45,955 nt of DNA from Magnetococcales bacterium (lineage in GTDB: Bacteria; Pseudomonadota; Magnetococcia; Magnetococcales; UBA8363), in assembly GCA_002753515.1 (NCBI GenBank), contig PEAK01000030.1:1-45955 (forward strand), written 5' to 3'. This document shows, in pieces, positions 1 to 45,955 of this stretch. The position numbers and the translations under genes are program-made. The notes beneath the pieces were generated by a model. That model did not search any database, was not told the origin of the DNA, and saw nothing but the letters and a program-made list of their open reading frames with translations. How positions within the stretch are numbered: position 1 is the first letter of the stretch; every line of letters begins with the position of its first letter.

Positions 1-121
1 GCCTGCGGCTTCCTTCAGATCCCACCTCACGGTGGACACCCTTGCCGTCCGGCTAACAGTTCCCCTTGCCGGGCCTGTAGGGGACTTTCACCCCCAAGTA
101 AGTGCGCCCTGCCGGGCGCAC
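1..121 (-). mobile_element. Group II intron, 5' end (cut by window start)
   Basis: Read on the minus strand, the segment starts at position 121 with GTGCGCCCGGC, which fits the group II 5' splice-site consensus GUGYG. It continues with conserved domain I blocks: GGGGGTGAAAGTCCCC, then AACTGTTAGCCGGACGGC, then AAGGGTGTCCACCGTGAGG, and finally CTGAAGGAAGCCGCAGGC at the window edge. A stem formed by the first 20 bases (GTGCGCCC with GGGCGCAC) is also as expected. Such introns are self-splicing ribozymes that usually carry a reverse transcriptase/maturase gene in domain IV. That gene would lie beyond the window start, so neither mobility nor intactness can be judged. The flanking exon sequence (122 upward) contains a perfect inverted repeat GACCCAATC/GATTGGGTC about 10 bases before the splice site. 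Confidence 0.8.
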
Positions 122-422
122 GAACAGGACTGACCCAATCAGATTGGGTCTGTTGTCAGGGGATGTGTGGTTTGTACGAATTATCTCTGAGTTACCCATG
201 GAGGCACGGAACTAACGGATTGACGACCCTAAGCATACCTCTTTAAGAGGTTCCGTTGGCCATGGATGCACGGGTTTACCTGATTACCTGATTACCTGAT
301 GCACTGTGGACCCGGTGATGGTCTGGCGCAATGCGGATTTTGCCGGGCTGTTTTTGCTTGAGAGAAGAAGCCCGGCATGAAATATGAAACTGCTTCGAGT
401 GATTGCTATTTGATTGCTGGAA
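122..422. other. Non-coding spacer between intron and tRNA terminator
   Basis: No convincing gene is seen. The spacer holds an inverted repeat GACCCAATC-A-GATTGGGTC (132-150) next to the intron insertion point, a short palindrome CCTCTTTAAGAGG (238-250), three exact copies of the 8-mer TACCTGAT (277-300), and two near-identical 14-mers CCATGGAGGCACGG (196-209) and CCATGGATGCACGG (260-273). No 23S rRNA start is visible downstream of tRNA-Ala. Confidence 0.5.
277..300. repeat. 3 x 8-bp microrepeat TACCTGAT
   Basis: Three perfect tandem copies of TACCTGAT lie at 277-284, 285-292 and 293-300, in the non-coding spacer downstream of the tRNA operon. They look like a simple slippage repeat with no evident function. 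Confidence 0.8.
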
Positions 423-448
423 CAAAAACGGCCACCCGAAGGTGACCC
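423..448 (-). terminator. Rho-independent terminator of the tRNA operon
   Basis: On the minus strand a 7-bp stem GGTCACC/GGTGGCC (arms 441-447 and 430-436) closes the tetraloop TTCG and is followed by GTTTTTG. It lies about 20 bases downstream of the encoded CCA end of tRNA-Ala, so it ends the tRNA-Ile/tRNA-Ala transcript. Confidence 0.8.
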
Positions 449-466
449 GTAAGTCTTTGTTTTCAT

Positions 467-542
467 TGGTGGAGATGGACGGGATCGAACCGACGACCTC
501 CTGCTTGCAAAGCAGGCGCTCTCCCAATTGAGCTACATCCCC
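467..542 (-). tRNA. tRNA-Ala (TGC anticodon)
   Basis: A 76-nt tRNA read on the minus strand. It begins GGGGATGTAGCTC, has the anticodon stem-loop CTGCTTTGCAAGCAG with anticodon TGC, the T-loop GGTTCGATCCC, and an encoded CCA end. The acceptor stem pairs GGGGATG with the 3' segment before ACCA. It follows tRNA-Ile by 64 bases, the order normally found in rRNA spacer regions, but no rRNA is adjacent here. Confidence 0.97.
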
Positions 543-606
543 AATACCGAACACCGCTCAAGCGCCGGCGGTTGGCAAGACGGAACGTTGCGAATCGTGG
601 CGGATG

Positions 607-683
<77 letters not shown>

Positions 684-696
684 TGACACCTGGGGA

Positions 697-726
697 GTAG
701 TACCCCAGAGTCCAAGCTATCGTCAA
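697..726 (-). promoter_or_regulatory. Putative sigma-70 promoter of the tRNA operon
   Basis: On the minus strand TTGACG (721-726) is followed after 18 bases by TACTAC (697-702), 13 bases before the mature 5' end of tRNA-Ile. The -35 box is good and the -10 box is weak. A small inverted repeat TGGGG/CCCCA (691-707) overlaps the -10 area. Confidence 0.4.
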
Positions 727-892
727 GGGGTAACTGAATAAAAATGTTTCTGGCCATAAATAATCGTAAAAAGAGGATGGCATTTCCTTGTTTCCCTGAA
801 CCATGCTAGACTGTTACGTGGAATTGTTGTTATTGGTGGGGTTGGGATCGCCTCATAATAACATTTTATAGTTGTATTATTAGGTTGTGTCC

Positions 893-2785
893 ATGAATCA
901 TCCCTTGATTAATATTTTCGACAGCATGAACTTAAAAGAAAAAACAACATTCATGATTGTTGGCCTTTCGGGTGCCATGATTATTATGTTGATTTTTGTC
1001 AGTTTGATTTCTTTCCGTGAATTTTCGATTGCTACCGCCAGAGACCACGTGCGTTCTGTGGCGGAGGTTATACGCGTAAGTTTAACGGAATCCATGATTA
1101 ATCAAACCATTGACAGGCGGGATCAATTTCTTCGCAGGTTGGCAGAAATTGAGGCACTCTCTGCGGTGCGTGTTATTCGTGGTCCCGAGGTCATCCGCCA
1201 GCATGGCCCTGGTCTGGATCGCGAGCAAACCATGGATGACATTGACCGTCAGGTATTGGCAAGTGGCGAGCCGAATTTCTCCATGACGGACAATGCGCAC
1301 CAACTTACATTTCGCGGGACCATACCTTTTATAGCTTCCGAGAAGGGGACACCCAATTGTCTTTCCTGCCATCAAACATCGGCTGGCAAGGTACTGGGAG
1401 TCGTCACCATTTACCTCTCTATGGAAATATTGCGCACCAAAGCCCTGATGACCATAGGATTTATGCTTTTTATTGTTATCATATTTTCCCTATTCCTGGC
1501 ATTTTCTTTTCGCCGCCAGATTGCCCCCGTGGTGGCTACGGCCGAGGAGGTACAAAAGGTGGTTGCGCGTGCTACAATTGGGGATTTTAGCGGCAAAATC
1601 GCTTATCACGGCCAGGACGAAATGGGCCTCATTTCCAGAGATTTCAATCGTCTCATGCAACATTTACAAATCAACCTGGGTACCATCAGTAGCGATATTT
1701 CAAAATTGATCCGGTACACCATCAAAGACGACAGTAATTTGGTTACAGTCACCACGGAAATGGTGGAAACCTTGCTGGAAGTGGCGCAGTTCAAGCAGGC
1801 CGTTGAGGAAGATAACAGCACATCGGAAGTGTACTTACGAATCAGTCGCCTGTTGATGAGTAAATTTGGCTTGGCCTATTTTTCGATTTACGAAGTTCAT
1901 TATGACAAAAATACCATGAAAACGGTTATCGTTGATGGTGAGCCCAATCGACCATGCCGTTGGTGCAGTTCCAGGGTAATGTTTCATGCCGACTCCTGCC
2001 GCGCCTACCGCACGGGCAGCGTCATTGATTCTTACGCCAACCCATTTATTTGTGGCAAGTTTGAACATGGTGAAGCCACTAAAAATCTGGGTCATCTGTG
2101 TTTACCGGTATTTCATTCCGGACATGTGGGGGCGGTTATTCAGTTGGTGACCCAACGCTCCGAGGGTCCGGTTTACCAGTTTTTATTGCCGTTTATTTTG
2201 ACATTTTTACGTGAATCGGCGCCTACCGTGGAAGCCAAACGCTTGCTGGATGCCCTCAGGGATTCCGCCCTGAAGGATCCTTTGACAGGGCTGAACAATC
2301 GCCGTTTCCTCAACGAGTATGAAAAGACCCTTGTCGCAACGACTCGGCGTAAAAATAACGCCCTTTCTGTATTGATGATGGACCTGGACCACTTTAAAAA
2401 GGTCAACGACACGTATGGACACGATGTGGGAGATGCGGTGTTGAAAGCTTTTGCCACGACTCTACTGGGCCAAGTGCGCACCTCGGACATTGTCATTCGT
2501 TACGGTGGCGAAGAATTCATGGTGGTTTTACAGGAAAACCTGGAATATACCGGTCCGCAACTGGCAGAAAAAATTCGCATGGCTGTAGAAAAATTGTCAA
2601 TCAATTATGCGGGTGGTGTGTTGAGAAAAACGGTATCCATTGGTGTTGCTGGTTTTCCGGCGGACGGAGAAGATCTTTGGGATGTGATTAAGGCAGCAGA
2701 CTTGGCATTGTATGCTGCGAAGAAGCGTGGACGTAACTGTTGGGTGCGCTACGATGTGAGCCTGTTGGAGAAAACATCTGAGTGA
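893..2785 (+). CDS. Membrane diguanylate cyclase with c-type haem-like sensor and Cys-rich GAF
   Basis: This protein should make cyclic di-GMP in response to a periplasmic signal. About 630 residues: TM1 at ~20-42, a periplasmic domain of ~145 residues with a c-type haem motif CLSCH (~156-160) as in DUF3365/Tll0287-like sensors, TM2 at ~186-205, HAMP at ~206-263, a GAF-like domain at ~310-450, and a C-terminal GGDEF domain. The cyclase signature is RYGGEEF (~536-542), and an inhibitory-site motif RTSD lies five residues before GGEEF, so product inhibition is likely. The GAF-like region is rich in cysteine (PCRWC, DSC, FICGKF, HLCLPV), which suggests metal or redox sensing; that is inference. 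The ATG at 893 is preferred over GTG at 887 because AGG at 882-884 is correctly spaced for it. It stands alone and ends at a strong terminator. Confidence 0.88.
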   Translation: MNHPLINIFDSMNLKEKTTFMIVGLSGAMIIMLIFVSLISFREFSIATARDHVRSVAEVIRVSLTESMINQTIDRRDQFLRRLAEIEALSAVRVIRGPEVIRQHGPGLDREQTMDDIDRQVLASGEPNFSMTDNAHQLTFRGTIPFIASEKGTPNCLSCHQTSAGKVLGVVTIYLSMEILRTKALMTIGFMLFIVIIFSLFLAFSFRRQIAPVVATAEEVQKVVARATIGDFSGKIAYHGQDEMGLISRDFNRLMQHLQINLGTISSDISKLIRYTIKDDSNLVTVTTEMVETLLEVAQFKQAVEEDNSTSEVYLRISRLLMSKFGLAYFSIYEVHYDKNTMKTVIVDGEPNRPCRWCSSRVMFHADSCRAYRTGSVIDSYANPFICGKFEHGEATKNLGHLCLPVFHSGHVGAVIQLVTQRSEGPVYQFLLPFILTFLRESAPTVEAKRLLDALRDSALKDPLTGLNNRRFLNEYEKTLVATTRRKNNALSVLMMDLDHFKKVNDTYGHDVGDAVLKAFATTLLGQVRTSDIVIRYGGEEFMVVLQENLEYTGPQLAEKIRMAVEKLSINYAGGVLRKTVSIGVAGFPADGEDLWDVIKAADLALYAAKKRGRNCWVRYDVSLLEKTSE

Positions 2786-2793
2786 AATTGCAA

Positions 2794-2822
2794 CCCCACC
2801 AGCTTGTGCCGGTGGGGTTTTT
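2794..2822 (+). terminator. Rho-independent terminator
   Basis: The stem CCCCACC/GGTGGGG (2794-2800 with 2811-2817) is followed by a T run, 9 bases after the stop codon of the diguanylate cyclase gene. Confidence 0.85.
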
Positions 2823-2906
2823 GTCATCCCGCATGTTGATTATGGATCAGTCACGCATGATCCTGAACGCTTTTTCTGGTTCAGCCAGGTCTGGTTCAAA
2901 TGTAAA

Positions 2907-4844
2907 TCAGACGCCCTTGACTACAAAAACCGCCGTTGACGTACCGTTGAGAATGCGCTCGGTCGTGCTGCCAACGAGTATCCTTTCCAATCCGGTGAGT
3001 CCATGGCTGCCCACCATGATCAAATCGGCATTTTTTTCCTGGACAACTTCGATTATTTTGGCGTCGGGACGACCAACCAGGGTCCGCCCTTCCACGGAAA
3101 CATTTTGATTTTTTAGATATTTGACGATCCTCTTGACAGTTTGTTCCGCCTTGGTAACCGCCCCGGCTTCGGAATCCGTTTCCACCACGGTAACCACGGT
3201 AACGGGTGCCTTGATTTTATTTGCCAAGTGTCCAGCCGTTACAGCAGCGTTATCGGCAAAGCGGGATCCATCGGTGGCAAGAACGATATGGCGTCCTTCG
3301 ATTTGGGCCGTCCGGGGCACGACCAAAACGTTGCAGTTTGATTTACCGATCACGTTGGCGGTGGCATGACCGAGCATCATACGGGCCAAGCCCCGGCGAC
3401 CACGTCTCCCCATCACAATCAGGTCAGCCTGCTGTTGCTCTGCCATGCCGATAATTTCCTGCTCCACAATCTGGCCGTGTACCACGTGGGTCTCACATGG
3501 GACACCCAAGGGATTCCATTGTTGTTTGACCGAGTCCAGATGGTCCTGGGCAATGGCCAGTTCTTTTTTGAGGACGGGTTCCCCCAACCCACCGTATTCG
3601 ATGCCAGTCGCCACCAGTGACATGACATGAACCTGTGCGGCACATTTTTTCGCCATGCCGAAGGCTTCGCGGACAGCGGCGGCACTGAAATCGGAACCAT
3701 CGCTGGCGACAAGGAAACGTTCAAAGCGACCCACGGGTGACAATTGCCGATGTTCAGCGACTGCAACCAAATCCTTGTCTTTGTCCGCACTTTGGGCCAG
3801 GTGATGATCGCGAATCCCGCTGTAGAGGGCACGCAGAATGATAATGGCCCCGAAAATCAGGGCAAAAAACAAGCTACCCTCACCGATGCCATTGAGCATG
3901 CGAATGGTGTCCTGGTTAATGGGGGCGATTTGCCCCAATTCCGACAAATATCCAGGAATATAGAAGAAGCGGCTGACCAGGACGAGAAGCATGATGGCCG
4001 CCATGACAAATTTGACCACATAGTCCTTGACGTAGGTTGTACCGATGGCACCGATTTGAATACCAAACAATGAACCGGCAAGGATGATCATGGAAAGGCG
4101 GATATCCACAGCCCCTTCCAAGGCATACAAAACGGAGCCCCCCATTCCCATGACGAAGGCGATGACCAACTCGGTAGCGCTTGCCATCAACGCCGGCAGG
4201 CCGAGAAAATACATCATGGCCGGAACCCCGATAAACCCTCCTACAGCAATGGTGGCCGCCAACATACCCGTCGCCATCCCCAAGGGGGCCAGAACCAGGA
4301 AGGATACTTTGGCATCAATGGATTTGAAATGAATCATGGTTCCTGGAATCACCAATCCGCGCACCCAACGTGCCAAAGGGGGTAATTCCTCAGGTTCCTG
4401 ATTATCCGATTCGCCCTCCCCGTGTTTTTCCTTGATAGCGTCCCTGAGAACAATACTGCCGACGATGGCCAACACCACAACAAACACGAATGACACGTAT
4501 AGATTGGTTCCCGTTGCCCCGAAGGTTGCGCGAATGTGTACCATGACGTTTTTGCCGATGAGAACACCAATTTCGGCAAAAATTCCCATGATGACACCAA
4601 GTTTAATATCCACTTGGCCATATTTATTGCGTTTATAGGCTCCAACCAGGGCTTTGGGAAACTTATGGGCCATATTGCTGGCCACAGCCACAATAGCGGG
4701 CACTCCCATGGTCATCATGGCCGGCGTCAGTACAAAAGCCCCACCCGAACCTATGAAACCGCTCACCATCCCTCCAACAAAACCTACCAGGAACAGGATA
4801 ATGGTTGATGATACCGATAGATCGATAAACTGAATGGTTTCCAT
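2907..4844 (-). CDS. TauE/SafE-family permease fused to two universal stress protein domains
   Basis: A membrane exporter-like protein of ~645 residues. The N-terminal ~360 residues are hydrophobic with repeated helices and TauE/SafE (DUF81) features: an early glycine-rich segment GGMVSGFIGSGGAF and a matching second half after a hydrophilic loop. TauE/SafE members move sulfite, sulfoacetate or other small anions across the inner membrane; the substrate here is unknown. The C-terminal ~270 residues carry two Usp domains, each with the ATP-loop pattern G-x2-G-x9-G: MGRRGRRGLARMMLGH in the first, MVGSHGLTGLERILVGS in the second. They may gate the permease in response to nucleotide state (inference). 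The ATG at 4844 is chosen over an upstream start at 4913 because GAGGGG sits just upstream and the added residues would overlap the preceding gene. Confidence 0.85.
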   Translation of the reverse strand: METIQFIDLSVSSTIILFLVGFVGGMVSGFIGSGGAFVLTPAMMTMGVPAIVAVASNMAHKFPKALVGAYKRNKYGQVDIKLGVIMGIFAEIGVLIGKNVMVHIRATFGATGTNLYVSFVFVVVLAIVGSIVLRDAIKEKHGEGESDNQEPEELPPLARWVRGLVIPGTMIHFKSIDAKVSFLVLAPLGMATGMLAATIAVGGFIGVPAMMYFLGLPALMASATELVIAFVMGMGGSVLYALEGAVDIRLSMIILAGSLFGIQIGAIGTTYVKDYVVKFVMAAIMLLVLVSRFFYIPGYLSELGQIAPINQDTIRMLNGIGEGSLFFALIFGAIIILRALYSGIRDHHLAQSADKDKDLVAVAEHRQLSPVGRFERFLVASDGSDFSAAAVREAFGMAKKCAAQVHVMSLVATGIEYGGLGEPVLKKELAIAQDHLDSVKQQWNPLGVPCETHVVHGQIVEQEIIGMAEQQQADLIVMGRRGRRGLARMMLGHATANVIGKSNCNVLVVPRTAQIEGRHIVLATDGSRFADNAAVTAGHLANKIKAPVTVVTVVETDSEAGAVTKAEQTVKRIVKYLKNQNVSVEGRTLVGRPDAKIIEVVQEKNADLIMVGSHGLTGLERILVGSTTERILNGTSTAVFVVKGV

Positions 4845-4857
4845 GCCACCCGCCCCT

Positions 4858-5112
4858 CTATTTCTTGGCTTTGAGACCCAAAAGGTCCCAAAACCGTCCT
4901 GTGAACGCACCATGCACGAAAGAAAAGATCAAAGCAATGCCAATGGGTACAACAACGTATCCCTTGTGACCCTGGCGGATCATGGTGGCAATGTTCGTCA
5001 TAATGTCGGAATACAAATAGAGCAGCAGGTAAAGTGTGGAGCTGATTATGCCGAGTAACAGGGTGTAAGCCAGGGCACCGGGTGATCGTGCGGTATTTTT
5101 ATTTGCAAGCAT
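4858..5112 (-). CDS. Small two-helix membrane protein, partner of the TauE-Usp gene
   Basis: 84 residues with two predicted membrane helices (~14-36 and ~52-70) and a basic C-terminus ending LKAKK. It ends 13 bases before the start of the TauE/SafE-Usp gene, so the two are almost certainly co-transcribed. I recognise no named family. A small subunit or chaperone of the permease is the natural guess from position and topology, but that is inference. A weak AGAGGA lies ~11 bases before the ATG. Confidence 0.65.
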   Translation of the reverse strand: MLANKNTARSPGALAYTLLLGIISSTLYLLLYLYSDIMTNIATMIRQGHKGYVVVPIGIALIFSFVHGAFTGRFWDLLGLKAKK

Positions 5113-5155
5113 GGTGTGTCATTCCTCTTGAGTGATATGAACAGATATTCAGAAC

Positions 5156-5179
5156 CGCATTGGTTGTTGCGTCAATGCG
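5156..5179 (-). terminator. Hairpin in the usp-membrane protein gap
   Basis: A perfect 7-bp inverted repeat CGCATTG/CAATGCG with a 10-base loop lies between the usp gene and the next downstream gene. No T run follows, so it could be an attenuator, a processing site or a weak terminator. It decides whether the usp transcript reaches the TauE genes. Confidence 0.3.
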
Positions 5180-5231
5180 TGTGTTGCATGATCCAGTTTG
5201 ACAGTATCCATTGAAAGGCGGCATCCACGTA

Positions 5232-5942
5232 TCAGCTTAGGCAGCTGGCAGTTTCCATATAATGGACTGCAATGGAGGATTGAATGGTTTCTTTTTTCCA
5301 GCCCGAATCAACCAATACGAAAGATATTGATTTAAGGTTATTGTCCACTTCTTCAGCAACGACATTACCTTTTCCCACCCTGGTCAGATGGGTAAATGGA
5401 ATTCCCATGGAAGCGACTTTCTCGCGAAATTTGGAAACGGATTTATCGACCAATTCCATGATTTCATCTTTGGCATTGCTGCTTAAGGCGGAAAAAAAAT
5501 TGTCTGCTAAAGGAACCACATTCAACGCCACAATGCCGCAATCATTTCTTTGTGCAAGGCCCAAAGCTTTGGATATCAGCACATCGGAGAACCCCCACTC
5601 ATGCCCAACGACCAAAATTCTTTTGATGGGAGTAACTCCATTATTCAGCCCTTTGGTATCTTGTGTAGAGCGCTCCTTGTTTATTTTTTTTTCAGTGATA
5701 ATCGGCCATGTCAATAAACCAAAATATTGTGTTGTCGCTGACTCGCTCAGGTGTTGATTAGCAAGGCCTTCCCCCATGGCTGACAATATATTTTTTAGTT
5801 TTTTCAGTTTTTTGGGTATTGTTCCCGCTGTCTGAACACGACCATGAGGGGATGACGGATTGGTTAACGAATCAGGTTCTAATGGTTGACTCTTGCCTCG
5901 CCCTGTTTCACCACCAAGTTTTTCGGAAGATTTTTTGTCCAT
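5232..5942 (-). CDS. Universal stress protein-like protein with N-terminal extension
   Basis: 236 residues. The C-terminal ~140 residues follow the Usp fold: a first strand IKRILVVGHEW, a middle strand GIVALNVVP, a long amphipathic helix, then FTHLTRVGKGNVVAEEV and a last strand SISFVLVDSGW. The usual nucleotide loop G-x2-G-x9-G(S/T) is absent after the last strand, so it probably does not bind ATP in the classical way. The N-terminal ~100 residues are polar, rich in Ser, Thr and Lys, and probably flexible. A sigma-54 promoter at 6000-6014 and three palindromes upstream suggest tight control by the NtrC-type activator encoded next door. Only weak ribosome-binding sequence (GAG) precedes the ATG. 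Confidence 0.7.
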   Translation of the reverse strand: MDKKSSEKLGGETGRGKSQPLEPDSLTNPSSPHGRVQTAGTIPKKLKKLKNILSAMGEGLANQHLSESATTQYFGLLTWPIITEKKINKERSTQDTKGLNNGVTPIKRILVVGHEWGFSDVLISKALGLAQRNDCGIVALNVVPLADNFFSALSSNAKDEIMELVDKSVSKFREKVASMGIPFTHLTRVGKGNVVAEEVDNNLKSISFVLVDSGWKKETIQSSIAVHYMETASCLS

Positions 5943-5999
5943 TGTTTTCTCAGTATAAGGTTGGAATGTTAATTATTTTTTCACTGTGCAATTGTTATT

Positions 6000-6014
6000 G
6001 CAACATGCAAGCCA
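6000..6014 (-). promoter_or_regulatory. Sigma-54 (-24/-12) promoter of the usp gene
   Basis: The minus strand reads TGGCTTGCATGTTGC, which matches the sigma-54 pattern TGGCACG-N4-TTGC with the invariant GG and GC at the correct 10-base separation. Transcription would start near 5988, giving a leader of about 45 bases before the usp ATG at 5942. It lies downstream of three likely activator sites and next to an NtrC-family gene, which strengthens the call. Confidence 0.75.
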
Positions 6015-6073
6015 TGCTATATGTGATTGAAAAACAATAATAAATAATCATATTGTTCTTTCAGGGAGATGAA

Positions 6074-6092
6074 TGTGGTGCAAAATGCAACA
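6074..6092. promoter_or_regulatory. Enhancer-like site 1 for the NtrC-type activator
   Basis: The site reads TGGTG-CAAAATG-CAACA at its core: two inverted 5-base half-sites around a 7-base AT-rich centre. It is ~60-75 bp upstream of the sigma-54 promoter and shares the half-site pattern TGNNG/CANCA with the two further sites. Confidence 0.6.
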
Positions 6093-6203
6093 GAGTTTGC
6101 TTTACAGCTATAAATCCTGGATCACAAAGGGGAAAAGAACGTCGAATGAAATGGTGGAGGGAAAGGACAGTATGTGCAGATTGATCCCGCACGAGGGGAT
6201 TTT

Positions 6204-6228
6204 CAGATGGTGTATTTTGCACCATCTG
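6204..6228. promoter_or_regulatory. Enhancer-like site 2 (perfect 9-bp palindrome)
   Basis: Perfect inverted arms CAGATGGTG (6204-6212) and CACCATCTG (6220-6228) flank TATTTTG. Read on the minus strand the core is TGGTGCAAAATACACCA, nearly the same as site 1. This is the most symmetrical of the three sites and the likeliest high-affinity one. Confidence 0.65.
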
Positions 6229-6308
6229 GGTGCCAGTATCTTCTCAAAACATGGGCGAAGAATCGAGAAATACTAAAAAAAACAACATGTTTATTAAAGA
6301 ATGCTTCG

Positions 6309-6327
6309 GTGTGGTAAAATGCAACAC
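6309..6327. promoter_or_regulatory. Enhancer-like site 3
   Basis: GTGTGG-TAAAATG-CAACAC: inverted arms (5 of 6 positions pair) with the same 7-base AT-rich centre as sites 1 and 2. It lies just past the 3' end of the activator gene, about 300 bp upstream of the sigma-54 promoter. Confidence 0.55.
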
Positions 6328-6340
6328 TTTCCCCAATACA

Positions 6341-7696
6341 TTACAGGCCATGCCGTTTCAATTTTCGCCATAGGGAGGCGCGGTCAATGCCCAATAGTGC
6401 CGCAGCACGGGTTTTGTTGCCGTTCGTTTTCCCAAGGACCCAGTGTATATAATTCATTTCATGATCTTCGAGGGAAGGGATAACGTCTTCCTGTTCCTTG
6501 AGGAGGGATCCCTGCATGAGTTGCATATCTTCGGGGAGATGAGCCGTCTCAATGACGGGGCCTTTGGCCATGACCACAGCTTGTTCAATGATGTTTTCCA
6601 ACTCACGAATGTTGCCCGGAAAGGAATAGTTGGCCAAAATTTCCATCACTTCTTCAGATATGGCGCTGGGTTGCATTTTGCCCTTGGCACCAACGTGTTT
6701 TTGCAGAAAATGGACCGATAACAGACCAATGTCCTTTTTGCGGTCCTGCAGGCGCGGAAGTTTGAGGGAAACCACGTTCAGGCGGTAAAATAAATCTTGT
6801 CGAAATTCATTGCATTCCACCATGCGACTCATATTGCGATTGGAAGCGGCAATGAAACGCACATTAATCTTTTTGGGTACGGTGCTACCAACACGAAAAA
6901 ATTCATGTTCCTGGATGACACGTAAAAACTTTACCTGCATGGCCAGACTCATTTCCGTCACTTCATCAAGAAAAAGCGTCCCGGATTCGGCGGCGTCCAA
7001 CAGTCCCAATTGGGTGGCATTGGCACCGGTAAACGAACCTTTTTCATGGCCAAACAATTCATTGGAAAGCAATCCATCCGTCAAAGCCCCACAATTGATG
7101 GCTAGAAAGGGGGCCTGGGCGCGATTACTACATTCGTGAATATAACGGGCTACCAATTCCTTTCCCGTTCCTGATTCCCCAGAAAGCATGATGGAACAAT
7201 CGGAACAGGCGGAATCTCTGGCTTTTTCCAGCAAAGTGAGCATGTGGGGATCCTGGGTGATGATTCCCCCGAAGTCGTGTGTACGTAGAAGTTTATTCTC
7301 CAGATCTTTGTTGATTCGCCGCGGCAAGGATTGGGCCACCGCATCCTTGACCGCCTGAAGTAGTTCATGAAATTTGAAAGGTTTGGTGAGATAATGAAAG
7401 GCACCCTGTTTCATCGCCTTGACGGCGGTATCGACAGTGGCGAAACCGGTTATGAGAATGACTCCTGCCTCCGGTTGTATTTCGCGACAAAATTGCAGCA
7501 GTTGCAATCCGTCTATTTTTTCCATGCGCAAGTCGGTCAAAATGACATCGAAAGAGTGTTTCTTGAGCAGCTCCAGGGCTTCACTACCGTTATTGGCGGT
7601 ACAGACGGCAAACCCCTCTTTGCTTAGAAACAACTGTAAATTATTCAGTGTAATCGGTTCATCGTCAACAATCAAGATTTGTGCCTGATCACGCAT
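6341..7696 (-). CDS. NtrC-family sigma-54-dependent response regulator
   Basis: About 451 residues in the standard order: REC (~5-120) with the phospho-acceptor Asp in VILTDLRM; AAA+ domain with Walker A GESGTGKE and the sigma-54 contact loop GSFTGA (a variant of GAFTGA) and Walker B TLFLDEV; and a C-terminal Fis-type helix-turn-helix (NKTRAAALLGIDRASLWRKL). It should activate sigma-54 promoters when phosphorylated by the kinase encoded just upstream, whose 3' end overlaps its start. The ATG at 7696 is preferred to 7705 because GGGG is well placed only for the former. Likely targets are the three palindromes and the sigma-54 promoter at 6000-6327, driving the Usp gene; that link is inferred from position and sequence. 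Confidence 0.9.
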   Translation of the reverse strand: MRDQAQILIVDDEPITLNNLQLFLSKEGFAVCTANNGSEALELLKKHSFDVILTDLRMEKIDGLQLLQFCREIQPEAGVILITGFATVDTAVKAMKQGAFHYLTKPFKFHELLQAVKDAVAQSLPRRINKDLENKLLRTHDFGGIITQDPHMLTLLEKARDSACSDCSIMLSGESGTGKELVARYIHECSNRAQAPFLAINCGALTDGLLSNELFGHEKGSFTGANATQLGLLDAAESGTLFLDEVTEMSLAMQVKFLRVIQEHEFFRVGSTVPKKINVRFIAASNRNMSRMVECNEFRQDLFYRLNVVSLKLPRLQDRKKDIGLLSVHFLQKHVGAKGKMQPSAISEEVMEILANYSFPGNIRELENIIEQAVVMAKGPVIETAHLPEDMQLMQGSLLKEQEDVIPSLEDHEMNYIHWVLGKTNGNKTRAAALLGIDRASLWRKLKRHGL

Positions 7697-9203
7697 GGGT
7701 TGCATCCCCGATGGGCAATTTTATTTTAAAAGTGGCACCCTGACCAAGTTTACTTTCCACACGTATTTTTCCGCCATGTTCGTCAATGATCTGATGGGTA
7801 ATGAACAAGCCGAGACCCGTCCCTTTACCAGGTTCTTTCGTCGTATGGAATGGATCAAAAATAATTTGAAAGGAATCGGATGATAACCCTGGCCCGGTAT
7901 CGGTAACGCCAATCTCCAGGAAACCATCGTCCATTTCTCTGGAAATGATGGAAATCTTCTTCATTCCGCCAGACATTTCCATGGCTTCGACGGCATTTTT
8001 CAATAAATTGATAAAAACTTGCTGCAATTGTTGCCTGTTGGCAAAAACAGTATGTTCCATGTCCACCTGGATATCGACCTGGGTCTTGCCCATTTTACCA
8101 TGAATCAACAGCAGGGCGTCATTGATGGTGGAGAGCAGATGGGTCGGGCTTTTGGTGGAACACTGTTCCCGGGAAAATTCCAACACGGTTCTAACGATGT
8201 CACGCGTTCGGTCGGTTTCTGCAATGACATGGTTGATCAATCTGTTTTTAAGTTCAAGATCCGCTCCAGACATCTCGGAGAGAAGAAGTTCGGCAGATGT
8301 GGATATGTTGGACAACGGATTGTTGATTTCGTGGGCTATTCCCGCCAACATTGTTCCCAGAGATGCCAATTTCTCGGAACGCACTATTTCGCGGCGGTGT
8401 TCAAAAAGCTCCTCAAGCATGCGATTAAAAGCCAGATGCATGGAACGAATTTCGTCATCTTGCCGGGGCAAAATGGGCAACATGGAAAAATTGCCCGAAG
8501 ATATGCGATTCATGCTTGTTTCGAGGGAACGCAGGGGATTTGTGACGGATTGCACCATGAATTTGGTGGCAATGATGGTCGCAATAAGAAATGCTACCAG
8601 CAAAAAAAACAGGACCCACTTGATCGCCTGGAACAAGGCCTGAATGTGTTTGACCGCATCCAGGTTCAATTGTTCGACAATTTCCGTCACTATTTGTCCC
8701 TTGGTGCGAATGGATGCCTGCAATGATTGCGCTTGCGCGGATCCTTCCTGGAGCTGTGTCAACAACACATTGTATTCATGTAATATTTTAAGCATCCTGT
8801 TTCTGTTGACCGATTGGTTGTTGTATTGATAATCGACTTTTTCAAAGGGGAGCAACCATAGTTCACTGATTTTCAGCAGCCAGGATTGATCGTAAAGTCC
8901 CGCTTCATCCTTAATGATCTCTTGTGCCTTGGCCACGAACGCCAAGGATCGAACAATATCGCCCTGGTCGCGATAAAGAAAATAGTTCTTTTCAAAACGC
9001 CTTGCTTCCAGGGTAACATCATTCAGCCTGGATATGGCATAGTAGGATTCAATTCTTTTCTCTATCAACAGCATATTGAAAAATATAAACACCATGAACA
9101 ACACTTGAAAGAAAAAGCCAATGACATATCCAGTAGATATTTTTCTTCTGATACTGGAACGCTTTTTCTCTTTTTGTACCGTTTGCGGTGGGGTTGAATT
9201 CAA
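7689..9203 (-). CDS. Membrane sensor histidine kinase, partner of the NtrC-type regulator
   Basis: 504 residues: TM1 at ~27-50, a mostly helical periplasmic domain of ~140 residues with no recognisable ligand motif, TM2 at ~191-213, HAMP at ~215-268, then a kinase core with the phospho-accepting His in AHEINNPLSNI, the N box NLLKNAVEA, and the G boxes DTGPGL and GTGLGL. The kinase type is that commonly paired with NtrC-family regulators. Its 3' end overlaps the start of the regulator gene, so the two are translated together. Translation seems to start at TTG (9203) with AGGG eight bases upstream; no in-frame ATG occurs before the first membrane helix. Confidence 0.9.
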   Translation of the reverse strand: MNSTPPQTVQKEKKRSSIRRKISTGYVIGFFFQVLFMVFIFFNMLLIEKRIESYYAISRLNDVTLEARRFEKNYFLYRDQGDIVRSLAFVAKAQEIIKDEAGLYDQSWLLKISELWLLPFEKVDYQYNNQSVNRNRMLKILHEYNVLLTQLQEGSAQAQSLQASIRTKGQIVTEIVEQLNLDAVKHIQALFQAIKWVLFFLLVAFLIATIIATKFMVQSVTNPLRSLETSMNRISSGNFSMLPILPRQDDEIRSMHLAFNRMLEELFEHRREIVRSEKLASLGTMLAGIAHEINNPLSNISTSAELLLSEMSGADLELKNRLINHVIAETDRTRDIVRTVLEFSREQCSTKSPTHLLSTINDALLLIHGKMGKTQVDIQVDMEHTVFANRQQLQQVFINLLKNAVEAMEMSGGMKKISIISREMDDGFLEIGVTDTGPGLSSDSFQIIFDPFHTTKEPGKGTGLGLFITHQIIDEHGGKIRVESKLGQGATFKIKLPIGDATHA

Positions 9204-9257
9204 TGGCTAGCCCTGAGAAAAGAAGACCGGGTTCGTTGGTGAAGAGGCAGGAATTGA

Positions 9258-11102
9258 TTATGGGACTTCTTTATGACACTCAGAAGGGGAAAATACGGAA
9301 TAACTGTTTCTGCCCTTTTGCTTGACGACATACATGGCCGTGTCGGCGTGCATGATGAGCGTTTCAGGGTCCGTAGCGTGGCGTGGAAACAGGGCAATGC
9401 CCACGCTGGAACCGATTCGGCATTCGTGTGGCCCCAGTTGAAACGGTTCACTGAGCATGTCGATCAGCTTTTGCGCCACGATCACAGCATCTTCTTCACC
9501 TGAAATTTTACCTAGAATGATCGCGAACTCGTCCCCCCCTAAACGCGCCAACGTATCCGACTTGCGCAACAAAGATGTAACCCGGTGACCCACCGATACG
9601 AGCAGTTTATCCCCGACATCATGTCCCAGGGTATCATTGACCTGCTTGAACCAATCCAGGTCAAAAAACAGCAGCCCGATCACCGTTTTTTCACGCACGG
9701 CAAGGGAAATGCCCTGAACGAGACGTTCCTTGAACAATACCCGATTGGGCAATCCCGTCAGATCGTCATGAAGTGCGGCAAAAGCCAATTGTTGATGCAC
9801 CACTTCCAATTTTTTTTCCAATTTACGGCGTTCGATGATACCGGCCAGGGTATTGGCGATGGTCATCAGGAAGGCCTCTTCCTCAGGGGAATAGGGTAGA
9901 TCAGCGGGGATGTAACAATTCAAAATTCCCTGGAGGCGTTTTTGAAATATAATGGGAACACAATAATGACCATGATTGTGAATCCCTGCGAAACGGACTG
10001 TATGGTTTTCGTCCAGTTTATTGGAAAATATTGTCTTTCTGGTTTTGGCCGCTTGACCACAAAGACATTGACCCATGGAAAGACGAGCGCACAAGGCGAG
10101 CAAGGGAGGGGCCAGTCCTTTGGAGGCACGAAGTATCAGATCACCATTGGTTTCATCGACAATGAAAATGGATCCCTTACGCTCAATGGATAACCATGGA
10201 ACCGTCATGACGATTTCCAAGGCAACGTCGAGTTGTCTGTCCAGGGAGAGGGGCTCAAGGCTGGTTTCCAACAAGGCACTGATGGCAATTCGCGAGGCCT
10301 GACTCTGAATTTCATTTTTTTCCAACAACTTGAGATGGGTAATATCCTGAAATACCGCAACCGTTCCTCGTACCTGACCCGCCTCACACAGGGGCGTACT
10401 GGTGAATCGAACTGAGAAAAAGGTACCATCCTTGCGCCAAAAAACATCATCCCCAGAATGACGGGTCATTCCATCTTGCAAAACGGCACAAATCGGACAT
10501 TCCTCAATGGGATTAGGGGATCCATCCCTACGTTTGCCATGAATCGTGGCGTGCATGGGTTTACCCAGCAGTTCCTCCTGATTCCAGCCGAGTATTTTGG
10601 CTCCGGCCCGATTGATGAACCGGGTATTACCATCCAGATCCAAACCAAAAATTCCTTCCCCAGCCGCATCCAGTATCAAACGATTTTCATGATGCAAGCG
10701 GGAAATGGATTGTTCCACCAATCTTCTGCTCATATGGTTGCGGACGCGGGCCTGAATGACCGCCCTGCTGAACGGTTTGGAAATAAAATCAACGGCTCCC
10801 AAGTCAAATCCCTTGATTTCATCAACCTCGGCATCCAGGGCGGTAATGAAAATAACCATGATATTTTTGGTTTTTTCATTGACTTTCAGTCTTGTACACA
10901 CCTCATAGCCATCCATCCCCGGCATCATGATATCCAGCAAAATTAGATCCGGGAGTTCGGAACTGGCGATTTCCAGGGCGATGGAACCGTTTATGGCAGC
11001 GGAGATAGCATATTGGCCGCGCAATATTTCCGCCAGTAATGCAATGTTGGCTGGAATATCATCGACAATCAAAATTCTTTGCTGACTGGTTGTTTTATCC
11101 AT
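9258..11102 (-). CDS. Response regulator: REC-PAS-GAF-diguanylate cyclase
   Basis: About 614 residues. REC at ~7-120 (acceptor Asp in LILLDIMMPGMDG); PAS at ~145-275 with an unusual insert CPICAVL; GAF at ~285-445 with conserved MGQCLCG and HYCVPI; GGDEF at ~455-610 with HDDLTGLPNR, RLGGDEF and an inhibitory-site RKSD five residues before GGDEF. It should make cyclic di-GMP under control of phosphorylation and of signals bound by PAS and GAF. Its GAF domain is clearly paralogous to that of the hybrid kinase encoded upstream. The ATG at 11102 has GGAG nine bases upstream; an in-frame ATG at 11168 would only add a disordered 22-residue leader. It is co-oriented with the kinases on both sides. 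Confidence 0.88.
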   Translation of the reverse strand: MDKTTSQQRILIVDDIPANIALLAEILRGQYAISAAINGSIALEIASSELPDLILLDIMMPGMDGYEVCTRLKVNEKTKNIMVIFITALDAEVDEIKGFDLGAVDFISKPFSRAVIQARVRNHMSRRLVEQSISRLHHENRLILDAAGEGIFGLDLDGNTRFINRAGAKILGWNQEELLGKPMHATIHGKRRDGSPNPIEECPICAVLQDGMTRHSGDDVFWRKDGTFFSVRFTSTPLCEAGQVRGTVAVFQDITHLKLLEKNEIQSQASRIAISALLETSLEPLSLDRQLDVALEIVMTVPWLSIERKGSIFIVDETNGDLILRASKGLAPPLLALCARLSMGQCLCGQAAKTRKTIFSNKLDENHTVRFAGIHNHGHYCVPIIFQKRLQGILNCYIPADLPYSPEEEAFLMTIANTLAGIIERRKLEKKLEVVHQQLAFAALHDDLTGLPNRVLFKERLVQGISLAVREKTVIGLLFFDLDWFKQVNDTLGHDVGDKLLVSVGHRVTSLLRKSDTLARLGGDEFAIILGKISGEEDAVIVAQKLIDMLSEPFQLGPHECRIGSSVGIALFPRHATDPETLIMHADTAMYVVKQKGRNSYSVFSPSECHKEVP

Positions 11103-11244
11103 CCACAGGGACTCCGTGGCACCAAGGTGTGTTGGTTCAGTATGACCTGGCAGTTCAGACCGTGTCATTCAAAGGGAGTCGCCTCCACCAATGATATGAA
11201 TATATCTGTAAGGACACGATAGGAGATAGTGTAACAAGAAACGC

Positions 11245-11266
11245 CCCTTTGTTCCATACCAAAGGG
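11245..11266 (-). terminator. Hairpin after the hybrid kinase gene
   Basis: The inverted repeat CCCTTTG/CAAAGGG (11245-11251 and 11260-11266) lies just past the hybrid kinase stop codon. The minus-strand downstream sequence has no solid T run, so read-through into the REC-GGDEF gene is possible. Confidence 0.3.
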
Positions 11267-11272
11267 ATTGGT

Positions 11273-13738
11273 TCAGACGATGGCAATGTGCTCCAGGGCC
11301 TCCAGCAACACTTTTTTCCGTACTGGTTTGGCAAGATATCGGGTACATCCCGCTTCGCGACTGCGTATCTCCTCGCCCTCCATGGCGTGCGCCGACAGGG
11401 CAATGATTGGAATGGGGGAGCGTCCCAAATCCCGCTCCCATTGGCGAATCTCCCGCGTTGCGGTATAGCCATCCATTTTGGGCATTTGCACATCCATGAT
11501 CACCACGTCGAACGGGTGTTGCTTTATCTGCAACAAGGCTTCCAGTCCATCGTTGACCATGACGAGGTGGTAGGGCGTTTTGGCCAGGAAAGCCTCAAAC
11601 AATATGCGATTTTCCTCGGTATCTTCCGCCAGCAATACCCGCAACGGCTTGGCGATGGCATCAAGGGAAATACTGGATACCGAACCGGGGGCGAGCGTTG
11701 GTGCCACCTGCCGCATGGGCAATGCAAATGAAAAAACGCTCCCCCGGTCCACAACGCTCGTCACCATCATTCGCCCACCCATCAATTCAACCAAGCCACG
11801 GGAAATGGCCAATCCCAGACCCGTTCCGCCGTAACGTCGGGTAATGCCGACATCGCCCTGAACAAAATGTTCAAAGATTTTCTTGTGCAAATCCGGGTCA
11901 ATACCTATGCCTGTGTCCGTTACAGAAAACGCCAGCGTTTGCGGATTCTCGGGAGAAAGTGTGAGGCTGACCTCCACCCACCCTTTTTGGGTAAATTTAA
12001 TGGCGTTACTGACTAGATTGATCAACACCTGCCGCACTCGAGCATCGTCGCCCATGACGCGGTCGGGAATGTTAGCAGCGACGTAACTCCTCAAGGCGAT
12101 ATCCTTATTGGCCGCCGACAGGTACATGAGCTGAACGGTTTCCTCGACAATCTGACGCGGGGCATAAGCGACATCAGACAACAAAATTTTTCCCGACTCA
12201 ATGCGGGAAAAATCCAAAATATCGTTGATCACCCCGAGCAAGGCCTTGCCGGAAGATTGCATCGTTTCCGCGTAACGTTGTTGCTCGGCCGTTAACGAGG
12301 TTTCCAATAATAATTCCGCCATTCCCAGCACCACATTCATCGGGGTGCGTATTTCGTGACTCATAGATGCCAGGAAACGACTTTTTTCGCTGTTGGCTTT
12401 ATCGGCCAGCACCATCGCCCGTTGTAATTGTTCGTCCAATTGCTTGCGTTCGATGATGCCCGCCAAGGTATGTGCTACGGTATACAACAGCTCTTCTTCC
12501 TCCGTATCTTTGACGTGATCCTTGGGCATGTAAACATTCAGCACCCCCAGAAAACGTCCCCTGGCGGTGATGGGCAGGCAGTAATGGCTATGGGGCAGCA
12601 TCCCTTCACAACGTACCGTATGCCTGGGATCATCGGAATCGGCAAATATAAGCTGGTTGGATGCCATGGCCACACCACAAATGCATTGGCCAGTGACCAC
12701 CCGGGCACACGTCTGAATCAAGGAATCATGGATCCCTTTTTGCACCTTTAAAACCAATTCCCCGCGTTCGTCATCAAACAAAAAAATCACCCCTTTGTTC
12801 AAGGTGATCAACCAACTCGTCGTGAGTACCAGATCCAGGGCAATAGCCAACTGCTCATCCAAAGTGTTGGGATAGGTAACCAATTGCAATAATGCATTGA
12901 TTAAAATCTGATTTTGTAAAAGGCGTTGCGTCCTTCGTTCCTCTTTTTTGCGGGCGGTTACATCGCGGGCCACCGCCGAAAAAAATCTTTTACCGTTCAC
13001 CATCCAGGACGACAAAGCAACTTCCAGGGGAAACTCAGAACCATCCTTGCGTTTGGCAGCCAGATCAAACGTTTGGCCAAGCCAGCTCGTTCTATCGCTA
13101 TTGCGCATTTTAATGGCTGATTTTATACAAAAATTACGCGATCTCTCCGGTACGAGCGTGGTAAAATGCTTGCCAAAGATTTCCTCCTCTTGATAGCCGA
13201 AGATGGCCTGGGCACCTCGGTTCCAGAAGGTCAGGCGTCCCTCTTCGTCGGCGGATACAATAGCATCCCCTGCCGCATCCGCTATGTGGCGAATTTGCAG
13301 CTCGCTCTCTTGCAAAGCGGCTTCCATTCTTTTCTTGCCATGGATCAGGGATTGCTTTTCCAACACCCGTTCTATGGCATTGCGCAAAAGCTCGGGATAG
13401 TTGCTGCCGGTCTCCTTGACCACATAATCGGCAGCCCCCTGATGGATCGCTGCAATGGCCGTTTCCAGGTTACCGAAGCCCGACACCATGATCACTGGCG
13501 GGGAGGCTTGATGCGTCATCATTTGGCGCAAAACGCCCAGGCCGTCCAAATGGGGCATTTTGTAATCCAGAATCACCACATCGAAATGATCGCGTTGCAA
13601 TATTTCCAGACCCGACAGGCCATCGGCAGCCGTTTCGGTACGAATGCCGTATCGTCCCAGGCGGCGCTGAACCAACTGGGCCAAGGCTTCATCATCTTCC
13701 ATATAGAGAATGCGTGGATTTTTCTGCAACGCATCCAT
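11273..13738 (-). CDS. Soluble hybrid histidine kinase: REC-PAS-GAF-HisKA-HATPase-REC
   Basis: About 821 residues without membrane helices. Order: REC (~8-125, acceptor in VILDYKMPHLDG), PAS (~145-265), GAF (~285-435, with TGQCICG and HYCLPI), HisKA with SHEIRTPMNVVLGM, HATPase with NLVSNAIKF, DTGIGI and GGTGLGLAI, and a C-terminal REC (acceptor in VVIMDVQMPKMDG). It can both receive and pass on phosphate, so it fits the middle of a phosphorelay between the upstream Cache kinase/CheY-like pair and the downstream cyclase. The ATG at 13738 has AAGGGG eight bases upstream; a longer start at 13768 would overlap the preceding gene's end. The upstream stop codon lies only a few bases away, suggesting coupled translation. 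Confidence 0.88.
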   Translation of the reverse strand: MDALQKNPRILYMEDDEALAQLVQRRLGRYGIRTETAADGLSGLEILQRDHFDVVILDYKMPHLDGLGVLRQMMTHQASPPVIMVSGFGNLETAIAAIHQGAADYVVKETGSNYPELLRNAIERVLEKQSLIHGKKRMEAALQESELQIRHIADAAGDAIVSADEEGRLTFWNRGAQAIFGYQEEEIFGKHFTTLVPERSRNFCIKSAIKMRNSDRTSWLGQTFDLAAKRKDGSEFPLEVALSSWMVNGKRFFSAVARDVTARKKEERRTQRLLQNQILINALLQLVTYPNTLDEQLAIALDLVLTTSWLITLNKGVIFLFDDERGELVLKVQKGIHDSLIQTCARVVTGQCICGVAMASNQLIFADSDDPRHTVRCEGMLPHSHYCLPITARGRFLGVLNVYMPKDHVKDTEEEELLYTVAHTLAGIIERKQLDEQLQRAMVLADKANSEKSRFLASMSHEIRTPMNVVLGMAELLLETSLTAEQQRYAETMQSSGKALLGVINDILDFSRIESGKILLSDVAYAPRQIVEETVQLMYLSAANKDIALRSYVAANIPDRVMGDDARVRQVLINLVSNAIKFTQKGWVEVSLTLSPENPQTLAFSVTDTGIGIDPDLHKKIFEHFVQGDVGITRRYGGTGLGLAISRGLVELMGGRMMVTSVVDRGSVFSFALPMRQVAPTLAPGSVSSISLDAIAKPLRVLLAEDTEENRILFEAFLAKTPYHLVMVNDGLEALLQIKQHPFDVVIMDVQMPKMDGYTATREIRQWERDLGRSPIPIIALSAHAMEGEEIRSREAGCTRYLAKPVRKKVLLEALEHIAIV

Positions 13739-13743
13739 AACCA

Positions 13744-14199
13744 TCACCCCTTGGATAACAGGCAGCACGGATAAGACATGATTGCCATCATCACCCCCAT
13801 GCTTTGGATCGTCTTGGCAAAGGCAACGGGGTCCACCGGTTTGGTAACAAAATTATTGCATCCCAACTCATAGCACCGCTGCACCTCGTGCGGATCATTT
13901 GTAGTGGTAAGAATCACAACAGGTATGAGACGGGTCTCTTCGTGGTGTTTCATGGTATGCAAGACTTGATAGCCATCGACTTCCGGCATATTCAGATCAA
14001 GCATCACCAATAGATGGGAAGGTCGAACATGATCTGTGAATTGGCCTTGATTGAATAAAAAATCAAGAACCTCCTGACCGTTCTTGAGGCGCACAATGGG
14101 ATTGATGATGCCGGCACGTCGCAGGTTGCGTTCAATCAGGGTGGCGTGGGCATCTTCATCTTCAACCATGACTACGGTAACCGGCTGAATATCCTTCAT
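13744..14199 (-). CDS. Single-domain response regulator (CheY/Rcp1-like)
   Basis: 151 residues, a lone REC domain. Acidic pocket VEDED near residue 12, acceptor Asp in LLVMLDLNMPEVDG, conserved Thr in VVILTTTNDP, and Lys in FVTKPVDP. The pattern VEDE...LDLNMP is typical of Rcp1-like regulators that work with phytochrome or CHASE/Cache kinases. It lies between the Cache kinase gene (15 bases upstream) and the hybrid kinase gene (5 bases downstream), so it probably carries phosphate between the two. The C-terminus is longer than usual and ends in a short hydrophobic stretch. Confidence 0.88.
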   Translation of the reverse strand: MKDIQPVTVVMVEDEDAHATLIERNLRRAGIINPIVRLKNGQEVLDFLFNQGQFTDHVRPSHLLVMLDLNMPEVDGYQVLHTMKHHEETRLIPVVILTTTNDPHEVQRCYELGCNNFVTKPVDPVAFAKTIQSMGVMMAIMSYPCCLLSKG

Positions 14200-14214
14200 C
14201 GTGAGTTCACTCCG

Positions 14215-16209
14215 TCAGATGATTTCATGCCCGGGTGGAACCGCAGGGATCGCAATGCGAAAGGTCGTTCCCACCCCCAAGGTCGATTGACAACCGATCG
14301 TCCCCCCCAAACGTCGCACCAGGGTGCGGGCACACGACAGACCGATGCCATCCCCGGGGATATCCTGGCGTCCCACGCGTTGAAACATGGTAAATATTTT
14401 TGGAATATCCGCTTCTGCCATACCCCTGCCATTGTCTTCGATCACCAGGGTGACACCCTGATCCAGGGCATGATACTCGCCAAAAATGCGCACCACTCCA
14501 GGTCGAATGGGATCCAAATATTTAATAGCGTTGGACAAAAGGTTGCCAATGATCTGGTCCATGGCATCCCGGTCAGTGATCACCTGCGGCAGTGGGTCCA
14601 CTTGCACGGTGATGGCTGATTCTTTGATACCAAAGCCCATGGAGGCCACATTGTTGGCCACCAGCGCGCCCAGATCCACTGTCTCATACTGTAGCACCTT
14701 CCGCCCCAAACGGGAAATCTTTAATACCGCCTGTACCAGCCTGTCCATTTTATCGATTGAAGAACGTATGAAGCGCATGTCTTCCGGGATGCGGGATCGC
14801 AACAACGCCGCCACATTGTCCGGCAAAGTGTCCGAATCATCGGCCATGCCGACCGTAATCAATTGCTCAAGCTCATTCAGGTCCAACTGCAATTCTTCGG
14901 TAAACCCTTGGATACTCAACATGGGAGAACGCAGATCGTGCGAAACGATATAAGCAAAATTTTTCAGCTCATCGTTGGCCTGGGACAATTCCAGGGCGGT
15001 TCGTTTATGCTCCAACATTTCGCGTTTGACATCCCCCAGGGAGGATTGAATCCTGCCCGCCATACGGTCAAACGCCTCGCCCAATTGGCCGACATCATCC
15101 CGTCCGTGAATTCCGGTACGAACAGACAGATCATCTGCCGAAAAACGGGCTGCCGACCGACTCAAAATTTTCAAAAGTTGTGTTTGACGATGCACCATGA
15201 AGGAGTACAGTACTATCAACAGGAAAAACACCATGGCACCGACCCCGACCAATGCGATGACCTCTTGCAACAACGGATCATACAATTCCTTTTTGTCAAT
15301 CTTGACCACAAAACCCATGCCCCAGTTAGGGCTCAGTCGCAGATGACGCGTGGCACCAATCACCGAGACACCCCGATAATCCAAAGCATCCATGACCCCT
15401 TCATGACCTTCAACCGCCAATCGTGCCAGAATGCCCGGCATTTGCGAATGCAAAGGTTGCACAAATGTCCCATCGGGAAAGGTATATTTGGGCCTATTGA
15501 TGAAAAATCCCTGGTCATCAACCAGCAGCACATCGCCACTCCTGCCCAGGGTGTCTCCGGCATCGAAGAGACGTGACAACAGTACGTCAGAACGAATGGC
15601 ACCCACCAGCATGGCTTTCACCCTGCCGTCCGCGTCCAAAACCGGATAACTGATGCGGAATATCGGCGTTTGATCCTTGGAAAGCAGGCGGGCCCTACCC
15701 ATATACCCTTTGCCGGCCAGGAGTGCGTTGCGTATAAATTGATCGTAAACCAGTGGCTTCACATCAGGATTGGCTGTAGAAATGACAATTTGCCTGGAGA
15801 TGGACACCCACTCCAAAAATGAAAATTCAGGGTACCCGTCAACAATAGCCTGCAGGTGGGCACGAATTGATTGCCCTGTCGGATCAAGGGCTCTTTGCGA
15901 GGGGTCATCAATAAACAGCGGATGATCCGAAAAGGCGCGAATATCCTGCTGTTTGTCGAGCAACCAATCTTCCATATATTGCTTGTGCAAACTGGCTACC
16001 AGGGAAAGCTTATGAAACATTTGCGTACGGGTCTGATGGATGCGCCCATGGAAAGGGGTATGGGGTATCCCCAGCAGTACGACAGCGAGAATGGCGGACA
16101 AACTCAACCAGAACAAAAGACTGGACCAAAAGATCAGACGGGTTTCCAGATTCCAGCCCCGGCGATCCAGCCATGACCGGGGAGATTGTGTCGTACTCTT
16201 CACAATCAA
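14215..16209 (-). CDS. Sensor histidine kinase with double Cache domain
   Basis: 664 residues: a short cytoplasmic leader, TM1 at ~25-48, a large periplasmic double Cache (dCache) region to ~310 with the typical SYPVLDADGRVKAMLVG segment, TM2 at ~312-335, HAMP at ~337-390, then a HisKA domain with SHDLRSPMLSI and a HATPase domain with NLLSNAIKY, EDNGRG and GDGIGLS. The kinase core resembles bacteriophytochrome-type kinases that phosphorylate Rcp1-like regulators, and such a gene follows directly. Its start overlaps the stop of the upstream substrate-binding protein gene (ATGA at 16206-16209), so the two are translated together and the binding protein may present its ligand to the Cache domain (inference). 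Confidence 0.9.
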   Translation of the reverse strand: MIVKSTTQSPRSWLDRRGWNLETRLIFWSSLLFWLSLSAILAVVLLGIPHTPFHGRIHQTRTQMFHKLSLVASLHKQYMEDWLLDKQQDIRAFSDHPLFIDDPSQRALDPTGQSIRAHLQAIVDGYPEFSFLEWVSISRQIVISTANPDVKPLVYDQFIRNALLAGKGYMGRARLLSKDQTPIFRISYPVLDADGRVKAMLVGAIRSDVLLSRLFDAGDTLGRSGDVLLVDDQGFFINRPKYTFPDGTFVQPLHSQMPGILARLAVEGHEGVMDALDYRGVSVIGATRHLRLSPNWGMGFVVKIDKKELYDPLLQEVIALVGVGAMVFFLLIVLYSFMVHRQTQLLKILSRSAARFSADDLSVRTGIHGRDDVGQLGEAFDRMAGRIQSSLGDVKREMLEHKRTALELSQANDELKNFAYIVSHDLRSPMLSIQGFTEELQLDLNELEQLITVGMADDSDTLPDNVAALLRSRIPEDMRFIRSSIDKMDRLVQAVLKISRLGRKVLQYETVDLGALVANNVASMGFGIKESAITVQVDPLPQVITDRDAMDQIIGNLLSNAIKYLDPIRPGVVRIFGEYHALDQGVTLVIEDNGRGMAEADIPKIFTMFQRVGRQDIPGDGIGLSCARTLVRRLGGTIGCQSTLGVGTTFRIAIPAVPPGHEII

Positions 16210-17315
16210 CGGGGAGATACTCCATAGTCAAATTCATGGATACGGTACCGACTGGGGTCCGACAAAATCTGCACCCCCATCTCCCGATGAAAACACTTGG
16301 CGATCTCATCCCAGGGGTAGTCGGATGCCATTTTGCCGATATGACGCAAAAACGTAGCGGCGCGTCCCACATGACCGCTTTCCTTGACATCATTGGCTGG
16401 AATGACCGGCAAGGTCCACAGATTGCGAATGGTCTCTTTGGCCAACGTCAAGGTTTGTCGCCGTGACAGCGCAAAATCACGCCCCTGTAGGTTGCGAATG
16501 GCAATGGTCGACCAGGTGACAGCTCGGGAAAAATTGTTTTCCGATGCCTGAAGCCAGTTCAGTGCCCGAATCTCGGCCGCCACCAACAACAGGACCCGAT
16601 CAGGATAACGCTCGGCAAAAGGGCGTGAAAAATAGAGATAACCAACGCTCATGGCCCGATGGATCACCTTGTGGCCATATACAACGTTGGACACCGTTGG
16701 CGTGGGTTCCCAAGCGCCATAGGCGTCGATCTCACCCCGCGCCAACGCTTGCGGCATGAGGGACACCTCCATGGGGATCCAGGTTACATCGGCTTCGGTC
16801 AGTCCGTTGGCCGACAACGCGGTCAATAGCGCATAGTGGGCATTGGAACCAAAAGCATAGCCGATTCGTTGCCCCCGCAATTCGGACAGCAACTTGAATT
16901 CCCGGGCCACCACGGAAACATAATGAATATCGGCCAGGGAGGCCACTCGAATCTGGTCTTTCACACAGGCGGTGATCACAGGCATATCCCCGGCGATCCC
17001 CCCGACCAGTTGGCCATCGTGCATGGCACGGCTGACATCGGAACCTTTGAAATAGGGATAAAAGCGCGGAACGGCTCCCAACTGCTGCAGGTCACGGCGC
17101 AACACGGCATCGCGTTTCATCACCTCCGCGATGATGCCACTTGGCAACCACAGCGGTTGAATGCCAATATCCACGCGCCCTGAAGACGGCACCGGATCGC
17201 TTCCGGCGACAGAGGGGGCAGGGGTATGCGATGGATCATCCCCGGGATAAACCAAGCCGGGAAGACTCGATATCAGCCAAAACAACACCGCCACAATCGG
17301 ATGACATCGTTTCAT
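16206..17315 (-). CDS. Periplasmic substrate-binding protein (NMT1/SsuA-like), likely a sensor
   Basis: About 369 residues. A signal peptide (MKRCHP then a hydrophobic run to ~LVYPG) is followed by a type 2 periplasmic binding fold of the nitrate/sulfonate/taurine kind: DIGIQPLWLP, an internal LRGQRIGYAFGSNAHYAL, and ALARGEIDAYGAWEPTP. Such proteins normally feed an ABC importer, but no permease or ATPase gene is nearby. Instead the gene overlaps a Cache histidine kinase gene by four bases. The likely role is therefore ligand sensing for that kinase. The ATG at 17315 gives a clean signal peptide; a TTG at 17336 is possible but poorer. Confidence 0.82.
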   Translation of the reverse strand: MKRCHPIVAVLFWLISSLPGLVYPGDDPSHTPAPSVAGSDPVPSSGRVDIGIQPLWLPSGIIAEVMKRDAVLRRDLQQLGAVPRFYPYFKGSDVSRAMHDGQLVGGIAGDMPVITACVKDQIRVASLADIHYVSVVAREFKLLSELRGQRIGYAFGSNAHYALLTALSANGLTEADVTWIPMEVSLMPQALARGEIDAYGAWEPTPTVSNVVYGHKVIHRAMSVGYLYFSRPFAERYPDRVLLLVAAEIRALNWLQASENNFSRAVTWSTIAIRNLQGRDFALSRRQTLTLAKETIRNLWTLPVIPANDVKESGHVGRAATFLRHIGKMASDYPWDEIAKCFHREMGVQILSDPSRYRIHEFDYGVSPR

Positions 17316-17360
17316 GAGTGCCGCCCGGATTTTCAAAAGATGGTTGGCCGCTTGCGGCGG

Positions 17361-18284
17361 TCATTCGCCATAGAGTTCGATGTTGTCAAAGGCAATATCA
17401 CCTTTATGGTTGACCAACAGCAAACCATCCAAACCGCGCAGCGCAGCGACATCCTGAACTTGCAGCACAGCCTGTCCATCCAACCAGACCTTCATATGGC
17501 CATCGCCACTCCGTTGCCACACCACGCCATGATTCAGACCGTCCCCCAAGCCATGCCCGGGCATTACTGCAATCGATTGCATACGGTGTTCCTCGTCATA
17601 GCGCACAATCTGGAGTGTTTTGTTACGATCCGGGGCGGCAAACAAACGGAGATGATAACCGGTCTGCACGTCCTGGCCCACAACCAAGCCAACCTCTCCT
17701 TCCCCCTGGGCCAAGTCGGAACGAAAGGTCACGCGCAGGCGAAAGTTATCAGGAACACTCACCGAAGCGCGAATCATGGCCGTCCCCTGGGAATAGCGAC
17801 CGCCAGCACCCGGATTGGGGTGATCTCCCGATGTTTTACCACGCATCACGCCCACGATCCCGCGGACCAAGCGATCATCGGAGATTTTTTCCGCGGGTTG
17901 TTCGTTCAGATCGGACATCTCACCCCCCGCCTGTAACGACAACACCTCAGAACGGTTAGCCGAAGAAAACAGGGCACCACTGCCATCCACCTCAAAATGA
18001 CCCGCCAGGACTTTCCAACGGGGATCCCGTTCCTGGTTGCCGGCGTCAAAGGTTTCCGCCAACAACAACTTGCCGGTGACCCTTCGGGCACCATCCACTA
18101 TTTTTTTAAGTTTGTCGAGAAAGTCCGGGCGGGCCGCTTTGCTTCGCCGCCCCTCTTCGATGACCCGGCTCAAGGAATCAAGGATACGATCCGAGTCCGA
18201 TTCCGCCATGGCCCAGGTTGACTGACAACCAATCAACAGGGCAATAATCCAGCACCCCGTCTTGATTTTCCCCTTACAAGCCAT
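17361..18284 (-). CDS. Exported LamG/concanavalin-like protein, possible lipoprotein
   Basis: About 307 residues. The N-terminus MACKGKIKTGCWIIALLIGC carries a lipobox-like LIGC, with an alternative signal-peptidase I site at AMA a few residues later. Residues ~70 to the end resemble a LamG-type beta sandwich: LLAETFD, FRLRVTFRSD, GEVGLVVG, YHLRLFAAPD, KVWLDGQAV, and the closing DIAFDNIELYGE. These domains bind sugars or proteins outside the cell. Four-base overlap is possible with the preceding gene if a TTG at 18320 is used, but the ATG at 18284 has AAGGGG at good spacing. Placed directly upstream of the binding protein and kinase, it may act in the same sensing route. Confidence 0.72.
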   Translation of the reverse strand: MACKGKIKTGCWIIALLIGCQSTWAMAESDSDRILDSLSRVIEEGRRSKAARPDFLDKLKKIVDGARRVTGKLLLAETFDAGNQERDPRWKVLAGHFEVDGSGALFSSANRSEVLSLQAGGEMSDLNEQPAEKISDDRLVRGIVGVMRGKTSGDHPNPGAGGRYSQGTAMIRASVSVPDNFRLRVTFRSDLAQGEGEVGLVVGQDVQTGYHLRLFAAPDRNKTLQIVRYDEEHRMQSIAVMPGHGLGDGLNHGVVWQRSGDGHMKVWLDGQAVLQVQDVAALRGLDGLLLVNHKGDIAFDNIELYGE

Positions 18285-18316
18285 GTCCCCCCCTTGGGCA
18301 GGCCATTTTCTTTGGG

Positions 18317-18953
18317 TCAATGGCTGGATTTGTCAGGAACGATAACTGGTTCGGGATTGTCGAAAAGACGGAAATAATTGTCAAGGTACCATCGGGTAAT
18401 CTTTTCCATGCGCCGACCATGGTTTTCCCGGATAATGGCCGTGGCCACCGCCCGACGCTCAAACTCCTGCTGATCGATGCGTCCGCTGTCCAATTCCCGT
18501 TTATCCTGCTGTTCCAACCGGCGCAAACGAGAAAAAATGGCGTTCTTCGGACCATATACTGCGTAAATTTGTCTCATGGCATCATAAATGGTCAGGCCCG
18601 CTTCCTCCGGCACCGGTGGCTTGGGAGCGGCCTCTTTCAGGGTGACAAACAAACGATCCGTGACCACAGCAGGCTTGGCCGGGCGGACCCCATGGATTAA
18701 ATAATCCTCAGCATCGGTCCAATCGTTGCTCGCAACCGACTGTTCAGGCTCCCGGGCAGGTCCCGGGGTCGGATCCCGTTCCGGGGTACCTTTGATAAAA
18801 TCCTGGAAGGAAATCCATGTATCTGGCAACCGACTTTGTCCCACCCTTTTCCTCCCACGGCAACGGCTTTTCCAGAAGGCGACAATTAGGCATTTCATCG
18901 TCCAGGGCGAGACCAAACATGAGCAAAACCGTCTCGGGAAAACGACAAAACAT
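18317..18953 (-). pseudogene. Hypothetical gene with a probable frameshift near 18830
   Basis: I do not recognise a family. The frame ending at 18317 reads well for ~170 residues: a Pro-rich acidic part, then a helical part (FSRLRRLEQQDKRELDSG, RRMEKITRWYLDNYFRLF). Upstream of ~18840 that frame becomes implausible and has no good start. A different minus-strand frame there reads well from ATG 18953 (MFCRFPETVLLMFGL...) with GGGAG four bases upstream. A shift near 18800-18840, where GGGAGGAAAAGGGTGGG is prone to slippage or sequencing error, would join them into ~212 residues. So this is either a broken gene, an assembly error or two genes. The alternative is one gene starting at 18898. It heads the minus-strand signalling array. 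Confidence 0.45.
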
Positions 18954-19270
18954 GGAACTCCCGGTAGCAACCACCAATCCTGGAAGTCAGACTGCACCAA
19001 TGGGATGGTTATCGCAATACCGAGGCTTCGGGAGATAAGGCTCCCTCTCACCCACACATCGAAATATGTTGCAATGCAGCAAATCACAGTGTAAGATGTT
19101 GCAGTGCAGCAAACTTCCGTTTCCATGATTCATCTGCTTGAGCATCAAGACTGACGTATCAAAAAAAACAAATAATGCCAATCAGTAACTGTCCACAGCA
19201 CTACGCACATCAGGCGTCAAAGCGTGTTGCGAACGAATGCGATGGTCTTTTCGGCAAGGAGGAAATCAAA
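18954..19270. other. Divergent promoter region with paired repeats
   Basis: About 320 bases between two divergent genes. The clear signal is a pair of 18-bp direct repeats (separate entry). No gene is seen; a start at 19175 for the response regulator gene would be possible but lacks a ribosome-binding site. Confidence 0.5.
19066..19113. repeat. Two 18-bp direct repeats, likely tandem operators
   Basis: ATGTTGCAATGCAGCAAA (19066-19083) and ATGTTGCAGTGCAGCAAA (19096-19113) differ at one base and are spaced exactly 30 bp, near three helical turns. Each has inverted half-sites TGTTG/CAGCA. They sit between the divergent response regulator gene and the signalling array, so a regulator bound here could control both. 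Confidence 0.65.
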
Positions 19271-19852
19271 ATGGCTCGGATACTGATTATCGATGATGAG
19301 GAGATCATTCGTGACTATCTCCGTGTTATTCTTGAGGATAATCATATCATCCACGAAGCGCGGGACGGGGGGGAGGGCATAGACCTCTATCGCAAACATT
19401 TTTTCGACTTGGTGATCACAGATATCTTGATGCCTGCCAGAGACGGTATCGAAGTGATCGTTGAGATTACGGACAGTTTCCCGGATGCACGCATCATCGC
19501 CATATCGGGTGGTGGGCGCGGACTGGAGGCTTCGTTCAATCTGGAGATGGCCAAAAAGTGTGGGGCCATGCGCGTTTTAAAAAAACCATTCTTTCCAGAG
19601 GATATGCGTATCGCGGTGTCTGATGTTCTGACCCAACAACGGGATATGCCACCTGTATCTTCGTCCGTTTCCCCTGCCTTGGACCAAAACGCCATCCGCC
19701 TGCCGCATCAATGTGCCCAATTCACGCAAAAGGCGTTGGCTTCTACATCCAAATTCCTGCATGCCATTTTCCCTTCATCTGCTGCCACTGCCAGAGGAAG
19801 GGGCAACGAAGGTAAAAGGATTACATCGGCTCCCCGCAATATGGGATCCTGA
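19271..19852 (+). CDS. Response regulator, REC domain with short C-terminal tail
   Basis: 193 residues. REC domain at ~1-120: acidic pair in IIDDEE, acceptor Asp in DLVITDILMPARDG, Ser in IIAISGGG, Lys in VLKKPF. The last ~70 residues are low-complexity (Ser, Ala, Pro) with no recognised output domain. The ATG at 19271 has AAGGAGG eight bases upstream; a longer frame from 19175 is rejected. It may be the messenger to a kinase or chemotaxis complex. Its tail may be degenerate, since it reads into a region of mixed codon use. Confidence 0.8.
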   Translation: MARILIIDDEEIIRDYLRVILEDNHIIHEARDGGEGIDLYRKHFFDLVITDILMPARDGIEVIVEITDSFPDARIIAISGGGRGLEASFNLEMAKKCGAMRVLKKPFFPEDMRIAVSDVLTQQRDMPPVSSSVSPALDQNAIRLPHQCAQFTQKALASTSKFLHAIFPSSAATARGRGNEGKRITSAPRNMGS

Positions 19853-19991
19853 AAGCCAATTTCACACAATCAGCGGGCAACGCGAGGAAACAGGGACTCC
19901 TCGGTTTCAATAAGGTACAGCGTTTGCTTGCTTCACCTGAAACAAGCGGAGTACCAAAAGCTTTGACACATCGCATTGTCGGGAGCTGTTT

Positions 19992-20171
19992 ATGCAAGAT
20001 GCCATGAATAATACTAATAATTCTCCCTGCTGCCAGGGCATCCCCCATGATGTTGTGCTTGGTTACCTGGATCGCCTTCGGCGAATCGAATGCGATGAAG
20101 AGCGTTATCAATCCATTTTGAACGACCTGAACAATATCATTCATCACTACCTGGAGCGTGAATTCCACTGA
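19992..20171 (+). CDS. Small hypothetical protein (59 residues), helical
   Basis: This short gene is supported by GGGAG six bases before the ATG and by a plausible protein: a polar leader with a CC pair, then a charged helical stretch (VVLGYLDRLRRIECDEERY, then LNDLNNIIHHYLEREF). It has the look of a small coiled-coil or adaptor protein. No family is recognised. It lies between a response regulator gene and a chemoreceptor gene on the same strand. Confidence 0.55.
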   Translation: MQDAMNNTNNSPCCQGIPHDVVLGYLDRLRRIECDEERYQSILNDLNNIIHHYLEREFH

Positions 20172-20512
20172 GTTTCAGCGAGCCTCTGCAACTCTGCACT
20201 CGGTAATACTGGCAAGCCACAGGAAATGTTTGTACGAATCCAGATCATGCCGTCTGGTACCGCCTTGAACAATCTCCTGTCTTGAAGGCGTGGCCAAGTT
20301 GTCCCCGCGCACTTCCGAGTCGTACCTCACAAAAGCATGCGGTAATTCTCCCTGATTCCTCATCCCTTCTCATCATTTTCCAGTCACTTTGGCGAAGACC
20401 CTTTCCTACTTCCCATCTGATTATGGTATTGAGAATACCGTTACCTGGGCGGGAGTTTGACGCCAAGGTTCTGTAGTGAGTCGACTCACAAAACTTTGTA
20501 GAGGCGTTGGCA
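20172..20512. other. Upstream region of the chemoreceptor gene
   Basis: About 340 bases. Two palindromes lie here: GGTATTGAGAATACC (20425-20439) and the perfect GTGAGTCGACTCAC (20476-20489), the second ending 23 bases before the chemoreceptor ATG. A 62-codon minus-strand frame (20175-20363) has a weak GAAGGG before its ATG but no recognisable product; I do not call it. Confidence 0.45.
20476..20489. promoter_or_regulatory. Perfect 14-bp palindrome before the chemoreceptor gene
   Basis: GTGAGTCGACTCAC is a perfect palindrome just upstream of the ribosome-binding site. It may be a repressor operator or a leader hairpin. A second imperfect palindrome GGTATT/AATACC lies 37 bases further upstream. 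Confidence 0.4.
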
Positions 20513-22999
20513 ATGTTGCATTCATTAATGAGAGTCCGAGTAGCCACCCGGATTGCTTTGTCTTTGTCCATCCCGGTTTTGTTTTTGCTGTTTCTGGGGG
20601 GATGGTCCTGGTGGGTGAGCAGTACAACCCGCGAGGGCATGCTGGATGTTCGAAACCGTCGGCTGGATACGGCGGTATTGGCGTTGCGGATGCAGCAACA
20701 AGTGCTGCAAATTCAACAATTCCTTTCGGACATCTCCGCCACCAGGGGCCAGGATGGATTGGATGATGGTTACAAGCTTGCTGAGGAAAATTATCAGGCG
20801 TTTTTATCCGGATTGAAAGACATGGAACGCCTGATGGCGGAAAATTCAGAACTCAACGGCGTCCTGCTCAAACTGCGGGAGCGGGTGGATGCCTATTACG
20901 CCATGGGCAAGACCATGGCAGCCGCCTATGTCGCCGAAGGGGCACCGGGGGGCAATCGTTTCATGGAACGATTCGACAAGGAGGCCGCCGCCATGCATGA
21001 AGTCCTGGTGCCCTTTGTCGATGAACAAAAAAGTGTGGTTTTCCATCACATGGAACTCTCCATCGAGCGAATTTCCCATCTTCGAAGCGGATTGATGATA
21101 CTCATGGTGCTCGCCCTGATCATCTCCGTGGCCGGGGTCTGGTTTATAGCGCAATCGATTTTGCAGCAACTTGGCGGAGAACCTCACACAATCGCCGCTT
21201 TTTTGGATCGACTGGCCAAAGGGGATATGACCGCCCAATTGGATAACACAAACGGCAAACCAGGGGGATTGATCGCTTCGGTTCTGGCTCTTCAGAAAAA
21301 ACTGCTGCATACCGTGAGAATGATTTCGATTCAATCGGATACCAATGTCGCCGTCACCCGTGAACTGGTCGCCGTACGCAAAAATCTGAGTAGCGACGCC
21401 GCCAACTCCCTGTCTCTCGCCTCTGAAGTGCTGGAAGAAAACAGCGCCTTGCACAGTGAAACCAATGGTGTCAGTTGCAAAGCCATCGAAGCAAGTCAGG
21501 ATATGGAAAGTTCGGCCCAGGCGGTCAAAAAAATGGAAGAGAATATCCACGCAATGGCCTTGTGTGCGGCCAACACCAGAGACAACATGACATCCGTGGC
21601 ATCATCCGCTGAAGAAATGAGTCGCAACGTCTCCTTGGTCAATCAGAGCATTGCCTTGGTGGATGATTCGGTCTCTGTGGTGGCAACGGCAATCGAGGAA
21701 CTGACATCCTCCTTATCGGAAGTACAAAATCGTTGTCGGCGAGCGGCCATGGAGTCCTCGCAAATGCGACAAGGGGTGGTGACAAACCAGGTTGTCATGC
21801 ACGATCTGGAATCCTCCATTGAAGAAATCCAAAAAATGGTATCCACCATCAAGAACATCGCTGATAAAACCAACCTGCTGGCCCTGAATGCCGCCATCGA
21901 GGCGGCAGGTGCTGGTGAAGCGGGCATAGGCTTTGCCGTGGTGGCCAATGAGGTCAAGGATTTGGCGCGAAAAACCAACGACGCCACCAGCTTGATCGCC
22001 TCTATGATTGAGAAAACGCGTAACAATAGCCAACGGGTCACCGAAAGCTTCCAGAACATGTCCGAAAGTGTTGGTACTATTGATCAAAATACGCAAGAGA
22101 TCAATCAGACGGTCTCGGAGCAGAATCAGGCCGTAGCAGAAATTGCCCGATCCATGGCTTCGGTTCGCACGGCCACATTCAATGTGGCCCGGCAGGCTGA
22201 AGAAATAGCCACCAGTACCCAGCAGGTCAGCCAACTTGTACAGGAAGGTGCCAAAAGCACCGTTATGATCGCCGAAGAGGTGGAACAGGCCTCCCAACAC
22301 GCAGCCGAAGCCAACTATTGCAGTTCCGGGGCCCTGTTCAAGACCGAAGAGGTACGAGTACTGTCAAGCAATGTTCTCATCAATGCCGCCCAGGTACAAA
22401 AGAAAACCCTCCAGTTGCTTCACCTGGCCAGCTATGCCAATGGTTCGGCCCATCATACCGGCCAATTGGCCGAGGTCATCAAGGAATCCGCTGACACGCT
22501 ACAGCAATCCGTAGCCTATCTCAAGATTGGCGATTCCTTTGTCGACCTCACCCATTTAAAAGCGGTGCATCTGGCTTGGCTCGGTACCCTGGAAAATGTA
22601 ATCTGGGGAAAAGAGGTGATGCGCGTTGAAGAGGTGGCCGATCATCATGCCTGCGCGTTGGGTAAGTGGTATGATCAGCAGAAAGGCAGCTCATTGAGTC
22701 AATTACCAATATTCGCCCAACTGGGTGATACGCACGCCCGGGTTCACGCCTTGGCCCGTGAAGTGATTGCTCTGCTTCAGCAAGGTGGCGGATTTAACAT
22801 GGAACATATCATCAAGGAAGAGACCTACATTGATCTGACCATCGAACAGACGGAAGACTCCGGTGCAAAAAAATTCCAGCTTTTGCGAGACAAAGCTGTT
22901 GTCAAGTTGGAGCAGTTCAACGAATTACGTAAAGAATTGTTTGAACAACTCGATCACATGTTTCTATCCGGTTTGGATGCCATGGAGGCACCTCGATGA
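20513..22999 (+). CDS. Methyl-accepting chemotaxis protein with C-terminal CZB domain
   Basis: About 828 residues. TM1 at ~17-38, a periplasmic helical-bundle domain to ~185 (NIT/TarH-like, rich in helices), TM2 at ~195-217, HAMP at ~220-275, a long signalling domain with the conserved hairpin tip [20 protein letters not shown], and a C-terminal CZB zinc-binding domain ([16 protein letters not shown] ... [13 protein letters not shown]), which in other bacteria senses zinc or hypochlorous acid. There are many coiled-coil heptads between. The ATG at 20513 has GAGG eight bases upstream; the TTG at 20507 is less well placed. No che genes are in the window, so it would signal to a kinase encoded elsewhere. 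Confidence 0.92.
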
Positions 23000-23024
23000 C
23001 GCAATCACGCCAGATGCGTCATCG
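22994..23024 (+). terminator. Hairpin across the chemoreceptor stop codon
   Basis: A perfect 10-bp inverted repeat CGATGACGCA/TGCGTCATCG with an 11-base loop spans the stop codon. No T run follows, so it may be a Rho-assisted terminator or an mRNA-stabilising hairpin. It lies between two convergent genes. Confidence 0.45.
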
Positions 23025-23061
23025 TTACCAACGCCGGTGCCAGAGCGGGACACCAGGTTCT

Positions 23062-23502
23062 TTATTTGTGCGTGTCGTCTGGTGGCAGCAGTGCCGCCCC
23101 CTGGCCACCGACCCGGGTGGCAACCCAATCGATCACGGATCCATAGATGGCCCCGGCAACGATAGTGCCCCAAAAAATCACCCAAGGTGACAAAGGGCCG
23201 TTCGTTGGTGGGGTGATCAAAACGCCCGGGGCGATCGGCAGGGATACCACGGCCCCCAGACATGCGCCGCGCAACCAGGGATGGTAGCTGAAACCAAGGA
23301 TGGGATGCACGGTGAAAGCCCCGGCAAACGCCACCATCATGCCTATCAATACGCGATCGGTAAAGACGATCCAGAAGAGAGGATTGGAAGGATTCGCCAT
23401 TTCAGGATGACCGCGACTTGCCAAGTAAATACATAGAAAACCAGATAAAACACCCAGAGTGACCGCAGTCAGGAATCGTTTACTGGCGGGATGGCGACGC
23501 AT
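23062..23502 (-). CDS. Four-helix membrane protein, unknown
   Basis: 146 residues, basic leader MRRHPASKR then about four hydrophobic segments (FLTAVTLGVLSGFLCIYLA; VLIGMMVAFAGAF; LRGACLGAVVSLPIAPGVL; IFWGTIVAGAIYGSVIDWVA). The ATG at 23502 has AAGGA at proper spacing; a longer start at 23544 is rejected. No family recognised. It is convergent with the chemoreceptor gene and ~140 bases from the YqaA-like gene. Confidence 0.6.
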   Translation of the reverse strand: MRRHPASKRFLTAVTLGVLSGFLCIYLASRGHPEMANPSNPLFWIVFTDRVLIGMMVAFAGAFTVHPILGFSYHPWLRGACLGAVVSLPIAPGVLITPPTNGPLSPWVIFWGTIVAGAIYGSVIDWVATRVGGQGAALLPPDDTHK

Positions 23503-23642
23503 ACGTTTTCCTTTCGTTGTGCAACTTTTCCACATGGTTAACAAGCGCTTGGATGTATTTTACATGTAACGCAAGCTGGGAACAAGAATTTTTCTCCAGG
23601 TGTTGTTTATCCACACCCATTAATAAATATTATTTGTAATTT

Positions 23643-24227
23643 TTATATAATAAATTTAATTCCAACCAAAAAAGCGATAACCAAAAACAATAATCCACCA
23701 AGAACCACCTTGACAACGTGGCGTTCAATCCAAACACGAAGGGGATCACCCCCCCACATGAGGGCACCTGCCACCAGAAAAAAACGCAGGCTTCGACTGA
23801 GAATGGAACTCAACAAGAAGGTCAGAAAGTTGACTTTCATGGCCCCGGCAGTGATCGTAAATATTTTGAACGGCACGGGGGTGATGCCGCCAATAAGCAC
23901 GATCCAGACATCGTATTGGTTGAATAGGTCACGAAGGTGTTGGTAATGGTCCTCGCCACCATAGGCGAGGACCAACGGATGTCCGATGAATTCCCACGCC
24001 CAATAGCCTATCAGGTAGCCCAGCACACCTCCCAGGACCGTCCCGGCGGTACACCAGAAGGCGATAAGCATGCCCCGTACTGGTGTCGCCAGGACCATCG
24101 GAACGAGTAAGGCGTACGGTGAAACCGGGAGGACAGATGCCTCGATAAACGAAACGAAAAACAGCACGGGCATGGCGCGTGACGATGCGGCCATTTTCAT
24201 AACCCATGGAAATATTTTATGAAACAT
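23643..24227 (-). CDS. YqaA/DedA-like membrane protein (VTT domain)
   Basis: 194 residues of a small integral membrane protein: SFIEASVLPVSPYALLVPM, a central GTVLGGVLGYLIGYWAWE, and the re-entrant segment IVLIGGITPVPFKIFTITAGA with Pro and Gly spacing typical of the VTT (SNARE-associated) fold, of the YqaA subgroup. DedA-type proteins help move lipid carriers or keep proton balance. The C-terminus forms one more helix. The function of this member is not known. Confidence 0.8.
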   Translation of the reverse strand: MFHKIFPWVMKMAASSRAMPVLFFVSFIEASVLPVSPYALLVPMVLATPVRGMLIAFWCTAGTVLGGVLGYLIGYWAWEFIGHPLVLAYGGEDHYQHLRDLFNQYDVWIVLIGGITPVPFKIFTITAGAMKVNFLTFLLSSILSRSLRFFLVAGALMWGGDPLRVWIERHVVKVVLGGLLFLVIAFLVGIKFII

Positions 24228-24266
24228 TACTATCCACAGGTATGGGAAACACCCCGGGTTGAAACC

Positions 24267-25391
24267 TCATTCCTTTCCAGGGACCACGGCATCCTCTGGC
24301 GACGCAGGGGGTGGTGGCGATGATTGTAGCATGGGAAGGGGATCCTCACCCATCATTGGGATTTCCCCTTTTTTATCCCCTGCATCACCGGGAACAGCCT
24401 CTTTCTTGGCCTCGGGTTTGGGGGGGCCCGACACCAAATTTTCCTTGCGAACGTTTTTCAACAACACATCACCCACATAACTGGGGATGCGAAACAGTTC
24501 CCCCCGGGCCGCAGATTGTGCGACAAACTGACCACCTTTTTCCAACTTGGCCAGTTTATAGGCAATTTTGTCACCTTTTTTCTTTTGCAGAACCCACTCC
24601 AAAGCGGGCTTGTCCAAAGCGGCCTTAGCCTCGTTTTCATTTTCAACCAAACCTTCATAGGAAAAATTGCCCATCATACGTGCCAACTTGGCGATTTCCT
24701 GTTGATTGGGTTTTTCATCAGCCGCCAGTGGTTGCAGATTCCAACGCACTTCTTTAGGCCCGTTTTTTTTCTCGTCCTTTTTGTCAGCAGGTGGCGCGAC
24801 CTCTTCCCGGGTGATCGTCAAACCAGCCACTTCAATGGCCGCCAAGTCTTCTTCGGGAATGGTCAGGAGACTTTTATCCAACCATTCTTCCACCTTGACG
24901 GGTGCTTGATGGGTACCAAAGGCAACTGTCAACGTGGATTCCAAACCTTCGGGACGGGCATGCACCTGTTTGACGCCGGGAGAGGTGCCAAAAAAGAGGA
25001 CTGATTTCTTACCACCGGACTGCTCCAGGGTGATTTTACGTTCAAACTCCTTGTCGGCCACCTTGAATCGCGATTGGGCCGCCGATGTCGTGGCAACAGG
25101 CAGTCCATGTTTCAGACCAACCAAAGCATCCAAAAAGGTTTGCACCATGCCCGCATTGGCCGGAAAACCTTTCAAGTCGGGCAAAGTCCACGCATCCCCT
25201 TTTTTTGTAAGGATGACCTTGCCACCCTCGCCACTTTCAATGGTAATACCTTCGATATCGGCAGACTTCAACGCCACCAACGGCTGATCGGGTGCCTGAC
25301 CGCTTAAACTGGGTCCGGTAAATGCCATGACCCCGGTAAGAATGCCCTGAAGCACCAGGACAACAGTCAATATACGGATGAATTTTTCCAT
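24267..25391 (-). CDS. DUF4340 protein of an ABC system
   Basis: About 374 residues. One N-terminal membrane anchor (FIRILTVVLVLQGILTGVMAF) followed by the DUF4340 repeat pattern, in which units of ~100 residues read like SADIEGITIESGEGGKVILT and later LAAIEVAGLTITREE. A charged loop (PADKKDEKKNGPKE) and a Pro-rich C-terminal tail are present. DUF4340 genes are regularly found next to GldG-like genes and are thought to act in the periplasm. The ATG at 25391 has AAGG eight bases upstream. It starts 12 bases after the permease gene ends, so it is the third gene of the operon. Confidence 0.82.
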   Translation of the reverse strand: MEKFIRILTVVLVLQGILTGVMAFTGPSLSGQAPDQPLVALKSADIEGITIESGEGGKVILTKKGDAWTLPDLKGFPANAGMVQTFLDALVGLKHGLPVATTSAAQSRFKVADKEFERKITLEQSGGKKSVLFFGTSPGVKQVHARPEGLESTLTVAFGTHQAPVKVEEWLDKSLLTIPEEDLAAIEVAGLTITREEVAPPADKKDEKKNGPKEVRWNLQPLAADEKPNQQEIAKLARMMGNFSYEGLVENENEAKAALDKPALEWVLQKKKGDKIAYKLAKLEKGGQFVAQSAARGELFRIPSYVGDVLLKNVRKENLVSGPPKPEAKKEAVPGDAGDKKGEIPMMGEDPLPMLQSSPPPPASPEDAVVPGKE

Positions 25392-25403
25392 GATTGTCAC
25401 ACC

Positions 25404-28289
25404 TTAAGCCAGAATAGACTGATAACGAGCCAGTTGTTGCTCCCGTTTGTTCCGGCGCCACAACCACACCCCCAGCAAACCTAAAACGGCAATGCCATAG
25501 TGCATGTATTCCAAAGCCATCCGTTTGGGTTGCTCCATGGCCTCCAGGGTACGACTGAAATGACCGCGGCTGCGAATGCTTAACAATCCGCGATCCTCCA
25601 ACGACCAGTCTACGGCATTTTGCAAAAATTCCAGAGGTTTGGAATAAATTGTCCCCATTCCCTGCGATGCCAGATCCAGGATATTGTCTTCGGCGAAGCC
25701 TTCGCTGGCGATCAGGATGATACGTGCCGACTCGCCGGAACGCTCAATGACCCCACCAATCGGTTTTTTGGCGACCGATTTGGACTCCTCTTCTTTTTTA
25801 TCCTCTTTCTTTTCCTCTTTTTTTGCCTTTTCTTCCTCTTCTTTTTTCAACAATGGCGATGGCTTCCCTTTAAAGAAGGATTCAAACCGCCCTTCCACCA
25901 TGACGGCCACCACCCGTGCCTTGGGTTTGTCATCGGTGAAAAAGCCTATTTCCGGAAAGGCCTTGTAGTTGGGAATGACATCGGTCGAGTTGGAAACCCA
26001 GCTCTTTTCAGAGGTCGTGATCAGGTTGATGACCTTGCGATCCTTGTTTTTCTCGGCATTGACGCTAACAGGCGATGCCCAGTTGACGGTCAACTGTCCC
26101 AAACCCGAGGTAATGGGATTTTCCCGATTCAAGCCACCGTGACGTATGTCGGCAAAGAAACCATAAGGCAACATACGGATTTCTTGTACCTTGATGGGTC
26201 CCAACTGCCGTTCGACCGGGATGGGTAGGGAATCATTCTGCGCATCCAGCACCATCCCATCTTCCAGGGTGATCCCCATGTGACCCAACCAATCCTTGAG
26301 ACCGGTATCCACCTTGGAAGCGGTCAAATTGCGACCGATTTCCACGTCAAACGGTGAGGCCGCCAACACAATGCTCCCCCCCTGCATTAAAAACTGGTCC
26401 ATGGCGAAGACTTGGTGTTCCTTGAAACCATTGGGACCCATGACCATGAGCAGATCGGTCTCTTCGGGTACATGCCCCGAAGCCAAATTGTTCTCATTGA
26501 CCCGGGCGTTTTCCGACAAGATATCCTTAACCTTGTGGTAATCCCGGCTTGGGACGCCCGGATTGAACGAACGTTCCGGACGCACCAATGTGACCGTTTT
26601 TAAAAATCCCGGAGCCAATCTTTTGATGGTGGCTTCGATGGAACGACTCAAGGCGGGCTTGGTCAATTCCTGGGGCAACGGCACCTGAACCACATCTTTA
26701 CCCGCTTCCAAGACCATATAGAACCAGAATGGTTTGGGATCAAACAGGCTCGCTATCTGGGGTCCGAAACCGAAGCGTTGTTCCAGTTCCTTGCCCAGTT
26801 TGCCACCTTCCGCTTCGGGATCCTGAAATTGAAACGTGAAACGGTTGTGCGATTTTTTCTTCAGGTCTTCCAACAATCCATTCAATTCGCTCTTGAAAGT
26901 GACCAAAGCCTTAGGCAGTTTATCCTCTCCAGACATGTAGCCGGTAAAGCGTACTTCCCGGTCAAATGTTTCAAACGGATTGCCTCCAGCCTGGTACGAT
27001 GTCAGCGTTTTTCGGATGGCCCCGGTGATCGCATATTCCGGATTTTTCAGGTCCACCTGTAAATCTTGCTCGTTGCCCGCTTTGATTTCGATCAAATCCT
27101 TATATCCCAACACCTGGTATTGATCACCATAGGCGATCACGATGTCAAAATAGGCATTGACCACCGAAGCCTGATAACGGTTGGCCATCTGAAACGGTAC
27201 CGGCTTGATGCCATAACGTGCGGCCGCTTCTTCTTCCGTACCGGTATCCTGCTGCGGATCGACGAATTCAACGCGCACCTTATCGTGGCCGAGGACGGCG
27301 TATTCCTTCAACATGTCTTTGACCCGTGGAACCAACGGGGCGAGAAGGGGGTGGGTCTTGGAAGAAAAATAGCCCCGTATCAGCATGGGTTCGCGCAACC
27401 GTTCCAGGTAGCTCTTGGTGGCCGACGACAGGGTATAGATCGATCCCTGGGTCATGTCGGCACGTGCCCAACTGATGCCGGCCAACCAAAAATTACCTAC
27501 CAACAGGTTGGTGACCGCCAGGATGGTCAGAAGGCTCCATCGGCGATGGACGGGGGTCTTGGGATTGTCCATCCAACGGAGCTTTTCCAGGCGGTACAGG
27601 TTAAGCATTAAAAACATGCCGACGATGGACAGATAATAATAGAGATCGCGAAAGTCCAATACCCCGCGAGTGATGGATTCAAAGCGGGAACCGGTACCCA
27701 ACAAGACCAAAATAGTACTGATGCCATGGCCGAACAGGTTGGTGAGCGTCGGAGAACCGATGAAATAAAACAGGCTGCATACCAGCGTAGTCAGGATCAG
27801 CGCGACGATGGGATTGTCGGTGCGTGCGCTTAAATAAAGGCCGATGCTGACATAGGCCGCCGCCAAAAACAGCGTTGCCAGATAACCACCGATGACCGGA
27901 CCCCAATCCAGGGGGCCGAGAACACTCACGGTCAGCGGCAATGGCACGGTTAACGCAACCGCAACTCCAACCAAAGCCATGGCAGCGGTAAATTTACCCA
28001 ATACCAGGGCCAGCGGTCGGGTTGGGCTGGTAAGCAAGGTTTCCAAAGAGCCGGAACGCCGTTCCTCGGACCAGGAGCGCATGGTCAGGGCGGCAACCAA
28101 AAAAATAAGCAGAATGGGCATCCAAGTGAACAAGGGGCGCACATCGGCAATATTTCGGGCAAAAAAAGTTTCCACCCAAAAAAATACAAACAGGGTGGTT
28201 GCCACAAACGCCCCCAGGAACAACAATGCCGCCGGGGATGCGAAGAATACGGAAAACTCCTTTTCAGCGATACGTTTCATCTCCTTCAT
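25404..28289 (-). CDS. ABC permease-GldG fusion (GldF-GldG-like)
   Basis: 961 residues. The first ~240 residues are an ABC-2 type permease of the GldF kind with six helices, starting with a short cytoplasmic EKEFSVFFASP motif and containing SEERRSGSLETLLTSP. A further helix near 265 leads to a long periplasmic GldG/DUF4350-like part (DMTQGSIYTLSSATKSYL ... DLLMVMGPNGFKEHQVFAMD ... GSIVLAASPFDVE) and a final helix near 925. In the Gld system of Bacteroidetes these are separate proteins; here they are one chain. A highly charged KEEEEKAKKEEKKEDKKEE run near 825-845 is a disordered insert. The gene overlaps the ATPase gene by four bases (ATGA). Confidence 0.87.
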   Translation of the reverse strand: MKEMKRIAEKEFSVFFASPAALLFLGAFVATTLFVFFWVETFFARNIADVRPLFTWMPILLIFLVAALTMRSWSEERRSGSLETLLTSPTRPLALVLGKFTAAMALVGVAVALTVPLPLTVSVLGPLDWGPVIGGYLATLFLAAAYVSIGLYLSARTDNPIVALILTTLVCSLFYFIGSPTLTNLFGHGISTILVLLGTGSRFESITRGVLDFRDLYYYLSIVGMFLMLNLYRLEKLRWMDNPKTPVHRRWSLLTILAVTNLLVGNFWLAGISWARADMTQGSIYTLSSATKSYLERLREPMLIRGYFSSKTHPLLAPLVPRVKDMLKEYAVLGHDKVRVEFVDPQQDTGTEEEAAARYGIKPVPFQMANRYQASVVNAYFDIVIAYGDQYQVLGYKDLIEIKAGNEQDLQVDLKNPEYAITGAIRKTLTSYQAGGNPFETFDREVRFTGYMSGEDKLPKALVTFKSELNGLLEDLKKKSHNRFTFQFQDPEAEGGKLGKELEQRFGFGPQIASLFDPKPFWFYMVLEAGKDVVQVPLPQELTKPALSRSIEATIKRLAPGFLKTVTLVRPERSFNPGVPSRDYHKVKDILSENARVNENNLASGHVPEETDLLMVMGPNGFKEHQVFAMDQFLMQGGSIVLAASPFDVEIGRNLTASKVDTGLKDWLGHMGITLEDGMVLDAQNDSLPIPVERQLGPIKVQEIRMLPYGFFADIRHGGLNRENPITSGLGQLTVNWASPVSVNAEKNKDRKVINLITTSEKSWVSNSTDVIPNYKAFPEIGFFTDDKPKARVVAVMVEGRFESFFKGKPSPLLKKEEEEKAKKEEKKEDKKEEESKSVAKKPIGGVIERSGESARIILIASEGFAEDNILDLASQGMGTIYSKPLEFLQNAVDWSLEDRGLLSIRSRGHFSRTLEAMEQPKRMALEYMHYGIAVLGLLGVWLWRRNKREQQLARYQSILA

Positions 28290-29212
28290 TGGACCCCTCC
28301 ATCGGCCTTATGGACATCGTTGGCCTCGGCAAATACGGTTTCCAGATCCCGTTTTTCCGGTTGCAAGGCGAAAAGGCCGACCTTGGCCGCAGCCAACTTT
28401 TCCGCCACCAGGGGGGCAACAGAAAAGTCGGCGTTGAGGATATAACTGAAATGCCCCTGGGATGCACCCGAACTGCGCACCTCTTTCACCCCGGGAATGT
28501 CCTGGAACACCCCCGCACCCTCACGATCAATGGTAACCAGCAAACGCGAATCGGTTTCCAGGGCATCGAGTCGGGCGTCCACTACCAAACGACCGGCGCG
28601 CAGGATCAACACCCGGGCACACACCGCCTGGACCTCCTGCAAAATGTGGGTTGAGACGATGACCGTTGCCTCCTTGGCCAGTTCGGCGATCAAGGTCCGC
28701 ATTTGCCGAATTTGTGTAGGATCCAATCCGTTGGTGGGTTCGTCCAGAATGACAATTTTTGGATGATGTAAAATGGCCTGGGCCACACCCACCCGTTGCC
28801 GGTAGCCACGCGACAACGTATGGATGGGAGCCAGGGCTTTTTCTTTGAGGCCGGTACGGGCGATGGTCTCCCGGAGTGCCCGTGGTTTGTCGTCATCGGC
28901 CAAGCCGTGCAAGGTAGCCGACAGATCTAAAAAATCGACCACCGTCATTTCGGGCCACAAGGGACAGTTTTCCGGGAGATACCCGATATGTTTTTGTACC
29001 TCGCGGGTATCCGGCCCGACGACCAGCCCATCCACGGAAATCCGACCCGCAGTCGGTTCCAAAAAGCCGGTGATCATGCGCATGATCGTGGTTTTGCCGG
29101 CACCGTTGTGCCCCAACAGCCCCACCACCTCGCCCTTCCCGATATCAAAAGAGACATCATCGACGACGGGAACGCCGTCATAGTGTCGGCTCAAGCCTTG
29201 AACGTGAATCAC
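28286..29212 (-). CDS. ABC transporter ATPase (GldA/CcmA-like)
   Basis: About 308 residues. The ATPase domain fills the first ~220 residues: Walker A GHNGAGKT, Q loop GYLPENCPL, signature LSRGYRQRV, Walker B IVILDEPTNGLD, and H-loop STH. The last ~85 residues are an accessory domain as in GldA-type ATPases. GTG at 29212 with GGAGG seven bases upstream is the best start; an in-frame ATG at 29227 would overlap that site. With the downstream permease-GldG fusion and DUF4340 protein it forms an ABC system whose substrate is unknown; in other bacteria Gld-type systems move surface or adhesion components. Confidence 0.92.
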   Translation of the reverse strand: MIHVQGLSRHYDGVPVVDDVSFDIGKGEVVGLLGHNGAGKTTIMRMITGFLEPTAGRISVDGLVVGPDTREVQKHIGYLPENCPLWPEMTVVDFLDLSATLHGLADDDKPRALRETIARTGLKEKALAPIHTLSRGYRQRVGVAQAILHHPKIVILDEPTNGLDPTQIRQMRTLIAELAKEATVIVSTHILQEVQAVCARVLILRAGRLVVDARLDALETDSRLLVTIDREGAGVFQDIPGVKEVRSSGASQGHFSYILNADFSVAPLVAEKLAAAKVGLFALQPEKRDLETVFAEANDVHKADGGVQ

Positions 29213-29326
29213 TTCACACCCTCCCATCCATTTTTGAACATGACGTTACAAAAAACTCCTCACAATCTTTTTCCCAACTTGGACGGGACGTAAGCATTCC
29301 CAACCCGGCCCGCAAGGGGAAAACGA

Positions 29327-30157
29327 TCACTTTTTTTTATCGATCCAGACCATGGTACGTGGTCGAATCAGAAATCCCTCGTCCAGATCCAGGAAAAATC
29401 CCCGTTCCGTGGTCTCCCAACGCTGCCCCAAGGTCTCGTAGGTGATCGTCTGGTGCTGTTCCAAACCGGGATCGGCGTTGTGGAACACCTGGTCGGCATC
29501 GTTATAACCAAATACTACGACCCATTGGTAATCGTTCAACTTGATTTTTTTATCGAGTACACGGTTGATCGTTGGATCCTCGTGGCCACCCCGGGCGAGC
29601 AATACCGCAACCGGTTTACCTTGCGCCAAGAGTTGTTTCAAATCATCTAAGGATGCCAATTCTTTGAGCAAGGCGGTGTCGAACGTGCGTTTAAGCAACG
29701 TGACCTCTTCCGCTCCCGAGGTACCGATTTGTCTGACCAACGCTTCCTTGCCGACAGCATCGACCACGGATTTCAACAAACGAGTTGCCTTGCCGCTGCT
29801 GTTGGCCAATTGTTCGAGACCGGGAATACCCAGAGCCAAACGTTCCTTGACAACCTCCGGGAACGTCCTTTGTTGTCCATGGAATAGTGCCAGTCGTGCC
29901 AGCGCATGCGGGCCGGAACTCCAATTGTCAGGTTGTCGTCCAAGTCCAGGGGCCGTGGTTTCTGGAAGACCGGTGATCAGAAAGCGTGCGGGTATGGATA
30001 ACGCAGGGATAATGGGTAAATGAACTGAATTACCTGCTTTTTTGGATTTAGTTGGAACAGCCCCCTGGGATGTGGTGTCCGCAACACCGGTGCCGGCTGT
30101 CAGAGAGACAACAACCAGTACGCCAAGGAAGGTCATCAAAGAAAATGGCATCTTCAT
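29327..30157 (-). CDS. Exported C39-like protein lacking catalytic residues
   Basis: 276 residues. A signal peptide (MKMPFSLMTFLGVLVVVSL ... GVA) precedes a papain-like C39-type domain. In this family the active-site segment usually reads DxxCGPxA and the second site HWVVVxGYD. Here they read DNWSSGPHALARL and YQWVVVFGYND, with Ser in place of Cys and Gln in place of His. The fold seems kept (PVAVLLARG, VFHNADPG) but peptidase activity is unlikely. It may bind a peptide or another protein instead. It is 115 bases upstream of the ABC operon on the same strand and may belong to the system. Confidence 0.6.
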   Translation of the reverse strand: MKMPFSLMTFLGVLVVVSLTAGTGVADTTSQGAVPTKSKKAGNSVHLPIIPALSIPARFLITGLPETTAPGLGRQPDNWSSGPHALARLALFHGQQRTFPEVVKERLALGIPGLEQLANSSGKATRLLKSVVDAVGKEALVRQIGTSGAEEVTLLKRTFDTALLKELASLDDLKQLLAQGKPVAVLLARGGHEDPTINRVLDKKIKLNDYQWVVVFGYNDADQVFHNADPGLEQHQTITYETLGQRWETTERGFFLDLDEGFLIRPRTMVWIDKKK

Positions 30158-30442
30158 GATGTGTGTCCCGTTCAGCGAGATGTCACGGGTGACGGACGAC
30201 TGGCAAAGGAAAACATCTTCAAAGAAATATACTCTTTGTGCAGAAAAATCAAAGTCAAAACTAGTGAAGTGACAAAGCTAATTTGACAGATGGCTTGACC
30301 CTGAGATCCTGGGAGAATCCGCAATCGCATCCCGTCAATTCAGCTTTGTTGACACACTAGGCCATAGAGCCAAAAAATTTCCTATCGTGGCAAAAGGTAC
30401 TTACAGAACAAGGTTTTTTGTGAACTGCATGGAGCAAAAATA
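30158..30442. other. Intergenic region, divergent promoters
   Basis: About 285 bases between a minus-strand and a plus-strand gene. No gene, repeat or recognisable operator is evident, though it must hold two promoters. Sequence is AT-rich near the AlpA-like gene. Confidence 0.4.
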
Positions 30443-30709
30443 ATGCCTTGCGTCAAGAATCTTTCCCAATTAGACTCAACCGAATATTCATCGGATGTGA
30501 CGGGAGTTAGTCTATCCAGAGAAAGACTGTTGAGGTTGCTTGAAGTAATAGCAAGGACAGGGTGTCCAAGATCAAAGGTTGACGAGAAAATGCGAAAGGG
30601 TGAGTTTCCCACTCCGGTTGCATTTGAAGCAAGAGCCAGGGCGTGGCGAGAATTAGACATTACCCACTGGATTGTTTCTCGCGTTCCTACGGCATCGACT
30701 GGTAAATGA
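30443..30709 (+). CDS. AlpA-like DNA-binding regulator
   Basis: 88 residues. The core reads like the AlpA family of small phage and integrative-element regulators: LSRERLLRLLEV, TGCPRSKVDEKMRKGEFP, PVAFEARARAWRELDITHWI, i.e. a winged helix-turn-helix in which a Gly-x-FPxPV turn follows the recognition helix. GGAG lies eight bases before the ATG. No integrase, excisionase partner or attachment site is visible, so it is probably a remnant of an integrated element. It may still act as a transcription factor. Confidence 0.75.
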   Translation: MPCVKNLSQLDSTEYSSDVTGVSLSRERLLRLLEVIARTGCPRSKVDEKMRKGEFPTPVAFEARARAWRELDITHWIVSRVPTASTGK

Positions 30710-30710
30710 G

Positions 30711-30785
30711 ATGGAACTGCTTGAAACCGAACAATACATCAAGCTCATTCCAACCTTTGGGAGCAGGGGCACCAGAAAGATTTGA
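30711..30785 (+). pseudogene. 24-codon remnant after the AlpA-like gene
   Basis: A short frame starts at ATG 30711, one base after the AlpA-like stop codon, and stops after MELLETEQYIKLIPTFGSRG and four more residues. Its start position suggests it was translated with the AlpA-like gene. It is too short to classify and may be the stub of a decayed element gene. Confidence 0.25.
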
Positions 30786-30937
30786 CGGTACTTTTGACGG
30801 CATCATAACAGTTCCTTGCTGTAATATTTAGTATGAGCCAATGTGTTATGGCTTTAATGTGGGTGTGGCCATCACCATTTCAGCAACCTGCCATAGGTTG
30901 GTGAAATTGATGTTCTGGCGGACCCTTCGGAAAAGAG

Positions 30938-32071
30938 ATGGCCATGCCACCCAGCCACGATCCGCCTGTCAGCGCGTTTACCAAAAAGCATGTGTTCGCG
31001 GGGATTGTGGCCACCTTATCCATGATATTCGTGTTGTTGCTCTTGGCGGAAGGGGTGGTACGGGTGCGCCAGTGGTGGTTGTACGGCTCCCTGTTCCAGT
31101 TGGAAGACGTCAAGGCACGTCAGGATATCGGAGGTCTCGATACCCCCAAGCCGGGTTATGAAACCCGCAGTATTCGCATCAACTCCCTGGGTTTCCGTGG
31201 CCCAGAGCTGGTCGTTCCCAAACCTGCAGGTACTTTGCGCTTGGCTTTTCTGGGTGGTTCCACCACCTTTTGTGCCGAGGTCAGCAGCAACGAGGCGGTA
31301 TGGGCGCATCGAGTTTGGCACGATCTGCAGCAACGCTATCCCAATATTCGTATCGACTACGTCAACGCCGGGGTGACTGCGTTCACCACAATGCATTCGT
31401 TGGGCATTTATAAACAACAGGTCGCCCAACTGCAACCCGATGTGGTTTTCATCTACCATGCCACTAACGACATGACCTACGAGGTGTATTCCCTGGCCGA
31501 GTCACAGGGGCTTGTGAGCCGACCCCGACCAACCAGTTGGTTGGGACGCTATTCTTTGCTTTGGTTTTTGGTGGAAAAGAATTACCAGATCCGCGTCATT
31601 CAGGCGAACAAAAAGCATATAGAGTCCCTTCCAGATGATTTTAGTCAATCATTTGCGATTAATCTGACCCAATTGATCCAGGAAGTCAAACAACGGGTTG
31701 ACTTGGTAGCGGTCATTACCTGGAGTCAGCAAATGCGTCAAGGGCATACAAAGGATGTCAATCGTCGTGCCGCCGCTTCGGCGCAATTTTACATGCCATC
31801 CCTGGCCCCGGAGCAAATTTTACAAGGGTATGCGCGGTACAATGGCGTGATCAGGCGAGTGGCCCGGGAAACGGGATCGGTGCTGATCGCCGATGAGGAT
31901 CGCATTCCCGGTGATCCGGTGCATTTTAACGATTCGGTGCATTTCACCGATGCGGGCAGTCGGGTTATGGCCCAGAGGGTTATCGATGGATTGCTTGCGG
32001 ACCCGCGTTGGCACGAGTTCGTCAAACGGTTTGCTGATCGGCATCCCGTTCCGGTGAATACAGCTCCTTAG
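30938..32071 (+). CDS. Membrane-anchored SGNH/GDSL hydrolase
   Basis: 377 residues. One N-terminal helix (VFAGIVATLSMIFVLLLLAE) anchors a periplasmic SGNH-fold domain. The catalytic Ser lies in block I (AFLGGSTTF), the oxyanion Asn in IYHATND, and the Asp/His pair in DSVHFTDAG near the C-terminus. Members remove acetyl or acyl groups from polysaccharides or lipids. Such anchored forms often serve extracellular polysaccharide or O-antigen modification, but no sugar gene is nearby. The ATG at 30938 has GGA at moderate spacing; 30944 is an alternative. Confidence 0.85.
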   Translation: MAMPPSHDPPVSAFTKKHVFAGIVATLSMIFVLLLLAEGVVRVRQWWLYGSLFQLEDVKARQDIGGLDTPKPGYETRSIRINSLGFRGPELVVPKPAGTLRLAFLGGSTTFCAEVSSNEAVWAHRVWHDLQQRYPNIRIDYVNAGVTAFTTMHSLGIYKQQVAQLQPDVVFIYHATNDMTYEVYSLAESQGLVSRPRPTSWLGRYSLLWFLVEKNYQIRVIQANKKHIESLPDDFSQSFAINLTQLIQEVKQRVDLVAVITWSQQMRQGHTKDVNRRAAASAQFYMPSLAPEQILQGYARYNGVIRRVARETGSVLIADEDRIPGDPVHFNDSVHFTDAGSRVMAQRVIDGLLADPRWHEFVKRFADRHPVPVNTAP

Positions 32072-32406
32072 ACATCCCTGACCCCTGGTCTATTTCCTGA
32101 AACCTGAGTTTGATTTCCGTGAGGGTTATTCCCGCCCTTGTGCCCGTCTCTTTGTTGATGCAGAATTTCACAGGGTAATCGGACCCGCCGTCAAGAATTT
32201 GTGGATCCCATGTGTGAAGGGATGGCTTCTATCCGCGTGCGCCGAGACGATTGATGAACAATCCGCTGACATGGTTGCATGCGGATTCTTTCGGGGGTTG
32301 GAAGAGTAACCAGCTACCCAGGTTGGTCCAACAGTATTCCGCCACAATTATAAAAATAACTGGTGCTTTCTTAGCCTCATCATAACTTGAAACAGGGATG
32401 CAAACC
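32072..32406. other. Intergenic region with possible minus-strand gene fragment
   Basis: No gene is called. On the minus strand, from about 32231 down to 32055, one frame reads like protein (DPQILDGGSDYPVKFCINKE, then ITLTEIKLRFQEIDQG) but it has no ATG, no ribosome-binding site and runs into the 3' end of the hydrolase gene. It could be the tail of a decayed gene. Confidence 0.25.
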
Positions 32407-32736
32407 ATGGACAATAATGTGAAGAAAATTACGATATCGCCTTGTTCCGATCCCGATGCACCTGCATTGGGACTTGTGGAAGGTCTCAGCATAAAATTGA
32501 GTGAGCCGTATTCAGAAAGTGAAGTTACAGTTAAAATAAACCCCTATGATGACGCTCATCCGGTCAAAGAGAACGACACAAAAAGCACGAAAACGATGAA
32601 ATTCGATTTTGGTAAAAGCAATACCAAGAAAATAAAATTTAGTCATAATACGTACAGGGTGAAACTGGAGGCTATTACCAAGAAAACTTGGGAGGGACAG
32701 GAATATCCCTATTTTGAATTCTTGTTGGAATGGTAA
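32407..32736 (+). CDS. Hypothetical protein, beta-rich
   Basis: 109 residues, unknown family. Alternating polar and hydrophobic positions (VKKITISPC, VEGLSIKLSEPY, SEVTVKINPYD, YRVKLEAITKKTW, PYFEFLLEW) point to an all-beta domain, perhaps Ig-like. There is no signal peptide. The ATG at 32407 has AGGG nine bases upstream; another ATG is at 32398. It ends before a strong terminator and so is probably a single-gene unit. Confidence 0.6.
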   Translation: MDNNVKKITISPCSDPDAPALGLVEGLSIKLSEPYSESEVTVKINPYDDAHPVKENDTKSTKTMKFDFGKSNTKKIKFSHNTYRVKLEAITKKTWEGQEYPYFEFLLEW

Positions 32737-32767
32737 AGCAAATCCATGAGATCGTGATCTTTGATTC

Positions 32768-32799
32768 GGCCAGAGCGTGACAGCTTCTGGCCTTTTTTT
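32768..32799 (+). terminator. Rho-independent terminator
   Basis: Stem GGCCAGA/TCTGGCC with an internal GC-rich loop, followed by seven T residues, about 32 bases after the hypothetical gene. Confidence 0.85.
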
Positions 32800-32852
32800 G
32801 CTGTTTATAAAGTGGCCTTGACGATTGTTTATCGGATGATTCCGGGATCCAC

Positions 32853-33434
32853 ATGCCAATTACTCCCTTTCATTTTGGTCCAGGGATTTTATTCAAGGCG
32901 ATTGGCGGCACGCAAGTGTCTTGGACATCTTTTGCTTTGGCCAATGGATTGGTAGACCTGGAACCGATAGTATTATTTTTGACCACAGGTATACCTGACC
33001 ATCGTTTTTTCCATACTTTCCCGGGAATCACTGTCGTTGGCCTACTTACCCCCTGGCCTGGGATATATTTGTGTCGATGGTGGCTTGTTAAATGGAATCA
33101 ATGGCTTTCCCCAACCCAATACAGATGGTACGGTGTTTCAACCAACGTGACTTATGTCCCTGTTCTGGTTGGTGCCATGCTTGGGGTTTGGAGCCATCTT
33201 ATACTGGATTCCGTCATGCATTGGAGCATGCAACCTTTTTGGCCCTTTTCCCAATCGAATCCTTTTAAAGAACAATTTTCTATTGAAGCGTTACATATTG
33301 GATGTGTTCTTGCGGCTGCTTTGGGGCTTATTCTCATGTTGCTACGTAAAATTTATGAAATGATCCATTCAAGGAGTGATCATGATCGAGCCAGCGCATA
33401 TCGTGGAAATGGCAATGAAAAAGGTCGAAGATGA
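32853..33434 (+). CDS. DUF457/YdjM-like membrane protein (putative metal-dependent hydrolase)
   Basis: 193 residues with about four membrane segments. The start MPITPFHFGPGILFKAIGG, the FALANGLVDLEPIV stretch, HRFFHTF and the later WSHLILDSVMHW are hallmarks of the YdjM/DUF457 family of membrane proteins with conserved His and Asp residues that may bind a metal. The family's function is poorly known. The C-terminal ~18 codons overlap the start of the next gene, whose ribosome-binding site lies inside this one, so the two are coupled. Confidence 0.75.
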   Translation: MPITPFHFGPGILFKAIGGTQVSWTSFALANGLVDLEPIVLFLTTGIPDHRFFHTFPGITVVGLLTPWPGIYLCRWWLVKWNQWLSPTQYRWYGVSTNVTYVPVLVGAMLGVWSHLILDSVMHWSMQPFWPFSQSNPFKEQFSIEALHIGCVLAAALGLILMLLRKIYEMIHSRSDHDRASAYRGNGNEKGRR

Positions 33435-33855
33435 AAGAAAGAACGAAGCCGGGCTGAACCAGGAATCATTAAAGGAGATTCAGGATACCGGGGGGCTGTT
33501 CAAGCGGATCATTGTGCCCAAACTTCAAGAGATCAAGTCCAAACTGGAAAAGGCCAACTATTTGGTACGTGTCTATCCAGTTCCATTTTTTGAAACCATG
33601 AATGATTTGCCCCGCCGGGTCGATTTCCTGCTGGCACGCATACCTGAAAGATTGACGATGGGAATTGACATGGAAGAGTGGTTGGAGAAATCGGGATCAC
33701 GTGTTACCTTCATTGCCAATCCGCAGCCGGGATTCCTATCCATCTCCATGACAATTTTTGGCAAACGTTTCAATGGTCAGCGTTATGCTAATGGTGAAAT
33801 CAATAAGGAATTGGTTGAATCACTGATATTCAAGGTTGTCAATATCGTATCATAA
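33382..33855 (+). CDS. Hypothetical cytoplasmic protein
   Basis: 157 residues; no family recognised. An amphipathic N-terminal half (VEMAMKKVEDERKNEAGLNQ, LFKRIIVPKLQEIKSKLEKA) leads to a mixed alpha/beta part (YLVRVYPVPFF, RVDFLLARIPERL, GFLSISMTIFGKRF). AAGGAG lies five bases before the ATG. It overlaps the end of the YdjM-like gene by 53 bases. Confidence 0.65.
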   Translation: MIEPAHIVEMAMKKVEDERKNEAGLNQESLKEIQDTGGLFKRIIVPKLQEIKSKLEKANYLVRVYPVPFFETMNDLPRRVDFLLARIPERLTMGIDMEEWLEKSGSRVTFIANPQPGFLSISMTIFGKRFNGQRYANGEINKELVESLIFKVVNIVS

Positions 33856-33950
33856 GGGCTGCTCCTTCACAGGGCTTGCGAACACCATGTCTGCTTCGTG
33901 AGCTTCAACGGTTTTGTTTAAAAGGATCAAGGAGTGGAACAATACTAAAA

Positions 33951-34796
33951 TCACAACAGGGCATCGATTGCGGCACATTCGTCAGCGGAAAGGGAAAAAT
34001 CAAAGATTGCCAAATCTTCCTGCATGTGGGCTGCGGATGAGGTCCCTGTGAGGGGAATGATATTTCTCAGGCTTAAATAACGAAAAAAAACCTGGGCTGC
34101 GGTACGCAGATATTTCTTCGTTAGATGGTACAAGGTGGTATGGGCCAATACCTTCGGGTTGGCAGTGAGGGTCCAGAAACTTTGATAAATAATTCCCTGG
34201 CGCTGGCAATAGGCGCGGATGGACCGGTCGTAGCGGGTTTGCTGGTAGAAACGGTTTTGGATTACCGCCGGCTTAACCTTGACGGATTGTACCAAGGTTT
34301 CCAGTTGCTGCTGGTCATAACAATTGCTGATTCCCAACTGTCGGGCACCGTGATTGGCGTAGATGGCCTCCATGGCTGTCCAAACTTCACGCATCTCTTC
34401 ACGCTGAGCCAGAGGTGAATGCAAAATCAGTCCGTCCAGGTAGGTCGTGTGCAAATTTTCAAGGGAGCGTTGAAAAGATTGGGCAACCTGTTCGCTGAGA
34501 CGAGCGGTGGGATTGTAGGGAAGTCGCAGCGAATCTTGACCGCTTAATGGGGTGAATTTACTTTGCAGATACAACTCCTGGCGTTTGATGCCCTTCCGTT
34601 CGACGGCAACCAAGGCCTTTCCCACCCCTTCCTCATGGTAGTGTTTGGGTTGACAGGCGGTGTCAATGCCACGGAATCCCAAGCCAATGGCCTGTTCCAC
34701 CAGGTCTGCTGTCCGTTCCTTTTTCCAGGCGGTACCGTAAATGATCCCTGGCATGGGGACACCGTGGGCGGAGACGACAACATTGTTTGGATGCAT
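33951..34796 (-). CDS. Aldo/keto reductase
   Basis: 281 residues, a full-length single-domain (beta/alpha)8 aldo/keto reductase. The catalytic set is present: Asp in GFRGIDTA, Tyr in PKHYHEEGVG, Lys in YLQSKF, and His in DGLILHSP. NADPH-binding features occur near the C-terminus (IIPLTGTSSAAHMQEDL). It should reduce a carbonyl compound; the substrate cannot be told. GGGGGA lies eight bases upstream of the ATG. It is a separate unit from Kup upstream. Confidence 0.88.
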   Translation of the reverse strand: MHPNNVVVSAHGVPMPGIIYGTAWKKERTADLVEQAIGLGFRGIDTACQPKHYHEEGVGKALVAVERKGIKRQELYLQSKFTPLSGQDSLRLPYNPTARLSEQVAQSFQRSLENLHTTYLDGLILHSPLAQREEMREVWTAMEAIYANHGARQLGISNCYDQQQLETLVQSVKVKPAVIQNRFYQQTRYDRSIRAYCQRQGIIYQSFWTLTANPKVLAHTTLYHLTKKYLRTAAQVFFRYLSLRNIIPLTGTSSAAHMQEDLAIFDFSLSADECAAIDALL

Positions 34797-34848
34797 GGGA
34801 CATATCCCCCGGGTGATCTATTTCGTGGGCCCACTTAAGAATCACGCG

Positions 34849-36750
34849 TCATCCGAGAACGATTCGTGTTCCTAAATCGACAACACGGACCGGTGGCAAA
34901 TTGAAATATACCGTTGCACTTTCTGCAAAACGGAACATGTCCAGGAAGAGACGTAATCGCCACTTTGCCATTTCTGGAGGGTTTCCAGCCACAAAGATGG
35001 CCTTGCCCATGAAGAACCATGCATTTTCAAAATCCAGAATGTCATCTTTAGTCAACCTGCAATGCGACAGTACCTTGGATACATCAACGGTTTCCATAAA
35101 ACCGAAATGAATCCTGACGCGATAATATTTTTCAAACAGGACGTCAACATTGACCCGGTTCGCATCGTCAATGTAGGGACGGTCATCATTCAGGACACTG
35201 AGAAAAATGACCTGCTCATACATGGTGATATTGTGACGCAGCAATTCTACAAAAGCTGATGGCGCGACAGAAAAATTTTGTGTCATGAAAACGGCAGTAC
35301 CTTGTGCCCTGGTGGGAAATGCGGACTCAAATTGTCGCAGGAATGGTTCCAAGGGAATTTCCTGTTTGTGTATGGCATGCCGAACCAAGTCTTGGCCCTT
35401 TCGCCAGGTTGACATGAAAAACAACAGCGATGATCCCAAGGCGAGAGTGAACCATCCTCCATCGGGAATCTTTAGGAAATTGGATCCAAAAAATACCAGG
35501 TCCACGGTGAGAAAGGGGATGATGAGCAAAACGGCTTTGGACCAGCTCCATGAAAACATCAATCTGAGTACGATGCCAAAGGCCAGGACTGTGTCAGCGA
35601 TCATGGTGATGGTAACCGCAATGCCATAAGCTGCGGCCAAATTATCAGAACTCTTGAAAGAGATAACCAGAAACACCACGGCGATCAATAACAGCCAATT
35701 GGTTGTAGGTACATAAATTTGCCCAAATTCGGTGGGTGACGTATGAACCACACGCAAACGCGGCAGATAACCTAACTGAATGGCTTGTTTGGTTGCTGAG
35801 AATGCCCCGGAAATGACGGCTTGGGACGCAATGACCGTTGCGGCGGTTGCCAGGGCGATCATAGGAAACAATCCCCATTCCGGTACACTCAGAAAGAAAG
35901 GATTTCTCACTGTGCCCGGATCACCAAGAATCAAAGCGCCCTGGCCCAAATAATTAAAAATAAGCGAAGGATAAACAAAGGCTCCCCAAGACCAATTGAT
36001 GGCTCTTTTGCCAAAATGTCCCATGTCGGCATACAGGGCTTCAGCTCCTGTCACAGCAAGGAAAACCGAGCCTAAAATAATGAATGTTTTACCAAATTGT
36101 CCACCAATAAGAAACTTAATACCATAAACCGGATTCAGAGCTCCTAATATTTCTGGATGGCGAATGATTTCCTTCAAACCAATCAGGCCGATGGACAAAA
36201 ACCACAGGATACAGATAGGCCCGAACAGACGTCCAATTTTGGCTGTGCCCATGCCTTGAAAAAAGAAAAGTAGAACAAGAACGCAGATGGTAATCGGAAT
36301 GATATAAGGCTTTAATGCGGGCATTGCAACGTCCAAACCTTCCACGGCGGACAACACCGAAATGGCTGGTGTAATGACGCTGTCGCCAAAAAAGAATGCC
36401 ACGCCAATCATACCTACAAACATGATGCTGCGATGCAGTTTGGGACTATTATTGGTAAGTTTCCTTGCCAACTCAACAAGAACCAGGCTTCCACCCTCCC
36501 CCTGATGGCTTGCACGCATGATAAAGAATTGGTATTTCAATGTTAATATAATAAATGCAGACCAAAGAATAAGAGAAACAACGCCAAGAACATTGTCGTG
36601 CGTGGGTATTGGCGCGTGCTCGCTACCAAGCGCCTCTTTGATGGCATAGAGGGGACTGGTACCGATATCCCCGAACACGACACCGATGGCACCAACCATC
36701 AATGGAAACAGGCTATTCTTTTGCTTTTGTTCTGAGTGGAGATCAGGCAT
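34849..36750 (-). CDS. kup: Kup-family low-affinity K+ uptake transporter
   Basis: 633 residues, the usual Kup length. Motifs: GAIGVVFGDIGTSPLYAIKE near the N-terminus, HQGEGGSLVLVELARK, FFFGDSVITPAISVLSAVEG, TGAEALYADMGHFG, and SQAVISGAFSATKQAIQLG. About 12 membrane helices span residues 15-455, followed by a soluble C-terminal domain. It takes up potassium driven by the proton gradient, important in acid or low-K conditions. A rubredoxin gene lies 62 bases upstream on the same strand. The ATG has no strong ribosome-binding site. Confidence 0.95.
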   Translation of the reverse strand: MPDLHSEQKQKNSLFPLMVGAIGVVFGDIGTSPLYAIKEALGSEHAPIPTHDNVLGVVSLILWSAFIILTLKYQFFIMRASHQGEGGSLVLVELARKLTNNSPKLHRSIMFVGMIGVAFFFGDSVITPAISVLSAVEGLDVAMPALKPYIIPITICVLVLLFFFQGMGTAKIGRLFGPICILWFLSIGLIGLKEIIRHPEILGALNPVYGIKFLIGGQFGKTFIILGSVFLAVTGAEALYADMGHFGKRAINWSWGAFVYPSLIFNYLGQGALILGDPGTVRNPFFLSVPEWGLFPMIALATAATVIASQAVISGAFSATKQAIQLGYLPRLRVVHTSPTEFGQIYVPTTNWLLLIAVVFLVISFKSSDNLAAAYGIAVTITMIADTVLAFGIVLRLMFSWSWSKAVLLIIPFLTVDLVFFGSNFLKIPDGGWFTLALGSSLLFFMSTWRKGQDLVRHAIHKQEIPLEPFLRQFESAFPTRAQGTAVFMTQNFSVAPSAFVELLRHNITMYEQVIFLSVLNDDRPYIDDANRVNVDVLFEKYYRVRIHFGFMETVDVSKVLSHCRLTKDDILDFENAWFFMGKAIFVAGNPPEMAKWRLRLFLDMFRFAESATVYFNLPPVRVVDLGTRIVLG

Positions 36751-36812
36751 TAATCAATCACATTTCTGGTCTATGATGGTTACAGAACAATGCTTGCTCT
36801 GCATTCCAGTAT

Positions 36813-36977
36813 TTATTGTTTAACCAAGGAAAAACTGCTTTTGCGGGCACCGCAGTCGGGGCAGATCCAATCTTTAGGGAGATCTTTGAAAGGTGTGCCC
36901 GGTTTCACTTTACTATCTGGCACGCCAAGATTTGGATCATAATGATAATCGCATACATCACATACCCATTGTTTCAT
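36813..36977 (-). CDS. Rubredoxin
   Basis: 54 residues with the four Fe ligands in two CxxC motifs: [12 protein letters not shown] and [13 protein letters not shown], and the typical [11 protein letters not shown] loop before the second. Length and spacing match classical rubredoxins. AGGAG lies seven bases before the ATG. It transfers single electrons in the cytoplasm, often to oxygen- or peroxide-reducing enzymes; none is next to it. It sits between the HD-GYP gene and kup, all on the minus strand. Confidence 0.93.
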
Positions 36978-37065
36978 TATTGTTCTCCTGTATAGGCCTC
37001 ATGAGTGAGATTTATGCATCTCAGAATGCCACTGTAGATGCAACCTTACACCAAAGTTTCCAGAG

Positions 37066-38013
37066 TTACCTTGAAAATAGTAGTACAAAATTTTGAAATA
37101 TTTCTTTCTCAAAGTGGTGGATCATTTCCTCTTTCATGATCTGGAGCGCCTTGAAAGGCGGCATTCCCTCTTTATAGGAACGTTTGGCCGTCAATGCGTC
37201 ATAGACATCAGCAATACATCCTATTTTACCATATTCATGAATTTCCCTGCCCTTCAACCGAAGTGGGTAGCCCGTACCATCTTCGCGCTCATGATGTTGC
37301 ATGGCAATGATGGCGCATTCCTCACTCAGTTGGCTGGTATCCATCAAGATACGGTAGCTTTGGTAAGGGTGGATCCGCATGCGCTTCATTTCCCACTCGT
37401 CGAGGCGTCCGGGCTTGTTCAGGATGGCGGGATCCACCTTGACCTTACCCAGATCATGCAGGAAAGCCCCAGCGCCGAACTCGCGCAGATTGTGACTGCT
37501 TTTACCTTTGAACAGTTGTTTGGCCAGACAAACCGACAAGACACCCACATTGACCGAATGAGTATATGTATAAAAATCGTGGCTTGTCACCTTGAGCAGG
37601 TTGATGGCGGTGTCGTCGTCTTCCAGGATCATATCCACGACACCTCCGACTGCTTTTTTAGAATTTTTAATGAACTCAGCGGTTGGCGTTTCAAAGAGTC
37701 CGGAAAAAAGATCCAAAGAATGACGATAAACCGCCTGAGCTTTTTGATCAGGGCTCATGGTTGTGCTTCGAGCCGCCTCCAAAACGGCTTCCGTTAACTG
37801 AGTGCTGGAATTTTGTGGTTTCAGGCTTCCCCCACTGGCATGGGATAGCGTCGCTATTTCTCCCGGCATGGTTTCGTGATGTTGTAAATGTTCCTGTACG
37901 AGTCGTGGTGGATGTCCAGAAGCATCCCCATCCTTGACGTTATCCAGGGCTTTGAGTTGTGACAGCAGAGTTTTTTTTGTGCTGTCGTCCATCTTGCCAT
38001 CATGTGTGATCAT
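37066..38013 (-). CDS. HD-GYP domain protein (putative c-di-GMP phosphodiesterase)
   Basis: 315 residues. The N-terminal ~100 are polar and unstructured. The HD-GYP domain follows: HSVNVGVLS, the HD pair in AFLHDLGK, the GYP triad in HHEREDGTGYP, and the closing DVYDALTAKRSYKEGMP. It should hydrolyse cyclic di-GMP, opposing the two diguanylate cyclases in this window. No REC or sensory domain is fused. The ATG has GGA nine bases upstream. Confidence 0.9.
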   Translation of the reverse strand: MITHDGKMDDSTKKTLLSQLKALDNVKDGDASGHPPRLVQEHLQHHETMPGEIATLSHASGGSLKPQNSSTQLTEAVLEAARSTTMSPDQKAQAVYRHSLDLFSGLFETPTAEFIKNSKKAVGGVVDMILEDDDTAINLLKVTSHDFYTYTHSVNVGVLSVCLAKQLFKGKSSHNLREFGAGAFLHDLGKVKVDPAILNKPGRLDEWEMKRMRIHPYQSYRILMDTSQLSEECAIIAMQHHEREDGTGYPLRLKGREIHEYGKIGCIADVYDALTAKRSYKEGMPPFKALQIMKEEMIHHFEKEIFQNFVLLFSR

Positions 38014-38183
38014 GGACGTGTTTCCTGATTCGCAGGGAGACGTGAACAGGGCAATTTAGTGGAAATGAATACGCCTGTACCAAAGCAATGATAACATTTC
38101 CAAAACAGCGACTGGAAGCCAAATCCGACTTCTAACGATTGTTATAGATAAATTAAATTGGCGACCAAACAATACAGTTTATG

Positions 38184-38767
38184 GCGTGTTGACATTCAAT
38201 AACTGATCGCTATTAACTCACATTAATTTGGACTATACTGTCCCTTTTGAGGCTGGAGATGGACCGGAAGGGTTCCTTATCGACGGTTCCACTATCAGGG
38301 TCCATCAACATGCGGCGGGCGCTCAAAAAAAAGAGGGAAAGCAAGCCATCGGAAAATCAAGAGGGGGGTGGAGGACAAAAATTCATGCCGGGGTTGATGC
38401 TCTTGGAAATCCACTGCGAATCCTCCTGACTAAAGGCCAAGCTCATGATGTGACCAAGGCAGAGGAAATGCTTGATGGGTTCCACCCTGAAATGGTGATT
38501 GCCGACAAAGCCTACGACGCGGATCACTTCATAACCGCCATTCATAATGCTGGGGCAGTGCCGGTCATTCCACCAGAAAGCAACCGAAATGAGCAACGAG
38601 ATTACGATGCGCATTGGTACAAGGACCGAAACCTCGTCGAGCGTTTTTTTAATCGAATCAAACAAGTTCGCCGCATCGCAACGCGCTGAGAGAAACATGA
38701 TCGAAACTATGAAGCCATGCTTCAGATTGTTTGTGTGTTGATATGGTTGGCCTGAATGTCAACGCGC
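38184..38767 (+). mobile_element. Truncated IS5-family element
   Basis: About 584 bp bounded by inverted ends: left GCGTGTTGACATTCA (38184-38198) and right, read inward, GCGCGTTGACATTCA (38753-38767), differing at one position. It holds only the C-terminal half of an IS5-family (IS427-like) transposase, so the element has an internal deletion and is immobile on its own. No clear target duplication is seen. Confidence 0.7.
38228..38755 (+). pseudogene. IS5-family transposase remnant with a nonsense codon
   Basis: The N-terminal half is missing. The rest reads IDGSTIRVHQHAAGA, SRGGWRTKIHAGVDALGNP, VIADKAYDAD and NLVERFFNRIKQVRRIATR, the DDE-type core of the IS427 group. A TGA at 38687-38689 stands where the family has Tyr (ATRYEK); after it the frame continues EKHDRNYEAMLQIVCVLIWL before a final TGA at 38755. 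So the gene is both truncated and interrupted. Confidence 0.8.
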
Positions 38768-39086
38768 TCTAGAATAATGGCTCTTTTCAGCATTGGGTGG
38801 GTCGGTTGATAGGCAACCATGTTGAAACTCACCCGGGCGTGTTGACATTCAAGGTGTTTTTTTCCTGAAATAGATGGATCCGGGAAAGGGAATCCCCCTT
38901 CCCGGCAGCTTTGGGACAGCGTCCTGAGGTTTTGTTTGTTTGCCACCGTTACGGATCACCGATAGTGATGTCGTATAACTGCTCTTCCATCGACTGATGA
39001 ACGGCGTGGAACGCAACAGGATGCGGTGAACCGGTAAACCATCAGTTCTTCGGGAAACTCCAACCCCTTTCGTGCTACAGACCCTC
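38768..39086. other. Spacer after the IS remnant with a further IS end and a hairpin
   Basis: No gene is seen. It contains a third copy of the IS terminal sequence, GCGTGTTGACATTCAA (38837-38852), in the same orientation as the left end, and a strong hairpin CCGGGAA/TTCCCGG (38880-38905). These suggest an earlier or nested insertion at the same place. Confidence 0.5.
38837..38852 (+). repeat. Solo IS terminal repeat
   Basis: GCGTGTTGACATTCAA repeats the left end of the IS remnant at 38184-38199 exactly, 653 bases away and in the same orientation, outside the element's right end. It is probably a scar of another copy. Confidence 0.7.
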
Positions 39087-39695
39087 TCAGCGAATGGTGA
39101 ACAATCTCTGGAAATTGGCGGTATCCATCACCTGCTTTACTGCGGGGCGCACGTTGGTGAACTGGATATCCGCCATGGAGCCACCCACTTTTTCCCGAAA
39201 CAGCAACAGCATGCCCAGTGCGGAGGAATCGATGTATTTGGTTCGTTTGAAATCGAGGATGTAGCGCACATCCGCCTTGCTCGTCCCTTTGGAATTGGAA
39301 AGGGAGTTGAAGGCCTTTTCAAAAGCACTGAAGACGTTATGGTCGAATACTTCGACCAGTCGCAGTCCGATTTCCGTTTTTTTGCCCTTGGAGGTTACCG
39401 TAACCCTGTCCACCTCTTCGGGGGGCAATATTTTGAACTCCCGACCTTCCTCATTTTTCACATGGAGGAAGAATTCACATTTGCGACAATTATCTTCTTT
39501 TTGTTGCCTGGTGCCTTGTTGTTGTCCACCGCAAAAGGTTCCGGTAATGGCCCAGCAAATCCTACCGGCAAACTCGCCATCGTTAATGTGTCCTGTTTTG
39601 GTATTGGAGGCGGGGCACACACCCAACTCCTGCACTTTGGCCCCACCCACTTCCCGACCACACTTTTTGATTTCCCAGCAATTGAGCTTTTCCAT
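39087..39695 (-). CDS. Two-CW domain protein with C-terminal STAS domain
   Basis: About 202 residues. N-terminal ~80: a cysteine cluster pattern CWEIKKCGREVGG ... LGVCPAS ... GRICWAITGTFCGG ... NCRKCEFFLHV, the two-CW domain, likely binding metal. C-terminal ~115: an STAS (anti-anti-sigma-like) domain with RYILDFKRTKYIDSSALGML, where Ser of DSSALG is the usual phosphorylation site. Together they suggest a signal adaptor that switches on metal or redox state (inference). GGGAG lies six bases before the ATG at 39695; a longer start at 39782 is not supported. Confidence 0.85.
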   Translation of the reverse strand: MEKLNCWEIKKCGREVGGAKVQELGVCPASNTKTGHINDGEFAGRICWAITGTFCGGQQQGTRQQKEDNCRKCEFFLHVKNEEGREFKILPPEEVDRVTVTSKGKKTEIGLRLVEVFDHNVFSAFEKAFNSLSNSKGTSKADVRYILDFKRTKYIDSSALGMLLLFREKVGGSMADIQFTNVRPAVKQVMDTANFQRLFTIR

Positions 39696-40180
39696 GCCAT
39701 TCTCCCAGATGATAAGGGTCACCCACGCGGCACCACAACCGAACAAAGTGCCAGGATGTAGAAATATGTATAAAAAATACATTTATAACCGCATCAAATT
39801 ATCACAGTACACGATCAGCAATCAATCGTTATCTCACAGTTCCCGGCACAATATGGCATAATCATTAAATAACAATATGTTGATGATATGGCTATGCAAT
39901 TATATTTTTGAATATCATAACCATTCGCCGGCAATTATATTTTGGAATATCATTGCTATTCTCTGGCAATTATAGTTCACGATATAATGATTGATCCCGG
40001 TGTTCAGTACACCTGCGTTACATTACTTGGAGGGTGATCTTCCGATTACCGTTGGAGCCGCCGTGGCCACGTTCCCAGCCGCGCCATAAGGATGGACGGA
40101 GGGATTGATCCCGTGCTACACTGGCTTTTTCAAGTTGTCGTAATGATTGAATTGAAATGAAATAATCGAGGAGCTACACC
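39696..40180. other. AT-rich spacer with tandem repeats before the redox operon
   Basis: About 485 bases. Three 35-bp tandem repeats lie at 39896-40000 (separate entry). At 40020-40110 the minus strand has a short frame (SLWRGWERGHGGSNGNRKIT) without a start, perhaps a gene relic. No full gene is seen. The promoter of the redox operon should be here. Confidence 0.45.
39896..40000. repeat. Three imperfect 35-bp tandem repeats
   Basis: Units at 39896-39930, 39931-39965 and 39966-40000, each beginning GCAATTATA. The first two agree closely (ATATTTT-GAATATCAT in common) and the third is more diverged. They lie 180 bases upstream of the redox operon and could be binding sites for its regulator or iteron-like elements. 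Confidence 0.7.
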
Positions 40181-41401
40181 ATGCAACGCCGCCAATTCCT
40201 GCAATCGTCCGCTCTGGCAGCTACGGCCATGGCCCTGGGACAACCGGTGCGAACACCCCTTGCGGAAGAGACCCCGGAAGCCCGCCCGGTTATCAAACGC
40301 TACCGTAACCTGGGCAAGACGGCCATCAGCATGAGTGATGTCTCCTTCGGAGCCGGCAACGTCCCTTCCGGTTCCCTGATCCTGCGCGCCGTCGACCGGG
40401 GTATCAACTATTTCGATACCGCGCCCGACTACGGCCCCAGTGAAGATCATATTGGCGACGCCCTGAAAAAAATCAAGAATCGCGACAAGATCGCCATCGC
40501 TTCCAAATTTTGCCGCCCGATCCCCTATCAGGAAGGGGTGAGCCATCTGCAACCGGGATCGAGCGTCTCGGACTATGTGGGATCGGTGGAAAACAGCCTG
40601 AAACGGATGGGAACCGAATACCTGGACGTCGTTTTCGTCCACGCCATCGGCGAAAAGAGCGACATGGAACACGAAAAACGCCGCCTGTTGGATGACAACA
40701 TGCTGACGGCGGTGGACCAGCTCAAGAAATCCGGGAAAGTGAAATACCTGGCCGTTTCGTCCCACGGCCCCCACAACATGGAACCCCTCATGCAGGAGGC
40801 GATCGCGTCGGGACACTTCGACCTGATGATGATCGCTTTCAACTTCATGAAATTTCCCAAAATCCCCGATATCCTGCGCCAAGCCAAAGAGAAGGGTGTC
40901 GGCGTGATCGCCATGAAAACCCTGGCGGGGGCCAAGGACAGCGGTGCCAAATTGGCAACGGGACAGTTTGAACAAGCCGCCCTGAAATGGGTCTTGCAAC
41001 ACGAGGCCATCGCCGGACTTGTCATCACCTTCAAGTCGGCCCAGGATTTGGATACCTACCTGCCCGCCTCGGGGCAGACGTTCACCGCCCGGGATCAACA
41101 CGCCCTCGATCAGTACGCCGCCCTGCACGGGGCCAGCTATTGCCGTACCGGCTGCGGTGATTGCCTGGGGGCCTGCGCCGACAATGTCAACATTGCCGCC
41201 ATCCTGCGCTACAACATGTACTTCAAGGAGTATGGCGAGCAAAAACGAGCCATGCAATCCTATGCCGCCCTGGATCAATCGGCACACCCCTGTTTGTCAT
41301 GCGCCACATCGGCCTGTGACGCCGCTTGTCCCCATGGCTTGTCGGTCACCTCGCAACTCCAGGAGGCGCATCGCAACCTGACCCTGTCCACCATTGTCTG
41401 A
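40181..41401 (+). CDS. Tat-exported aldo/keto reductase with two C-terminal Fe-S motifs
   Basis: 406 residues. A Tat signal (MQRRQFLQSSALAATAMALG) directs the folded protein to the periplasm. The aldo/keto reductase fold follows, with the catalytic set Asp79 and Tyr84 (FDTAPDYGPSED), Lys109 (IASKF) and His154 (VFVHAIG). Beyond residue 310 there are two cysteine motifs: C321-x3-C-x2-C-x3-C332 and C371-x2-C-x4-C-x3-C383 followed by Pro, likely for two 4Fe-4S clusters. So electrons may come from Fe-S centres rather than from NADPH. GAGGAG lies seven bases before the ATG. It is the first gene of a four-gene operon with DUF6599, DUF362 and NapH/NapG-like products. Confidence 0.9.
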   Translation: MQRRQFLQSSALAATAMALGQPVRTPLAEETPEARPVIKRYRNLGKTAISMSDVSFGAGNVPSGSLILRAVDRGINYFDTAPDYGPSEDHIGDALKKIKNRDKIAIASKFCRPIPYQEGVSHLQPGSSVSDYVGSVENSLKRMGTEYLDVVFVHAIGEKSDMEHEKRRLLDDNMLTAVDQLKKSGKVKYLAVSSHGPHNMEPLMQEAIASGHFDLMMIAFNFMKFPKIPDILRQAKEKGVGVIAMKTLAGAKDSGAKLATGQFEQAALKWVLQHEAIAGLVITFKSAQDLDTYLPASGQTFTARDQHALDQYAALHGASYCRTGCGDCLGACADNVNIAAILRYNMYFKEYGEQKRAMQSYAALDQSAHPCLSCATSACDAACPHGLSVTSQLQEAHRNLTLSTIV

Positions 41402-41433
41402 AGGTGGCAACGTAAATCCTTTGGTCACCCCCC

Positions 41434-42384
41434 ATGGCCACTCCCATCCCCACACCCGAACCCCATCCCTGGATTCGCGTGGCGTTGTTGCTGCTGCTGC
41501 CGCTGCTGGCAACGCTGGTGTGGTGGGATGGACAGCATTATGACCCCGACGTACTGCAATTCGCCAAAGGGGGGAACGCCCCCTCCGTGGACAGCGCCTG
41601 GATCCCTGAAAAAATAGGGGCCCTGGTCCGTATCGGCAAACTCCGGCACTACACGAAAGAAACCTTGTCGGATTACGTCGATGGTCACGCCGACGCCTAT
41701 CTGGCCCAGGGATTCAAACACCTGGTGGTAGCCGATTACGGCGTCGATGCCACGACCAATCAACCACAACTGACCGTCGATGTTTTCGACATGGAACAAC
41801 CCCTCAACGCCTTCGGCATGTTGATGAACGAAACCACGGCCAATGCCAAGGCCGTCACCATCGGTGCCATGGGCTTCGCGCACAACCAAGCGCTTGATTT
41901 CATTCAAGGGGGCTTCCTCATCAAGTTGACCACCTTCACCCCCGACCAACCCCTGGAAACCTGGGCCGCGCACCTGGCAACCCCCCTGACGGCCAAAACG
42001 GGGAAATCAACCCTGGTGTTCGGATTCCCCGATCTTGGGGACGCGGTTTCCACCCGCTTCATTCGGGAAAATTATCATGGGTTGGCCTTTTTGCGAAACG
42101 TCCTGGTTCGACAGTTCAAGCGGGGGGAGGTCACGTTTGAAGCCTTCCTGCTCACCGGATCCCCCAACGAACTGGCCGCGGTGAAAAAACAGCTCACGGA
42201 ATTCCTGGCCCGGGAAAAAATAACCACCTCCACCATCACCGAAGGTTCCCTGCCCCGACTCGTTATCCACGATCCCTATGAAGGGGATTGGTTCGTCATG
42301 GAACGCAAGTCGCAATGGCTCGGTATCTTCGGCACTGATGCGCAAACTTTGGAAACCCCCTTGAAGGACTTTTTCCAGCCATGA
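41434..42384 (+). CDS. DUF6599 membrane-anchored protein
   Basis: 316 residues. One N-terminal helix (IRVALLLLLPLLATLVWW) anchors a periplasmic domain that fits the DUF6599 pattern: LSDYVDGHADAYLAQGFKHL, then QLTVDVFDMEQPLNAFGML and AVTIGAMGF. A second similar part covers the C-terminal half (AFLLTGSPNELAAVKKQL). The family is uncharacterised but recurs beside Fe-S proteins. Its stop overlaps the ATG of the DUF362 gene (42381-42384), so both are translated together. There is no good ribosome-binding site, which suggests coupling to the gene before it too. Confidence 0.82.
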   Translation: MATPIPTPEPHPWIRVALLLLLPLLATLVWWDGQHYDPDVLQFAKGGNAPSVDSAWIPEKIGALVRIGKLRHYTKETLSDYVDGHADAYLAQGFKHLVVADYGVDATTNQPQLTVDVFDMEQPLNAFGMLMNETTANAKAVTIGAMGFAHNQALDFIQGGFLIKLTTFTPDQPLETWAAHLATPLTAKTGKSTLVFGFPDLGDAVSTRFIRENYHGLAFLRNVLVRQFKRGEVTFEAFLLTGSPNELAAVKKQLTEFLAREKITTSTITEGSLPRLVIHDPYEGDWFVMERKSQWLGIFGTDAQTLETPLKDFFQP

Positions 42385-43388
42385 GCCAACACCCTGAAAA
42401 GAAACCACCTCAAAAGGTTCAGGCTACGTGGAGTCGGCGTCGGTTCGTCGAACGGATGGGCGTTCTGGCCGGTGTTTCGACCGTGTTGGCCGCCGGGGGG
42501 CTTTGGATACGGGGATCGGAACCGGTGCGACATCGGCAAGAGGAAATATTCAAACTGAAAGATTTTCGCGTGCCCGAATCAAGCCGACATCCCATCCTCG
42601 CCATCGTCCATGGCAACCATGTCGAATCCATGGTGCGGGAAGCGTTCAACACCTTGGGTGGGGTGGCACGCTTCATCCAAAAAGGGGATCGGGTCCTGTT
42701 AAAACCCAACGTGGGTTGGGATCGCCTGCCGGAACAGGCGGCCAATACCGGACCGGAATTGGTAGCCTCCGTGGCCCGTTTGTGTCGCGAGGCGGGCGCG
42801 TCGCAGGTTTGGGTCACCGATGTGTCGCTGAATGATCCCGGTCGATGCTTCGTCCGTTCGGGTATCGAACAGGCGGCGCAACAGGCGGGCGCTCATGTCT
42901 TCCTGCCGGGAAAAGAGGATTTCCGCGCCACCGACATGGGGGGCAAACTGCTCAAGGTGTGGCCGGTCAACCGTTTGTTCCATCAGGTGGACAAGGTGAT
43001 CAACCTGCCCATCGTCAAACACCACTCCCTGAGCGGATGCACCCTGGCCATGAAAAACTGGTACGGTATCATCGGCGGGCGTCGCAATCAATTGCATCAG
43101 GACATCCACACCTCCATCGTCGATCTGGCAGCGGCGGTACGCCCCACCTTGACCATCATGGACGCCACTCGGGTACTCAAAGCCAATGGTCCCACCGGTG
43201 GCAGCCTGGACGATGTCGTCCACCACGAAACCATCCTGGCCGGCTTGGACGAAGTGGCCCTGGACAGCCTCGCCCTGGGCCATCTGGATTTGACCCCCGA
43301 CAAAATCCCCTTCCTGGCCTTGGCCGAGGCGCGGGGATTGGGACGTGTGCGTTGGCAAGACCTGAACCGGTCGGAAACCCAGGTGTAG
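42381..43388 (+). CDS. Tat-exported DUF362 protein
   Basis: 335 residues. A Tat signal (WSRRRFVERMGVLAG, then hydrophobic to ~AAGG) precedes a DUF362 domain: DRVLLKPNVGWD, ASQVWVTDVSLNDPGRCF, DKVINLPIVKHHSLSGCTLAMKN and YGIIGGRRNQLHQDIH. DUF362 proteins are linked to Fe-S proteins and are thought to bind metals or act in iron-sulfur transfer; the activity is unproven. It overlaps DUF6599 upstream and precedes the NapH/NapG-like gene by nine bases. Confidence 0.88.
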   Translation: MSQHPEKKPPQKVQATWSRRRFVERMGVLAGVSTVLAAGGLWIRGSEPVRHRQEEIFKLKDFRVPESSRHPILAIVHGNHVESMVREAFNTLGGVARFIQKGDRVLLKPNVGWDRLPEQAANTGPELVASVARLCREAGASQVWVTDVSLNDPGRCFVRSGIEQAAQQAGAHVFLPGKEDFRATDMGGKLLKVWPVNRLFHQVDKVINLPIVKHHSLSGCTLAMKNWYGIIGGRRNQLHQDIHTSIVDLAAAVRPTLTIMDATRVLKANGPTGGSLDDVVHHETILAGLDEVALDSLALGHLDLTPDKIPFLALAEARGLGRVRWQDLNRSETQV

Positions 43389-43397
43389 GGTACCCTT

Positions 43398-44921
43398 ATG
43401 AAACGGACCATTCCGGGATTGCGAACCCTTCGACGCCTCTACGCCACTTTTTTCCTGCTCCTGTTCCTCCTGCTCCTCTTTGCCGGCGATTTCCGCCGCA
43501 TGCAAGGGTATGACATCCCTTTGTTCCTGGAATTGGACCCCTTGGTGGCCCTCAGTGGCTTCCTGACCAGCGTCACCGTCTACAAAGGAATGATCCTCTC
43601 CCTGGCCGTTGTGATCCCCACCCTGTTCCTCGGTCGGTTTTTTTGTTCCTGGGTGTGCCCGCTGGGAAGCCTGCATCACGTGACCGGTTTGGGCCTATTC
43701 AACCATCGCCCCTCCGCCAGCCATGCTGCCAACTCTTACAAACCCATGTTTCGCTGGAAATATCACCTCCTCATCTTTTTCCTGATCGTATCCCTGTTGG
43801 GGGGGATGCAGGCCGGTTTGCTGGATCCCATCGCCCTGTTGTTCCGTTCCCTGACGGTGGCCGTCCTCCCCATGCTGGATGGTTTGGGGTTCCCTATTTA
43901 TCCCCGCACCCCCGTCTTTCAAGGGGGTCTGCTGATCGCCACCCTGTTCCTCTTGATACTGGCGGCAAACCGTTTCATGCCCCGTTTCTGGTGTCGGGTG
44001 CTTTGTCCTTTGGGAGCCTTGCTGGGGATTCTCTCCCGTTTCGCACCCCTGGGGATCCAAAGGGATGTGGACCTGTGCAGCCATTGCAATCGTTGTTTGC
44101 ACCATTGTCAGGGGGGGTGCGATCCCCATGCCGCTTGGAGAAAATCCGAGTGCCATCTGTGCATGAACTGCATTGCCGACTGCCCCGAAGGCGCTTTGCA
44201 CTACGGATTGCCAAAATCCCGCAGCAGCATTCACCTGCCGTTGGATCTCAATCGCCGGCGCCTGTTGGAAACGGCTACCGCATCCCTGGTGATGTTGCCG
44301 TTCATGCGACACGCCCTGTCGTCGGTCACCACTGATCTACCCACCATCATCCGTCCACCCGGATCTCTGGCCGAAGATGATTTCGCCAAACGGTGTATCA
44401 AATGCGCCGCCTGCATGCGGATTTGCCCCACCAATGCCTTGCAACCCACCCTGTTGGAAGGGGGATGGGAAGGGATCTGGACCCCGATCCTGATCCCACG
44501 CATCGGCTATTGCGAACACCATTGCGTCCTCTGTGGCCGGGTTTGCCCCACCGGGGCCATCCGTGCCATCGCCGTCAACGAAAAAATCGGTCAAAAACCA
44601 TTCGACACCCCCATTCGCCTGGGAACCGCCTTTTTCGACCGGGGGCGTTGCCTCCCCTGGGCCATGGACATCCCCTGTATCGTTTGTGAAGAGGTTTGCC
44701 CCACCTCCCCCAAGGCCATTTGGTATCGTCCCGTCACCATCAGCAATCGCGACGGCGTCAGCGTCATCCTCAAGCAACCTTACCTCAAACCCGATCTGTG
44801 CATCGGCTGCGGCATCTGTGAAAACAAATGCCCGGTTGGTGGCGAAGCCGCCATTCGCGTCTCTAGTGTTGGCGAATCACGTTCCACCACCAATCGCATG
44901 CTGCTCAAAGCCAATCCGTGA
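43398..44921 (+). CDS. NapH-NapG-like membrane polyferredoxin fusion
   Basis: 507 residues. The first ~280 are NapH-like: four or five helices with CSWVCPLG (Cys 83 and 87) and CRVLCPLG (Cys 199 and 203), then two 4Fe-4S motifs (Cys 227-237 and 252-262). At ~285-305 comes NRRRLLETATASLVMLPFM, which looks like an internal Tat signal. The last 200 residues resemble NapG/MauM (IIRPPGSLAEDDFAKRC), with four more cluster motifs starting at Cys 333, 372, 418 and 468. So a quinol-side membrane protein and its periplasmic ferredoxin appear fused. It should pass electrons from quinol to the periplasmic partners encoded upstream. AGGG lies seven bases before the ATG; it ends the operon. Confidence 0.88.
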   Translation: MKRTIPGLRTLRRLYATFFLLLFLLLLFAGDFRRMQGYDIPLFLELDPLVALSGFLTSVTVYKGMILSLAVVIPTLFLGRFFCSWVCPLGSLHHVTGLGLFNHRPSASHAANSYKPMFRWKYHLLIFFLIVSLLGGMQAGLLDPIALLFRSLTVAVLPMLDGLGFPIYPRTPVFQGGLLIATLFLLILAANRFMPRFWCRVLCPLGALLGILSRFAPLGIQRDVDLCSHCNRCLHHCQGGCDPHAAWRKSECHLCMNCIADCPEGALHYGLPKSRSSIHLPLDLNRRRLLETATASLVMLPFMRHALSSVTTDLPTIIRPPGSLAEDDFAKRCIKCAACMRICPTNALQPTLLEGGWEGIWTPILIPRIGYCEHHCVLCGRVCPTGAIRAIAVNEKIGQKPFDTPIRLGTAFFDRGRCLPWAMDIPCIVCEEVCPTSPKAIWYRPVTISNRDGVSVILKQPYLKPDLCIGCGICENKCPVGGEAAIRVSSVGESRSTTNRMLLKANP

Positions 44922-45263
44922 ACCATGCGACTTGAAAAATTCTCGTTGCCTTGGTCCTTGGCACGGATGGCTCCCATATATACCATCTTGGCATCATATA
45001 ATTAGTTATATCTTTGAAGGTTTTCTGGAAATATTATTATTTATATTGTACATAAGCGCTATAGAATGCATGTTGGCCAACATTGTCAAGATTTCCAAAT
45101 GAGCCATCATGGCCACATGGGATCGGCAATCCCCATTTCCATGGGTGGCTCCCGCATTAAAACTGCTGAAGCGTTTCACATTCCCTTGATCATCGTATCC
45201 GCGCCATAGTGTAAACAAGTCCCGTTTCTTTCCCATACAGTGGCGTTATCAAGGATACCCATC
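44922..45263. other. Spacer after the redox operon
   Basis: About 340 bases, AT-rich in the middle. A minus-strand frame (45006-45236) begins MGKKRDLFTLWRGYDDQGN but has no ribosome-binding site and unknown similarity; the same LWRG pattern occurs on the minus strand at ~40080 on the other side of the operon. No terminator with a T run is seen. Confidence 0.4.
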
Positions 45264-45794
45264 ATGAATGCAACAGACACCCCCGATCCAGACAACACGT
45301 CGCTCATCCCCGTACCTTTCCGCGATGCCACCCTGTACCTGGTTGAGCATAACGGGGAGGCTTATACACCCATGAAGCCCATCATCGAGGGCATGGGTTT
45401 GTCCTGGTCTGCGCAACTGATCAAACTTAAAGAACACAAAATAAGATGGGGTATAGCGGAAATCGCTATACCTTCGATTGGCTGCAATCAGACGGCCATC
45501 TGTATGCCGCTTCGCAAGCTGCCCGCCTACCTTTCCGGCATCAACGCCAACAAGGTGGCCCCTGCAAACCAACCCGCTGTCATCGCCTTTCAAGAAGAGT
45601 GTGACAAGGCGCTATGGTCCTATTGGGACAAAGGGCGCGCCATACGTACCACGCTTCCCGGACAGGACGCCGAGTTATGGCGGCAACTGCGCCGCGAGGG
45701 CAAATACATCCGTCGATTGCAGACCGATCGTATCAAGGATTTCATTGAATACGCCAAAGTGCAAGGCAGCAAGAATGCCAACAAATACTACTAA
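45264..45794 (+). CDS. Phage antirepressor-type protein (P22_AR_N domain)
   Basis: 176 residues. The P22 antirepressor N-terminal domain is clear: VPFRDATLYLVEHNGEAYTPMKPIIEGMGLSWSAQ, CMPLRKLPAYLSGINANKV, then AVIAFQEECDKALWSYW. In phages this domain blocks repressors; in chromosomes it often marks an integrated relic. The C-terminal ~50 residues are basic and may bind DNA. AAGGA lies nine bases before the ATG at 45264; an in-frame start at 45240 is less likely. No other phage gene is in the window. Confidence 0.85.
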   Translation: MNATDTPDPDNTSLIPVPFRDATLYLVEHNGEAYTPMKPIIEGMGLSWSAQLIKLKEHKIRWGIAEIAIPSIGCNQTAICMPLRKLPAYLSGINANKVAPANQPAVIAFQEECDKALWSYWDKGRAIRTTLPGQDAELWRQLRREGKYIRRLQTDRIKDFIEYAKVQGSKNANKYY

Positions 45795-45834
45795 TCCGTG
45801 CATTGGATAGCCGACATATGCTATACTCCAGGGT

Positions 45835-45955
45835 ATGAACGTTACCGATACCGATGGGCGCAAACTGAACCATAAAACTCTGGAAGAGATTCGTATCCGA
45901 GCCGTTCGGCGAGTTGAGGCCGGGGAATCTCCAGAGACGGTCATCCAGGCGTTGG
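45835..45955 (+). mobile_element. IS630-family transposase, 5' end (cut by window end)
   Basis: ATG at 45835 opens a frame MNVTDTDGRKLNHKTLEEIR, continuing with RAVRRVEAGESPETVIQAL to the window end, the helix-turn-helix start of IS630-family transposases. The sequence just before it (45797-45834) would hold the left end of the element. Nothing can be said about completeness. Confidence 0.75.

Follow-up and report, generated by a model that had tools for sequence, protein, structure and literature searches.

The window, a stretch of 45,955 nucleotides that forms one whole contig in the draft genome (4.33 Mb, 97% complete) of a Magnetococcales bacterium, carries an operon of four complete open reading frames, all on the forward strand and separated, in gene order, by 32, -4, and 9 bp. 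The genes and the features within them are as follows.

40181..41401, + strand: predicted Tat-exported aldo/keto reductase (AKR) with a C-terminal helical Fe-S domain, 406 aa (PF00248, E 1.3e-31; RR signal)
41141..41329, + strand: two four-cysteine motifs of the AKR, CX3CX2CX3C and CX2CX4CX3C (invariant alignment columns)
41434..42384, + strand: DUF6599, predicted membrane-anchored periplasmic protein, 316 aa (PF20244, E 1e-25; one TM helix)
42381..43388, + strand: DUF362, predicted to be Tat-exported, a LarA relative and candidate nickel-pincer nucleotide (NPN) protein, 335 aa (PF04015, E 1.3e-49; LarA alignment)
43023..43097, + strand: DUF362 H215, K225, and H239, set against LarA His174, Lys184, and, nearby, His200 (conservation, joint alignment, hhalign)
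43398..44921, + strand: NapH-NapG fusion polyferredoxin (NapHG), 507 aa (NCBIfam NapG E 3.5e-25, NapH E 5.8e-19; motif positions)
44253..44258, + strand: internal twin-arginine codons of NapH-NapG, R286-R287, in RRRLLE (motif position)

The Pfam assignments of the products (PF00248 at E 1e-31, PF20244 at E 1e-25, and PF04015 at E 1e-49, together with several Fer4 models) and the spacing of the genes bear out the tight four-gene linkage of the original prediction, and the gene order is kept far beyond the window.

The last gene encodes a NapH-like membrane part with two Fe-S clusters, an internal twin-arginine motif at residue 286, which the pattern used recovers in 13 of 17 orthologues from the order, and a NapG-like part with four clusters. 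It is therefore a membrane polyferredoxin, as had been proposed, with two clusters on the cytoplasmic side and four at the C-terminus. A fused NapH-NapG family with dual Sec and Tat insertion, typified by Q1NSB0 of MLMS-1, has been described (PMC5449189); the window protein shares with it the membrane NapH part, the internal RR before the last transmembrane helix, and the four C-terminal clusters, but has two cytoplasmic-side clusters where that type has three. The published work concerned insertion, with function or partners outside its subject. In these respects its architecture is that of a dual Sec/Tat polyferredoxin, its export itself being predicted. NapGH has been characterized as a quinol dehydrogenase that delivers electrons outwards (PMC5449189, citing earlier work), and both of its halves are recognizable here, although they are fused and fall below the NCBIfam equivalog cut-offs (88.6 against 269 bits for NapG, and 68.3 against 234 bits for NapH). 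No nitrate reductase genes were found beside the operon.

The AKR scores 110 bits against PF00248 (cut-off 24) and has the D-Y-K-H tetrad of the superfamily. It begins with a twin-arginine signal (RR at residues 3-4), and across 16 orthologues the tetrad D79/Y84/K109/H154, C111, and the eight cysteines of the two motifs, C321x3C325x2C328x3C332 and C371x2C374x4C379x3C383, are invariant, in agreement with the earlier description of a Tat-exported reductase with two Fe-S motifs. In an AF2 model the barrel is predicted well and the Fe-S domain less well, and a Foldseek search with this model matched AKR14A1/YghZ. The barrel and catalytic tetrad are common to the AKR and that type (3n6q, 4aub), from which the AKR differs in its predicted export, its added C-terminal Fe-S domain, and several cofactor-pocket positions that, by sequence comparison, depart from those of the NADP-binding YghZ type around the pyrophosphate and adenosine sites. 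With export predicted, the tetrad kept, and the pocket altered, it is plausible that the enzyme is independent of NADPH, and use of NADPH by it in the periplasm is unlikely.

The second product, DUF6599, has one N-terminal transmembrane helix (residues 13-31) and no cysteine. Its structure model has a pLDDT of 87, and a Foldseek fold search returned weak, low-TM matches only, to TP0453, RseB, and LprG, which are kept as a lead. Sequence searches of DUF6599 and DUF362 against the PDB gave no significant match, DUF6599 was not found in the plasmid collection, and no paper on it was found in the literature.

Within the order the AKR occurs in 44 of 48 members, and a search at E 1e-20 gave no match among the remaining 251 Pseudomonadota of the sample. 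The gene order AKR-DUF6599-DUF362-NapHG is kept across Magnetococcales families and is also seen in Nitrospirota, Nitrospinota, and a few Gammaproteobacteria. A link to magnetosomes was considered, many of the matches coming from magnetotactic lineages; the match list also contains many Nitrospirota and Nitrospinota records with titles that do not name magnetotactic bacteria.

The operon had been described as more GC-rich than its surroundings, with a hint of transfer. Locally the difference holds, at 58.4% for the operon and 47-50% for its flanks. For this genome, however, sampled at 54.3% GC, the operon is ordinary: it lies within 1.4 standard deviations, and 6.6% of the 4.7-kb stretches match or exceed its GC content. 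Across 17 relatives the operon minus flank difference ranges from -0.6 to +6 points, and it is the flanks that are AT-rich rather than the operon that is foreign. Within the order the branching of the AKR tree agrees with taxonomy, in keeping with vertical inheritance, and recent horizontal transfer was rejected on account of this tree and the ordinary GC content; the near-universal presence of the AKR in the order likewise speaks against the hint. Exchange between phyla may have taken place long ago.

The Nitrospirota, with 246 genomes, allow the dependence among the four genes to be followed. The AKR is found in 23 of these genomes and DUF6599 in exactly the same 23, all of which also carry DUF362 and NapHG; NapHG occurs in 57, each with a DUF362 match, and DUF362 matches in 66, set sizes that include related genomes which are not independent of one another. 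Clear orthologues of all four genes are present in 17 of the 23, and the other six have a diverged AKR-DUF6599 pair together with a diverged DUF362-NapHG pair. The AKR is absent from 34 of the 57 genomes with DUF362-NapHG. In genomes with AKR-DUF6599 at a separate locus, the DUF362 and NapHG genes usually remain adjacent elsewhere, and in some genomes NapHG stands alone. The operon thus comprises two nested modules: in this sample DUF362-NapHG stands on its own and AKR-DUF6599 is never seen without it. Subject to that relatedness among the genomes, sets of these sizes leave a negligible probability that the co-occurrence arose by chance. Beyond the Nitrospirota, the DUF362-NapHG pair is also present in Parabacteroides distasonis, a member of the Bacteroidota. 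Co-occurrence of the AKR with its partners is complete in the Nitrospirota sample and the genes were not found scattered, and these results, with the architecture of the proteins, support the proposal of a periplasmic redox system with a NapHG-type quinol dehydrogenase that forms one conserved functional unit.

The earlier reading of the third product as a Tat-exported Fe-S protein stands in part, since DUF362 has a twin-arginine signal but its three cysteines form no Fe-S motif, and an Fe-S role for DUF362 of the operon type was rejected on that ground. A different DUF362 protein, that of L118, does have Fer4 domains. DUF362 and LarA belong to the same Pfam clan, CL0471 (PMC11770544), and in the literature examined DUF362 appears as an outgroup to LarA or in incidental mention. 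The LarA of L. plantarum matches the DUF362 model PF04015 at E 8e-5, a score that narrowly misses the family cut-off, whereas the LarA domains Lar_N and LarA_C are not detected in the window DUF362 even at E 10. An alignment of eight annotated larA genes keeps R75, H108, H174, K184, and H200. In a joint alignment of DUF362 and LarA only six columns are invariant, among them the one that places H215 with His174 and the one that places K225 with Lys184; H239 lies one column off His200, with a lysine-to-histidine spacing of 14 rather than 16, and the stretch that corresponds to His108, VTDVSLND, has no histidine. H215, K225, and H239 are invariant among 19 diverse DUF362 proteins. Pairing by hhalign joins the same H215/K225 stretch with a poor score, and the profile-profile scores are weak (E 0.08-0.1, probability <1%). 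Shuffling sequences of DUF362 composition yields the pattern H-x9-K-x12-16-H in about 10% of cases, so that its weight comes from conservation and alignment.

On these comparisons DUF362 is a LarA relative with counterparts of the NPN lysine and the catalytic histidine, and H239 is probably the counterpart of the nickel ligand His200. It shares with the LarA superfamily (DUF2088, PF09861) the clan, the His174 and Lys184 counterparts, probably that of His200, and a linkage to larBCE, and departs from it in the lack of Lar_N, LarA_C, and His108, in its Tat signal, and in its apparent wiring to a membrane Fe-S chain. LarA homologues with a single catalytic histidine exist (PMC12393405), and it has been suggested that such proteins may shift hydride to another substrate site (PMC7583248); in those homologues it is His174 that is replaced, whereas in DUF362 it is the His108 position.

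Since DUF362 and LarA share a clan, the genomes were searched for LarC, the nickel-insertion enzyme of NPN synthesis, and the linkage to lar genes thus followed a prediction. LarC was found in 28 of 31 order members, this count covering the order and the linkage survey covering loci with downstream sequence. Of the three members lacking it, two have incomplete genomes and the third is G028, from which the AKR and NapHG are missing as well; as the lar genes and the operon adjoin in the genus of G028, a single missing stretch could explain its three absences. In seven genomes lar genes lie directly 3' of the operon. Six of these are Magnetococcales from two genera and one is a gammaproteobacterium, and three arrangements occur: NapHG-larC-larB-larE, NapHG-larC, and NapHG-larE with convergent larB-larC, the last seen on one contig of the genus of G028. 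The identities of LarE, LarB, and LarC were confirmed by NCBIfam equivalog models. The LarE of L233, with SGGVDS and CXXC...C, is of the [4Fe-4S] type, which has been described (PMC9283937). No lar genes were found downstream at most other loci with enough sequence, including all Nitrospirota loci; LarB was found in one operon-bearing Nitrospirota genome, within 800 kb examined. None of the lar neighborhoods examined in the order contained LarA.

It could be argued that LarB, LarC, and LarE serve an unrelated LarA and landed beside the operon by chance, as the lineages without such adjacency might suggest. This seems distinctly unlikely, given that the same neighbors occur in three arrangements, a linkage predicted beforehand from the DUF362-LarA clan, and that LarA is missing from the lar neighborhoods examined in the order. 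The relationship of DUF362 to LarA and the linkage of the operon to NPN genes, like the lack of Fe-S motifs in DUF362, had been missed in the original prediction.

Our preferred reading, to which we assign a probability of roughly 60%, is that the four genes specify a periplasmic redox system centered on DUF362 as an NPN protein, linked to the quinone pool through NapHG and with AKR-DUF6599 as its partner. LarB, LarE, and LarC are taken to make NPN, for which nicotinic acid adenine dinucleotide is the precursor (PMC11770544), in the cytoplasm, where DUF362 would be loaded with it, probably on Lys225, with His239 as a putative nickel ligand and His215 as a putative acid/base. The loaded protein would then be exported folded via Tat. 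Proteins exported by Tat are typically folded and loaded with cofactor, and loading before export is consistent with this and with a cytoplasmic location of the Lar enzymes. The six Fe-S clusters of NapH-NapG would form a chain that spans the membrane and exchanges electrons with the periplasmic proteins, and the exported AKR-Fe-S protein with DUF6599 would act as a dedicated partner that needs DUF362-NapHG. As the AKR keeps its acid/base site, the system probably carries out hydride chemistry on a C-OH/C=O group and does so independently of free NADPH.

A simpler scheme would dispense with the nickel cofactor and have quinol feed a plain Fe-S chain to the periplasmic AKR, with DUF362 and DUF6599 acting in structure or assembly. 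The architecture of NapHG, the Fe-S motifs of the AKR, its complete co-occurrence with NapHG, and the many loci that do not adjoin lar genes all accord with it, but it leaves unexplained the larCBE genes that adjoin the operon in three arrangements, the presence of LarC in nearly all order members, and the Nitrospirota genomes in which DUF362-NapHG occurs without an AKR. Fe-S clusters, moreover, are not known to supply a hydride by themselves, and we consider this scheme rather improbable. Alternatively, the hydride cofactor might sit on the AKR itself. It could be NADP(H), bound ahead of export by Tat, or NPN, a pyridinium mononucleotide, in place of NADPH, and DUF362 would hand over or regenerate it. 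The invariant tetrad, the altered pyrophosphate and adenosine site positions, and the origin of NPN from nicotinic acid adenine dinucleotide (PMC11770544) fit such an arrangement. Against it, the AKR has no obvious lysine/histidine pair for NPN, the pocket comparison is of sequence only and the SSH motif is common to the YghZ-like protein, and DUF362-NapHG occurs without the AKR, so that we regard it as highly unlikely.

Within the preferred reading of DUF362 as an NPN protein, electron flow from quinol through NapHG and the periplasmic partners to the substrate is favored, because characterized NapGH proteins are quinol dehydrogenases that deliver electrons outwards (PMC5449189). The system might also be drawn as a dehydrogenase that oxidizes a periplasmic hydroxy compound and feeds electrons through NapHG into the quinone pool, which is compatible with the same cofactor claim. 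LarA acts first by removing a hydride from a 2-hydroxy acid (PMC11770544), and Fe-S chains can in principle run both ways, but the outward delivery known for NapGH makes this direction somewhat unlikely.

In about 15% of genomes analyzed, larB, larE, and larC occur without larA, which has suggested that unknown NPN-using proteins exist (PMC11796402). The operon offers in DUF362 a testable candidate for such a protein, and one that comes with mutable residues, a likely electron supplier in NapHG, and a partner enzyme. That DUF362 is the non-LarA NPN user in many of these genomes, with the operon encoding an exported form that performs net redox chemistry from the quinone pool, is a tentative proposal to which we give slightly less than an even chance. 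LarA is described in the literature examined as a redox-neutral isomerase, and no exported LarA is described there. If the proposal is correct, NPN would serve beyond the cytoplasm and support net redox reactions, two uses absent from the NPN and LarA papers examined, and DUF362, DUF6599, and the fused polyferredoxin would acquire a common function.

The copy of the operon on contig111 of the Candidatus Magnetominusculus xianensis assembly (locus L067) clusters within Magnetococcales, yet the same assembly also carries a Nitrospirota-type copy (L094), and the assembly is therefore likely to be contaminated.

Two tandem aldo/keto reductase (AKR) matches lie upstream of DUF6599 at locus L105, and two consecutive AKR segments are found at L122. 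At the distant loci L180 and L182 the gene order is of the DUF6599-DUF362-NapHG-AKR type, with an AKR in final position that lacks the second cysteine set. Features neighbouring the operon in the window are as follows:

33951-34796, - strand, aldo/keto reductase of the ordinary type without the Fe-S extension, approximately 6 kb from the operon
38228-38689, + strand, fragment upstream of the operon with a DDE transposase family match
45240-45794, + strand, ORF shortly past the operon with a P22_AR antirepressor N-terminal domain

The DUF362-NapHG pair is also encountered separately. Six Nitrospirota loci (L214, L216, L217, L219, L226, and L227) carry DUF362 and NapHG-like genes, adjoining or close together, without the AKR or DUF6599 of the four-gene operon alongside. 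In the gut Bacteroidota member Parabacteroides distasonis (NZ_OY725750.1, positions 5893-8430; L296), a Tat-type DUF362 gene is followed by a NapH/NapG-like Fe-S gene, and this organism provides a tractable setting for testing the pair.
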